DNA from: Thermoplasmatota archaeon
GTDB lineage: Archaea > Thermoplasmatota > Thermoplasmata > UBA10834
Length of the DNA stretch: 47,110 nucleotides
Assembly (NCBI GenBank): GCA_016930135.1
Contig: JAFGHM010000001.1
Span: 1-47,110, forward strand
Reading direction: 5' to 3'
The notes beneath the pieces are model-generated. The model was not told where the DNA came from and searched no databases. It worked only from the letters and a program-made list of their open reading frames with translations. The translations under genes were made by a program, and so were the position numbers. Of this stretch, positions 1 to 47,110 are shown one piece after another; positions within the stretch are counted from its first letter, which is position 1; each line of letters starts with the position of its first letter.

Positions 1-2
1 AC

Positions 3-107
3 CCCGGCGCGTTCCAGCATGACGTGATGATGGCCCTCTACGAGCCAGCGATGGCCGCACGGCCGGAGCCGAATGGGACGAGTTGCGTCAGCGAGGGGGC
101 CTCTTAG
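3..107 (+). CDS. C-terminal fragment of a CDS truncated by the window edge; unknown product
   Basis: Open frame from the left edge to TAG at 105-107 (PGAFQHDVMMALYEPAMAARPEPNGTSCVSEGAS*); too short to assign. Confidence 0.35.
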   Translation, partial: PGAFQHDVMMALYEPAMAARPEPNGTSCVSEGAS

Positions 108-174
108 TGGCCTACACCCGCTAATGCAACAGAACCGTTATTGCCCTCGAAAGCGGGCTGCGACAAGACCTTCA

Positions 175-708
175 TCAATTGATCTTGTCGAGAAGGCCCT
201 TAAGCATCGTGAGTGCTCTCTCGGCAGACTGCTTCTTGATGCTGGATCTTGAGCCTTTGAACAGGTTCCGCCTGCACACGGAGGCCCCGCCCGAACTGAC
301 TGCTATGTAGACAAGGCCGACGGGCTTCGCCGCCGTGCCCCCTCCGGGGCCCGCCACGCCCGTTATGCCCACTCCGATGTCGGCCCCCAGAACTCGCCTT
401 GCGCCTGAGGCCATCTGAAGCGCAACCTCCTCGCTGACAGCCCCTTTGGTCTTCAGTGTCTCGCGCTCGACCCCGAGTATGTTGGCCTTGGCGTCGTTGC
501 TGTAGGATATCACGCCGCCGAGGAAGTAATCGCTGCTCCCCGGGACCTCTGTGAGCATGTCACCGACCTTCCCTCCCGTGCACGATTCGGCGACGGCGAG
601 TGTCTTCTTCTTCGCCCTGAATAGCCTTCCTATCTCCTCAGCGAGCACGGCACCCTCTCCGTTTGCCCTCAGTGCCCATGCCAGAATCGAGAAGCCTGCT
701 TCTCGCAT
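175..708 (-). CDS. pncC: CinA C-terminal-domain / nicotinamide-nucleotide amidase-like protein
   Basis: AVAESCTGGKVGDMLTEVPGSSDYFLGGVISYSNDAK and GITGVAGPGGGTAAKPVGLVYIA motifs of the CinA C-terminal/PncC family; start chosen at an internal Met to reduce overlap with nadM. Confidence 0.9.
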   Translation of the reverse strand: MREAGFSILAWALRANGEGAVLAEEIGRLFRAKKKTLAVAESCTGGKVGDMLTEVPGSSDYFLGGVISYSNDAKANILGVERETLKTKGAVSEEVALQMASGARRVLGADIGVGITGVAGPGGGTAAKPVGLVYIAVSSGGASVCRRNLFKGSRSSIKKQSAERALTMLKGLLDKIN

Positions 709-1177
709 CAAGGCCCTCGAGCATGCTTGCAACCTCTTTCGGCACGAGGTGCCTCCACTTCTGCCCTGAGATTATCCTCTTCCTTATGTTCGTCGCCGAG
801 TAGACCTTGGGATTGTATGCCTTGGTCCTAGAGACCTCATACCCAGCGTGCCTGAAGAGAGAGCGTGTTAGGCCGCTGTTCGAGAAGACGATATCGAAAG
901 GCGGCACATACGACTCGACGTGGTTCACCCAGATAGAATACCTATTGACGTCGCGAAGCGGGATTATGTGCACCCTCGCCCTCTGCTCAGGCGTCAGCGA
1001 CGATATGATCATCTGATATCGCTCGCCCGCGGTGAAAGGGTTCTTCTCGGTGTGCGACTCCTCGGCGCTGCCGATCACAATAACCAGGTCATCGCACTTC
1101 GCCAATACTTCCCTGATAACCGCAACGTGCCCCAGGTGTAGCGGCTGGAACCTTCCGACGATGAGTCCGCGCATCAA
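638..1177 (-). CDS. nadM: Nicotinamide-nucleotide adenylyltransferase, archaeal type
   Basis: GLIVGRFQPLHLGHVAVI (HxGH nucleotidyltransferase motif), IGSAEESHTEKNPFTAGERYQMI. Confidence 0.93.
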   Translation of the reverse strand: MMRGLIVGRFQPLHLGHVAVIREVLAKCDDLVIVIGSAEESHTEKNPFTAGERYQMIISSLTPEQRARVHIIPLRDVNRYSIWVNHVESYVPPFDIVFSNSGLTRSLFRHAGYEVSRTKAYNPKVYSATNIRKRIISGQKWRHLVPKEVASMLEGLDARSRLLDSGMGTEGKRRGCRAR

Positions 1178-1189
1178 GCATCAGCCCTG

Positions 1190-3172
1190 TCAATGCACAG
1201 CTGGCCTGTCCGCGCCCGGGAGCGGCGCCGCCGGTGATTGCCCGCGCTTGGCGGCAACGAGTAGCGCCAACTTCTTCAGGAGCCCTTCCTTCCTTGCGCC
1301 GACGAGCGCATGCGAGAGGACGTCGTTGAGCGTCCGGACGGATATGACCTCGATCTTACCAGTGTACTTGTCCTCGAGAAGGACATCCTTGAGGTTCTCC
1401 TCCGGGATCAGCACCTTCTTCAGGCCCAGCTCCGCTGCCGCTTCGATCTTGGCAGTCACGCCTCCGACCGGGAGCACCTGTCCCCTGACGCTGAGGCTGC
1501 CGGTCATCGCGCAGCCCTGGTCGACCTCGATCTCCTCAAAGGCCGATATGACCGCTGTCGCGACGGCTATGGACGCGCTGTCCCCCTCTATGCCCTCGTA
1601 GGTCCCTATGAACTGAACATGGATGTCGTGGTTGCTTATGTCCTGGCCCGTGTACTTCTTGATGAGCGCTGAGACGTTCTGAACGGACTCCTTCGCGATC
1701 TCGCCGAGCTTCCCGGTCGCTATGATCTTCCCACCCTCCCGGTTCTGTGCGGGCGTTATCTCGGCGACAATCGGGGTGACTATCCCTGAGAACTCGGCCA
1801 TAGAGGACTCCGCATTCAACACTGCGAGGCCGTTGACAATCCCGACCACTGCACCCTCTGTGAGCGCCAGCCGATAGTCCTTACGTCTCTCGACAGCCCT
1901 GTCTGTCACCTGCTGCTCGAGCGAGCGCGCGATCTTCTTCGCGTCGAGCACGTGCTTGGTCTCGACGACGGTCGACCCACGCTCAGAGGCGATGTCGCCA
2001 GCGACCCTGACCAGCCCTCCGAGTTCTCTCAGCCGGAGAGTCAGCATGCCGCGCCTGCCAGAGCGCCTCTGGGCCTCCCTTATGATCTCGGCGACCGCTC
2101 CTTTGTTGAAGTGCGGTATCTTCTTGTCCTTGGAGACCTCCTGGGCGACAAACCTGATGAGCTTCACCCGGTTGTCCTCGGTATCGCGCATGGTGCTGCG
2201 CATATAGATCTCGTAACCGTAACCCCTGATCCTGGACCTCAGCGCGGGGTGCATCCCGGCGACGGCATCCAGGTTGCCCGCCGCGACGAGTATGAAGTCG
2301 CACGGAACTGGCTCGCTCTTGACCATGGCCCCGGAGCTCCGCTCGCTCTGTCCGATGATGCTGAACTCGCCCTCCTGGAGCGCGGTCAGAAGGCTCTGCT
2401 GGCTCTCGATCCTGAGCATGTTGATCTCGTCTATGAACAGGACTCCCTTGTTGGCCTTGTGTATGGCCCCCGGCTCCAGCCGCTCGTGAGCCGGCGTCTC
2501 GAGGCCGCCGCTCTGGAACGGGTCGTGCTTGACATCTCCCAGGAGCGCGCCCGCATGCGCACCCGTGGCGTCTATGAACGGCGGGGGCTCATCTGGCTTG
2601 TGGGAGATAAGGAGCTTCGGGACGAGAGACGTCTCCCGGCGCTGTGTGTAGGACCGCGCGATCATGAAGACAATCAGACCGCCGATAGCAGCGATGAGAA
2701 GAGGGGTTGAGTCCTTCTGAACGACCGAGAAGACCGCGCCCACAATCACTATCATCACGATGAGCATGATGAGCGACGAGTTCTTCTGGGCCTTCTTCTG
2801 CTCAGCCTCGATCTTCTGGGCCTGCACGATTTCCTTGCCCTTGCTCGCGGGCACTATGCGCACCTTGGGCTCGTTCTGGTCGTCCGAATTGTTGTAGGCA
2901 ATGACGTCCTGCAGCTCCCCCTTGGGGAGGAAGTCGACCATTGACCGGGCGAGCATGGACTTGCCCGTTCCCGGCTCGCCTATGAGTATGACATGGCGCT
3001 TCTGCTCGGCGGCCTTCTTGATCACAGTGACCGCGTCCTCTTGGCCTATGACCTGGTCCACTAACTGCGGAGGTATCTTCACATTCGCCGTGGTCTCGAA
3101 ATCCTGAGACCTGATCCATTCCTCGATGTCGGAGAGACCGAGCGTGCTCCCCCAAGAATCGTCAGTTGCCAT
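1190..3172 (-). CDS. lonB: Archaeal LonB-type ATP-dependent protease, membrane anchored
   Basis: Walker [10 protein letters not shown], Walker [12 protein letters not shown], two TM segments inserted in the AAA+ domain, Ser-Lys protease domain ([39 protein letters not shown]). Confidence 0.95.
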
Positions 3173-3187
3173 CCGCTGCACCAGTAG

Positions 3188-3204
3188 CAGTCACAAGGTG
3201 ACTG
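3188..3204. promoter_or_regulatory. Perfect inverted repeat CAGTCAC-AAG-GTGACTG in the lonB/hel308 divergent intergenic region
   Basis: 7-bp perfect arms, 3-nt spacer, read directly from sequence. Confidence 0.5.
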
Positions 3205-3372
3205 TTTGAGCTATTGAACCTGATGCTAAATAAGGCTTGCGCTGCCAGAGACGCCGGTTGTTGGCCAAGCCAGTATATCCTTTCTGCATGCGAGATAGAA
3301 GGTCTGCCTGCAGAGCCTTTTCACGCATCCGCAGCCAAGTATTATGACATGGGTTGGCATGGAGGAAACCGG

Positions 3373-5544
3373 ATGAGGGTTGACGAGCTCGGCCTAGACG
3401 ATAGAATAGTCAAGAGCCTCTCGGAGGACGGCATCAGCGAGCTCTATCCCCCACAAGCCGAGGCCATTCTTCCTGCTCTCGAGGGCAAGAACCTGGTCCT
3501 AGCGGTCCCGACCGCCTCCGGGAAAAGCCTCGTCGCCTACATGGCCATCCTGAAGGCCGTCCTGAGAGGAGGGAAGGCGCTTTACATAGTGCCCCTGAAG
3601 GCCCTCGCGTCAGAGAAATTCGAGGACCTATCGAAGTTCGAGACCCTTGGGATCAAGGTGGGTGAGTCCACGGGCGACTACGACGAGGTCGACCCGATGC
3701 TCCACAAGTATGACATAGTGATAGCGACCTCCGAGAAGGCGGACTCGCTGCTCAGGCACAGGGCCAAATGGCTTGACCAGCTTTCTGTCGTTGTCGCCGA
3801 CGAAGTCCATCTGATCCACGACCCCGAGCGTGGCCCGACCCTCGAGGTCACCCTGGCCAAGTTCAGGAAGTTCAACCCGGACGCGCAGGTAATCGCCCTT
3901 TCGGCCACGATCAGGAACGCCTCGGAGCTCGCAGCATGGCTCGACGCGGAACTGGTCACCAGCCAGTGGCGGCCCGTGACGCTGCGCGAGGGCGTCTATC
4001 TGGACGGCGAGATCTTCTTCACGGACAACACGCGGAGGGCGCTCCCGAAGGAGGACGAGCCCTTGCACGCCATCGTCAAGGGGGCGCTCGGGTCCGGCGG
4101 ACAGAGCCTGATATTCGTCAACTCCAGGAGGTCTACCGAGGCCCTTGCGTCCCAGCTCGGGCCGATCGTGCGGGCGACGGCGGAGTTCAAGGAGCTGGAG
4201 CTGGCCAAGGTGGCGAAACGCTTGATCGGTGAGCAGGAGGAGCCCACTTCCATGGGCAGGAAGCTGGGGATGTGCATCAAAAGCGGATGCGCGTTCCACC
4301 ACGCAGGGCTCACAGGCCCGCAAAGGCGCCTGGTTGAGGCCAGCTTCAGGCAGGGGATGATCAGATGCATAGTCGCGACTCCCACTCTTGCCGCCGGGAT
4401 AAACCTCCCCGCGAGGACCGTCATAGTCCGGGACGTGAGGAGGTACGACGCGAACGTCGGGTTCACCTCCATACCGGTGCTTGAGATAAAGCAGATGTGC
4501 GGCAGGGCGGGTAGGCCGAGGTTCGACACTTACGGAGAGGCGATCCTCGTCGCAAGAGACGAGGAGGATAAGGAGTTCATGCTCGAGGAGTACCTCCTCG
4601 GAGAGAACGAGAACATATACTCGAAGCTGGGAACCGAGCCCGCCATCAGGTCCCATGTCTTGGCCCTCGTCGCGACAAAGGCGGCGTCCTCTCTCGGCGA
4701 GCTGACCGAGTTCTTCGGAAGGACCTTTCTCTCGCACCAGACAGACATTGGCTATCTCGGAGACATGATAACAGGCGTCGTCGACTTCCTCAAGACCGAG
4801 GGTATGCTCAGGGACCAAGAGGAGCTCAGGGCAACCCTCTTCGGGAAGCATGTGAGCGACCTCTACCTCGACCCCAAGTCGGCAACGGGGATCAGGGACG
4901 CACTTGGCAGATGGGCGCCCGGACACGCTTTCGGGCTCCTACACGCCGTCTGCGCCGTCCCCGACATGCAGCAGTTGTACCTTCGGGGTTCGGACTATGG
5001 ATGGGTTGAGGAGTATGCCGCCCAGGTGCATGACCAGCTCCTTATCGACCCTCCGGACGACCTCAGGAAGTACGACTTCTTCCTGTCCGAGGTCAAGACA
5101 GCGAAGCTGCTGAACGACTGGATATCCGAGGTGCACGAGAACGACATCGCCAAGGGCTTCGGGATTGGACCAGGGGACATCAGGAACAAGATGGAGCTCG
5201 CGGAATGGCTTATGCACGGCGCTGCGAGGCTCGCCGAGCTGTTCAATGAGGACGCAGTAGAGGAGGCCCTGGAGCTGCGAACCAGGCTCAGGTACGGGAT
5301 AAGGCCGGAGCTGCTTGAGCTGGTAAAGCTGAAGGGCATAGGCAGGGCCAGGGCGAGAGCGCTTCACGACAGAGGCATAAAGACCATCGAGGACCTCAGG
5401 AACACGAGCTATGATTGGCTGAAGCAGATACCCACGATCGGAGAGGCGGTCGCTAGGTCAGTCAAGAGCCAGCTGGGGCAGTCGGAGAGAGGGATTCCCG
5501 AGGAACCCGCAGATGGCCAGAGGTCCCTCAGGCACTACCGATAG
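3373..5544 (+). CDS. hel308: ATP-dependent DNA helicase Hel308 (Ski2-like)
   Basis: VPTASGKSLVAYMAI (Walker A), ADEVHLI (DExH), SATIRNASELAAWL, MCGRAGRPRFD, C-terminal HhH; start at 3373 (ATG AGG GTT) follows GGAGG. Confidence 0.95.
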   Translation: MRVDELGLDDRIVKSLSEDGISELYPPQAEAILPALEGKNLVLAVPTASGKSLVAYMAILKAVLRGGKALYIVPLKALASEKFEDLSKFETLGIKVGESTGDYDEVDPMLHKYDIVIATSEKADSLLRHRAKWLDQLSVVVADEVHLIHDPERGPTLEVTLAKFRKFNPDAQVIALSATIRNASELAAWLDAELVTSQWRPVTLREGVYLDGEIFFTDNTRRALPKEDEPLHAIVKGALGSGGQSLIFVNSRRSTEALASQLGPIVRATAEFKELELAKVAKRLIGEQEEPTSMGRKLGMCIKSGCAFHHAGLTGPQRRLVEASFRQGMIRCIVATPTLAAGINLPARTVIVRDVRRYDANVGFTSIPVLEIKQMCGRAGRPRFDTYGEAILVARDEEDKEFMLEEYLLGENENIYSKLGTEPAIRSHVLALVATKAASSLGELTEFFGRTFLSHQTDIGYLGDMITGVVDFLKTEGMLRDQEELRATLFGKHVSDLYLDPKSATGIRDALGRWAPGHAFGLLHAVCAVPDMQQLYLRGSDYGWVEEYAAQVHDQLLIDPPDDLRKYDFFLSEVKTAKLLNDWISEVHENDIAKGFGIGPGDIRNKMELAEWLMHGAARLAELFNEDAVEEALELRTRLRYGIRPELLELVKLKGIGRARARALHDRGIKTIEDLRNTSYDWLKQIPTIGEAVARSVKSQLGQSERGIPEEPADGQRSLRHYR

Positions 5545-5559
5545 CTGTTAATCCGGGGC

Positions 5560-6102
5560 ATGCATAACGTGGTTCGGAAACCGATGAAGGACATCGTTGA
5601 GAAGACCGCCGAAGCATTGGAGGCTTGGTCGGCCGAAGTCAAGAAGGGCGAGGGCACAAGGCTGATGGATGCAGTCATGGCCAGGGCGTCCGCGGCAGGG
5701 GTCGAGGTGCTCGTCCTCGATGGAGCGATGGTTTTCGGGAAGGACCACTTGAAGAGCGCTCTTCGGCACGCAGCTCGGGCGATCGAGGAAGGCACGAACT
5801 CATCACAGTCCAGGCCGATGGAGACCCTACTGTACGCTTCGGGCGAGAGACAGCTCAGCTCAGCGATAAAGAAGATGGCCGTCTCGGAGCGGACAGAGGA
5901 GGTGGTGGTCGCACGGCTGACGAAAGGTCAATTCGAGCCGGAACCTACCTGGACACCGGTCCCGGACAGGCACGTCAGTCCGGACAGGAGCCGGTTGCTC
6001 GGGTTCGGCATATCCGCCACGGAACTCGATACCGTCGAGCCCGGGAAGGCATCCGAACTCGTCCTCGAGAGGGTAGCCGCCGTGGACATCCTCAAGAAAT
6101 GA
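5560..6102 (+). CDS. cgi121: KEOPS complex subunit Cgi121-like protein
   Basis: DGAMVFGKDHLKSALRHAARAIEEG...SRPMETLLYASGERQLSSAIKKMAV; downstream of Hel308, a recurrent archaeal neighbourhood. Confidence 0.82.
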   Translation: MHNVVRKPMKDIVEKTAEALEAWSAEVKKGEGTRLMDAVMARASAAGVEVLVLDGAMVFGKDHLKSALRHAARAIEEGTNSSQSRPMETLLYASGERQLSSAIKKMAVSERTEEVVVARLTKGQFEPEPTWTPVPDRHVSPDRSRLLGFGISATELDTVEPGKASELVLERVAAVDILKK

Positions 6103-6190
6103 GCATGGGCCCTTCTCATGCCGAGCGAGGGGCCAAGGCTCAACTCGAAGAGTAGAAGTAACCAAGAAGCGATAGCCCCTGCCGGTTCCT

Positions 6191-7090
6191 ATGCCAGCGA
6201 TTGTGGAATGCGTCCCCAACTTCAGCGAGGGGCGTAGGAAGGAGATCGTTGACAGGATAGTCTATTCGATCAGATCTGTGCCCGGCATCAAGGTGCTCGA
6301 TGTCGAGATGGATTCCGACCACAACAGGTCGGTCGTGACATTCACGGGCGGGAGGGAGAGCATACAGGAAGCGGCGTTCAGGGGCGCGAGGGCCGCGGTC
6401 GAGCTCATAGATCTGACGAAGCACAAGGGCCAGCACCCTCGGATTGGAGCCTTAGATGTGCTGCCTTTTGTGCCCTTGTCCGGAGTCTCGATGGAGGAAT
6501 GCGTGGAGATCGCAAACAAGGTGGGTCAGAAAATCGCGAAGGCACTCAAAGTGCCGGTCTTCATGTACGAGAACGCCGCGAAAAGACCCGAGAGGAAGAA
6601 CCTTGAGAACATAAGGAAGGGCGAGTTCGAGGGGCTGAGGGAGGCGATTGCCGCGGACGAATCACGGCACCCCGATTACGGGCCTCGCATATTGCACCCC
6701 ACCGCGGGGGCGACAGCCGTGGGAGCACGCATGCCCCTGATAGCATTCAATGTGAATCTGAAAAGCAGGGAGATCAAGGTGGCGAGGGACATCGCAAGGA
6801 AGATACGTGCGAGCAATGGCGGCCTCCCTCATGTGAAGTCTCTGGGGTTCGACCTCGAGCACAAGGGTATGGTACAGGTATCGATGAACATCACTGACTA
6901 CACTGTCACCCCGTTATCCAAGGTGTTCGAGGCCATCAAGAAGGAGGCGGACGATAGAGGAGTGCAGATAGCCGAGAGCGAGGTGATCGGGCTGATGCCA
7001 CTTGACGTCGTATGCGACCTTGCGGCCAAGTACCTGAAGATAGCCGAGTTCTCAAGCAGGCAAGTATTGGAGAGGAGGATTTGGGGCTGA
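6191..7090 (+). CDS. ftcD: Glutamate formimidoyltransferase (FTCD N-terminal type)
   Basis: VECVPNFSEGRRKEIVDRI, DSDHNRSVVTFTG, GQHPRIGALDVLPFVPL. Confidence 0.93.
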   Translation: MPAIVECVPNFSEGRRKEIVDRIVYSIRSVPGIKVLDVEMDSDHNRSVVTFTGGRESIQEAAFRGARAAVELIDLTKHKGQHPRIGALDVLPFVPLSGVSMEECVEIANKVGQKIAKALKVPVFMYENAAKRPERKNLENIRKGEFEGLREAIAADESRHPDYGPRILHPTAGATAVGARMPLIAFNVNLKSREIKVARDIARKIRASNGGLPHVKSLGFDLEHKGMVQVSMNITDYTVTPLSKVFEAIKKEADDRGVQIAESEVIGLMPLDVVCDLAAKYLKIAEFSSRQVLERRIWG

Positions 7091-7710
7091 GGAGCGCAGA
7101 CAGCTTGAGGGCGTTCTGTGCGGAGCTCGCCGAGGACCAACCATCGCCCGGAGGCGGAAGCGCGTCCGCCGCCGCGGGCGCGATGGCGGCATCGCTGCTC
7201 GCCATGGTCTGCGGCATCACAGCCAAGAGCAAGAAGTACGCAGACAAGGCCGAGATCGTTGGCAGCCTTCGGGGAGACCTGCTGGCACTGCAGTCGAAGC
7301 TTCTAGACAACGCGAAGTCCGACTCGGAGGCCTATGACATGGTGATTGCGGCATCAAGACTCAGGAGGGAGAAGCCGGGGGAGGAGGCCGAGGCCGCTTT
7401 CGAAGCCGCGCTCAAGCATGCCGCAGACGTGCCGATGAGAGCTGCAGAAGCCTGCTCAGCAGTGCTTGAGGCAGGACTCGAAGTGGCCGAGCTGGGGGCC
7501 AGGAGCGCGTGGTCGGACACGGCGACGGCCCTGCTGCTCGGGGAAGCCGGGCTCAGGGGTGCCGCACTGAACGTCCGGATCAACCTCGACTCTATCCATG
7601 ACAGGGCATACGCAGGCGAGTCGAGGAGAAAGATCGACGCTCTCGTGAGCATATCCCAGAAGAGGTTCTCGGAGGCGATGGCGAAGCTTCTGCCGACAAG
7701 TAGCGAGTGA
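7081..7710 (+). CDS. Cyclodeaminase/cyclohydrolase family protein (formiminotetrahydrofolate cyclodeaminase-like)
   Basis: FCAELAEDQPSPGGGSASAAAGAMAASLLAMVCGIT; likely TTG start at 7081 after GGAGAGGAGGAT, overlapping the ftcD stop. Confidence 0.88.
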   Translation: MGLRSADSLRAFCAELAEDQPSPGGGSASAAAGAMAASLLAMVCGITAKSKKYADKAEIVGSLRGDLLALQSKLLDNAKSDSEAYDMVIAASRLRREKPGEEAEAAFEAALKHAADVPMRAAEACSAVLEAGLEVAELGARSAWSDTATALLLGEAGLRGAALNVRINLDSIHDRAYAGESRRKIDALVSISQKRFSEAMAKLLPTSSE

Positions 7711-7853
7711 TGCTCTGCCGATGCGACGTCCTTGAGCGAATCAATATTGATAGAGATAACGATACATTTAAGTGAGCACAGAAAAATGATAACAGAGACT
7801 ACAGAGTCTGACCCCGGCCTGTCAAAGGCCTTACCCCCGGAGCTTGATGCAAC

Positions 7854-10800
7854 TTGGCTGGGAACTATCTAAAGAGCCTCCAGCTAGCAAAGCAGCTGGA
7901 GGAGCGAGCCAAGGAAGCCTCGAAGAACAAGGAGCTTGCCGAGAGGGAGAACGAAGCGCTGGAGCAGTTCCTCAAGGCGTGCTATGAGAACGACGTGGAT
8001 CTCTCAGGCGTCGAAGCGACCAGGAGGGACTTCGAGGCTGCGATGCTGGCGAAGGATTACCAGAGCGCCTTAGCGCATGCCAGGAGGGCTCGGGAAGCAG
8101 CTAACGACGCCTACATAAAGAGGATAGGGGACGTAGCGGACTCCGTAGAGGCGCTTCTGTCTTTGCTGGAGAGCTCAGAGACCGAGCCCAAGGGGGCACA
8201 CGATTACCTCGACAGGAGCAGAGAGCGCGTCGTGGCGGAGGATCTCGAGGGCGCCATGAAATTCGCCAAGAACGCCTACGATGCCGCCGAGAGGCAGCTC
8301 CATGAGTTCCTATCGCAGTTGTTCTCGCAGGCCCAGGAGGTGATGATCCAGGCAAAGGAGATGGGCGAGGACGTGTCCATCTTCGAGGACCAGCTCATGC
8401 GGGCCAAGAACGCCCTTCAGAGCCAGGACTACGAGGCTTGCATGATGCAGGTCAAGGACGTTCTAGAGAGCGCCGGTGAGGAGGTGAAGGCGCAGATAGG
8501 CGGGACGATATCGCGGGTGGAGGAGCTCATCTCGGCAGGAGAGGACCTCAGCGCCGACCTGACCAGGGTAAAGAACCATCTTGAGAAATCCAAAGGCTCC
8601 CTCGGAAGCCTCAAGTTCAAGGAGTCGCTGGCATACGCCAAGAGGGCCGAAAGCGAGGGAGAGAACGCCATCTCAAGCAGATTCCAGGAGATGGCGAGGG
8701 ACGTTAGGGAGAGCATCAAGAAGATGAAGAGTGCCAAAGAGGATGTCACGATCCCCCAGCAGCTTCTTGATCAGGCTCTAGGCGCCCTGAAAGACAAGAG
8801 ATACATCGAGGCTCTCCACGCCCTCAACACCGCCCATGAAAAAGTACACCAGGCAGAGTTCAACTCTGTCCTCGAGGTCATCTCGAAGGCGAGGGACAGA
8901 TTCGTCCTCGCAAAGAAAGTCGAGGTGGACATGACGAAGGCCATCATGCTGCTCAACACTTCGAGGGATCACCTCAAGCTCGGCAAGTTCGAGGAGGCCA
9001 TGCGGTATGCCGAGGAGAGCAGGAAAGAGCTCGACAAATCCCTCGAGACCTTCTACGCGGCCAGGGACCAGCTGGTGGAACTCGCAAAGGCAGTCAAGTT
9101 CGCCTCGGACCTCGGTGCCGACTCCACAGCGAGCAGGAACAGCCTCGCGGAGGCCAGGAAGTTGTTCGAGGCCAAGGAATACGAGGAGACAGTGGAGGGC
9201 GCCGAGCGCGGACTCGCAGAGGTTGCGAAGGTGGTCCGTGAGCGCGCCATGTCCGAGATAGAAGTCGCTGACAAGTCAGTCAAGCTCGGCAAGCAGATAG
9301 GCGCAGATATGACCGAGGCCGAGGGCACCCTTCAGAGGGCGCTGGAGAGCATGGCAAAGGGGGAGATGCTCGAATGTGTCAATCTCTCGAAAGCCTCCCG
9401 AGAAGCCGCCAATGCTGCCATGACGAGAGTGATGAGCGACAAGCTCCAGAGCCTGGACCAGTTCGTGAAGGGATACTCCGGGGACGCGTCAACGGTCACC
9501 GACATTGGCGAGCTGATCACAGAGGCGAGGCAGAACATAGCGTCGTACGACTTCGAGCACGCTCACAATATCCTGAAGGAGGTCACGGAGAAGATAGAAT
9601 CGATAGGCCAAGATGAGTGTCGGAAGGTCATTGGCCTCGCCGTGGAGAGGATTGAGGCCCTCAAATCGATCTCGGGTGATGCTTCCGACCTTGAGATCCT
9701 CCTGACACGTGCCAACGATGCCTTCGAAAGGAGGGTCTACGATGATGCCACAGCCAGGGCAAGGGAGATAATCGATCACGCGGACGAGACGATGGCGAGA
9801 CTCGTAATGACAGAGCTGTCAGCGGTCAAGGACACCCTCGAGGAGGCGCGCACGATAGGCATCAACATCAGGGATGCCATGGAGGCTCTGAGCGAGGCGC
9901 GGACCGTCTCCGAGGCGCAATCGTATCTCGAGGCATTCAGATCGATAAGGCGCACCAAGGAGTCCCTTGAGCAGGACATAGTCAAGTATGACAGCGTCAA
10001 GACGAAACTGACCAGAGCGGAGGAGCTGATTTCCGAGGCCGCCAAGGCAAAGGCAGACGTCTCGCATCTCTCCCGCAAGCTCGAGACGGCAAGGGAACGC
10101 TTCGCTGCATACGACCTGGACCGTGCGGACGAGGCCGTTGAGGACCTCGTCAATGGAGCTGAGAAGAGCCTAGCCATGTACCTAACCGCGAAACTCATAC
10201 TCACATCCAAGGAGAGCATCGAGCTCGCACAGAGCCACGGCATCGACGTCAAGGAGACCGCGGGGAGGCTGGCCGAGGCGAAGGATCTCATGAGACAGAA
10301 GCGATACGAAGACGCTCTCGTGGCCGCGAAGGCCTCTGACCAGGCGGCCAGAAAGACAATAGCCGATTCGATCACGGAGATGATCCGCGACGTCCAGCGG
10401 CTCGTCACAGACGCGAGGAACGTCGGAGTGGACACGGTAGGCCCGGAAAAGCTCCTGACGAAGGCAACCGACCTCGCCAGATCCGCCGATTTCGTGGAAG
10501 CTCTGAGGTGCATATCATCTGCGAGGGAGGACATAAACCATGTCAAGAGCCTGAGCTCTCAGGCGGCCGTCGAGATCCGTGCTGCCAGGAACGGCCTGAA
10601 GGATGCCGAAACCCTCGATATGGACGTCGGGCGCGCGCGGGAACTCCTCGAGCAGGCAATCGAAGCGCTGACGCGGCATCAGTACGCGATAGCCCTCGAG
10701 CTCTCGAGGAAATCCTCAGAAGCGTCATTGGAGGTCTCGCGGTCCAGGATATGGGACATCCTCCAGAAGTTCAAGGAGAGGGTGGACAAGGCCGCGGAGG

Positions 10801-12368
10801 AGGGGGTCCATGTGGGCATGGCCGAGAGGCTCGTCGCCGACGGGCTTCAGGCATTCAAGGATGGCAAGTTCCAGGATTCGCTCAAGCTCGCCATGGCCTG
10901 CGAGGCTGAGATGGACAGGGCGGAGCTGCAGCGGGACATGAGCTCGAGGGCCGTTGAGCTCGCCAAGAAGAAACTGGCGGAGGCCGGAACCGAGGGGATA
11001 GGTAACGAGGAGCTTACGCGCATCGTCGAGCGCGCAGAGGCCCTTCTCAGAGAGGGCAAGTATGTCGAGGCCATGACGACAGCTATCGAGAGCGGAGACG
11101 AGCTCTACTCTGTCAAGGAGAAGCTGGACGGATGCCGCATAGAGCTCAGCACCACCAAGGAACGCATTGACAGGCTGAAGAAGATCAACATCGACACCTC
11201 GGAGTGTGACGAGATATTGGAGATGGCCCAGGAGCTGATGTCCTCCCAGCAGTTCAGTAAAAGTAGTGAGGCGATGACCCGAGCATCGGAGACCGCCGCA
11301 AGGCTCTTCGAGAGCTCCATCAGGGACGTGATGGAGCAGAACAGACAGATCATATCGAAGGCACGCTCGATGGGCATCAACACAAAGCGATGTGAAGACC
11401 TCCTTGAGGTCGCGAACACATCGTTCACCGAGAAGCTCTGGGACTTCGCCTACCAGCAGGCAATGAGTTGCAGGGAGAGCTGCCTTGGCCTTGTTTCGAA
11501 GAAGATATCGAACCTGGTCGCTGAGGTGATGGCCAAGGCGGATGAGTTGAAGCGTCAGGGTGCGGCTACCGGGACCATCGAGGACATGCTCGAGCATGCC
11601 AAGAGGGCTGCTGATAGCGGGGACATAGCAAACGCATTCCAGATACTCATGGATGCCGACAGCAGGTTGGTCGGGCTCGAGGAGTCCCACAAGAAGTACC
11701 TCGACATAATGATTGCTGCCGAGAGCGCCATCGAGAACATCGCGCGCTTCGGCCTTTCGAAGAGAGAGCCGGAGAGGCTCATGGACATGGCCGAGATAGA
11801 GAAGGAGAAGGACTACGACTCCGCGATCGAGCTCGTGGCCGCAGCCCTCGATACGGCCAAGGAGATGCTGGAGACATGCTCCGCGGACCTCAGTGCCAGC
11901 ATAGCCTCCGCGGGCCTTCAGGAGGGCGCGGAGGGAGAGATGACGCTCATAGTCAAGAACACGGGCAAGGCCCTGGCGAAGGACCTGTCCATCGAGGTCG
12001 TGGGCGACTTCGAGACCGGCGACGCAATGAGACTGGCGGCTCTGAAGCCGGGGGCCGAGGTACCGATCAACGTGAAGCTCACGCCCAGGAAGAGCGGCAG
12101 CGTCCCAATCAAGGTGAGGCTCTCGAGCAAGAGGCACTTGGACGGCAAGATTCAGACATTCGAGCTCGACGACTCGGTTAACGTCTTCGCGTCCGGGCCG
12201 CCCTTCAAGATTGGACGGTCTGCCGAAACGACAAGGTGCATATCGTGCCAGGGCAGGATAAAGCCCGGGTTCGACATAGTCACCTGCAGGTGCGGCGGGC
12301 AGCTGCACCTCTCTTGCGCCAAGAGGGCCAGACTCTGCCCGATATGCGGCCAGAAGTATCAGCTCTAG
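7854..12368 (+). CDS. Giant (~1500 aa) helical-repeat protein with a C-terminal beta-sandwich-like (CARDB-like) segment and RING/treble-clef-like zinc finger
   Basis: About 21 copies of a ~63-aa unit with motif (G.D...)LL..A...L....Y..A...A; C-terminal EMTLIVKNTGKALAKDLSIEV; CISC-x12-CRC-x4-HLSC-x7-CPIC; TTG start. Confidence 0.85.
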   Translation: MAGNYLKSLQLAKQLEERAKEASKNKELAERENEALEQFLKACYENDVDLSGVEATRRDFEAAMLAKDYQSALAHARRAREAANDAYIKRIGDVADSVEALLSLLESSETEPKGAHDYLDRSRERVVAEDLEGAMKFAKNAYDAAERQLHEFLSQLFSQAQEVMIQAKEMGEDVSIFEDQLMRAKNALQSQDYEACMMQVKDVLESAGEEVKAQIGGTISRVEELISAGEDLSADLTRVKNHLEKSKGSLGSLKFKESLAYAKRAESEGENAISSRFQEMARDVRESIKKMKSAKEDVTIPQQLLDQALGALKDKRYIEALHALNTAHEKVHQAEFNSVLEVISKARDRFVLAKKVEVDMTKAIMLLNTSRDHLKLGKFEEAMRYAEESRKELDKSLETFYAARDQLVELAKAVKFASDLGADSTASRNSLAEARKLFEAKEYEETVEGAERGLAEVAKVVRERAMSEIEVADKSVKLGKQIGADMTEAEGTLQRALESMAKGEMLECVNLSKASREAANAAMTRVMSDKLQSLDQFVKGYSGDASTVTDIGELITEARQNIASYDFEHAHNILKEVTEKIESIGQDECRKVIGLAVERIEALKSISGDASDLEILLTRANDAFERRVYDDATARAREIIDHADETMARLVMTELSAVKDTLEEARTIGINIRDAMEALSEARTVSEAQSYLEAFRSIRRTKESLEQDIVKYDSVKTKLTRAEELISEAAKAKADVSHLSRKLETARERFAAYDLDRADEAVEDLVNGAEKSLAMYLTAKLILTSKESIELAQSHGIDVKETAGRLAEAKDLMRQKRYEDALVAAKASDQAARKTIADSITEMIRDVQRLVTDARNVGVDTVGPEKLLTKATDLARSADFVEALRCISSAREDINHVKSLSSQAAVEIRAARNGLKDAETLDMDVGRARELLEQAIEALTRHQYAIALELSRKSSEASLEVSRSRIWDILQKFKERVDKAAEEGVHVGMAERLVADGLQAFKDGKFQDSLKLAMACEAEMDRAELQRDMSSRAVELAKKKLAEAGTEGIGNEELTRIVERAEALLREGKYVEAMTTAIESGDELYSVKEKLDGCRIELSTTKERIDRLKKINIDTSECDEILEMAQELMSSQQFSKSSEAMTRASETAARLFESSIRDVMEQNRQIISKARSMGINTKRCEDLLEVANTSFTEKLWDFAYQQAMSCRESCLGLVSKKISNLVAEVMAKADELKRQGAATGTIEDMLEHAKRAADSGDIANAFQILMDADSRLVGLEESHKKYLDIMIAAESAIENIARFGLSKREPERLMDMAEIEKEKDYDSAIELVAAALDTAKEMLETCSADLSASIASAGLQEGAEGEMTLIVKNTGKALAKDLSIEVVGDFETGDAMRLAALKPGAEVPINVKLTPRKSGSVPIKVRLSSKRHLDGKIQTFELDDSVNVFASGPPFKIGRSAETTRCISCQGRIKPGFDIVTCRCGGQLHLSCAKRARLCPICGQKYQL

Positions 12369-13717
12369 CGGGACCCGCCTATCCTGGCGCTCGATATCCT
12401 CATGGCGGGGGCCCTGACGCCGAAGGCATCTCTGGAGTCCTTGCCCACCAAGTCTATCCTCGAATACATCTCGAGAAGGCTGATCCCTATGGTCGATTGG
12501 CGTATGGACGGCCCAAGCTCGCCCTTCTCTATCCTGAAGCTCTCCATCATCAGGCCCGAAAGCTCCCCCGTGGCCAGGTTCGGATAGTCGAAGGTGAGCC
12601 TCAGGTAGATGCCATTCCTCGATTCCCGGCACATCTCCTCGACGCTCGCGTCACCGCGCTTGATGACCAGGTTCGAGCTAGAGATGGCAGGAGGCCGCCT
12701 GAATGTCCAGAGCGACTTGCCGCGCGACGAGTTGCCGGTGCTCCTGATCGAGTCCTTTCCTGCGGTGTATGAATCGTGCAGATATGACTTCAGTGTCCCG
12801 CGATCGAGCAGGGTCCTCCTCTTGGCCGGAATCCCCTCGCCGTCGAAGCTGTAGCTGCCGTTGGCCCATCTCAGCGTCGGATCGTCCAAGACGGTGAGCT
12901 CTTCCGAGCCGACCTTCTGGCCCAGCTTCCCTGCCATGTAGCTCCTCTTCCTCTGCACGCTCTCCGCGTTGAGCCCGCCACCTATTGCCCCTTCGAAAAG
13001 GAATCCCACCGCCAGCGGGTCGAGCACCACTGGATAATCCCCCGTGGCGACCTTGCATTGGCTGAGGCCCATGAGAGCGTGCTCCTTGGCCTCCGAGCCC
13101 ACGGACGAAAGCAGCTTGCGGTCGAACCTCCTGCTCCCTCCCACGTCCACGCCAGAGAACATCTTCTGGCCGGACTTGGCGACGGCCTCCGCGCCCACCT
13201 CGAACGCCGTCATCTTCTGGCAGGCGCTGAAGCCGTTGCTGTTCGCAAGAGCGATCTGTCCGACGCCGACGCTCACTCCCGCATTTACAGAGTATATCCT
13301 CCTGTCGCCTGCTGCACTCTCCGCCAGCTCAATGGCCATCGCGACCGCATCCTCGGGCAGTACATCCTGGAGCCGCCTCTCGAAGAGGCCCTCGGCCTTC
13401 GTTGGCCTCTCCTTCGCCGGAAGTCCCTTGAAGTCTGGGTCTGGCGTTCCCGACCTGGCCAGGGCCAATGCCCTCTCAGCGGCGGATCTGATCCGAGCCC
13501 GGTCGAATCCTGCACACGAGGCGAAGCCGGAGCAGCCCCCCACGAACGCGCGCACGCCCACGCCCGGGTCACTCACGTGGCTCGCCTGCTTCATCGAGCC
13601 CTTCTCTATCTCCGCGCTGATTGACCACGAGTCGGTCACGACGACATCGCAATCGGATGCCCCCTGCTTGGTCACGTGCCTTACAGTCTTTTCTGCGATA
13701 TCACTCAAGTCGACCAT
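12365..13717 (-). CDS. tldE: TldE/PmbA-family protein (TldD/E metallopeptidase partner)
   Basis: Family-typical YSVNAGVSVG..., GYPVVLDPLAVGFLFEGAIGGGLNAESVQRKRSYMAGKLGQKV; adjacent to tldD. Confidence 0.88.
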   Translation of the reverse strand: MVDLSDIAEKTVRHVTKQGASDCDVVVTDSWSISAEIEKGSMKQASHVSDPGVGVRAFVGGCSGFASCAGFDRARIRSAAERALALARSGTPDPDFKGLPAKERPTKAEGLFERRLQDVLPEDAVAMAIELAESAAGDRRIYSVNAGVSVGVGQIALANSNGFSACQKMTAFEVGAEAVAKSGQKMFSGVDVGGSRRFDRKLLSSVGSEAKEHALMGLSQCKVATGDYPVVLDPLAVGFLFEGAIGGGLNAESVQRKRSYMAGKLGQKVGSEELTVLDDPTLRWANGSYSFDGEGIPAKRRTLLDRGTLKSYLHDSYTAGKDSIRSTGNSSRGKSLWTFRRPPAISSSNLVIKRGDASVEEMCRESRNGIYLRLTFDYPNLATGELSGLMMESFRIEKGELGPSIRQSTIGISLLEMYSRIDLVGKDSRDAFGVRAPAMRISSARIGGSR

Positions 13718-13728
13718 TCGAGCACCCC

Positions 13729-15123
13729 CTAAGTGAGACCTCCGACGACTACGTTCTTCACTCTGAGATGCGGACCGCCGTCTGTAGTTCTAGCATCCTG
13801 ACCGCCCTTGCCGCAGTAGCCGGGATCCCCCAGGACGAAATCATTCCCCAAGGCATCCACGTTGTTCAGCACGTCCAGGATGACGCCCGAGAGCGATGCG
13901 TCCCTGAACCTCTGCCCTATCTCGCCATTTCTGATCTCGTAGGCCTCATCGCATTTGAACATGAACTGACCCTTCGCTGGCTCGACATAGCCGTACTGAC
14001 CGCCCTGTATCAGAAGGCCGTACTTGAGGTCCTCGAAGAGTTCCTCCTTCTTCCAGTCCCCAGGGCCTATGTACGTGTTGCTCATCCTGATTATCGGAGG
14101 ACTGTTGTACGCCTGCGCCCTCGCGGACCCGTTGGGCGGGAGCCCCATCCGGCTGCTCGTCTCCAGGTTGTGCATGTAGCCCTTGAGCACACCGTCCTCG
14201 ATCAGCACATGCTTCCTCGACTTCACACCCTCCCAGTCGATCGAGAAATAGCCGAAGGTGTTCCTGATCGTCGGGTCATCTATCAGGCTGACCTCTCTTT
14301 GGGCCACCTTCTTCCCGACCTTGCCCTCTAGGACTGACGCTCCCGCAAGGACCCCGTCAGCCTCGCATGCGTGTCCGAAGGCTTCGTGGGCAAGGAGGCC
14401 CGTCATCTTGTTGTCCAGGATGCAGGTGAACTTACCAGCACTCGGGGGTTTCGAGTCCAACAGCCTCAGCGCCATCTGCGTCGCCTTCTCGCCTATGCTC
14501 TGGGCCTCGTCGCCTCGCATGAGCTCGTATCCGCCCACACTGCCGCAGGCCGCGTGCCCCCTCTGGACGATGCCCTGTGAGCTGGACCAGGCAGAGCATG
14601 CGGATATCAGCCATATCTCCCTGGTCCTGGACATCGTCCCGAATGAGTTCGCGACGATCCTGTCGGCCTCGATGTCGTCATATCTGGTGTTCGTGCTCGA
14701 TATCCTCGGGTCAAGGTCCCGCATCATCTTGTCCTGCCCGAGGACGTACCTCAGCTTCGCCTCGGTGGATACGTCCGAAGGCCTCTCCTTGCATGCGTAT
14801 TCCTCTCGGACTCTGACCGCTGGTGCGTGCCTGATCTTGAACTTGACCTTGGCCTTCGCCTGGGCCGCCTTCGCCATCTTGGTGGCGGAGGCCGCAGCAG
14901 CTTTCGCGGAAAACGCGTTCAGGGTGTTGGTCGCAGCGAAGCCCCAGGCCCCTCCGACGAACGCCCTGAGGCCGCACCCGGCCTCTGTGAGAGCGTTCAG
15001 AGTCTTCGTCCTGCCGTCCATGACGACGATGTTTGTCCCACGAGCTGACTCCATTCTCAGGTCCACGAATTCGGCACCGAGCTTCATGGCATGGTCGATG
15101 GCTACTTGTGCGATGTCTTCCAT
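13729..15123 (-). CDS. tldD: TldD-family metallopeptidase
   Basis: LLAHEAFGHACEADGVLAGASVLEGKVGKKVA (HExxxH-like motif) and DDPTIRNTFGYFSIDWEGVKSRKHVLIEDGVLKGYMHN. Confidence 0.92.
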   Translation of the reverse strand: MEDIAQVAIDHAMKLGAEFVDLRMESARGTNIVVMDGRTKTLNALTEAGCGLRAFVGGAWGFAATNTLNAFSAKAAAASATKMAKAAQAKAKVKFKIRHAPAVRVREEYACKERPSDVSTEAKLRYVLGQDKMMRDLDPRISSTNTRYDDIEADRIVANSFGTMSRTREIWLISACSAWSSSQGIVQRGHAACGSVGGYELMRGDEAQSIGEKATQMALRLLDSKPPSAGKFTCILDNKMTGLLAHEAFGHACEADGVLAGASVLEGKVGKKVAQREVSLIDDPTIRNTFGYFSIDWEGVKSRKHVLIEDGVLKGYMHNLETSSRMGLPPNGSARAQAYNSPPIIRMSNTYIGPGDWKKEELFEDLKYGLLIQGGQYGYVEPAKGQFMFKCDEAYEIRNGEIGQRFRDASLSGVILDVLNNVDALGNDFVLGDPGYCGKGGQDARTTDGGPHLRVKNVVVGGLT

Positions 15124-15189
15124 CCGATCACCTCAGAGCAATCAAGAGAACGCTCCAGTACCACTGTGTGTTGGATATATACGTGAGAC

Positions 15190-16749
15190 TCAGGTCCTCC
15201 GGAAGTCACATGCGCTCTCAGCGGCCCCGATGAAGACCCCTTCGGCCATCATCCTTGACACCTCATCTATCTCCCTGGCCATGGATCTGTCCTCCTCGAG
15301 ATGTGGCACGCAGGCCCTCAGCGCAGACTTCACCTTCTCCACAGCCGGGCTGGAACCAAGCGAAATGAAGTCCAGCCCCTGGGCGGCGGAGATCAGTTCG
15401 ATCGCGACCACGCGCCTCGAGTTCTCCACGATCTGCCTCGCTTTCCAGGCTGCTATGGTGCCCATGCTGTTGTGATCCTCCTGATTGGCGCTCGTGGGTA
15501 TCGAATCCGCTGACGCAGGATGCACCAGGACCTTGTTCTCAGAGACGAGCGAAGCGGCCACATACTGGGGGACCATGAGGCCGGAGCCCACACCTCCGTG
15601 CCGTGTGAGAAAAGCAGGCAATCCGCTCAGCTTCTCGTCGACCAGCCGGGCCGTCCTCCGCTCCGAGAAGCTCCCTAGCTCGTGCACCGCCAGCCCGAGG
15701 AAGTCCAATGCGAGCGCGAGCGGCTGTCCGTGGAAGTTGCCTCCGGATATGACTCTGCCGTCCTCTGGGAAGAAGAGCGGGTTGTCAGTGGCTGAGTTGA
15801 TCTCCACCTCCAGGACGTCCTCGGCGTACCAGATGGCATCCAGGCTCGCCCCCATGACCTGGGGGATGCACCGCAGCGTGTAGGAGTCCTGTATCTTCGG
15901 GCAGTCGTGATGCGAGACCATGATCTCGCTGCCCTCGAGAAGAGAGAGCATGTTCCTCGACACGGTCAGCTGGCCCTTGTACGGCCTCACCTTGGATATC
16001 CTGAGGTCGAACGCGGACGATGTCCCCTTGAGCGCCTCGAGGGACATCGCAGCTGCGATCTGCGCGTTGTCCGCCAACACAGCCGCATCCTTGACTGCCA
16101 GGACGCCGAGCGCACCCATCGCCTGCGTGCCGTTTATCAGCGAGATGGCCTCCTTCGGCTCCAGCTTCATCGGCGATAGCCTCTTTCTCCTCAGCGCTCT
16201 CACGCTCGGCTCGAACCCGCGCCCAGCATCCACCTCGCCCTCGCCCAGCATCGCAAGCCCCAGATGAGCGAGCATGACGAGATCGCCGCTCGCGCCTACA
16301 GAGCCCTGCCGCGGGACAAGAGGGTGGACTCCCGCATTGAGCATGTCAAGGAGCATCTTGGGGAGATCTGGCCTGACGCCGGAATACCCCTTTGCCAACG
16401 CGTTGGCCCGGAGCAGCATCAGCGCCCTGACTACCTCGGTTGGATACGGCTCGCCGACGCCACATGCGTGGCTCCTGATGAGGTTCACTTGGAGGTCCAT
16501 CAGCTCGTCCAAAGGGATGCGCACATCCACAAGCTCGCCCACACCCGTGTTTATCCCGTAGATCGTTCTCCCGTCCTCGACGAGCTTCTCAAGTGCCTTC
16601 CTGGACTCCCTCATGCTCTCGCTGGCGGTCTGAGACAACTTGACTCTGACCATCTCTCGGGCGACCCTGACGACCTTCTCGATCGAGAGCGTGTTGCCGT
16701 CTATCGTGACGACGTCCTTGCGCTCGTTATCTGAACCAGCCATTGACAT
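15190..16749 (-). CDS. hutH: Histidine ammonia-lyase
   Basis: YGINTGVGEL and RQGSVGASGDLVMLAHL (MIO-forming ASG), SATDNPLFF, QEDHNSMGTIAAWKA. Confidence 0.96.
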   Translation of the reverse strand: MSMAGSDNERKDVVTIDGNTLSIEKVVRVAREMVRVKLSQTASESMRESRKALEKLVEDGRTIYGINTGVGELVDVRIPLDELMDLQVNLIRSHACGVGEPYPTEVVRALMLLRANALAKGYSGVRPDLPKMLLDMLNAGVHPLVPRQGSVGASGDLVMLAHLGLAMLGEGEVDAGRGFEPSVRALRRKRLSPMKLEPKEAISLINGTQAMGALGVLAVKDAAVLADNAQIAAAMSLEALKGTSSAFDLRISKVRPYKGQLTVSRNMLSLLEGSEIMVSHHDCPKIQDSYTLRCIPQVMGASLDAIWYAEDVLEVEINSATDNPLFFPEDGRVISGGNFHGQPLALALDFLGLAVHELGSFSERRTARLVDEKLSGLPAFLTRHGGVGSGLMVPQYVAASLVSENKVLVHPASADSIPTSANQEDHNSMGTIAAWKARQIVENSRRVVAIELISAAQGLDFISLGSSPAVEKVKSALRACVPHLEEDRSMAREIDEVSRMMAEGVFIGAAESACDFRRT

Positions 16750-16808
16750 ACCGCCGGGCGGGGTTCTTCCCCTACCCCCGCCATCGTACCCGGAGTTGAC
16801 GCAGGCGC

Positions 16809-17225
16809 TTAAGGAGATTTCTCCTTCCTTAGGACGAACTTGTAGCCGTAGTGGATGACGCCGGAGGGGCCCTCCTCGCTCAATTTGCGCAGGACCGCCC
16901 TGACGGGCGTGCCTATCTGAAGGTCGGCTGGCTCGCAGTCTATCACCTGACCCGTGAACCTGAGGCCGTCCTCCATCTCCACCATGGCGTAGATGTACGG
17001 CCTGTTGCTGCTGAGCTCCTCAGGGCCCTCCTGGACCTCGGTCCAGGAGAATATCTTGCCCTCTCCCTTCAGCTTCACGCGCTCGATCTTCCCCACGCTC
17101 TTCCTGTGGCAGACCGGGCATATGGATCTCGGAGGGAAGAAGTGCCTGCCGCAGCTGTTGCACTTGATGCCCACGAGGTTGTACCTGCTCGGGTTCTCCC
17201 TCCAGAACCGCGGTGCCGTTGCCAT
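16809..17225 (-). CDS. Zn-ribbon OB-fold (DUF35) scaffold protein of the thiolase/HMGCS complex
   Basis: CNSCGRHFFPPRSICPVCHRKS followed by an OB-fold-like region; follows thiolase and HMG-CoA synthase genes. Confidence 0.9.
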   Translation of the reverse strand: MATAPRFWRENPSRYNLVGIKCNSCGRHFFPPRSICPVCHRKSVGKIERVKLKGEGKIFSWTEVQEGPEELSSNRPYIYAMVEMEDGLRFTGQVIDCEPADLQIGTPVRAVLRKLSEEGPSGVIHYGYKFVLRKEKSP

Positions 17226-17226
17226 C

Positions 17227-18393
17227 TCAGACCCTCCTGAGAACGTGGACGACCACGGTCGCACCAGTCCCGCCGACGTTGTGCGTGAGGCCGACCTGCG
17301 CGTCCTTGACCTGCCTCTTGTCGGCCTTCCCCCTCAGCTGAGCGACTATCTCGACCGCCTGGGCGAGGCCGGTCGCGCCGATCGGGTCCCCCCTGGCCTT
17401 GAGGCCTCCCGATGTGTTGACCGCTATCTGTCCGGATAGGCCTGTGAGGCCAGCTTCGGTAGCCTTGCCACCTTCACCCTTCTTGAAGAAGCCGAGGTCC
17501 TCGATCGCCAATATCTCGCTTATCGTGAAGCTGTCGTGGACTTCCGCAACCTGTACGTCCTTCTGGGCCACCTTGGCCATGTCGAACGCTCGTTTGGCGG
17601 CGACCCGCGTCGCCTCCATCGTACATATGTCCTTCCGGTCATGGAGCGAGAGGGTGTCGCTGGCCTGGCCGGAGCCGATTATCTCGACGGGGGTGTCGGT
17701 GTACTTCTTCGCGTTCTCCAGTGCGCAGAGGACGACCGCGGCCGCGCCATCAGAGCTGGGGGCGCAGTCGAACACTCGAAGCGGGGACGAGACCATAGGG
17801 GAACCGAGAACCGTCTCCCTGGTTATCTCCCTCCTGAACTGCGCTTTCGGGTTGAGCGCACCGTGCCTGTGGTTCTTGACCGCAACATCGGCCAGCTGCT
17901 CCCTCGTGGTGCCGTACACATGCATGTGCCTGTGCGCTATGAGAGCGTGTAGCGCGGGGAAGGTCGCCCCGAGCACAGTCTCCCACTCCTGGTCAGCTGC
18001 AGACGATTGTATGTTCGCAGAGTCCAGGTCGCTCACATCTGTCATCTTCTCGGCACCTCCGACCACGACTATATCGTGGAGGCCCGATGCGACGGCCATG
18101 AAGCCCTGTCTGAGGGCCAGACCCCCAGATGCGCCAGCGGCCTCGACTCTGGTCGCGGGCACGTGGTCCCTCGCAAGGCCCGAGTAGTCCGCTATGAGGG
18201 CTCCGATGTGCTCCTGCTCGATGAACCGGCCCGCGGACATGTTCCCCACGTAAAGGGCATCTATCATCTCCGCAGATATGTTCGCATCCTCGACCGCTGC
18301 AAGGCCGGCCGTGATGCCTATCTCCCTGAAGGAGTGGTCCCAGAGCTCTCCGAACTCCGTGTTTCCGATGCCTATGATCGCGACGCGCCTCAT
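17227..18393 (-). CDS. Archaeal thiolase family protein (acetyl-CoA acetyltransferase-like)
   Basis: [78 protein letters not shown]. Confidence 0.92.
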
Positions 18394-18394
18394 G

Positions 18395-19447
18395 TCATTC
18401 CCTCCCCAGGACTATCATGCCCCTGAACTTGGCGTATGTGGCATAGTCCAAGAACTTCACGTTCGATATGATTTCCTTGACCGTGGGCGCCCTGTCTCTC
18501 GCGTAACTATCGATCTCGTCAGTCACGGTCATCGCGAACGCATCAGAGCCGGCGCCTGAACCATACGCAACCGCGAATATCCTGTCCCCGGGTTTGGCCT
18601 CGTCCAGGATCGCCGCCAAGCCGAGTGGGACCGCACCGGAGTAGGTGTTGCCTATCAAGGGCGCGAGCAGGCCGGCCTTGATCTGCGTGTCCGAGAACCC
18701 AAGCTGCTTCGCGACCCTCGTGGGGAACTTGCCATTCGGCTGGTGAAAGACCGCGTATGTGTAATCCTTGGCCGTGGTGCCTGTCCTCTCCATAAGCCCT
18801 CTCCCGCCATTCAGGACATGCTTGAAGTATGCGGGCTCTCCCGTGAACCGGCCACCGTGCCTTGGATAGATCTGCCCTTCCCGACGCCAGAAGTCCGGGG
18901 TGTCCGTCGTGTATGAGTAGGTGCGGTCTAATGTGGCGATGATCTTCTCAGACCCTATGAGGAACGCAGCTCCGCCGGCCGACGCTGAGTACTCGAGCGC
19001 GTCCCCGGGCGCGCCCTGAGAAGTGTCGGCCCCTATTGCCACGCCGTACTTCACCATGCCCGATCCCACGAGGCCCATGCATGTCTGTATCGCGGCCGTG
19101 CCAGCCTTGCACGCGAACTCAAAGTCCGCCACGGTGAGGTGAGGCGCAGCCTCGATCGCCTCGGCAACGATTGTGCCCGTCGGCTTCACGGCATATGGAT
19201 GTGATTCCGAACCCACATAGAGTGCCCCGATGTCCTTCGGGCTGACATCACACCTCTTCATCATGTTCCTTGCAGCCTCGACCGAGATCGTTATCGTGTC
19301 TTCGTCCGGCGCTGGGATGGACTTGCAGTTGATCATCAAGCCTTTTCCAACGGCCTTGCCGTCCGCCCCCCACACCTTGCCGATCTCCTCCGGGGTTATC
19401 CTGTATCGCGGCACACAGGCCCCATAGCTGACTATCCCGACCTTCAT
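18395..19447 (-). CDS. Hydroxymethylglutaryl-CoA synthase, archaeal type
   Basis: [39 protein letters not shown] (active-site Cys), [32 protein letters not shown]. Confidence 0.95.
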
Positions 19448-19466
19448 CCCTTGTCCGCCTCCTAGA

Positions 19467-20150
19467 TCATCCCAGAGACTGAAGCCCCTCGATCAGGTCG
19501 CTGACCGGCAGCTCTGTCCTGATCAGCGGTATCCCCTCCAGCTCGGCGAGTCGGATGGCGAGCTCGTCCACCTGCTCGGGCTTCTGATAGACGACTATCG
19601 CAGGCTTGAGCGGGTGCGCCCGGATGGCTATCATCGGCGACCTGCCAAACTTGACGCCCGTGAACACGAGCGCCCTCTGGCTGCTCCAGCCGTAGATCTT
19701 GAGGTAGTCGAAAGAGTTGAGCGAGGTGATTGCCCGTATGCTGTCTATGACGGTGTACCCGTGTATGTGTTTGTCGAGCCCTATCGCGGGCGTGAGGTTG
19801 TCGCCTTCGATCATGTCGACGAGCTCGGTGGCCAAAACCTCCTTTGCGAACTCCTTGATCGATATTATCGAGTCCGTTTTGGCCGCAAGGGAGTACTGCT
19901 TGAGGATCTGCCCTCCCGTCTTCTCGTCTATGTCGAGGAACGCATCGACGATCTTGCGGACGGTCACGATTCCGGGGGACTTGCGCCTGCCGGCCTCGTA
20001 GTCGCTTATGACAGAAGGGGAGACGCCGAGGTGCTTCGAGAGCTCCTGTTGGGATATATGGAACTGCTCCCTCCACTTCCTGATCGTCTTCCCAGGTTCA
20101 TCCGAAAGGCAGATCTCACCAGCTACCTTCTCCCTCACCTGGTCCCGCAT
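19467..20150 (-). CDS. XRE-type HTH transcriptional regulator associated with the HMGCS operon
   Basis: [38 protein letters not shown]; immediately upstream of and co-oriented with HMG-CoA synthase. Confidence 0.9.
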
Positions 20151-20165
20151 ATCCAGAGGAGCAGA

Positions 20166-20205
20166 TTGTCGCTACTTATAGTTTGCCGTACTTGAGAATC
20201 GGCAA
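20166..20205 (-). promoter_or_regulatory. Candidate promoter/operator of the HTH-HMGCS operon
   Basis: Minus strand reads TTGCCG-N11-CGGCAA followed by ACTATAAGTAG (TATA-like), ahead of the regulator start at 20150. Confidence 0.5.
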
Positions 20206-20394
20206 TAGACGAATAGGTCTGGACGTGGCACTTCCCCTTGAAAACTGAGCTAGATGCCTTCGATGAGTTCCACAGCAAGACGAGTGGCGATGATCTCCGG
20301 ACAGGACATGCGCGGGTCGATACCTGCTCCGCGAGTTCCGCTTGCACTAGGAATAAATAAGGAACCTCTCTATCCCTCACACGCCCGACACCAT

Positions 20395-20468
20395 GGGGTA
20401 GTGGTCTAGCTTGGTATGATCCGTGGTTCGGGACCACGTGACCGTCGGTTCAAATCCGGCCTACCCCA
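20395..20468 (+). tRNA. tRNA-Pro(CGG)
   Basis: Acceptor GGGGTAG/CTACCCC; anticodon stem CGTGG/CCACG with loop TTCGGGA; T-loop TTCAAAT; discriminator A; TATA-like AATAAATAAG upstream. Confidence 0.95.
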
Positions 20469-20568
20469 CTTACATCCTACTGGGTATTTTCTAATCAGCG
20501 GGGATTGAGACCTCGCTCGGATAAGCCCTTAGGGGAGGAAAGGCGATGCCCGCAATGGAGAGCTCGAA

Positions 20569-20910
20569 ATGAAGAAGGTCAACCACAAGGACATCGAGGC
20601 AACTTCGCCGACCGGTACGAAGGGCATTGATTTCAAGCAGATGATAGCGAAGAACATGGAGGCCCCGCACTTCTACATGCGCCTAATCGACCTTTTTCCT
20701 GGTGGTCACACGGAGAGGCATACCCACGAGTGGGAGCACGAGGTGTTCGTCGTCGAGGGCAGCGGCAAGGTCGCACTGAAGAACCGCGAGGAGGATATCG
20801 TCCAAGGTGACGCGATCTTCATCGAACCGAACGAGATTCATGAATTCGTCAACTCGAGCAATTCCCTGCTGAGGGTGATATGCGTTATCCCGAGGCCTCC
20901 CGAGGATTAG
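20569..20910 (+). CDS. Cupin-domain protein
   Basis: PGGHTERHTHEWEHEVFVVEGSGKVAL...GDAIFIEPNEIHEFVN. Confidence 0.9.
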   Translation: MKKVNHKDIEATSPTGTKGIDFKQMIAKNMEAPHFYMRLIDLFPGGHTERHTHEWEHEVFVVEGSGKVALKNREEDIVQGDAIFIEPNEIHEFVNSSNSLLRVICVIPRPPED

Positions 20911-21037
20911 TGTACTTCGAAGGTGGACCAGCCAGCATCTCAGGTGGACGCGAATACCATTCCGTTCACCCTCCCGAGGAAGAGGCCTAGGGGGAAGAAA
21001 GCAAGAAAAGGGCCTGATACTCGGTTCCGTTTGAGAC

Positions 21038-21709
21038 CTACACCGGAGGCCACGGAACGGACCACCACACCTGCCCCGGAGCGGCTCCAGGATCGGTGGA
21101 ATCCAAGTCCCAATATCCTGAATAAGGCGGCAACGCCCACAGGACGACCGTGCACGGCATGACCCAGAAGCTCTTCAGATTCCCGATGGAAGCCGCTGAG
21201 AACTGTATCTGAAGCTTCGAACCGTCAACTGAAAACGGCAATGTCGTCACGACCGGGGACCACTGACCACCTTGAGTCAGCACAGCAACATACTCCGATC
21301 CGTCGTAGATCAGGATGACCGTGTAGTATGACCCCACTGTGGGTGCGTATTCAGGATTCCAGGCCCCCATGTCAAGCCACACAAGCCACCTGACTTCCTT
21401 GAATCCTGTTGGTAGCGGCGATCCGGCGTCCGGAAGTGACTTCGCGACCTCCATCCCGAACGTGTATAGCTTGTCCTTTCTCGAGTACTCGAACCACCAA
21501 GAGGTCATATCCAAGTACCCCACACGTGTCAGAGGCATGGTATCCGGCCAGAACAGAACAGTATCGGCGGATGCGGCATCATACTTCGGGCCAAGGTCTC
21601 CCAGCCTGTCAGCTGCCTTGATGGCCATGCTCCCCGCCGAGACTGGGCCCGGCGCTAGCATCAGTCCCACGACTATCACGCTCAACAACGCTACAACTAT
21701 CTTCTTCAA
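21038..21709 (-). CDS. Secreted hypothetical protein
   Basis: N-terminal signal peptide MKKIVVALLSVIVVGLMLAPGPVSAG; no recognised domain. Confidence 0.6.
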   Translation of the reverse strand: MKKIVVALLSVIVVGLMLAPGPVSAGSMAIKAADRLGDLGPKYDAASADTVLFWPDTMPLTRVGYLDMTSWWFEYSRKDKLYTFGMEVAKSLPDAGSPLPTGFKEVRWLVWLDMGAWNPEYAPTVGSYYTVILIYDGSEYVAVLTQGGQWSPVVTTLPFSVDGSKLQIQFSAASIGNLKSFWVMPCTVVLWALPPYSGYWDLDSTDPGAAPGQVWWSVPWPPV

Positions 21710-21896
21710 CTACTCCCTCCTCCTCGAACCCGAGGCATTGTTAGAGCGGCAGCAGCAATCATATATGCATGTCTGGTCGATAGATGCAGTTGGGGCAAGA
21801 GACGCCCGGTGGGCTGACCTTTTCGGCCCGAATTTGATTGACAGAACGGACATTCCCAAGGCAGTGGCGAAGTCCTCAGCCTGCTGACTGGGAACA

Positions 21897-22922
21897 TCAT
21901 GTCCTGGGGGCAGGATGCAGGCTGCGCGTTCTCGCCTTCCCAGGAGGGGGCGTCCTCACTGCAGGTAGTCTATCTCGCCAGGTCGTGGTGTATATACGCT
22001 CGAGATAGACCAGATTCAGCATCACAGCCCGGACGTCTTCATCTTCGTCAGCTTCTCTGACCGCCCTTCTTATCTCCGTCATCTTGTCAGACCAGAAGAC
22101 CCAGATTAAGAGATTTGGGATGTTGGTGAATGTCCTGACATACTCGTCGACGAACATGTGCTTCGAGAGCAGTCTACTGCCAACTTCTGCCTTATCAGCG
22201 CCTTCTCTGAGAGTCACATGCATCACGGCAAACAGGTCCCCAGCCGAGGAGAGGTCCTGCGGCGTGCTCATTTCCAGCGATCCCTCGGATATCATCCTCT
22301 CCAGATGTCTGCTGACTGTCTTGACAGAGACTCCGACCATCTTGGCGACTTCTGACGTCGACCTTCGCGCGTCGTCCTTGAGAGCGACGACGATTCTGAG
22401 GTCCAGAGGAGAGAGATCTCTGTAGCTCTGCGGCTTCGGTCTTCCTCCTCCGTTGACGGAGTAATCTGGCATCAACCCCAGGTCGAGAGAGTATATGCCT
22501 ATGGTGGGATCGGGTATCTCTCCCACCCGCTTGACGAACTCAACATAACCCTCAAGTTCGGAAATTTCTCTCAGAAAACCCACGACGTAAAGGAAGTTGC
22601 CTCCGGCGAAATCGGCACGGCGCGAGAACTCGCTTTCCCCTAGTCTGTCCAGGGTCTTATCGATCGAAGCTGTCTTTGACACGCCGAAGATTGCCACAGG
22701 GACTGCGTCGAGGTAGGGAAGGGAAACACCCGCCATCGTGCCCTTGATCACCCCGATTCGCATGAGGACCTGTATTCGATAATAGATCGCCTGCCTGGAG
22801 ATGCCGAGCCTCTTCGCAAGTTCCCGTAGCTGGATCCTGGGGTTCGCACTCACAGCGATCAGTATCTTCCTGTCGATATCGTCCATTTCCTTCGGAATGT
22901 CCAGGACATGCAGGCTCTTCAA
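21897..22922 (-). CDS. Tandem Lrp/AsnC-like transcriptional regulator with two HTH domains
   Basis: MDDIDRKILIAVSANPRIQLRELAKRLGISRQAIYYRIQVLMRIGVIKG and a second LSPLDLRIVVALKDDARRSTSEVAKMVGVSVKTVSRHLERMISEG. Confidence 0.85.
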   Translation of the reverse strand: MKSLHVLDIPKEMDDIDRKILIAVSANPRIQLRELAKRLGISRQAIYYRIQVLMRIGVIKGTMAGVSLPYLDAVPVAIFGVSKTASIDKTLDRLGESEFSRRADFAGGNFLYVVGFLREISELEGYVEFVKRVGEIPDPTIGIYSLDLGLMPDYSVNGGGRPKPQSYRDLSPLDLRIVVALKDDARRSTSEVAKMVGVSVKTVSRHLERMISEGSLEMSTPQDLSSAGDLFAVMHVTLREGADKAEVGSRLLSKHMFVDEYVRTFTNIPNLLIWVFWSDKMTEIRRAVREADEDEDVRAVMLNLVYLERIYTTTWRDRLPAVRTPPPGKARTRSLHPAPRT

Positions 22923-22928
22923 CCTTTC

Positions 22929-23067
22929 TCACACTGCCTGGATGGGCGATTCCAATCGAGGGGAGAACGCGCGGAGGGCCTTGTGAACCATCCTGGAATC
23001 TGGTTCCCCTTGATTGGATGCTGGAAGGCGCGCGCTAGAGCGGCTGGCCGCCCCGAACTCAGTGTGA
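22929..23067. repeat. Nested inverted repeats between the radical SAM gene and the Lrp-like gene
   Basis: Outer TCACACTG(22929-22936)/CAGTGTGA(23060-23067); inner TCCAATCgAGGGGagAAC(22951-22968)/GTTCCCCTtGATTGGA(23003-23018). Confidence 0.5.
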
Positions 23068-24528
23068 ACGGCCGCTTTCGCTCCTGACATGCCTCCTGGC
23101 CGCGGACCCTGATGTGGATTCGAACCTCGACCCGTCAGATATCCTCTGTCGGACCTCGGGCTTGAGGATGTTGTGCAGAACGACTTCCCTGGCTGTCTTA
23201 CTCGAGAAGAGCGTGTTGAGTATCTCGATCAGGCCTTCCTTAGTCTTCCAGCCCTCGAGGTGTGAGTTGTAGCAGCGGTTCACGACTTCCTCGAGTACTT
23301 CCTTCGTCATACCATTGCGACTGTACTCGTAGATCCTGTGGTTGGTCTTCCAATCTTCAGGGCCCGGAACGCCTTCTTCCTCCAGGCGCGACCATATCTC
23401 AGTCCCGATCAGACAGTCCAGGATGTTGACTTGCAGTGCGTGCGGTCGCACCCTTCGTATGAACTCCTCGGTCTTCTTCATGTCGTCCAGAGACTCGACA
23501 GGAGCACCGACGATGTAGGATGTGACTACCAGCATGCCAGCTCGTTTCGCCTCCAGGATGGCCTTCTCAGCCCGCTCGGCAGTGACACTCTTCCTGTAGT
23601 ACTCGAGGACGTGCTTCTGCGGGCTCTCTATCCCGAAGTATATCACGCCGAACCCCGCCCGCTTCATCTTCCTCATCAGATCGTATTGCGCGCTGTCTGC
23701 CCTGCCCTCACAGTAGAACTGCATCTTGATCCGCCGCGACTCGATGAGGTCGCATATCTTCTCGATCCTCTTCCTGTTGTGCGTGAGGTTGTCGTCGATG
23801 AACACCGCGCACTCGTAGCCCTCGCCATAGAGCTCCTCCAGCTCGTCGACGACGTTCTCTGGGCTCCTGGCCCTCCACTTGCGCTCTGAGAACGCAGCGC
23901 AAGAGCAGTACGAGCATCTGTATGGACAGCCTCTTGAGCTTGACACCGTGGTGAACTTGCCGAAAGTGAGTCTGATCCCTTTGTGGAAGTAGCCGTACTC
24001 CACCTCCTGAGCGAGGTCTCTCGCCGGGAACGGGAGAGAGTCGAGGTCATCGATGAGAACAGCGGGGTTGTTGACGACTTTTCCGTTGTCGCTGTAGCAG
24101 AGCCCGTCCACGTCGGATGGTGACCTGCCGGACTCGATGCGCTCAAGGAGCTTCGGGAAGGACTTCTCTGCCTCCCCCTTCACGATGTAGTCTACGAACG
24201 GATAGTCCTTCAGTATGCGCTCAGCCGCGAAGGTAGCGTGGAACCCGCCCAGGACAAGAGTCGTGTCAGGCAGGACCTCGCTGAGTCTCTTCAGCGTCTC
24301 AATCGTGCTCAAGAACGTGTGAGTTGAGCAGTTGATCCCGAAGACGTCGGGTCTCTCCCTACTCACGCGTGCGACGAGCTCATCCTGTCCCAAGTTCTCA
24401 CAGAACGCATCGACCACCTTGACCTCGTCGTCGCGGACTGAGCGCAGGGATGAGGCTATGTAGAGCAGGCCGAGGGGCGGCCAAAGCTCGGTAGTCTTAC
24501 CTGGCGGAGTCGAGAGCAGTATCTTCAT
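23059..24528 (-). CDS. B12-binding-domain radical SAM protein
   Basis: N-terminal cobalamin-binding-like PPLGLLYIASSLR...DVFGINCSTHTFLS...LGGFHATF; radical SAM CPYRCSYC (CxxxCxxC). Confidence 0.92.
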   Translation of the reverse strand: MKILLSTPPGKTTELWPPLGLLYIASSLRSVRDDEVKVVDAFCENLGQDELVARVSRERPDVFGINCSTHTFLSTIETLKRLSEVLPDTTLVLGGFHATFAAERILKDYPFVDYIVKGEAEKSFPKLLERIESGRSPSDVDGLCYSDNGKVVNNPAVLIDDLDSLPFPARDLAQEVEYGYFHKGIRLTFGKFTTVSSSRGCPYRCSYCSCAAFSERKWRARSPENVVDELEELYGEGYECAVFIDDNLTHNRKRIEKICDLIESRRIKMQFYCEGRADSAQYDLMRKMKRAGFGVIYFGIESPQKHVLEYYRKSVTAERAEKAILEAKRAGMLVVTSYIVGAPVESLDDMKKTEEFIRRVRPHALQVNILDCLIGTEIWSRLEEEGVPGPEDWKTNHRIYEYSRNGMTKEVLEEVVNRCYNSHLEGWKTKEGLIEILNTLFSSKTAREVVLHNILKPEVRQRISDGSRFESTSGSAARRHVRSESGRSH

Positions 24529-24674
24529 GATATCTCCTGAGGGCGCCCGCGGCAGGCAGGCCCGATCGTTCCTTGTCTGTATGTCCGTAGATGGATATAT
24601 GCCGTGCTGGTTGCAGACAGAGACAGCCTGTGTATGTTACTCCACCTTCCACTCATCGTCCGGGCCCCTCTGAA

Positions 24675-24712
24675 GAATAGTTTATCTTGCGAATAGTTAA
24701 ATAAATGAACTA
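24675..24712. promoter_or_regulatory. Candidate MarR operator/promoter region
   Basis: Direct repeat GAATAGTT at 24675-24682 and 24691-24698; TAGTT/AACTA inverted repeat (24694-24698/24708-24712) around TTAAATAAAT, just upstream of the MarR gene. Confidence 0.45.
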
Positions 24713-24727
24713 ATCTACGGGCCCGTC

Positions 24728-25216
24728 ATGACCCGTGCGGACCAGAAGAAGCTAGAGGACATAGCGGACGGATTCATGGACTCGTTCCCCGCATTCTTCA
24801 GGAGAGTGACTCGAGGTGCGACGCATCCCAGTGCCAAGAAGTTCGATCCGAGCAGGATTGTGCTCAAGGCGGTCCTGGCCCACGGCCCCCTCAGCATGTC
24901 GATGATCGGCAGGCACATGGAGATGTCGAAACCCTACATGACAGCCCTGGTCGACTCGCTGATCAGCGAAGGGCTTGTCGAAAGGGCGCCGGACCCTGAC
25001 GACAGAAGGGTGGTCAACGTCATGATCACGGATGCCGGCAGAGAGGAGATGAAGGGCTTCACGAAAAGCGCCAGAGAGGCCGTGGTGAAGAACCTCTCCT
25101 CGCTGGATGCCAAGGACATCTCCACTCTCCACGAGATGGTGAAGAACATCAAAGGCATCATCTCCAAGCTGGACCAGGAAGAGACGAGGAAGCGCAGAAC
25201 AAGAAAGGGTGCTTGA
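24728..25216 (+). CDS. MarR-family transcriptional regulator
   Basis: LKAVLAHGPLSMSMIGRHMEMSKPYMTALVDSLISEGLVERAPDPDDRRVVNVMITDAGRE. Confidence 0.92.
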   Translation: MTRADQKKLEDIADGFMDSFPAFFRRVTRGATHPSAKKFDPSRIVLKAVLAHGPLSMSMIGRHMEMSKPYMTALVDSLISEGLVERAPDPDDRRVVNVMITDAGREEMKGFTKSAREAVVKNLSSLDAKDISTLHEMVKNIKGIISKLDQEETRKRRTRKGA

Positions 25217-25218
25217 CC

Positions 25219-26241
25219 ATGTCGGATGTAGCAATAACTGCCACGAGACTGACGAAGAAATTCGGGGATTTCACCGCAGTCGACCACATCTCATTCAACG
25301 TCGAGAAGGGGGAGATATTCGGCTTGCTAGGTCCGAACGGCGCGGGCAAATCGACTGTGATCAGGATGCTGTCCACGCTCAGCACCTCGACCGAGGGCTC
25401 TGCCACCGTGGCGGGCTTCGATGTCCGAAAGGAGGCTGCCAAGGTCAGGGAGCACATAGGCCTCGTGTCAGAGAAGATGATAATGTATGATGAGCTGACC
25501 GCCAGGGAGAACCTGACGCTATTCGGGAAGCTGTACGACATCCCCAGCGATGTCCTAGAGAAGAGGATCGGCAAACTCCTCGATTTCGTGCGAATGCAGC
25601 AGTGGGCGGACCACAGGATCGACACCTTCTCCACAGGCATGAAGCAGCGGATCAATGTCATACGCGCCCTGGTGAACCAGCCTGAGATCCTCTTCCTGGA
25701 CGAACCCACGCTCGGCCTGGACCCTCAGTCGACAGCGGAGGTCAGAGAGCTCGTCCGGAGGATCAACATCGAGAACAGGACCACCATCATACTCACAACG
25801 CACATGATGACCGAGGCGGACATGCTGTGCGACAGGATAGGGATCATAGACCGCGGGAAGATCGTCGCAATGGACACCCCTGCGGGACTGAAGAGGTCCG
25901 TCTCTGGAAGCGATGCGGCGCTCTTCGAGTTCGAGATACCTAACCTCGACTCGAACATCCTGTCGTCGGTCAAGTCCACGGGGTCCGTCAGCTCAGTGGT
26001 TCAAGATGACCCGACGCACATCAAGGTCAGCTCGGTGGGGGACGATTCATTCGACATCCTGGTCGATGTCCTCCGAAAGAACGGTGCACAGATAAGAACG
26101 GTGAGGAACCTCGAGCCCACCCTCGAGGATGTGTTCCTCAAGATCACGGGGCACGAAGTGAGGGACGAGGTGGCGAAAGCGCCGGTACCCCAGCGCAGAG
26201 GCGGCCCGCCAGGAATGCGGCCAAAGAAGAGGGTGAGGTGA
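25219..26241 (+). CDS. ABC transporter ATP-binding protein
   Basis: Walker A GLLGPNGAGKSTVIRML, STGMKQRINVIRALVNQPEILFLDEPTLGLDP, H-loop TTHMM; alternative TTG start 25213 overlaps the marR stop. Confidence 0.95.
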   Translation: MSDVAITATRLTKKFGDFTAVDHISFNVEKGEIFGLLGPNGAGKSTVIRMLSTLSTSTEGSATVAGFDVRKEAAKVREHIGLVSEKMIMYDELTARENLTLFGKLYDIPSDVLEKRIGKLLDFVRMQQWADHRIDTFSTGMKQRINVIRALVNQPEILFLDEPTLGLDPQSTAEVRELVRRINIENRTTIILTTHMMTEADMLCDRIGIIDRGKIVAMDTPAGLKRSVSGSDAALFEFEIPNLDSNILSSVKSTGSVSSVVQDDPTHIKVSSVGDDSFDILVDVLRKNGAQIRTVRNLEPTLEDVFLKITGHEVRDEVAKAPVPQRRGGPPGMRPKKRVR

Positions 26242-26245
26242 GCTC

Positions 26246-27436
26246 ATGGGTCTCAGGAGAGTTGTCAGACACAGCGCGTGGATCTGTTGGAAGGATCTGC
26301 TGGAGTTCAGCAGGAGCAAGCTCAGGATGGTCATGTTGGTGCTCATGCCGCTGTTCATGATGATGATGGTCGGGTTCATATTCCCGACGGGCGACAGCAT
26401 CAGTCAACAGCCCATAGCTCTGGCGAACCAGGACTTGGCCGTCAATGGCACTTCCCTGGGCGACAGCTTCGTCGCACAGCTTGAAGCAGTGAATGAGCAG
26501 ACTGGAATGATGGACCTGAGCGATGCCGTGGGCTTCGACGATATCAAGTCGAAGATCCAGGATGGAGAGGTCATGGGGGGCATCATCGTGCCCTCGACGT
26601 TCACCTCGGACATCCTCGCCGGCAGGCAGGGAAACATCACCGTCCTGACCGACCAATCGAACCCACAGATGTCGGCGACGATGCAGAGCGTGCTCACGCA
26701 GGTCATCGAGCAGATGGGGTTCCTCATGGCGGAGCAGAACCTCAACCAGACATATGGTGTCTCGCTCGAGCAGGCACCTGCGGTGCTGAAGCCCTACAAC
26801 GTCGAGCTGAAAGGGATCGTGCCCGGGGACCCGAACTACTTCGAGTTCGTCGCGCCTGGGATAATGGCGATGGTTGTCATGATGTCGCTTATGACCGGAC
26901 TGCCGCACGCGATCTCCTACGAGAAGGACATGGGAACGCTGGATGGCATGCTGGCGGCGCCCACGAGCCGATGGGCGATCATCCTCGGCAAGGTGATGGC
27001 GCAGTCGTCCACAGGGCTGATCCAGGGGTTCATCATACTGCTGCTGTCGGTGCTGTTGTTCGGCGTATCCATCCAGGGAAGCATCCTGCTAGTGTTGCTA
27101 CTGATCATCCTGACGGTGTTCAGCTTCGTGGGCCTCGGCATACTGATAACGTCCTTCGCGGACAAAGAGGAGACCGCAACGATGGTGATGATGACGCTCA
27201 TGTTCCCCATGATGTTCCTGAGCGGGGTCTTCTTCCCGATCCAGCAGATGCCATCATTCATGCAGACCTTAGCCAGCTTCCTGCCACTCACGTACGCTGC
27301 GGACGCGCTGAGAAAGGTCATGGTGCTAGGCGCGGGAACCGAAGCGATACTCACCGACGTATTGGTCCTCGCGGTGTTTGGGAGCGTCCTGCTCGCAGTT
27401 GCCGTTCCCATGTTCAAGAAGGCCATGAGCAGGTGA
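26246..27436 (+). CDS. ABC-2 type transporter permease
   Basis: Six-TM pattern with large extracellular loop, MPLFMMMMVGFIFP, PTSRWAIILGKVMAQSS, FFPIQQMPSFMQTLASFLPLTYAADALR. Confidence 0.92.
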   Translation: MGLRRVVRHSAWICWKDLLEFSRSKLRMVMLVLMPLFMMMMVGFIFPTGDSISQQPIALANQDLAVNGTSLGDSFVAQLEAVNEQTGMMDLSDAVGFDDIKSKIQDGEVMGGIIVPSTFTSDILAGRQGNITVLTDQSNPQMSATMQSVLTQVIEQMGFLMAEQNLNQTYGVSLEQAPAVLKPYNVELKGIVPGDPNYFEFVAPGIMAMVVMMSLMTGLPHAISYEKDMGTLDGMLAAPTSRWAIILGKVMAQSSTGLIQGFIILLLSVLLFGVSIQGSILLVLLLIILTVFSFVGLGILITSFADKEETATMVMMTLMFPMMFLSGVFFPIQQMPSFMQTLASFLPLTYAADALRKVMVLGAGTEAILTDVLVLAVFGSVLLAVAVPMFKKAMSR

Positions 27437-27657
27437 GCGGTCCTGGGAAGTACGCACTTCGCTCCAGAAGCGCAGTCCGGGTATCATCGAAACAGGTCGA
27501 CATGTCGCACGAAACCCGGAGAGTCAATTCGACATAGCCGCATCAGCTAGACTCGGCCTCACGTGGAAGTAGGGGTCCGACCATGGAGACCAAAATCCCG
27601 CCACGTATCTGCCCTGCGCACGTATGGTCGGAATGACAATGAATCAAGCTTCTGACG

Positions 27658-27681
27658 GGAATCCAGTAGTGTTTGGATTCC
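27658..27681. repeat. Perfect 8-bp hairpin GGAATCCA-N8-TGGATTCC
   Basis: Read directly; intergenic, upstream of the large secreted-protein gene. Confidence 0.5.
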
Positions 27682-27722
27682 TGCGGGGCCGACGATTGAT
27701 ATATCTGAAGGCCGATTAAGAA

Positions 27723-30710
27723 GTGGCAATGGAGGAAAAGGCCCTGCAGAGCAGCTTCTGGAGACTGTCGGGAGGCTTACGGGACCGCACTCTTGCGAGA
27801 TTCGTAAGGACTCTGTTAGTCGCGGTCTGCGTGGCGGTTCTTCTTATTCCTGGCATCAGCGTGCGTCCAGCAGATGCGGCGACGAGCTACTTCCTTGACC
27901 TCTGGCCTGAGATGGATACGTTCGTGAACGAACAGGCCAAGGATACGACATACGGCCTCAATCTCTCGCTCATCTCCGGCTACTGGCAGTACTGGGAGAT
28001 GGGGTTCTATCATCTGTGCATTCTCCTGCAGTTCGACTTCTCCCTGCTGCCGTCGGATGCGGTGCTCATCGACGCGTATCTCATACTCTATCTGCACTCG
28101 GGAGGTGGGAGGATCCTCGAGCTGATGCTCCTTGAGGATCCGTGGGATCACAGGACCGCGAGTTGGAACAACCAGCCCAGACCCGTTTATCCATCTCCCG
28201 GAATGAACGTGACATGGGACATATCCACGACGGTCTCGCAGAAGAGCATCGATGTCTCGTCGTGGGCCTTGGGATGGTATGGTGAGACCATTGAGAACAA
28301 CGGTCTGACGGTGAGACCGTATGAATGGATGACTTCGGACGACAGATGCCTCTTCTACAGCCAAGAGGGCGCGAGCGTCGAACCGGACGAGGAGCTAAGG
28401 GCCACGAAGATGCCCAAACTGAGGGTCTCGTACACTGCCTCGGCCCCCGTCCCTCAACCGGACCCGCCCGATCCTCCTCCGTGGATCGATGACATTGTCC
28501 CGCCTCAGCTATCTATGACGATAGCGCCCACGGGCACCATCCGCCCGACGGACACTGTGACCATCACGGTCCAGGCAACGGACGACTCCTGCCTTGACAG
28601 CGTCACCCTGAACGTCGATTGGGTCGCGGTCGTGAACGTACTGGTGCCCTACAGCGACCTGCACAACACCTCGATACTGGCAGCCTACGAGACCACTCTG
28701 AGTCTGGGCGCCCATCACATACACGCGACAGCCCAGGACAGGATGTCCCATCTCGTGGGGGACTACGAGAGGCTATGGGTGGGCAGCAACACACCTCCTC
28801 AGGTCATGATAAGGTTCTCGCCCACCGTCACTCTGCCAGAGGACAACACGGTCATCGAGGTGACCGTCGAGGCGAGTGATGCGGAGGGCCTGAAGAGCGT
28901 GGTCGTGGGCGTCGAGAACGGCCTGTACGATCCCGGGTCATATCCCGATCACTCCGAATCGGTCAACTTCGCCGAACCCTATCCAACGACCTATACATGG
29001 ACTGTCGCATTCACGAACAAGCATGTCCCCAACATCCTCCTCGACCCGCTCAACGCAACGGGCATCATGGTCGGTGCCCGGGTGATGGACGCCGAGATGC
29101 TTTCGGCGACAGCGGCCGACTACATCGATGTCGTGAGGCCGTACCAATGGGACTACGGCATTCCATACACCAACCCCGGGAACAACCACCTTGGCTGGCA
29201 GAGGATGGAGGACGCCTTCGGGCATGGGGAGCTCTGGGGTCCCGGAGGACAGGATTGGTGGCACACTGCCGTCGCGAAGTTCTGGAAACCGATCTTCTCG
29301 ATGATGGCATCGAACGGTGAGTGCTTCGGCATGAGCCTGTACAGCCTGTGGCACTACTACAACGACGTCGCCGTTCCGGACAGCCTGACAGAGCACATCG
29401 GGGACGAAGAGGCGCCCTACCTTCCTGGATACGAGGAGTGGAGATACGCCAAGCGTACGATCGAGATGTGGCAGGGCGCGCAGATATCTCAAGAGCTGCT
29501 CTCGAAGTACATAAGCCAGGTGGAGGATGAGCTCAGGGCATCGAGAGCGATATCGCCGTTCATGGCCGGGCCGTTCCAGAACATGCTCACTGACCTGGCA
29601 GCCGGCAGGCCAGGCATCGTCTATGTGGCGGAGTACAGGGGACTGGACGAGGGCATCACCGAATGCGTGGGCGCGCATGCGATGGTCCCGTACTTCGCCA
29701 GAGAGATAGACGACGGTCTCTGGCAGGTCTACGTGTATGACTCCAACCGGGAGACTGCGAGCACTTGCTTCTGCTCCGACGTCGAGAATTTCGAGCACTA
29801 TCCGTACATCCTGATCAGCGAAGACGGCTACGCGTGGGCCCAGCTCCTCGACAGCAGCACGTCTCCAGTCACCACCGAGTCGTGGAACGATTTCATCTGG
29901 TACATCTCGTACGAAGACGCGATGAAGCAGGACTACGACCTCATCGACGGATGGCTCGTGGCTGCGACAGTCATCCTCATGATCGTCGTGACGGCCATCA
30001 CCTTGGCGACCGTGGCGCCTGTCCTGATCACTATCTCGCACCTCCTGCCCATCCCGTTGCCCCTGCCGATGGGCACCGATTCGACTGCGCAGTCGATAGC
30101 CCTTCCTGCCGGCGGGGACTACACGGTGAACTTCACAGGCCAGGTGGAAGGCGAGTACAGCTGGGCCATGGCTTCAGGATACTCGAACTTCGCCATACAG
30201 AACAGGAGCTGTGGCAACGGGAGCCAGGACGTCCTCCTCTTGGGGCTTGGACCTGAGCGCACTGACTACGGCCTCAGGTTCAGAGGAGATCTGCCCGACG
30301 ACGACTTCATGATCGGCATCATGCACAAGGTCGGCTCTGAACACAGGGAGTACTCCCTCCTGAACGTCTCGATGGGCGCTGGAGGGGACCTCGAGACTTA
30401 CGCCTCATCTGACGGCGACAGCCTCGTTCTCGCCAACCATGGGGATTCAGATGTGACGATGAGGGTGCTGTTCAGGAGCAGTCGTGAGGTCGGGCAGGCG
30501 AGCCAGGATATCACCGTGGAGCCGGGTATGAAGGTCACGATAACCGCCGACTGGGACGACCTCACTCAGCCACTGGAGGTCACTACTGAGGATATGGACG
30601 GGTCGCGGATGCTCCTCTATGGAGTGGTCATCATATCTGCCGTGATAATGGTCGCGGCCATCATCCTGACCGCGCTCAGCAGAAGGGCCAAGAGAGGTGG
30701 AAGGACTTGA
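27723..30710 (+). CDS. Large secreted, C-terminally membrane-anchored protein: DNRLRE-like domain, Ig-like segments, candidate Cys/His peptidase-like core
   Basis: Signal sequence; DTFVNEQAKDTTYGLNLSLISG...RTASWNNQP (DNRLRE-like); NGECFGMSLYSLWHYYND ... CVGAHAMVPYFAREIDDGLWQVYVYDSNRE; C-terminal TM LLYGVVIISAVIMVAAIILTALSRRAKR. Confidence 0.75.
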   Translation: MAMEEKALQSSFWRLSGGLRDRTLARFVRTLLVAVCVAVLLIPGISVRPADAATSYFLDLWPEMDTFVNEQAKDTTYGLNLSLISGYWQYWEMGFYHLCILLQFDFSLLPSDAVLIDAYLILYLHSGGGRILELMLLEDPWDHRTASWNNQPRPVYPSPGMNVTWDISTTVSQKSIDVSSWALGWYGETIENNGLTVRPYEWMTSDDRCLFYSQEGASVEPDEELRATKMPKLRVSYTASAPVPQPDPPDPPPWIDDIVPPQLSMTIAPTGTIRPTDTVTITVQATDDSCLDSVTLNVDWVAVVNVLVPYSDLHNTSILAAYETTLSLGAHHIHATAQDRMSHLVGDYERLWVGSNTPPQVMIRFSPTVTLPEDNTVIEVTVEASDAEGLKSVVVGVENGLYDPGSYPDHSESVNFAEPYPTTYTWTVAFTNKHVPNILLDPLNATGIMVGARVMDAEMLSATAADYIDVVRPYQWDYGIPYTNPGNNHLGWQRMEDAFGHGELWGPGGQDWWHTAVAKFWKPIFSMMASNGECFGMSLYSLWHYYNDVAVPDSLTEHIGDEEAPYLPGYEEWRYAKRTIEMWQGAQISQELLSKYISQVEDELRASRAISPFMAGPFQNMLTDLAAGRPGIVYVAEYRGLDEGITECVGAHAMVPYFAREIDDGLWQVYVYDSNRETASTCFCSDVENFEHYPYILISEDGYAWAQLLDSSTSPVTTESWNDFIWYISYEDAMKQDYDLIDGWLVAATVILMIVVTAITLATVAPVLITISHLLPIPLPLPMGTDSTAQSIALPAGGDYTVNFTGQVEGEYSWAMASGYSNFAIQNRSCGNGSQDVLLLGLGPERTDYGLRFRGDLPDDDFMIGIMHKVGSEHREYSLLNVSMGAGGDLETYASSDGDSLVLANHGDSDVTMRVLFRSSREVGQASQDITVEPGMKVTITADWDDLTQPLEVTTEDMDGSRMLLYGVVIISAVIMVAAIILTALSRRAKRGGRT

Positions 30711-32545
30711 GCACGAGGGCACGGCTCTCTGCCGCTTTCGCAGTCTTCTCCTTGCTGCTCGCGGGAGCGTTGGGCCTGATTCCTGGGCCTTCTTCTGCGG
30801 CACATGTGTACATGTTCACAGAGGACTTCGACGGCGACTGGCCTCCGGACTTCTATGTCATCAGCCCTGTCCCCGGCAGTTGGAAGGTCGTCGACAACAA
30901 TGCGGCCTCGGGCATAGACTACTGGGGCAGGACTTCTTACAGGAGCCAGGGCGGGACCTACAGTGCGTGGTGCGCTCAGAACGGCGTGAACAGCCTCAAC
31001 CTGCAGGAGAACAGACTGAACCACTACTACGACCAGGACATGCAAGCGTGCATGATGGTGTACTTGGGGAACATCGAAGGCTACAGCGCAGTCTATCTGT
31101 CTTTCGCGTACTGGGCGAAGACCGGAACCGAGAGCCCCAGCGACCACCTGGAGGTGCGGGCGTTCACGGGAACCGCATGGGTCGATCTATGGACGCAACC
31201 GAACGTAGGCAACATGACCTGGGAATGGGTGACAAGGACGCTGCCCGCATCGACCATCTGGGTGGGCTGGTTCTTCTTCAGCGATGCCGAAGTTGGCATG
31301 GGGCCCTACGAGGGTGTGTACGTCGACAGCATACAGATCGCGGGCAACGATGTCGATCGCCCGGCCTCATCCGCAGGCCCGCTGGAGCAGTACTGGGTCG
31401 GGGACACTGTGTACGTACCATACATTGCTACGGACTCGTTTGGAAGTGGGGTGAAGTCTGTGGAGTTGTACTACAGGTTCAATGCCACGGGCAACTTCCA
31501 GCTGTACGCTCCCCCGGAAAACCCTTCTGGAGAATGGAACTCCGGCATGATCGCATTCAACGCCACTCTGATAGGCGGTGACGGCGTCTACGAGTTCTAC
31601 ACGCTTGCCACGGACAACGCTTTGAACGAGGAGCTGGCCCCAGGAAGTCCGGACGCATATGCAATCCTCGACAACTCCTTGCCGTCTACAGCGGCAACGA
31701 CGGTCGGAGAAACGGGCATCTACGGGTGGTACTCGTCCGATGTCCACCTCTACCTATCTGCCTATGACACGGGGAGTGGCATCAACAACACGATGTACAG
31801 GGTTGGCACAGGCGGATGGCAGACCTACGACGAAGGCGTGTTGATCGATGTGGACGGCATCCATTCGGTGCAGTTCTACTCGGACGATCGCTCCGGGAAC
31901 AACGAACAGATCCGGGTGCTCGAGATACGCCTGGACCAGCAGAGTCCGATTCTCGACGTCTTGGGGCCGCTCGACGGCGCCGGAATCGAAGGCGGGGACA
32001 TGCTGGTGTCCTGGGAGTGCTCCGATGAGACCAGCGGGATAGACAGGGTAGTGGTGACGGTAGATGGGGAATTCAGCGAGTATTGCAGCGAATCGACTCA
32101 CAACCTCTCTCTCCGCCTGGAACCCGGAGAGCACAACCTTGTCTTCACAGCGGTGGACAAGGCGGGGAACCTGGTCGAGGCCTCTGTCAACTTCGAGATC
32201 CTGTCTGATGAGGAGGCAGAGGTCTTCGGCGACCTCTTACCGCTCATCACTATCGCTGCCTTCATCATACTCCTCATCACAATCATGACTCTGCTCCTCA
32301 GGCGGAGGACAGGTGTCGAGGGTGGCCGCGCGGAAGGACGCCTGGGAGGAGGGGGAGGTGGCGAGCGTGGCGCTGCCATGAGACCGGAGGTTCCGAGCGC
32401 GCCTGCGAAGAAGGAAAGCTCCAGAAAGGACGCGGAGGACCGCGACCAGAGAAGTCTGGGAGGAGGGCAAGGCGGTCCAGGAGCCGAGCCCATGAGGCCT
32501 GAAGTCGAAAGCGCCCCTTCCAGGAAGAAGAAGCCTGGGCGCTGA
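30707..32545 (+). CDS. Secreted, membrane-anchored protein with lectin/MAM-like N-terminal region, Ig-like repeats and Gly/Lys-rich cytoplasmic tail
   Basis: Signal sequence FAVFSLLLAGALGLIPGPSSA; YLSFAYWAKTGTESPSDHLEVRAFTGTAW; repeated YxxDxxGN-type Ig-like segments; TM ITIAAFIILLITIMTLLLRRR; TTG start overlaps upstream TGA (TTGA). Confidence 0.75.
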   Translation: MSTRARLSAAFAVFSLLLAGALGLIPGPSSAAHVYMFTEDFDGDWPPDFYVISPVPGSWKVVDNNAASGIDYWGRTSYRSQGGTYSAWCAQNGVNSLNLQENRLNHYYDQDMQACMMVYLGNIEGYSAVYLSFAYWAKTGTESPSDHLEVRAFTGTAWVDLWTQPNVGNMTWEWVTRTLPASTIWVGWFFFSDAEVGMGPYEGVYVDSIQIAGNDVDRPASSAGPLEQYWVGDTVYVPYIATDSFGSGVKSVELYYRFNATGNFQLYAPPENPSGEWNSGMIAFNATLIGGDGVYEFYTLATDNALNEELAPGSPDAYAILDNSLPSTAATTVGETGIYGWYSSDVHLYLSAYDTGSGINNTMYRVGTGGWQTYDEGVLIDVDGIHSVQFYSDDRSGNNEQIRVLEIRLDQQSPILDVLGPLDGAGIEGGDMLVSWECSDETSGIDRVVVTVDGEFSEYCSESTHNLSLRLEPGEHNLVFTAVDKAGNLVEASVNFEILSDEEAEVFGDLLPLITIAAFIILLITIMTLLLRRRTGVEGGRAEGRLGGGGGGERGAAMRPEVPSAPAKKESSRKDAEDRDQRSLGGGQGGPGAEPMRPEVESAPSRKKKPGR

Positions 32546-32550
32546 TGTCT

Positions 32551-33156
32551 TCACTGCTTCGATCTTCCTCTGGCAGCTAGCCAGTCATCTCTGGTCATCG
32601 CGTATATGGTGTCGTCGGAGATGACCCCATCCGAGGTCATTACTCTGCTCCTGAGGATGCCCTCTCGCCTGAAACCCAGACGCTCGAGCATCCTAGTGGA
32701 CCGTGTGTTGAAGAGGAACACGAAGGCCTCAATCCTGGTCAGCTTCATTCGCTCGAATCCGAAGTCGATGACCGCCCTCATGGCCTCCGACATCATGCCC
32801 CTCCCCCAGTGCTCCTTCTGAAGGTCGTACCCCATCTCGGCCATGTGGCTCCAAGGACGAGCCCACTTATAGTAGCCCAAGGATCCAATTAGGCGCGGGT
32901 CGCCCTTAAGCGTGACACCCCACCTGAAACCGTCTCGGTTCCTGAAGAGATCCACTATGTACTTACGGAGCTCCTCTTCGGCTACCTCCCTGCTCTCCGG
33001 TGCGGGGAAATCCTGGCCCTCGACCATCTCCGGCCTCGAGAAGTGCTCGATGTACCAGTCGAGGTCGTCCATCGTTATCTCACGCAGCACGAGCCTGTCT
33101 GTCTCCAAGACAGGAAACACGGGGAACTCATTCACTCTGTCGAGCACTGGGTTCAC
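32551..33156 (-). CDS. GNAT-family (RimJ/RimL-like) N-acetyltransferase
   Basis: ETDRLVLREITMDDLDWYIEHF, IGSLGYYKW, EHWGRGMMSEAMRAVIDFGFERMKLTRIEAFVFLFNTRSTRMLERLGFRREG. Confidence 0.93.
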   Translation of the reverse strand: MNPVLDRVNEFPVFPVLETDRLVLREITMDDLDWYIEHFSRPEMVEGQDFPAPESREVAEEELRKYIVDLFRNRDGFRWGVTLKGDPRLIGSLGYYKWARPWSHMAEMGYDLQKEHWGRGMMSEAMRAVIDFGFERMKLTRIEAFVFLFNTRSTRMLERLGFRREGILRSRVMTSDGVISDDTIYAMTRDDWLAARGRSKQ

Positions 33157-33290
33157 AACCGCCTCGTGATGTCACGACTTGGCAAAAAACCTTGCCATTC
33201 CCGACACTGGGTTCTGACGACCAGCCTCAGCAGCATGCCTGGTACCTGGGAAACAATGTATTTATCACGGGAGGGGATTCCCAACATCGA

Positions 33291-33400
33291 GCAGGTGTAA
33301 TCTAGTCTGGTTAGGATTTTGGCCTTCCAACTCTCCAAGACGAAAGAAAATTGGAGAGGGACGAAAGCCAACGGCCCGGGTTCGAATCCCGGCACCTGCA
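33291..33400 (+). tRNA. tRNA-Gly(TCC) containing a 36-nt intron (about 33330-33365)
   Basis: Acceptor GCAGGTG/CACCTGC; D-stem ATCT/GGAT; anticodon stem TTGGC/GCCAA with loop C-T-TCC-A-[intron]-A; T-arm CCGGG-TTCGAAT-CCCGG; TATA-like TGTATTTATC upstream. Confidence 0.92.
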
Positions 33401-33469
33401 CTTCCGTGCCTTCGAGTTTCAGTTCAGGCCCATCTCGCAGATTCTCCTATCTGGAGGAGGTCCAAGCGT

Positions 33470-33673
33470 TCACTCCTCTTCCACGAGCACGGGAGCGTGC
33501 GCAAGCGCGTACACCTCGTCGAATCGCTTCGCCTCTGCCAACGCCAGGGGCTGTATGATGCAGTGTGGGTGGAACTCCGCGTTCTTCATGTGATCAAAGC
33601 TCGCGTAGTCGTCTTCCAGGTCCTTCGTTGGTCTCTTGTTCTTCGTGCGTCTCAGTTTCACCATGTCGTTCAC
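33470..33673 (-). CDS. Small hypothetical protein (67 aa)
   Basis: GTG start abuts the stop of the upstream small ORF (TAGGTG); basic N-terminus, conserved function unknown. Confidence 0.45.
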   Translation of the reverse strand: MNDMVKLRRTKNKRPTKDLEDDYASFDHMKNAEFHPHCIIQPLALAEAKRFDEVYALAHAPVLVEEE

Positions 33674-33910
33674 CTATCCAGCGGTTATCGCATGCTCACT
33701 TGCCTCAAGCTCAGGAACCGTGTCCGCGCCGGTCTGCAGACTCCGATCTATCTCACACAGATCATCCAGGAGCTGCGCGATGTCACTGACATCTTCTCCA
33801 AGGCCCGCCATCTCGTCCACGAGATCCTCGAGATCCCGAAGCGTGTGTGTCTTCGCCCACTTGATCGCCTGGGCGTTCCTCGCCGCCCGCAACGCGTTCC
33901 CGTGCTTCAT
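33674..33910 (-). CDS. Small hypothetical protein (78 aa), basic N-terminus and acidic C-terminal half
   Basis: ATG start, ~65 nt downstream of a strong minus-strand TATA-like TCTATAAATAG; coupled to the next small ORF. Confidence 0.5.
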   Translation of the reverse strand: MKHGNALRAARNAQAIKWAKTHTLRDLEDLVDEMAGLGEDVSDIAQLLDDLCEIDRSLQTGADTVPELEASEHAITAG

Positions 33911-34046
33911 CGCATCCCATCCTAAGGCGTTTCGTCTGACATTTCGTCAGCTGTTCGACCGTATGATGCTTCTTTCTATTTATAGATTCGCTGATTCGCA
34001 TCTTCCCAAAGCCATACATGTCCGACCACGATATGACAGACCCCTC

Positions 34047-34069
34047 AAGAAATCTCTATGAGATTTCTT
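34047..34069. repeat. Perfect 10-bp inverted repeat AAGAAATCTC-TAT-GAGATTTCTT
   Basis: Read directly in the intergenic region between the small-ORF pair and the TPR gene. Confidence 0.6.
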
Positions 34070-34236
34070 CACTGGACAAGAGAGAATCTGCAGCAACAAT
34101 CGTCGTCCGCGACCACTATGCGTCTGACGGGAGCAATGCGTTCCAAGCACACTGGGAGGCCGCGGGTCCACAGGGTCCACAAACCCTTTTATGAAGCCAA
34201 GAACATTAAGTCGCATCACGGCCAGGTGAACCCCCT

Positions 34237-37200
34237 TTGGGCCTTATCGACGCTCTACTCAACAAGGAGAAGAAGCTGCATGAGAGGACCAAGAAGGAGC
34301 TGGCGAAGGTGGATTCTCTCGACAAGGGCGGCAGACCAGCGGAGGCGCTTGCTGAGCTGGAAAAGACCGGCAATCTCCTGAAGGAGAACATGCTCTTCAT
34401 CGGCAAGATGCGGTTCGAGTTCGCCGTCCTGTTCTCGGATCTCGGAGACAAGTACCTCAGGTTTGAGAAGCCCGACAGAGCCGACGACGCCGCCAAGGTG
34501 GCTCTGCAGCTTGATCCCAAGAACGCCAACGCGATGGGAGTGGAAGGCCGGGCCGCCCTCAAGCTGGGCATGAACGACGTGGCCCTGACATCGCTGAATA
34601 ATGCTGTCCAGACGTCTCCTCGCGCTGAGAACCTCTGGGTTGCCCTAGGGGATGTTCAGAGCGCGATAGGCGACGAGGTTGCTGCCGTGGAGAGCTACAG
34701 GCGGGCGCTGGATCTCAACCCGGACGAGATCGCGAACTACGACAGGATACTCCGGCACGACCCCCACGACATGCAGATGATCAAGATGAAGGCCGCAGCT
34801 CTGACGAGGCTGCGGAGATATGAAGAGGCTGTTGCCGTCTACAAAGAAGGGCTGCAGACTGCGCCCAAGGACAAGGACCTGTGGATTGGCATGGCGGCTT
34901 CGCTGGACTTCGCGGGCATGGGCGAGGAGGCCATAACAGCCCTGAACTCAGCGCTCAAGATAGGCCCTAAGGATCCGCAGTGCTTGGAAAGCCTGGGACG
35001 AATACTCCACAAGCTCGGCAGGCAGGAGGAGGCCAGGAAGGCGCTCAGGAAGGCAGTGCAATATGACGAGAAGAACAAAGGCATCTGGAACGAGCTCGGA
35101 GTCGTCGAGCAGGAGCTGGACAGATACGACGACGCCCTCGAGTCTTTCGAGCAGGCCTTGGAGATCGACCCCAAGGACATGACCGTATTGGCGAACAAGA
35201 AGAAGACTCTCGCCCACATGGACAGGCATGAGGAAGTCATTGCGACCTGCGACCTCATCCTCCTGCTGAACCCAGCCGATGCCGAGTGCCTTCTTGACAA
35301 GGCGAAGGCCTTCTTCGCTTTACAGAGGTTCCCAGAGGCGCTGGCGTTCGCGGAATCCTCTCTGCATCTGGTTCCCAAGTCGAGGGATGCCATCAACCTG
35401 AAGAAGGAGTGCTTGATCAAACTCGGTAGACACGCTGATGTCGTCGCTTGGTGCGCCAAGATCATCGAGCTGGATCCTAACGATTACGTCGCCATGCATG
35501 ACAAGGGCGTTGCGCAGATGAAATCCGGGCGGGCCCACGATGCTGTGAAGACCTTCGAGAAGGCCCTGAAGCACGCCCCTGATCCCCTGCCGCTTCTCGT
35601 GAGCCTCAAGGAGGCATACAAGATGCTTCAAAGGGACGACCTTGTCGTTCAGACCTGCGACCGTGTCCTGGAGATCGACCCGAAGAACAAGGGGGCTCAC
35701 CTCGACAAGTCCGTGGCACTCGACAGAGCCGAGAAGTTCGACGAGGCGGTCGCAGCCTATCTAATGGCTCTCAAGAACGACCCTGAGAGTGCGGATCTAT
35801 ACCACAACCTGGCCGCACTTCACCTGCGCGTGGGAAAGGCGAAGGAGGCGCAGGAATACGCAAGGCAGGGGCTCAAGATCGCGCCATCGGATTACGGTCT
35901 CTGGAGACTGCGGGCGGAGGCCAGTTACAAGCTGCAGGAGTTCGATGAAGCCGTCTCGGCCTACACGAAGTCGGTGGAGCTGGTGCCCACCGACAAGGGC
36001 TCCTTCGTGGCCCTCGGGCGGGCGCTGATCGAACTGAAGCGCTTCGAGCAGGCGCTTCTGGCCTTCGACCGGGCGATCAAGCTCGACCCCTCCGACGCCA
36101 ACACATGGTTCCAGCAGGCCCTGGCACTCGAATGGCTCGAGCGATTCGAAGACGCCCTCTCGTCCGTGAGGGAGGCAGTCAGATCTAGCCCGGCAGTGCC
36201 GGAGTACAGGATCAAGGAAGGGGTGATGCTCGCTCGCATGAACAAGCCAGATGAGGCCCTTCTTGCCTACGACGAAGCCCTGAGGCTGGTTCCGAAGAAC
36301 CTGCCGGTCATGATCGCCAAGAGAGAACTCCTGAAGAGCCTGAAGAGGTACGAAGAGGTGATCGCGATATGCAACGAGATACTCGCCGCGAACCCCAGAG
36401 ACAGGGACACACTCACGGATAGGGGAAGTGCCTCGCTGTTCCTGAAGAGACCGAATGATGCTCTCGTGTCCTTCAACAAGGCCCTCGAGCACAACAAGGA
36501 CGATCTCGACCTCCTGGAGCTCAAAAAGATGGCGCTGATTGCCATGGATGACGCTGAGAGTGTGGTCCATGTCGCCGACCATATACTCAGACTCAGCCCG
36601 GAGAACAAGAGCGCATTCGCGGACAGGGGCAATGCCCTCGACAAGCTCGGAAGGAGCGACGAGGCGCTCAAGAGCTATGAGGAGGCGCTAGCGCTCGACC
36701 CTAAGGACGTCTACCTTCTCAACAGGAAAGGGATGCTGCTCCTGGCCGACGGCAACCCCGCCCAGGCTGCGGAGACCTTCGAGTTTGCAATCAAGCTCGA
36801 CTCCAATCAGCCTTTCGTGTTGAACAACAGGGGGAAGGCGTATCTCGAGCTGCGGAGGTTCGACGAGGCGCTCGCGGACTTCAGAAAGGCAATCACAATC
36901 CTTCCGAACGTGGCCGAGTTCCACATGAACGAGGGACGGACGCTCGCCAGCGTGGGAAAGTTCGACGAGGGTATCGGTTCCTTCAACGAGGCCAGGAGGT
37001 TGGCGCCCCAGGATGTCGGCGTGCTGAAGTACATGGGCATGGCCCTCCTGAAGCTGAACAGGGTTTCCGAGGCTCTCGGGATTTTCGACGAGGCGATCAG
37101 GCTCGGCTCCAACGACAAGGACATGTGGAAGAGCCGCGCGAAGGCGTTCGAGGCCACCGGTGACAAGGAGGAGGCCATCAAGTCATACATGCGCGCGCTC

Positions 37201-38694
37201 GATGTCGACCCTCAGGACCAGGCGGCCTGGTATCGTCTCGGGCTGCTCCACACGGAGGTCGGGAGGAACATAGATGCGAACGCATGCTTCGACAGGGCCT
37301 TGGACATCGATAGCTCCAACGCCAAGATATGGATGAGCAAGGGTTTCGCCATGGAGAAGCAAGGCCTGCTGGAGGAGGCCGTGAGCTCGTACGACCGAGC
37401 CATAGGCCTCGACTCGAATGACAAGGAGGCCTGGAATAGCAAGGCGCAGGTGCTCATGGGGCTCGGCAGGGCGGAGCAGGCCCTGAGGTGCTTCGAGCAC
37501 GCGCTCAGCATCGACCCGTACTTCGAGGCCGCGGCAGAAGGCAGGAAGCAGGCGGAGGAGGACATACGCAGGAACAAGATAGAGGACTACTCACGGGCCG
37601 TGCTAGACTTCGAATACACTCACGGCAGGCCCGTCTCCAAGGAGGAGGCGTTCAGGGTGTGCGGCATCCCCTACGCTTTCCTAGGCGACGTGATGGAGTT
37701 CCTGAGTGGCAAGGTGGAGTTCAGCCTCTCCGGGATGAGCAGAGAGGATTTCGAGAGGTACGAGAAGATGGCGAGGGAGGTCCTCGTCAACGCAATGGAG
37801 AAGCGGGACCTCGCCGCCCACGGGCTGAGGTTCTGCGACATCACAGTCAACTTCCCCGAGCTGAAGATCTCCAGCGCGAAGAAGATCCTGAGCTACATAC
37901 AAGCTGTCGAGGAGCACGAGTTCTCGACGAAGGTGACGGACCCGCAGACCGAGACCCTCCTCAGGCAGGCCCTTGAACTCCCGAACGACCAGAAGAACGT
38001 CCTCGGGCTGATCAGGAACCTGGGAGTAGGCCCCTACTGGGCCCGTCAGCTCACGACCATCCTGCACACGTTCCATGAAGCCGGCGTATCGACTCAGACG
38101 GTCGCACTGAGGTCCATAGTCAGCGAAGGGTACGGTCGGTATGTGCCCTATGATGAGCGGGAGGTCAGACGAGCGACCCCGGAGATGCTCGAGGAATACG
38201 AGGGCAGGCGACCGAGACAGAGGCCTCCGCCCCAACGGGGGCGGAGGGAATACGAAGCCCCTGAGGAGGAGGAGCCCGGCCCGCGGAGGCGGTACAGCAA
38301 GGAGGTCGAGGCGGTCAGGCAGAGAATCTACGAGGAGACCCCGAGCGCTAGGCCTAAGAAGGAGACTCAGAAGCAGGAGGAGGAAGTGCCCTCGGATCTC
38401 GTGGGCAGAAGGTGTCTCTTCCACGGGGGCGTGGCTGTTGCCAGGTGCAGGAAGTGCAAGGCGGTTCTCTGCAGGGAGTGTGTCAGAGGGTCCGACCGTT
38501 GCCCGAGGTGCAACACGCCTCTCAGGGAAGTGACGGAGGGGAGGCCCGAGAGGCGAAGGGCTGAGGAGCCGGAAGAGGAGGAGGCCGAAGGAGAGGCCGA
38601 GGAGGAGCCGGAAGAGGAGAGGCCGAAGAAGAGGGCCAGGGAGCAGAGGCGGGATAAGAAGAAGCCTTCAGAGGACGACCTCAGCAGGCTCTGA
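34237..38694 (+). CDS. Giant (1485 aa) TPR-repeat protein with a C-terminal B-box-like zinc finger and charged tails
   Basis: About 30+ 34-aa TPR units (e.g. AWYRLGLLHTEVGRNIDANACFDRALDIDSSN); CLFHGGVAVARCRKCKAVLCRECVRGSDRCPRC; TTG start after AGGTGA. Confidence 0.92.
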   Translation: MGLIDALLNKEKKLHERTKKELAKVDSLDKGGRPAEALAELEKTGNLLKENMLFIGKMRFEFAVLFSDLGDKYLRFEKPDRADDAAKVALQLDPKNANAMGVEGRAALKLGMNDVALTSLNNAVQTSPRAENLWVALGDVQSAIGDEVAAVESYRRALDLNPDEIANYDRILRHDPHDMQMIKMKAAALTRLRRYEEAVAVYKEGLQTAPKDKDLWIGMAASLDFAGMGEEAITALNSALKIGPKDPQCLESLGRILHKLGRQEEARKALRKAVQYDEKNKGIWNELGVVEQELDRYDDALESFEQALEIDPKDMTVLANKKKTLAHMDRHEEVIATCDLILLLNPADAECLLDKAKAFFALQRFPEALAFAESSLHLVPKSRDAINLKKECLIKLGRHADVVAWCAKIIELDPNDYVAMHDKGVAQMKSGRAHDAVKTFEKALKHAPDPLPLLVSLKEAYKMLQRDDLVVQTCDRVLEIDPKNKGAHLDKSVALDRAEKFDEAVAAYLMALKNDPESADLYHNLAALHLRVGKAKEAQEYARQGLKIAPSDYGLWRLRAEASYKLQEFDEAVSAYTKSVELVPTDKGSFVALGRALIELKRFEQALLAFDRAIKLDPSDANTWFQQALALEWLERFEDALSSVREAVRSSPAVPEYRIKEGVMLARMNKPDEALLAYDEALRLVPKNLPVMIAKRELLKSLKRYEEVIAICNEILAANPRDRDTLTDRGSASLFLKRPNDALVSFNKALEHNKDDLDLLELKKMALIAMDDAESVVHVADHILRLSPENKSAFADRGNALDKLGRSDEALKSYEEALALDPKDVYLLNRKGMLLLADGNPAQAAETFEFAIKLDSNQPFVLNNRGKAYLELRRFDEALADFRKAITILPNVAEFHMNEGRTLASVGKFDEGIGSFNEARRLAPQDVGVLKYMGMALLKLNRVSEALGIFDEAIRLGSNDKDMWKSRAKAFEATGDKEEAIKSYMRALDVDPQDQAAWYRLGLLHTEVGRNIDANACFDRALDIDSSNAKIWMSKGFAMEKQGLLEEAVSSYDRAIGLDSNDKEAWNSKAQVLMGLGRAEQALRCFEHALSIDPYFEAAAEGRKQAEEDIRRNKIEDYSRAVLDFEYTHGRPVSKEEAFRVCGIPYAFLGDVMEFLSGKVEFSLSGMSREDFERYEKMAREVLVNAMEKRDLAAHGLRFCDITVNFPELKISSAKKILSYIQAVEEHEFSTKVTDPQTETLLRQALELPNDQKNVLGLIRNLGVGPYWARQLTTILHTFHEAGVSTQTVALRSIVSEGYGRYVPYDEREVRRATPEMLEEYEGRRPRQRPPPQRGRREYEAPEEEEPGPRRRYSKEVEAVRQRIYEETPSARPKKETQKQEEEVPSDLVGRRCLFHGGVAVARCRKCKAVLCRECVRGSDRCPRCNTPLREVTEGRPERRRAEEPEEEEAEGEAEEEPEEERPKKRAREQRRDKKKPSEDDLSRL

Positions 38695-38757
38695 ACTACT
38701 GGCCGGCGAGATTCATCATATAGCGGAGCTCTCACGGCTCCGAAGGACGAAGGAGGT

Positions 38758-39591
38758 ATGGCGATGGGAAGGATATCTAGAGGGTGGCAGCTGACCAAGA
38801 TGAGCCTGAGGGTTGTGGGGAAGGACAAGGAGATACTCCTGTTTCCGCTTCTGTCCGGAATCGTCACGCTGCTCATCCTCGGCTCGTTCCTGGGAGGCAT
38901 GTTCATGACAGGGACTCTGGCGGGAGGGGAGTCCGCCGATCTCCCATGGATGTTCTACGCCTTCTGGATCTTGTTCTACTTCGTCTCATTCTTCATTGGG
39001 GTATTCTTCAACGTCGCAGTGATTGGCTGCGCGACCATCAGAATGAACGGGGGAGACCCCACCGTGCGTGATGGGTTCAGGATCGCCTTCGAGAACATCA
39101 GATACATATTCATGTGGACGGTCTTCGCGGCCACGATAGGAGCCGTTCTCAGGGCGATCCAGCAGAGGGCGGGCATCATAGGCAAGTTCGTCCTCGGAGC
39201 GCTTGGCATGGCGTTCACCATCGCTTCCTACTTCGCGGTGCCTGTATTCATCTACGAGAAGCTCGGTCCCTGGAAGGCCCTGAAGAGGAGCGTGTCCATA
39301 CTCAAGAGCACCTGGGGCGAGGCGATAGTGGGCAACCTAGGGCTGGGGATCATAGTCTTCCTGTTCGCACTGATAGGGCTGCTGCCCATCATCATCGGCG
39401 TGTACATCATGACGCTCTGGTCCATCGTGATAGGCGTTGGTATCGCAGTGGTCTATTGGGTGATCCTCGGGCTGGTGTTCTCCGCAGCCCAGTCTGTGCT
39501 CTTGGCCGCGCTGTACAGGTACGCCACGACCGGCAAGATATCTGAGGAGTTCGCTGGGATGTCCTTCGCGAACCCTTTCGTCGGCAAGTAG
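38758..39591 (+). CDS. Integral membrane protein (DUF6159-like)
   Basis: GRISRGWQLTKMSLRVVGKDKEILLFPLLSGIVTLLIL plus multiple TM helices. Confidence 0.8.
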   Translation: MAMGRISRGWQLTKMSLRVVGKDKEILLFPLLSGIVTLLILGSFLGGMFMTGTLAGGESADLPWMFYAFWILFYFVSFFIGVFFNVAVIGCATIRMNGGDPTVRDGFRIAFENIRYIFMWTVFAATIGAVLRAIQQRAGIIGKFVLGALGMAFTIASYFAVPVFIYEKLGPWKALKRSVSILKSTWGEAIVGNLGLGIIVFLFALIGLLPIIIGVYIMTLWSIVIGVGIAVVYWVILGLVFSAAQSVLLAALYRYATTGKISEEFAGMSFANPFVGK

Positions 39592-39596
39592 TGAGG

Positions 39597-40124
39597 TCAC
39601 CCGTGCAGCAGCTTTGTCAGCCTTGCCACTCGCTTTCCGTACCTGAAGCACATGCCCTCTGCGCGCCTGTTCGGCTTCTCGATCGAGACTGGGCCATAGT
39701 GGTCGTCCGATGAATCCCCGCAGACGACCATTCCGTGTATCAGCAGGGCCTGCAGTAGGGCCATGATCGTGGTCTCGTTACCGCCACCGATGTTGGCGCT
39801 CGACGAGAATGCGCCTCCGACCTTGTCCTGCAGCTCACCGTGGAGCTTGATGCTCTTGTCGAGCAGGTCCTTGATGGGCGCAGCAGGGCCGCCGTAGTAG
39901 GTCGGCGAGCCGATGACTATGCCGTCATAGGCCTTGAGGTCGCCAACCTTGACGTCCTTGACGTCTCTGGTATCGACCTCCACACCCTCCTCCATGACAC
40001 CCTTCTGTATCAGGTAGGCCATCTTCTTCGTGTTGCCTGAGCGCGAATAGTAGCATATCAGTATCTTCGTCGTTGTCCCGCCTCCTGGGCGACTGCCTAA
40101 TCGTACGAACTTCCTGATAAACAA
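39597..40124 (-). CDS. Flavodoxin/NAD(P)H:quinone oxidoreductase-like (WrbA-like) flavoprotein
   Basis: KILICYYSRSGNTKKMAYLI, YDGIVIGSPTYYGGPAAPIKDLLD, GGAFSSSANIGGGNETTIMALLQALLIHGMVVCG. Confidence 0.9.
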   Translation of the reverse strand: MFIRKFVRLGSRPGGGTTTKILICYYSRSGNTKKMAYLIQKGVMEEGVEVDTRDVKDVKVGDLKAYDGIVIGSPTYYGGPAAPIKDLLDKSIKLHGELQDKVGGAFSSSANIGGGNETTIMALLQALLIHGMVVCGDSSDDHYGPVSIEKPNRRAEGMCFRYGKRVARLTKLLHG

Positions 40125-40141
40125 TGGCCCGCTCAGGGGTC

Positions 40142-40327
40142 CTATCCGCCCTGCAGCTCGATCAGCTGGGAGCCGAAATGCAGCAGTACATAGATCAGGA
40201 AGGCCACAAACAGCGCGGCGACAGCCTTCCAGAGGAGGTCCTGGACCCTCTCCCTTGTAAGACTGTATCTAGCTCCGTCCGACTGCGCCTCGTGGTTCGA
40301 CGAGCCCATTCCCGTCCACCGTGCCAC
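40142..40327 (-). CDS. Small single-TM membrane protein (hypothetical)
   Basis: LLWKAVAALFVAFLIYVLLHFGSQLI TM segment; directly upstream of the WrbA-like gene in opposite-end tandem. Confidence 0.45.
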   Translation of the reverse strand: MARWTGMGSSNHEAQSDGARYSLTRERVQDLLWKAVAALFVAFLIYVLLHFGSQLIELQGG

Positions 40328-40421
40328 AGATTGCGCGTCCGAGGTACTTCAACATTGTCATCCACGGAGTCGAACCGCATATTTTCAACAGCCAGACCCA
40401 TGATACGAAACTTGAAATGGA

Positions 40422-40949
40422 ATGAGGCGCTTCACCGAACCTGCGGGAGGACCGGGGCCGATGCGAGTGTGCAACAGGTGCAAGAGAGAGACGGAACAGA
40501 TGTTCTGCCCGCACTGCCATGTCCTCACATATCCTCCGAGAACGCCTGGAGCGTCGCCCAAGTCCGCTGCCGGCGACGTCTTTGACTGCACGGTATGGCA
40601 GGGTCCTAACAGGAACAGGGGCATCGAGGTCTCTCCTGACAGCAGGGAGAGGTTCTTCTCGAAGAGTCACGACATGGTGATCCTCCACATCGAGGGCAGG
40701 AGGACCGTGGCCAAGCTGGGCCCTCAGTTCTGGAAGAAGCCCTCGGTGATCAAGAAGGCGTTGGATGATGCTGGCAGGGACCAGCTGATCAAGTTCTTCG
40801 AGAAGCACCACCTGCTACCTCCGAGCCAATCGATCAAGGAGAAGGGAATAGTCGACACGGTTGTGTTCGAAGTGGTCACCCCCACCGAGGAGTTCAAGAT
40901 AGCAGTGACCGAGAGGACGGAGGAGGAGAGGGCGCAAGAGCTCGACTAG
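40422..40949 (+). CDS. Zinc-ribbon hypothetical protein
   Basis: MRVCNRCKRETEQMFCPHC (two CxxC) followed by an uncharacterised ~130-aa domain. Confidence 0.7.
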   Translation: MRRFTEPAGGPGPMRVCNRCKRETEQMFCPHCHVLTYPPRTPGASPKSAAGDVFDCTVWQGPNRNRGIEVSPDSRERFFSKSHDMVILHIEGRRTVAKLGPQFWKKPSVIKKALDDAGRDQLIKFFEKHHLLPPSQSIKEKGIVDTVVFEVVTPTEEFKIAVTERTEEERAQELD

Positions 40950-42145
40950 ACGAGCCCGAGCTTCTTCCCGATCTTCTCGAACGCTCCGAGGGCCTCATCT
41001 AGGTCCGCCCTAGTCAGCGCAGCGTTCATTATCGTCCTTATCCTCGCCTTGTCCCGGGCGACCATCGGGAACACGATCGGAAGGGCGAACATGTTCATTT
41101 CGAAGAGCAGGGAGCTGAAGCGCTTCGCGGCTCCACTCTCGCCGATCATGACTGGGACTATGGGCGTCTGACTCTTGCCCGTATCGAATCCCAGTGACTG
41201 TATGCCCTTTCTGAAGTAGTCCGTGTTGGCCCACAGGCTCCTCACATGCTGGGGCTCCGTCTCGAGGACGTCCACCGCGGCGATGCAGGCAGCTACGACC
41301 GCAGGCGGATGCGAGCCGCTCAGGAGCCATGTCCTCGACTTGTTGTAGGCGTAGTTGACGAGATCCCTGCTGCCAGAGATATGCCCCCCGACTACCCCGA
41401 AGGCCTTGGAGAACGTGCCCATCTCGACATGGACGTCATTTCTGCCCAGGCGGAAGTGCGACACGATGCCTCTGCCGCCCTCGCCGAGAACGCCCTCCCC
41501 GTGAGCATCGTCAACATAGACCATCGCTCCGTGCGCGCGCGCGATCTTGGCAATCGAATCGAGTGGGGCGATGTCGCCGTCCATGCTGAACACGCCATCG
41601 GAGATGACGAGTATCCTCCTGTAGGCCGGGATGTGTTTCTCTGCATCTGCCATGACCTTCTCGAGGTCCGCGACATCGCAGTGCTTGTAGACCGCTCGGT
41701 CTGCTTTGGAGAGCCTCACGCCGTCTATGATGCTCCCGTGGTTGAGCTCGTCACTGACTATCAGGTCCCCCTCGTCCGCGAGCTGGGGGATCAAGCCCGA
41801 ATTGGCCGCGAACCCCGTCTGATACACGAGCGAGGCTTCTGCGTCCTTGAACCTTGCCAACCGTCGTTCGAGCTCCATGTGCAAGTCCATGTTGCCAGCT
41901 ATCGGCCTGACGGATCCGGAACCCGCACCGTGTGTCTTCACCGCATCGATCGCAGCTGCTTTGAGCTTCGGATGGTTGCTCAGGCTGAGGTAGTTGTTCG
42001 AACATAGCATGAGGACCTGCTTGCCGTCGACTACACACCTCGTGGTACTCGGGCCCTGCAGAACCCTCAGCTTCCAGTCGAGCTCAGCCTCGACAAGGCC
42101 CTTGTACTCGCTCCCAAGGAAACCTACGGGATCTCTCGAGGGCAT
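40946..42145 (-). CDS. kbl: Glycine C-acetyltransferase (2-amino-3-ketobutyrate CoA ligase)
   Basis: LCSNNYLSLSNHPKLKAAAIDAVKTHGAGSGSVRPIAGNMDLHMELERRLARF; PLP-lysine region MGTFSKAFGVVGGHISG; followed by tdh. Confidence 0.95.
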   Translation of the reverse strand: MPSRDPVGFLGSEYKGLVEAELDWKLRVLQGPSTTRCVVDGKQVLMLCSNNYLSLSNHPKLKAAAIDAVKTHGAGSGSVRPIAGNMDLHMELERRLARFKDAEASLVYQTGFAANSGLIPQLADEGDLIVSDELNHGSIIDGVRLSKADRAVYKHCDVADLEKVMADAEKHIPAYRRILVISDGVFSMDGDIAPLDSIAKIARAHGAMVYVDDAHGEGVLGEGGRGIVSHFRLGRNDVHVEMGTFSKAFGVVGGHISGSRDLVNYAYNKSRTWLLSGSHPPAVVAACIAAVDVLETEPQHVRSLWANTDYFRKGIQSLGFDTGKSQTPIVPVMIGESGAAKRFSSLLFEMNMFALPIVFPMVARDKARIRTIMNAALTRADLDEALGAFEKIGKKLGLV

Positions 42146-42149
42146 ATCG

Positions 42150-43217
42150 TCACCACTCAGGCCTCAGGGACACCTTGGCGGCCTCCTTTGTGCGTATCAG
42201 CCGCATACCCTCCTCGATGTCCCTAATGGGTATCGAGTGGGAGATAATTGAGGCTATCTTCTCTCTGAAGGCTGGCTTCTTCAGGAGAAGGTACATCTGG
42301 TCCCATGTCTGGAACATCCTCCTGCCTGTGATGCCGAAGACGGTCGCTGACTTGAATGTGATCGCGTTGTTGACATCGAGGGTGACGGTGTCGTTGTAGA
42401 GGCCGAGTATCGATATCCTTCCGCCGGGTGTGAGCATGTCGAAGCACTGCTTGAGCGCTACGGCCGCTCCCGACATCTCGAGACAGACATCCGCGCCGTT
42501 CCCGTCGGTAGCATCTTTCACCGTCTCCACGAGCGCCTCCGTGCCCATGCCCGCGTCGAGGACCATGTCAGCGCCCATCTTGTATCCCAGGGCGGACCTG
42601 ACCTTTTCGCTCGCGAGCTCGCTCATGATGACCTGCCTCGCCCCAACGGCCTTCAGGATCGCGACCGCCATCAGACCTATCGGGCCGCCCCCAGTGACGA
42701 CCACGTTCTTCCCCTTGACATCGCTCACGCAGTCGTTCGGCATGACCGTGAATGTGGCATTGCCCAGAGGCTCCAGGAGCGAGCCCAGGTGCGGCTTGAC
42801 GCCTGCGGGCACCTTCCGGGCGTTCCGCTCCGGCAGGAGCACATACTCCGCGAAGACGCCGTCAGTGTCAACTCCGAGTATCTTCAAGTTCTTGCATATG
42901 TGCATCCGATCCGTCCTGCACTGGTAGCAGGTCCCGTCGACTATGTGGGTCTCGGCGGAGACGATGTTCCCCTCCTTGACGCTCTTGACGCCCTCGCCCA
43001 CATCGACCACCCTTCCGCAGAGCTCGTGGCCGAAAATTATGGGCAGGGACTTGACGCGCTTCTGGGCCCAGTGGTTCCAGTCCCAGATGTGCACGTCCGT
43101 GCCGCAGATGGACGACATCAGCGTCTCGACGAGCACCTCGCCCTTCCCCGCGACCGGTCTCTCCACATCCTCTATTCGAGCGCCCGGCTGCCTGTATCTC
43201 TTGACCACGGCATGCAT
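42150..43217 (-). CDS. tdh: L-threonine 3-dehydrogenase
   Basis: CGTDVHIWDWNHWAQKRVKSLPIIFGHELCGRVVDVG; CYQCRTDRMHICKNLKILGVDTDGVFAEY; GGGPIGLMAVAILKAVGA. Confidence 0.95.
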   Translation of the reverse strand: MHAVVKRYRQPGARIEDVERPVAGKGEVLVETLMSSICGTDVHIWDWNHWAQKRVKSLPIIFGHELCGRVVDVGEGVKSVKEGNIVSAETHIVDGTCYQCRTDRMHICKNLKILGVDTDGVFAEYVLLPERNARKVPAGVKPHLGSLLEPLGNATFTVMPNDCVSDVKGKNVVVTGGGPIGLMAVAILKAVGARQVIMSELASEKVRSALGYKMGADMVLDAGMGTEALVETVKDATDGNGADVCLEMSGAAVALKQCFDMLTPGGRISILGLYNDTVTLDVNNAITFKSATVFGITGRRMFQTWDQMYLLLKKPAFREKIASIISHSIPIRDIEEGMRLIRTKEAAKVSLRPEW

Positions 43218-43518
43218 CTGGGATCCACGGCCCCTTCGGATACCGGCCCTGGACTCCGCTAGTCCCTCTTAAGTGATTAGGCCCTACGGTTCTGTCAGTA
43301 ATCGGGTGGTCGTCATTCGGACATCCTCGACGACTGACTCATTCCATTCGGCTCCAATCGTGCGCCCATTCGGGAATATGGATTTTCCCCACATGTCGGA
43401 CGCGATCCGCTGCTTCCCGGACCGACCGTACCGGCCCGCGTGTATGCCCTGTTCGGCATCAGATGATCGACGGGGAACGTGGTTCTTGGTCGTTGGCGCT
43501 GCATGTGACATCCGACGG

Positions 43519-44898
43519 CTAAACAGCACCCTTGCCGACCGGGATTGCATTCCCGGGTCTGGGCAGAACCGACCTGCAGCTCTTGCACCTCGCAAACAGC
43601 TCCGGATGCTCCGTATGGACCGGTATCACGACGCCGGGGGATACGCGGTCGATTATGCTGAATATCTCCGACATGCTCGCATGGCCAGAGGCGTGCGCCT
43701 GCCTGAAATCGAGCCCGAACCAATTGACCCAGTTCTGGAGCACCTCCTCCTGGATGTCGTCCTCCTCGAACGGCTCGCTCTTCGATCTTATGAAGAGGCT
43801 GTCGCGCTTCGGCTGTATGTCGATCAGCTCCGTGAGCTGGAAGAAGTCCGTATGCATCATCAGCTCTGCCTGATGCTTCCTCACGTAGTCCGAGTCCACC
43901 ACGTGCGCGTCCTTCTCAAGCAGTTCCGCGTAGACCTTCTCGTACTTGACCCTGTCCATATTGGCCATCCTCCTGACGTAGACCAGCATGGACGAATCTC
44001 TCATAGGGTCCGGGGCGTCTATGTGCTCGTCGTCCTGGAGCATCTTGAGCATGTGAGCGACCTTGGCCGAGACGACGAACTTCCTGCCAGTGGCCTTGGC
44101 GACATCCCGAAAGGTCCTGATCCTGTCGACGTCCTTGGGATAGAACGATACTATTGCCAGCTTGTCGGAGGAACTGACCAGCTCACGCGCCCTCTTGCCA
44201 ACATCGACCTCCGACATGTTCTCTCGCGGGTCGCTCTCGGACACCCTTGTTCCCTCGCATATCATCGCAATAGGCCTCTCGGAGGAAGCACGGGCGACGA
44301 AGTCTTCCGTCATGTCTCCTCTCGGTCCGTGGAGGCGAAGATCTCCTGTGTAGGCGATGGCGCCCTCGGATGTGTGGACGATGAAACCGTACGCGCCAGG
44401 GGTGGAGTGGTCGACATGTATGGGCTCGACCTCGATGGAACCGACCTTGATCTTGCTCCCAGTCCGGAACTCCCTGAACTCGTGCTCCCCGAACTTGACC
44501 TTGCCCAAACTTGTCTCGGTCCAGGATCTCCTGATCGCGTTCGCCGTGGCCCCGAGGTAGACAGGGATGTTACGATCTGCGAACCTCAGGTGCATCGAGT
44601 GGTCGAAGTGCATGTGCGAGATGAATATCGCATCGAACTCCGGGGGCACGTAGGTGAGGTCCGTGTCCTCGAGGTATTCCTCATCGTAAACTCCCTTTAT
44701 CCTCGGCATCAGTTTGAAATGGAAGTAGTCCCTGAGTCCGAACCTGCCTTCCCTAGGGGATAGGAAGTCGACGAAGTAATCGTCGAGCAGGCCGAATGGC
44801 TCACCGAAGTCCAGGAATATCCTTGTGTCACGGTCCTCGAGCAGTATCTTGTTGCCGCCTATCTGGCCGGCACCTCCGTGGACTGTAATCGAGACCAT
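43519..44898 (-). CDS. MBL-fold (RNase J-like, beta-CASP type) metallohydrolase
   Basis: HGGAGQIGGNKILLED, FISHMHFDHS (HxHxDH), YTGDLRLHG, C-terminal ASGHASMSEIFSIIDRVSPGVVIPVHTEHPELF. Confidence 0.87.
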   Translation of the reverse strand: MVSITVHGGAGQIGGNKILLEDRDTRIFLDFGEPFGLLDDYFVDFLSPREGRFGLRDYFHFKLMPRIKGVYDEEYLEDTDLTYVPPEFDAIFISHMHFDHSMHLRFADRNIPVYLGATANAIRRSWTETSLGKVKFGEHEFREFRTGSKIKVGSIEVEPIHVDHSTPGAYGFIVHTSEGAIAYTGDLRLHGPRGDMTEDFVARASSERPIAMICEGTRVSESDPRENMSEVDVGKRARELVSSSDKLAIVSFYPKDVDRIRTFRDVAKATGRKFVVSAKVAHMLKMLQDDEHIDAPDPMRDSSMLVYVRRMANMDRVKYEKVYAELLEKDAHVVDSDYVRKHQAELMMHTDFFQLTELIDIQPKRDSLFIRSKSEPFEEDDIQEEVLQNWVNWFGLDFRQAHASGHASMSEIFSIIDRVSPGVVIPVHTEHPELFARCKSCRSVLPRPGNAIPVGKGAV

Positions 44899-45599
44899 CA
44901 GGTCACCTCCCCTCTGACATCGAGAGACCCGCACTTGAATCCGGTACTGCGGCAATCAAGGTTTGGGTTGCCATCGAAGGCGAACTCCTCCAACCTCGGC
45001 ATCCTGACGGCTTTCCTGCCGATGCCATCCACTACGTCGGCAAGCCTGAGCCATGTGGGCAGATCCTTGAGTCCGGATATTCGCTCTGCATCCGCATACC
45101 TGTTGTAAAACCTGTCCACGAGTATCGCCTCGATCCCATGCTCTTTTACCGGGAATATGTCCAGCCTCGGCATGTCGCCGACCATGATGGCCTCGTCCTT
45201 GCTCAGGCCGCGCCTTGAGAGATACCTGGAGATGTTCTTGCCCTTGTTGCCGTTGAGCAGCACACCATCGAAGTACTGTCTTATTCCGAATTTCGCCAGC
45301 AGAGCGTAGAGGATCTCGGGCGAGTTGCGGGACACCAGGCACAGAGTATCAGATCGGGCGCGTATGTCTGCAAGCGCCTCATTCACGCCCTCGTCGAGCT
45401 CGAAGAACTCGAGTGCTAGCTCGAGGGATGGGTTCATCCAGAACTCCCAGCGCGATCTCCCGTGCTTCGGCACATAAAGCGTCCCCTCTGCGTCTACAAA
45501 GACGTGCTTGAACCTTCTCTGCTTCATGGGCTTCTTACCTTCTGGCAACCCATAGAGCGGCTCATCCAGTATTGTTGGTCTCCAGAGACAGTATGACAA
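44898..45599 (-). CDS. HAD-superfamily hydrolase-like protein
   Basis: FVDAEGTLYVP (DxDGT-like), LCLVSRNS, LLNGNKGKNISRYLSRRGLSKDEAIMVGDMPRLDIFPVKEHGIEAI; stop overlaps the MBL start (TGATG-type coupling); start may be internal Met at 45527. Confidence 0.78.
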   Translation of the reverse strand: MSYCLWRPTILDEPLYGLPEGKKPMKQRRFKHVFVDAEGTLYVPKHGRSRWEFWMNPSLELALEFFELDEGVNEALADIRARSDTLCLVSRNSPEILYALLAKFGIRQYFDGVLLNGNKGKNISRYLSRRGLSKDEAIMVGDMPRLDIFPVKEHGIEAILVDRFYNRYADAERISGLKDLPTWLRLADVVDGIGRKAVRMPRLEEFAFDGNPNLDCRSTGFKCGSLDVRGEVT

Positions 45600-45630
45600 C
45601 CATTGATACCGAGTGAACTGGCCGACACAT

Positions 45631-45656
45631 TATAATAGTATTATCATAAATATGAT
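45631..45656. promoter_or_regulatory. Two adjacent perfect palindromes (ATAATA-G-TATTAT; ATCATA-AA-TATGAT) in the divergent HAD/CARF-HTH intergenic region
   Basis: Read directly: 45632-45644 and 45643-45656; flanked by TGATACC (45604-45610)/GGTATCA (45657-45663). Confidence 0.65.
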
Positions 45657-45694
45657 GGTATCACAAACTGTAAAAAGGCCCCAACGCCTTCCGT

Positions 45695-46378
45695 ATGATG
45701 GTGAAGGAAATGGTCGCGGTCTTCGGAACTCTCGGCTTCAGGCACGATTCTCTCATACCCACGATAAGGTCAACGCCGAATGTGGATAAGGTGGTGTTCT
45801 ACTGCGGTGCGGACAAGTCCGAACCCTCAGCTGTCAAGTCGGTCGCCGCTGCGAGGAGGGCGGTCCTGGACTACTGTCGCGAGATGAAGATCGCAGCCGA
45901 GGCGGTCGACCTTCAGGATCCCTTCGACTTCAAGTCGATCGCGAAGCGGATCAGGGCGGATGTCAGGCGTTACAAGAAGGATGGCAAGGAGATCGCGGTC
46001 TTCAACATCGCAGGGGGAACGCGCCCGACATCCTCCGCTGCCCTGCTCACATGCATGCTCGAGGGGATACCCACGGTGTACGTGCATGACATCACTTACG
46101 ATGAGATACCTCTGCCGCTCATGCGCATGGAGTACAGCAAGATACTGTCCGGCGAGGAGAGGCACGTGCTCCAGACCCTGCTGAAGAGCAGGGCGAAGGA
46201 GATGACCGAGGTCGAGCTGGCTAAGGCTATCGGCAAGCACAAGGCGACCGTGAACCACCATGTGAAGAACCTGGTCGCCAAGGGGGTTCTGAGGCTCGAG
46301 AGGCATCCCAAGGACGCGAGGAAGAAGGTGCTGACGGTGGACGATTCCGTCGAGCTGCTGCTGGGTGAGGACGATTGA
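45695..46378 (+). CDS. CARF-like domain + winged-HTH transcriptional regulator (first of tandem pair)
   Basis: Rossmann-like N-terminus VAVFGTLGFRHDSLIPTI; CARF-type motif FNIAGGTRPTSSAALLTCML; C-terminal wHTH TEVELAKAIGKHKATVNHHVKNLVAKGVLRLERH. Confidence 0.83.
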   Translation: MMVKEMVAVFGTLGFRHDSLIPTIRSTPNVDKVVFYCGADKSEPSAVKSVAAARRAVLDYCREMKIAAEAVDLQDPFDFKSIAKRIRADVRRYKKDGKEIAVFNIAGGTRPTSSAALLTCMLEGIPTVYVHDITYDEIPLPLMRMEYSKILSGEERHVLQTLLKSRAKEMTEVELAKAIGKHKATVNHHVKNLVAKGVLRLERHPKDARKKVLTVDDSVELLLGEDD

Positions 46379-47025
46379 GAGTGCTTGCCTCGACCTTCAA
46401 GCAGGGCGATGTCGAGAAGATCCTCGAGGCCATGAGAAGCCTCCCCTATGACAGGCTGGTCCTCATAGGCATGCCGGGATTCGAGGAATGCGAGGACCTC
46501 AAGAGAATCGAGCGCCTCGAGGAGATGGCCAGGCGAAAGGTGGAGGTCTCGTTCACGGAGGAGAGCGATTTCAAGGACATCGTGGCCCAGGTTGCTGAGA
46601 CCCTCGCGAGATATCTCAGGAGCAGCCGGGACTCCGAGGGCGGCAGCGTCGTGCTGAACATCAGCGGAGGCTCGAAACTCCTGGGCGACGCAGCGCTACT
46701 GGCGGCGTTTGAGCTAGGCGTCGAGGCATACCACATAGACGGAAGAGTGACAAGGCTACCCGTGATCCGAGGCGCTACCATCAGGGATAGGTTCACGAAG
46801 AATCAGGCGAGGATGATAGAGGCGATCGGAAAGGACACCTTGACCTTGGAGGATGTGGTCTCCAGGATGCAGCCGATGAGCCGACAGACAGTGGATCGCG
46901 TCATCAGGGAACTCAAGCGAGACAGGCTCATCGACTCGCGAGGCGATGGCGGGAAGGTAATGCTCTGGCTCACGCCTCCGGGACGGGAAGTCCTGAGAGC
47001 TCTCAGGCTGACAAGGGCAGGCTAG
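46375..47025 (+). CDS. CARF-like domain + winged-HTH regulator (second of tandem pair)
   Basis: VLNISGGSKLLGDAALLAAFELGVEAYHID (CARF-type G-G-[ST] motif); C-terminal HTH LEDVVSRMQPMSRQTVDRVIRELKRDRLIDS; TTG start overlaps upstream TGA. Confidence 0.8.
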   Translation: MRVLASTFKQGDVEKILEAMRSLPYDRLVLIGMPGFEECEDLKRIERLEEMARRKVEVSFTEESDFKDIVAQVAETLARYLRSSRDSEGGSVVLNISGGSKLLGDAALLAAFELGVEAYHIDGRVTRLPVIRGATIRDRFTKNQARMIEAIGKDTLTLEDVVSRMQPMSRQTVDRVIRELKRDRLIDSRGDGGKVMLWLTPPGREVLRALRLTRAG

Positions 47026-47110
47026 ACCTCAAGGTCCTCTCCGCCCCTGAGGACCTGCTGGACGATGTTGTAGATATCCTCAAGGCCCTGAAGCTCGTCC
47101 GCGCTGACCG
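47022..47110 (-). CDS. C-terminal fragment of a CDS truncated by the window edge
   Basis: Minus-strand frame ...VSADELQGLEDIYNIVQQVLRGGEDLEV* ending with TAG that shares CTAG with the CARF gene stop. Confidence 0.5.
   Translation of the reverse strand, partial: VSADELQGLEDIYNIVQQVLRGGEDLEV

Follow-up and report, generated by a model that had tools for sequence, protein, structure and literature searches.

A tandem pair of CARF-winged helix-turn-helix paralogues kept together across the archaeal class Thermoplasmata, a probable regulator of RNA-metabolism genes

The right end of the 47-kb window (the whole stretch of DNA analyzed here) carries two overlapping genes, ORF1 and ORF2, each of which encodes a CARF domain followed by a winged helix-turn-helix (wHTH) domain. 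The reading that we favor, with moderate confidence, is that their products constitute a ligand-gated, self-regulating, and probably heteromeric regulator of RNA-metabolism genes. CARF domains are taken almost automatically as sensors of type III CRISPR messengers, and a coupled pair that has been kept in a class of archaea without Cas10 offers a well-defined setting in which to ask about other signals that such a domain may sense. The same question about the CARF ligand outside CRISPR is raised by the work on HFX_2341 (PMC11434293), and the predicted operator and the named target genes described below make it testable in vitro.

The two proteins and their conservation

ORF1 (CARF-A, 45695..46378, plus strand) encodes 227 residues starting from an ATG codon, with the CARF domain spanning approximately residues 6–140 and the wHTH domain approximately residues 152–224; alignment with its relatives points to Met6 (position 45710) as the likelier start. 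ORF2 (CARF-B, 46375..47025, plus strand) encodes 216 residues starting from a TTG codon, with the CARF domain comprising residues 1–130 and a variable wHTH domain residues 142–200. The stop of ORF1 and the start of ORF2 overlap, with the bases TTGA common to both. The two consecutive ORFs with their order of domains, the overlap, and the sequences NIAGGTRP and NISGGSKL (residues 104–111 of ORF1 and 95–102 of ORF2) had been pointed out in a preliminary description of this DNA, with which the coordinates of both ORFs agree.

ORF1 and ORF2 are CARF-wHTH proteins. Each of them is matched over its full length by a PADLOC model of the CARF3 group (PDLC01853 for ORF1, E 8e-88, and PDLC01856 for ORF2, E 1e-36), and the AlphaFold models, each consisting of a CARF and a wHTH domain, have pLDDT values of 91.5 and 91.9, respectively. 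The top solved fold for both of them is Csa3 (Foldseek against the PDB, E 6e-10 and 2e-8), and the features characteristic of the CARF superfamily are all present, namely a Rossmann-like fold, motif 1 near β1, and motif 2 (G-h-R/K) after β4. The cut-off of Pfam PF19810 (30) is marginally passed by both proteins, with scores of 30.7 and 32.0. The wHTH domain of ORF1 scores above the Pfam MarR cut-off and the HTH matches of ORF2 are sub-threshold, with the secondary structure in the AlphaFold models in agreement. A library of viral structures yielded only poor matches or matches at the level of the wHTH domain. The domain assignment proposed earlier, a CARF-like N-terminal and a winged HTH C-terminal domain in each protein, is thus upheld by PADLOC, AlphaFold, and Foldseek alike.

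As judged by profile comparison and phylogeny, the two proteins are ancient paralogues. Their profiles align with an hhalign probability of 99.7 (E 2e-26) at only 17% identity, in line with the earlier suggestion of divergent paralogues, and in the tree all A sequences are found on one branch and all B sequences on the other, with full bootstrap support. Relatives were retrieved with the ORF1 alignment, as ORF2, used as a single-protein query of the genome contigs, was too divergent and gave none. ORF1 was found in 51 of the 400 genomes of the class Thermoplasmata. ORF2 lies directly downstream of it, on the same strand, in 46 of the 47 genomes in which the contig continues, the sole exception being a genome (G178) whose ORF1 is broken; the question of whether the two genes stay neighbors in relatives, posed in the preliminary description, is answered by these counts. 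The gap between the two genes is mostly −4 to +10 bp, reaching 52 bp in part of family f23. Such a persistent side-by-side arrangement across the class indicates that the pair of ORFs is not due to chance, and the pair looks vertically inherited.

The two halves of the pair are conserved to a very different degree, ORF1 much more strongly than ORF2 and above all in the wHTH domain, where the share of the most common residue is 0.59 in ORF1 vs 0.36 in ORF2. In the recognition helix of ORF1, Lys183, Thr185, Asn187, and His189 are invariant in all 26 sequences compared, whereas the corresponding helix of ORF2 contains no invariant residues and its wHTH domain is poorly conserved. Motif 2, which is the phosphate-binding motif of Csa3 (PMC8699464), takes the form G-x-R in ORF1 (24 Arg and two Lys among 26 sequences) and G-x-K in ORF2 (22 Lys and one Arg among 29), with the basic residue lost in some ORF2s. 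Together with the near-obligate pairing, this imbalance in conservation between ORF1 and ORF2 points to an A–B heteromer as the probable functional form.

Alternatively, each gene could encode a homodimeric regulator with a ligand and an operator of its own, the two sharing no more than a transcript. Both Csa3 and MM_0565 are homodimeric (PMC8699464, PMC7465815), and complete CARF and wHTH domains have been retained in each ORF. Nevertheless, pairing that is almost obligate over a whole class would not be expected of two independent factors, and only one type of conserved element is seen. The drift of the wHTH domain of ORF2 and the loss of the basic residue from its motif 2, while ORF1 keeps its own, would also be odd for an independent ligand-gated DNA-binding protein. 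We consider the arrangement with separate homodimers possible, but distinctly less probable than the joint regulator favored above.

CRISPR context and relation to known CARF proteins

No CRISPR-like repeats are present in the 47-kb window, the right edge of which coincides with the end of the contig. Beyond ORF2, the last 89 bases code on the minus strand for the C terminus of a GPN-loop GTPase rather than for a Cas protein, and in relatives the pair is likewise followed by this GTPase gene. The lack of a CRISPR-Cas context in the window, noted earlier, stands. Since the genome itself is only 85% complete, in 125 contigs, the argument for the absence of CRISPR rests on the relatives, which include a pair-bearing genome of the same genus that is 97% complete. 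Cas10 was detected in none of the 51 pair-bearing genomes, while the controls gave matches, and full-length Cas1 was present in four of the 51, none of them in the same order. No cas genes were seen around the pair in the neighborhoods of the relatives.

These counts bear directly on the explanation that the pair is an ordinary Csa3-type CRISPR regulator, with its CRISPR locus missed in a fragmented assembly. While the closest solved fold and the incompleteness of the genome would fit such an explanation, the counts of Cas10 and Cas1, extending to the nearly complete genome of the same genus, do not, and neither do the GTPase gene downstream and the window free of repeats. In addition, both proteins fall below the cut-offs of the Csa3 family models, scoring 42.3 and 24.8 bits with TIGR01884 (cut-off 60.2) and 22.4 and 18.8 with Pfam Csa3_N (cut-off 27). 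A type III locus just past the right edge of the window, which the preliminary description had considered as a simpler explanation, is largely refuted by the Cas10 and Cas1 counts and by the neighborhoods, and we regard an ordinary Csa3 role as highly improbable. Two other sources of a nucleotide ligand were considered and rejected: no gene for the DAC (c-di-AMP) cyclase or for mCpol was found in the 51 pair-bearing genomes, the latter negative being weaker, as the mCpol control matched weakly and in one genome only.

Comparison with characterized CARF proteins reveals both similarities and clear differences. Csa3 (Csa3a/Csa3b of Sulfolobales) shares with the pair a CARF domain, a MarR-like wHTH domain, and motif 2 of the G-x-R type, in addition to being the nearest solved fold, but it is a CRISPR-linked homodimer that binds cA4, whereas the genes described here form a tandem pair, occur where Cas10 is absent, and score below the family cut-off. 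MM_0565 from Methanosarcina mazei (PMC7465815) is likewise an archaeal DNA-binding CARF-wHTH dimer, although it is CRISPR-linked and encoded by a single gene. A third parallel is HFX_2341, a CRISPR-independent CARF-HTH-like regulator of haloarchaea (PMC11434293) belonging to DUF6293 (PF19810, the model passed by both ORFs), which also combines a CARF-like N-terminal domain with a C-terminal HTH, is chromosomal and vertically inherited, and is found in genomes without CRISPR or a type III cyclase. HFX_2341, however, is a single global regulator of ~300 residues, rather than two shorter coupled paralogues with a conserved element of their own. Its equivalog model NF051475 (cut-off 500 bits) gives ORF1 a score of 18.7 and does not appear among the matches listed for ORF2, whose score with DUF6293_C (13.2) is also below the cut-off of 27. 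Regulation by CARF-HTH proteins outside CRISPR is therefore already known, and the rarity of such sensors implied in the preliminary description was too strong a claim. The full-length PADLOC matches similarly mean that the single families have already been catalogued as CARF proteins, although the PADLOC-DB CARF3 models are silent on pairing, element, partners, and function. No description of the pairing, the element, or the targets turned up in the published work that was searched, the scope of which did not extend to the main CARF classification survey.

The element upstream of ORF1 and the proposed mechanism

An element with the pattern GTATnA-N7-TnATAC-n-GTATnA recurs ~70 bp upstream of ORF1 in six family-level lineages. 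In the window it is represented by the tripartite, operator-like sequence GTATTA-N7-TATGAT-G-GTATCA (45638..45663, plus strand), positioned just 3′ of the TATA-like sequence ATTATAATA and ~70 bp upstream of the probable start codon of ORF1; with 25.9 bits it is the top match of the whole window, an in-sample value, as this site belongs to the training set. A second dyad, GTATGA-CAACCAT-TGATAC (45591..45609), is located in the same intergenic region closer to the divergent gene of a HAD-family phosphatase, and perfect or near-perfect dyads are likewise found at loci L045–L048.

Because the motif was first seen by eye in the same set of sequences, the weight of the evidence is carried by held-out tests and by loci not used in training. 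In a leave-one-family-out test, run for this reason, the motif was trained on all families but one and the ORF1 upstream regions of the held-out family were ranked against controls from that same family. They ranked first or nearly first in f1, f2, f15, f19, f20, and f27, that is, in six of the seven lineages, the result being weak in f23, where the copy in front of ORF1 is itself weak or GC-shifted. At eight loci outside the training set (L086–L090, L093, L102, and L109), the best match is placed at −64 to −70 with 23–27 bits; for L109, a close relative of the training genomes, the plus-strand match of an overlapping pair was counted. No match above 15 bits was found in 140 kb of control loci. 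Across the genome studied here, sites are not enriched relative to the control (11 vs 10), indicating that the regulon is small, and a large regulon was rejected on the same grounds.

The invariant recognition helix of ORF1 fits an operator conserved across families, and the likeliest protein to bind the element is ORF1. Another possible binder, the pair itself not being involved, is a different regulator, such as a ribbon-helix-helix protein encoded in f1. A perfect dyad, GTATGACA-N3-TGTCATAC, precedes its gene at loci L170–L172 and L175–L179 (with one mismatch in L175), the copy in the genome studied here being located at positions 514–532 of contig C78 (G000), and this dyad is also present in G012, a genome without the pair. 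The ribbon-helix-helix protein could bind the element in the genus of the window. Its orthologues (67–77% identity) were found only in f1 among the genomes searched and thus cannot explain an element that is present in f2, f15, f19, f20, and f27 as well, making this a rather improbable account of the element as a whole. The search for perfect dyads across the order that led to the ribbon-helix-helix gene revealed no new targets of the pair.

Under the reading that we favor, ORF1 and ORF2 would be two subunits of one transcription factor, produced as a coupled pair, with their CARF domains dimerizing, most likely A with B, to create an asymmetric nucleotide pocket. The GTATnA half-sites would be read by the conserved wHTH domain of ORF1, while the role of ORF2 would be mainly in sensing and dimerization. 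In the absence of a signal, the complex would repress its own promoter from the tripartite operator, which separates the TATA region from the ORF1 start, and would also occupy the dyad facing the divergent operon and repress that operon. A nucleotide or an RNA-derived oligonucleotide not made by Cas10 would free the complex from DNA, turning on RNA-processing functions. The sign of regulation is proposed to be repression because the element is situated between the TATA-like sequence and the start codon, and a nucleotide or oligonucleotide is the presumed class of the ligand.

Neighboring genes and candidate targets

The divergent operon starts with the gene of the HAD-family phosphatase (44898..45527, minus strand, with a likely ATG start at 45527), followed by that of an RNase J-like β-CASP metallo-hydrolase (43519..44904, minus strand). 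The latter protein contains Pfam Lactamase_B_2 and RMMBL domains, scores below the cut-off of TIGR00649, and has structural matches to PDB 2az4 (E 6e-29) and to RNase J (E 9e-15). In the genus of the window the element lies between the pair and this operon, and the HAD gene is the divergent neighbor of the pair in f1, f15, and f19, with 37–43% identity between families. In part of f23, the element lies ~1.4 kb away from ORF1, where it precedes the gene of a PRC-barrel protein (recognized by eye) and an orthologue of the RNase J-like gene that is 48–51% identical to the one in the window. There it is the only or the main match per locus in eight genomes, none of which belonged to the training set, although several of the contigs are the same as loci scanned earlier. 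Two distinct gene arrangements thus place the same RNase J-like gene behind the element. Other neighbors of the pair, largely housekeeping genes, vary from one family to another; in f19 the pair is directly followed by the genes of CARF_m1 and a PIN nuclease, which in G002 are one gene away. The common theme of the partner genes is that they encode RNA-cleaving or phosphate-removing enzymes.

These targets, together with the binding of tRNA fragments with a 2′,3′-cyclic phosphate by the CARF domain of RtcR (PMC7790460), suggest by analogy that the ligand may be RNA-derived oligonucleotides. RtcR resembles the pair in being a CARF sensor outside CRISPR with RNA-processing genes under its control, but it is a σ54 AAA+ activator, and the likeness is one of analogy. 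We can speculate further that A and B form an obligate heteromer, a CARF-wHTH sensor whose pocket is asymmetric and which responds to an RNA-derived or other oligonucleotide produced without Cas10 and controls RNA-processing enzymes. We offer this more specific reading only tentatively; if true, it would imply a CRISPR-free pathway of oligonucleotide signaling running through a whole archaeal class.

The proximity of CARF_m1 and PIN raises another explanation, in which the pair senses a nucleotide made upon infection and controls these nucleases in a CRISPR-independent defense module leading to abortive infection. CARF-PIN genes are present in 26 of the 51 pair-bearing genomes vs 46 of the other 349 (Fisher p 5e-9, a value that ignores kinship), and the genes adjoin in f19, as described above. 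However, CARF-PIN usually occupies a separate locus, where the element is not found before the CARF_m1/PIN operon, and is missing from the numerous pair-bearing genomes of f23. The loci of the pair are conserved housekeeping neighborhoods rather than islands, and the apparent vertical inheritance seen in the tree also speaks against a defense role, which we judge to be unlikely, though not as improbable as binding of the element by another regulator.

Several minor observations concern the same genomes. The two-gene CARF_m1 and PIN nuclease operon is found in contig C110 of the genome studied here (G000; locus L140, 4551–6121), and the PIN gene is present in 72 of the 400 genomes of the class, including this one, in which Cas10 was not detected. 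In locus L155 (G162), CARF_m1/PIN is at its usual spot, with what looks like a clean absence of the HAD gene and of the CARF pair, possibly a natural loss of the unit. Further element-like sites precede a gene of a BtuF-like binding protein (named by eye) in L087 (position 7353) and L090 (8909). Within the window, 40946–43217 is occupied by two genes likely to serve threonine breakdown, one similar by eye to glycine C-acetyltransferase and the other resembling a zinc alcohol/threonine dehydrogenase (Pfam), and the region 34237–38694 encodes a TPR-repeat-like protein of 1485 residues with a low-complexity, charged C terminus (both features recognized by eye).
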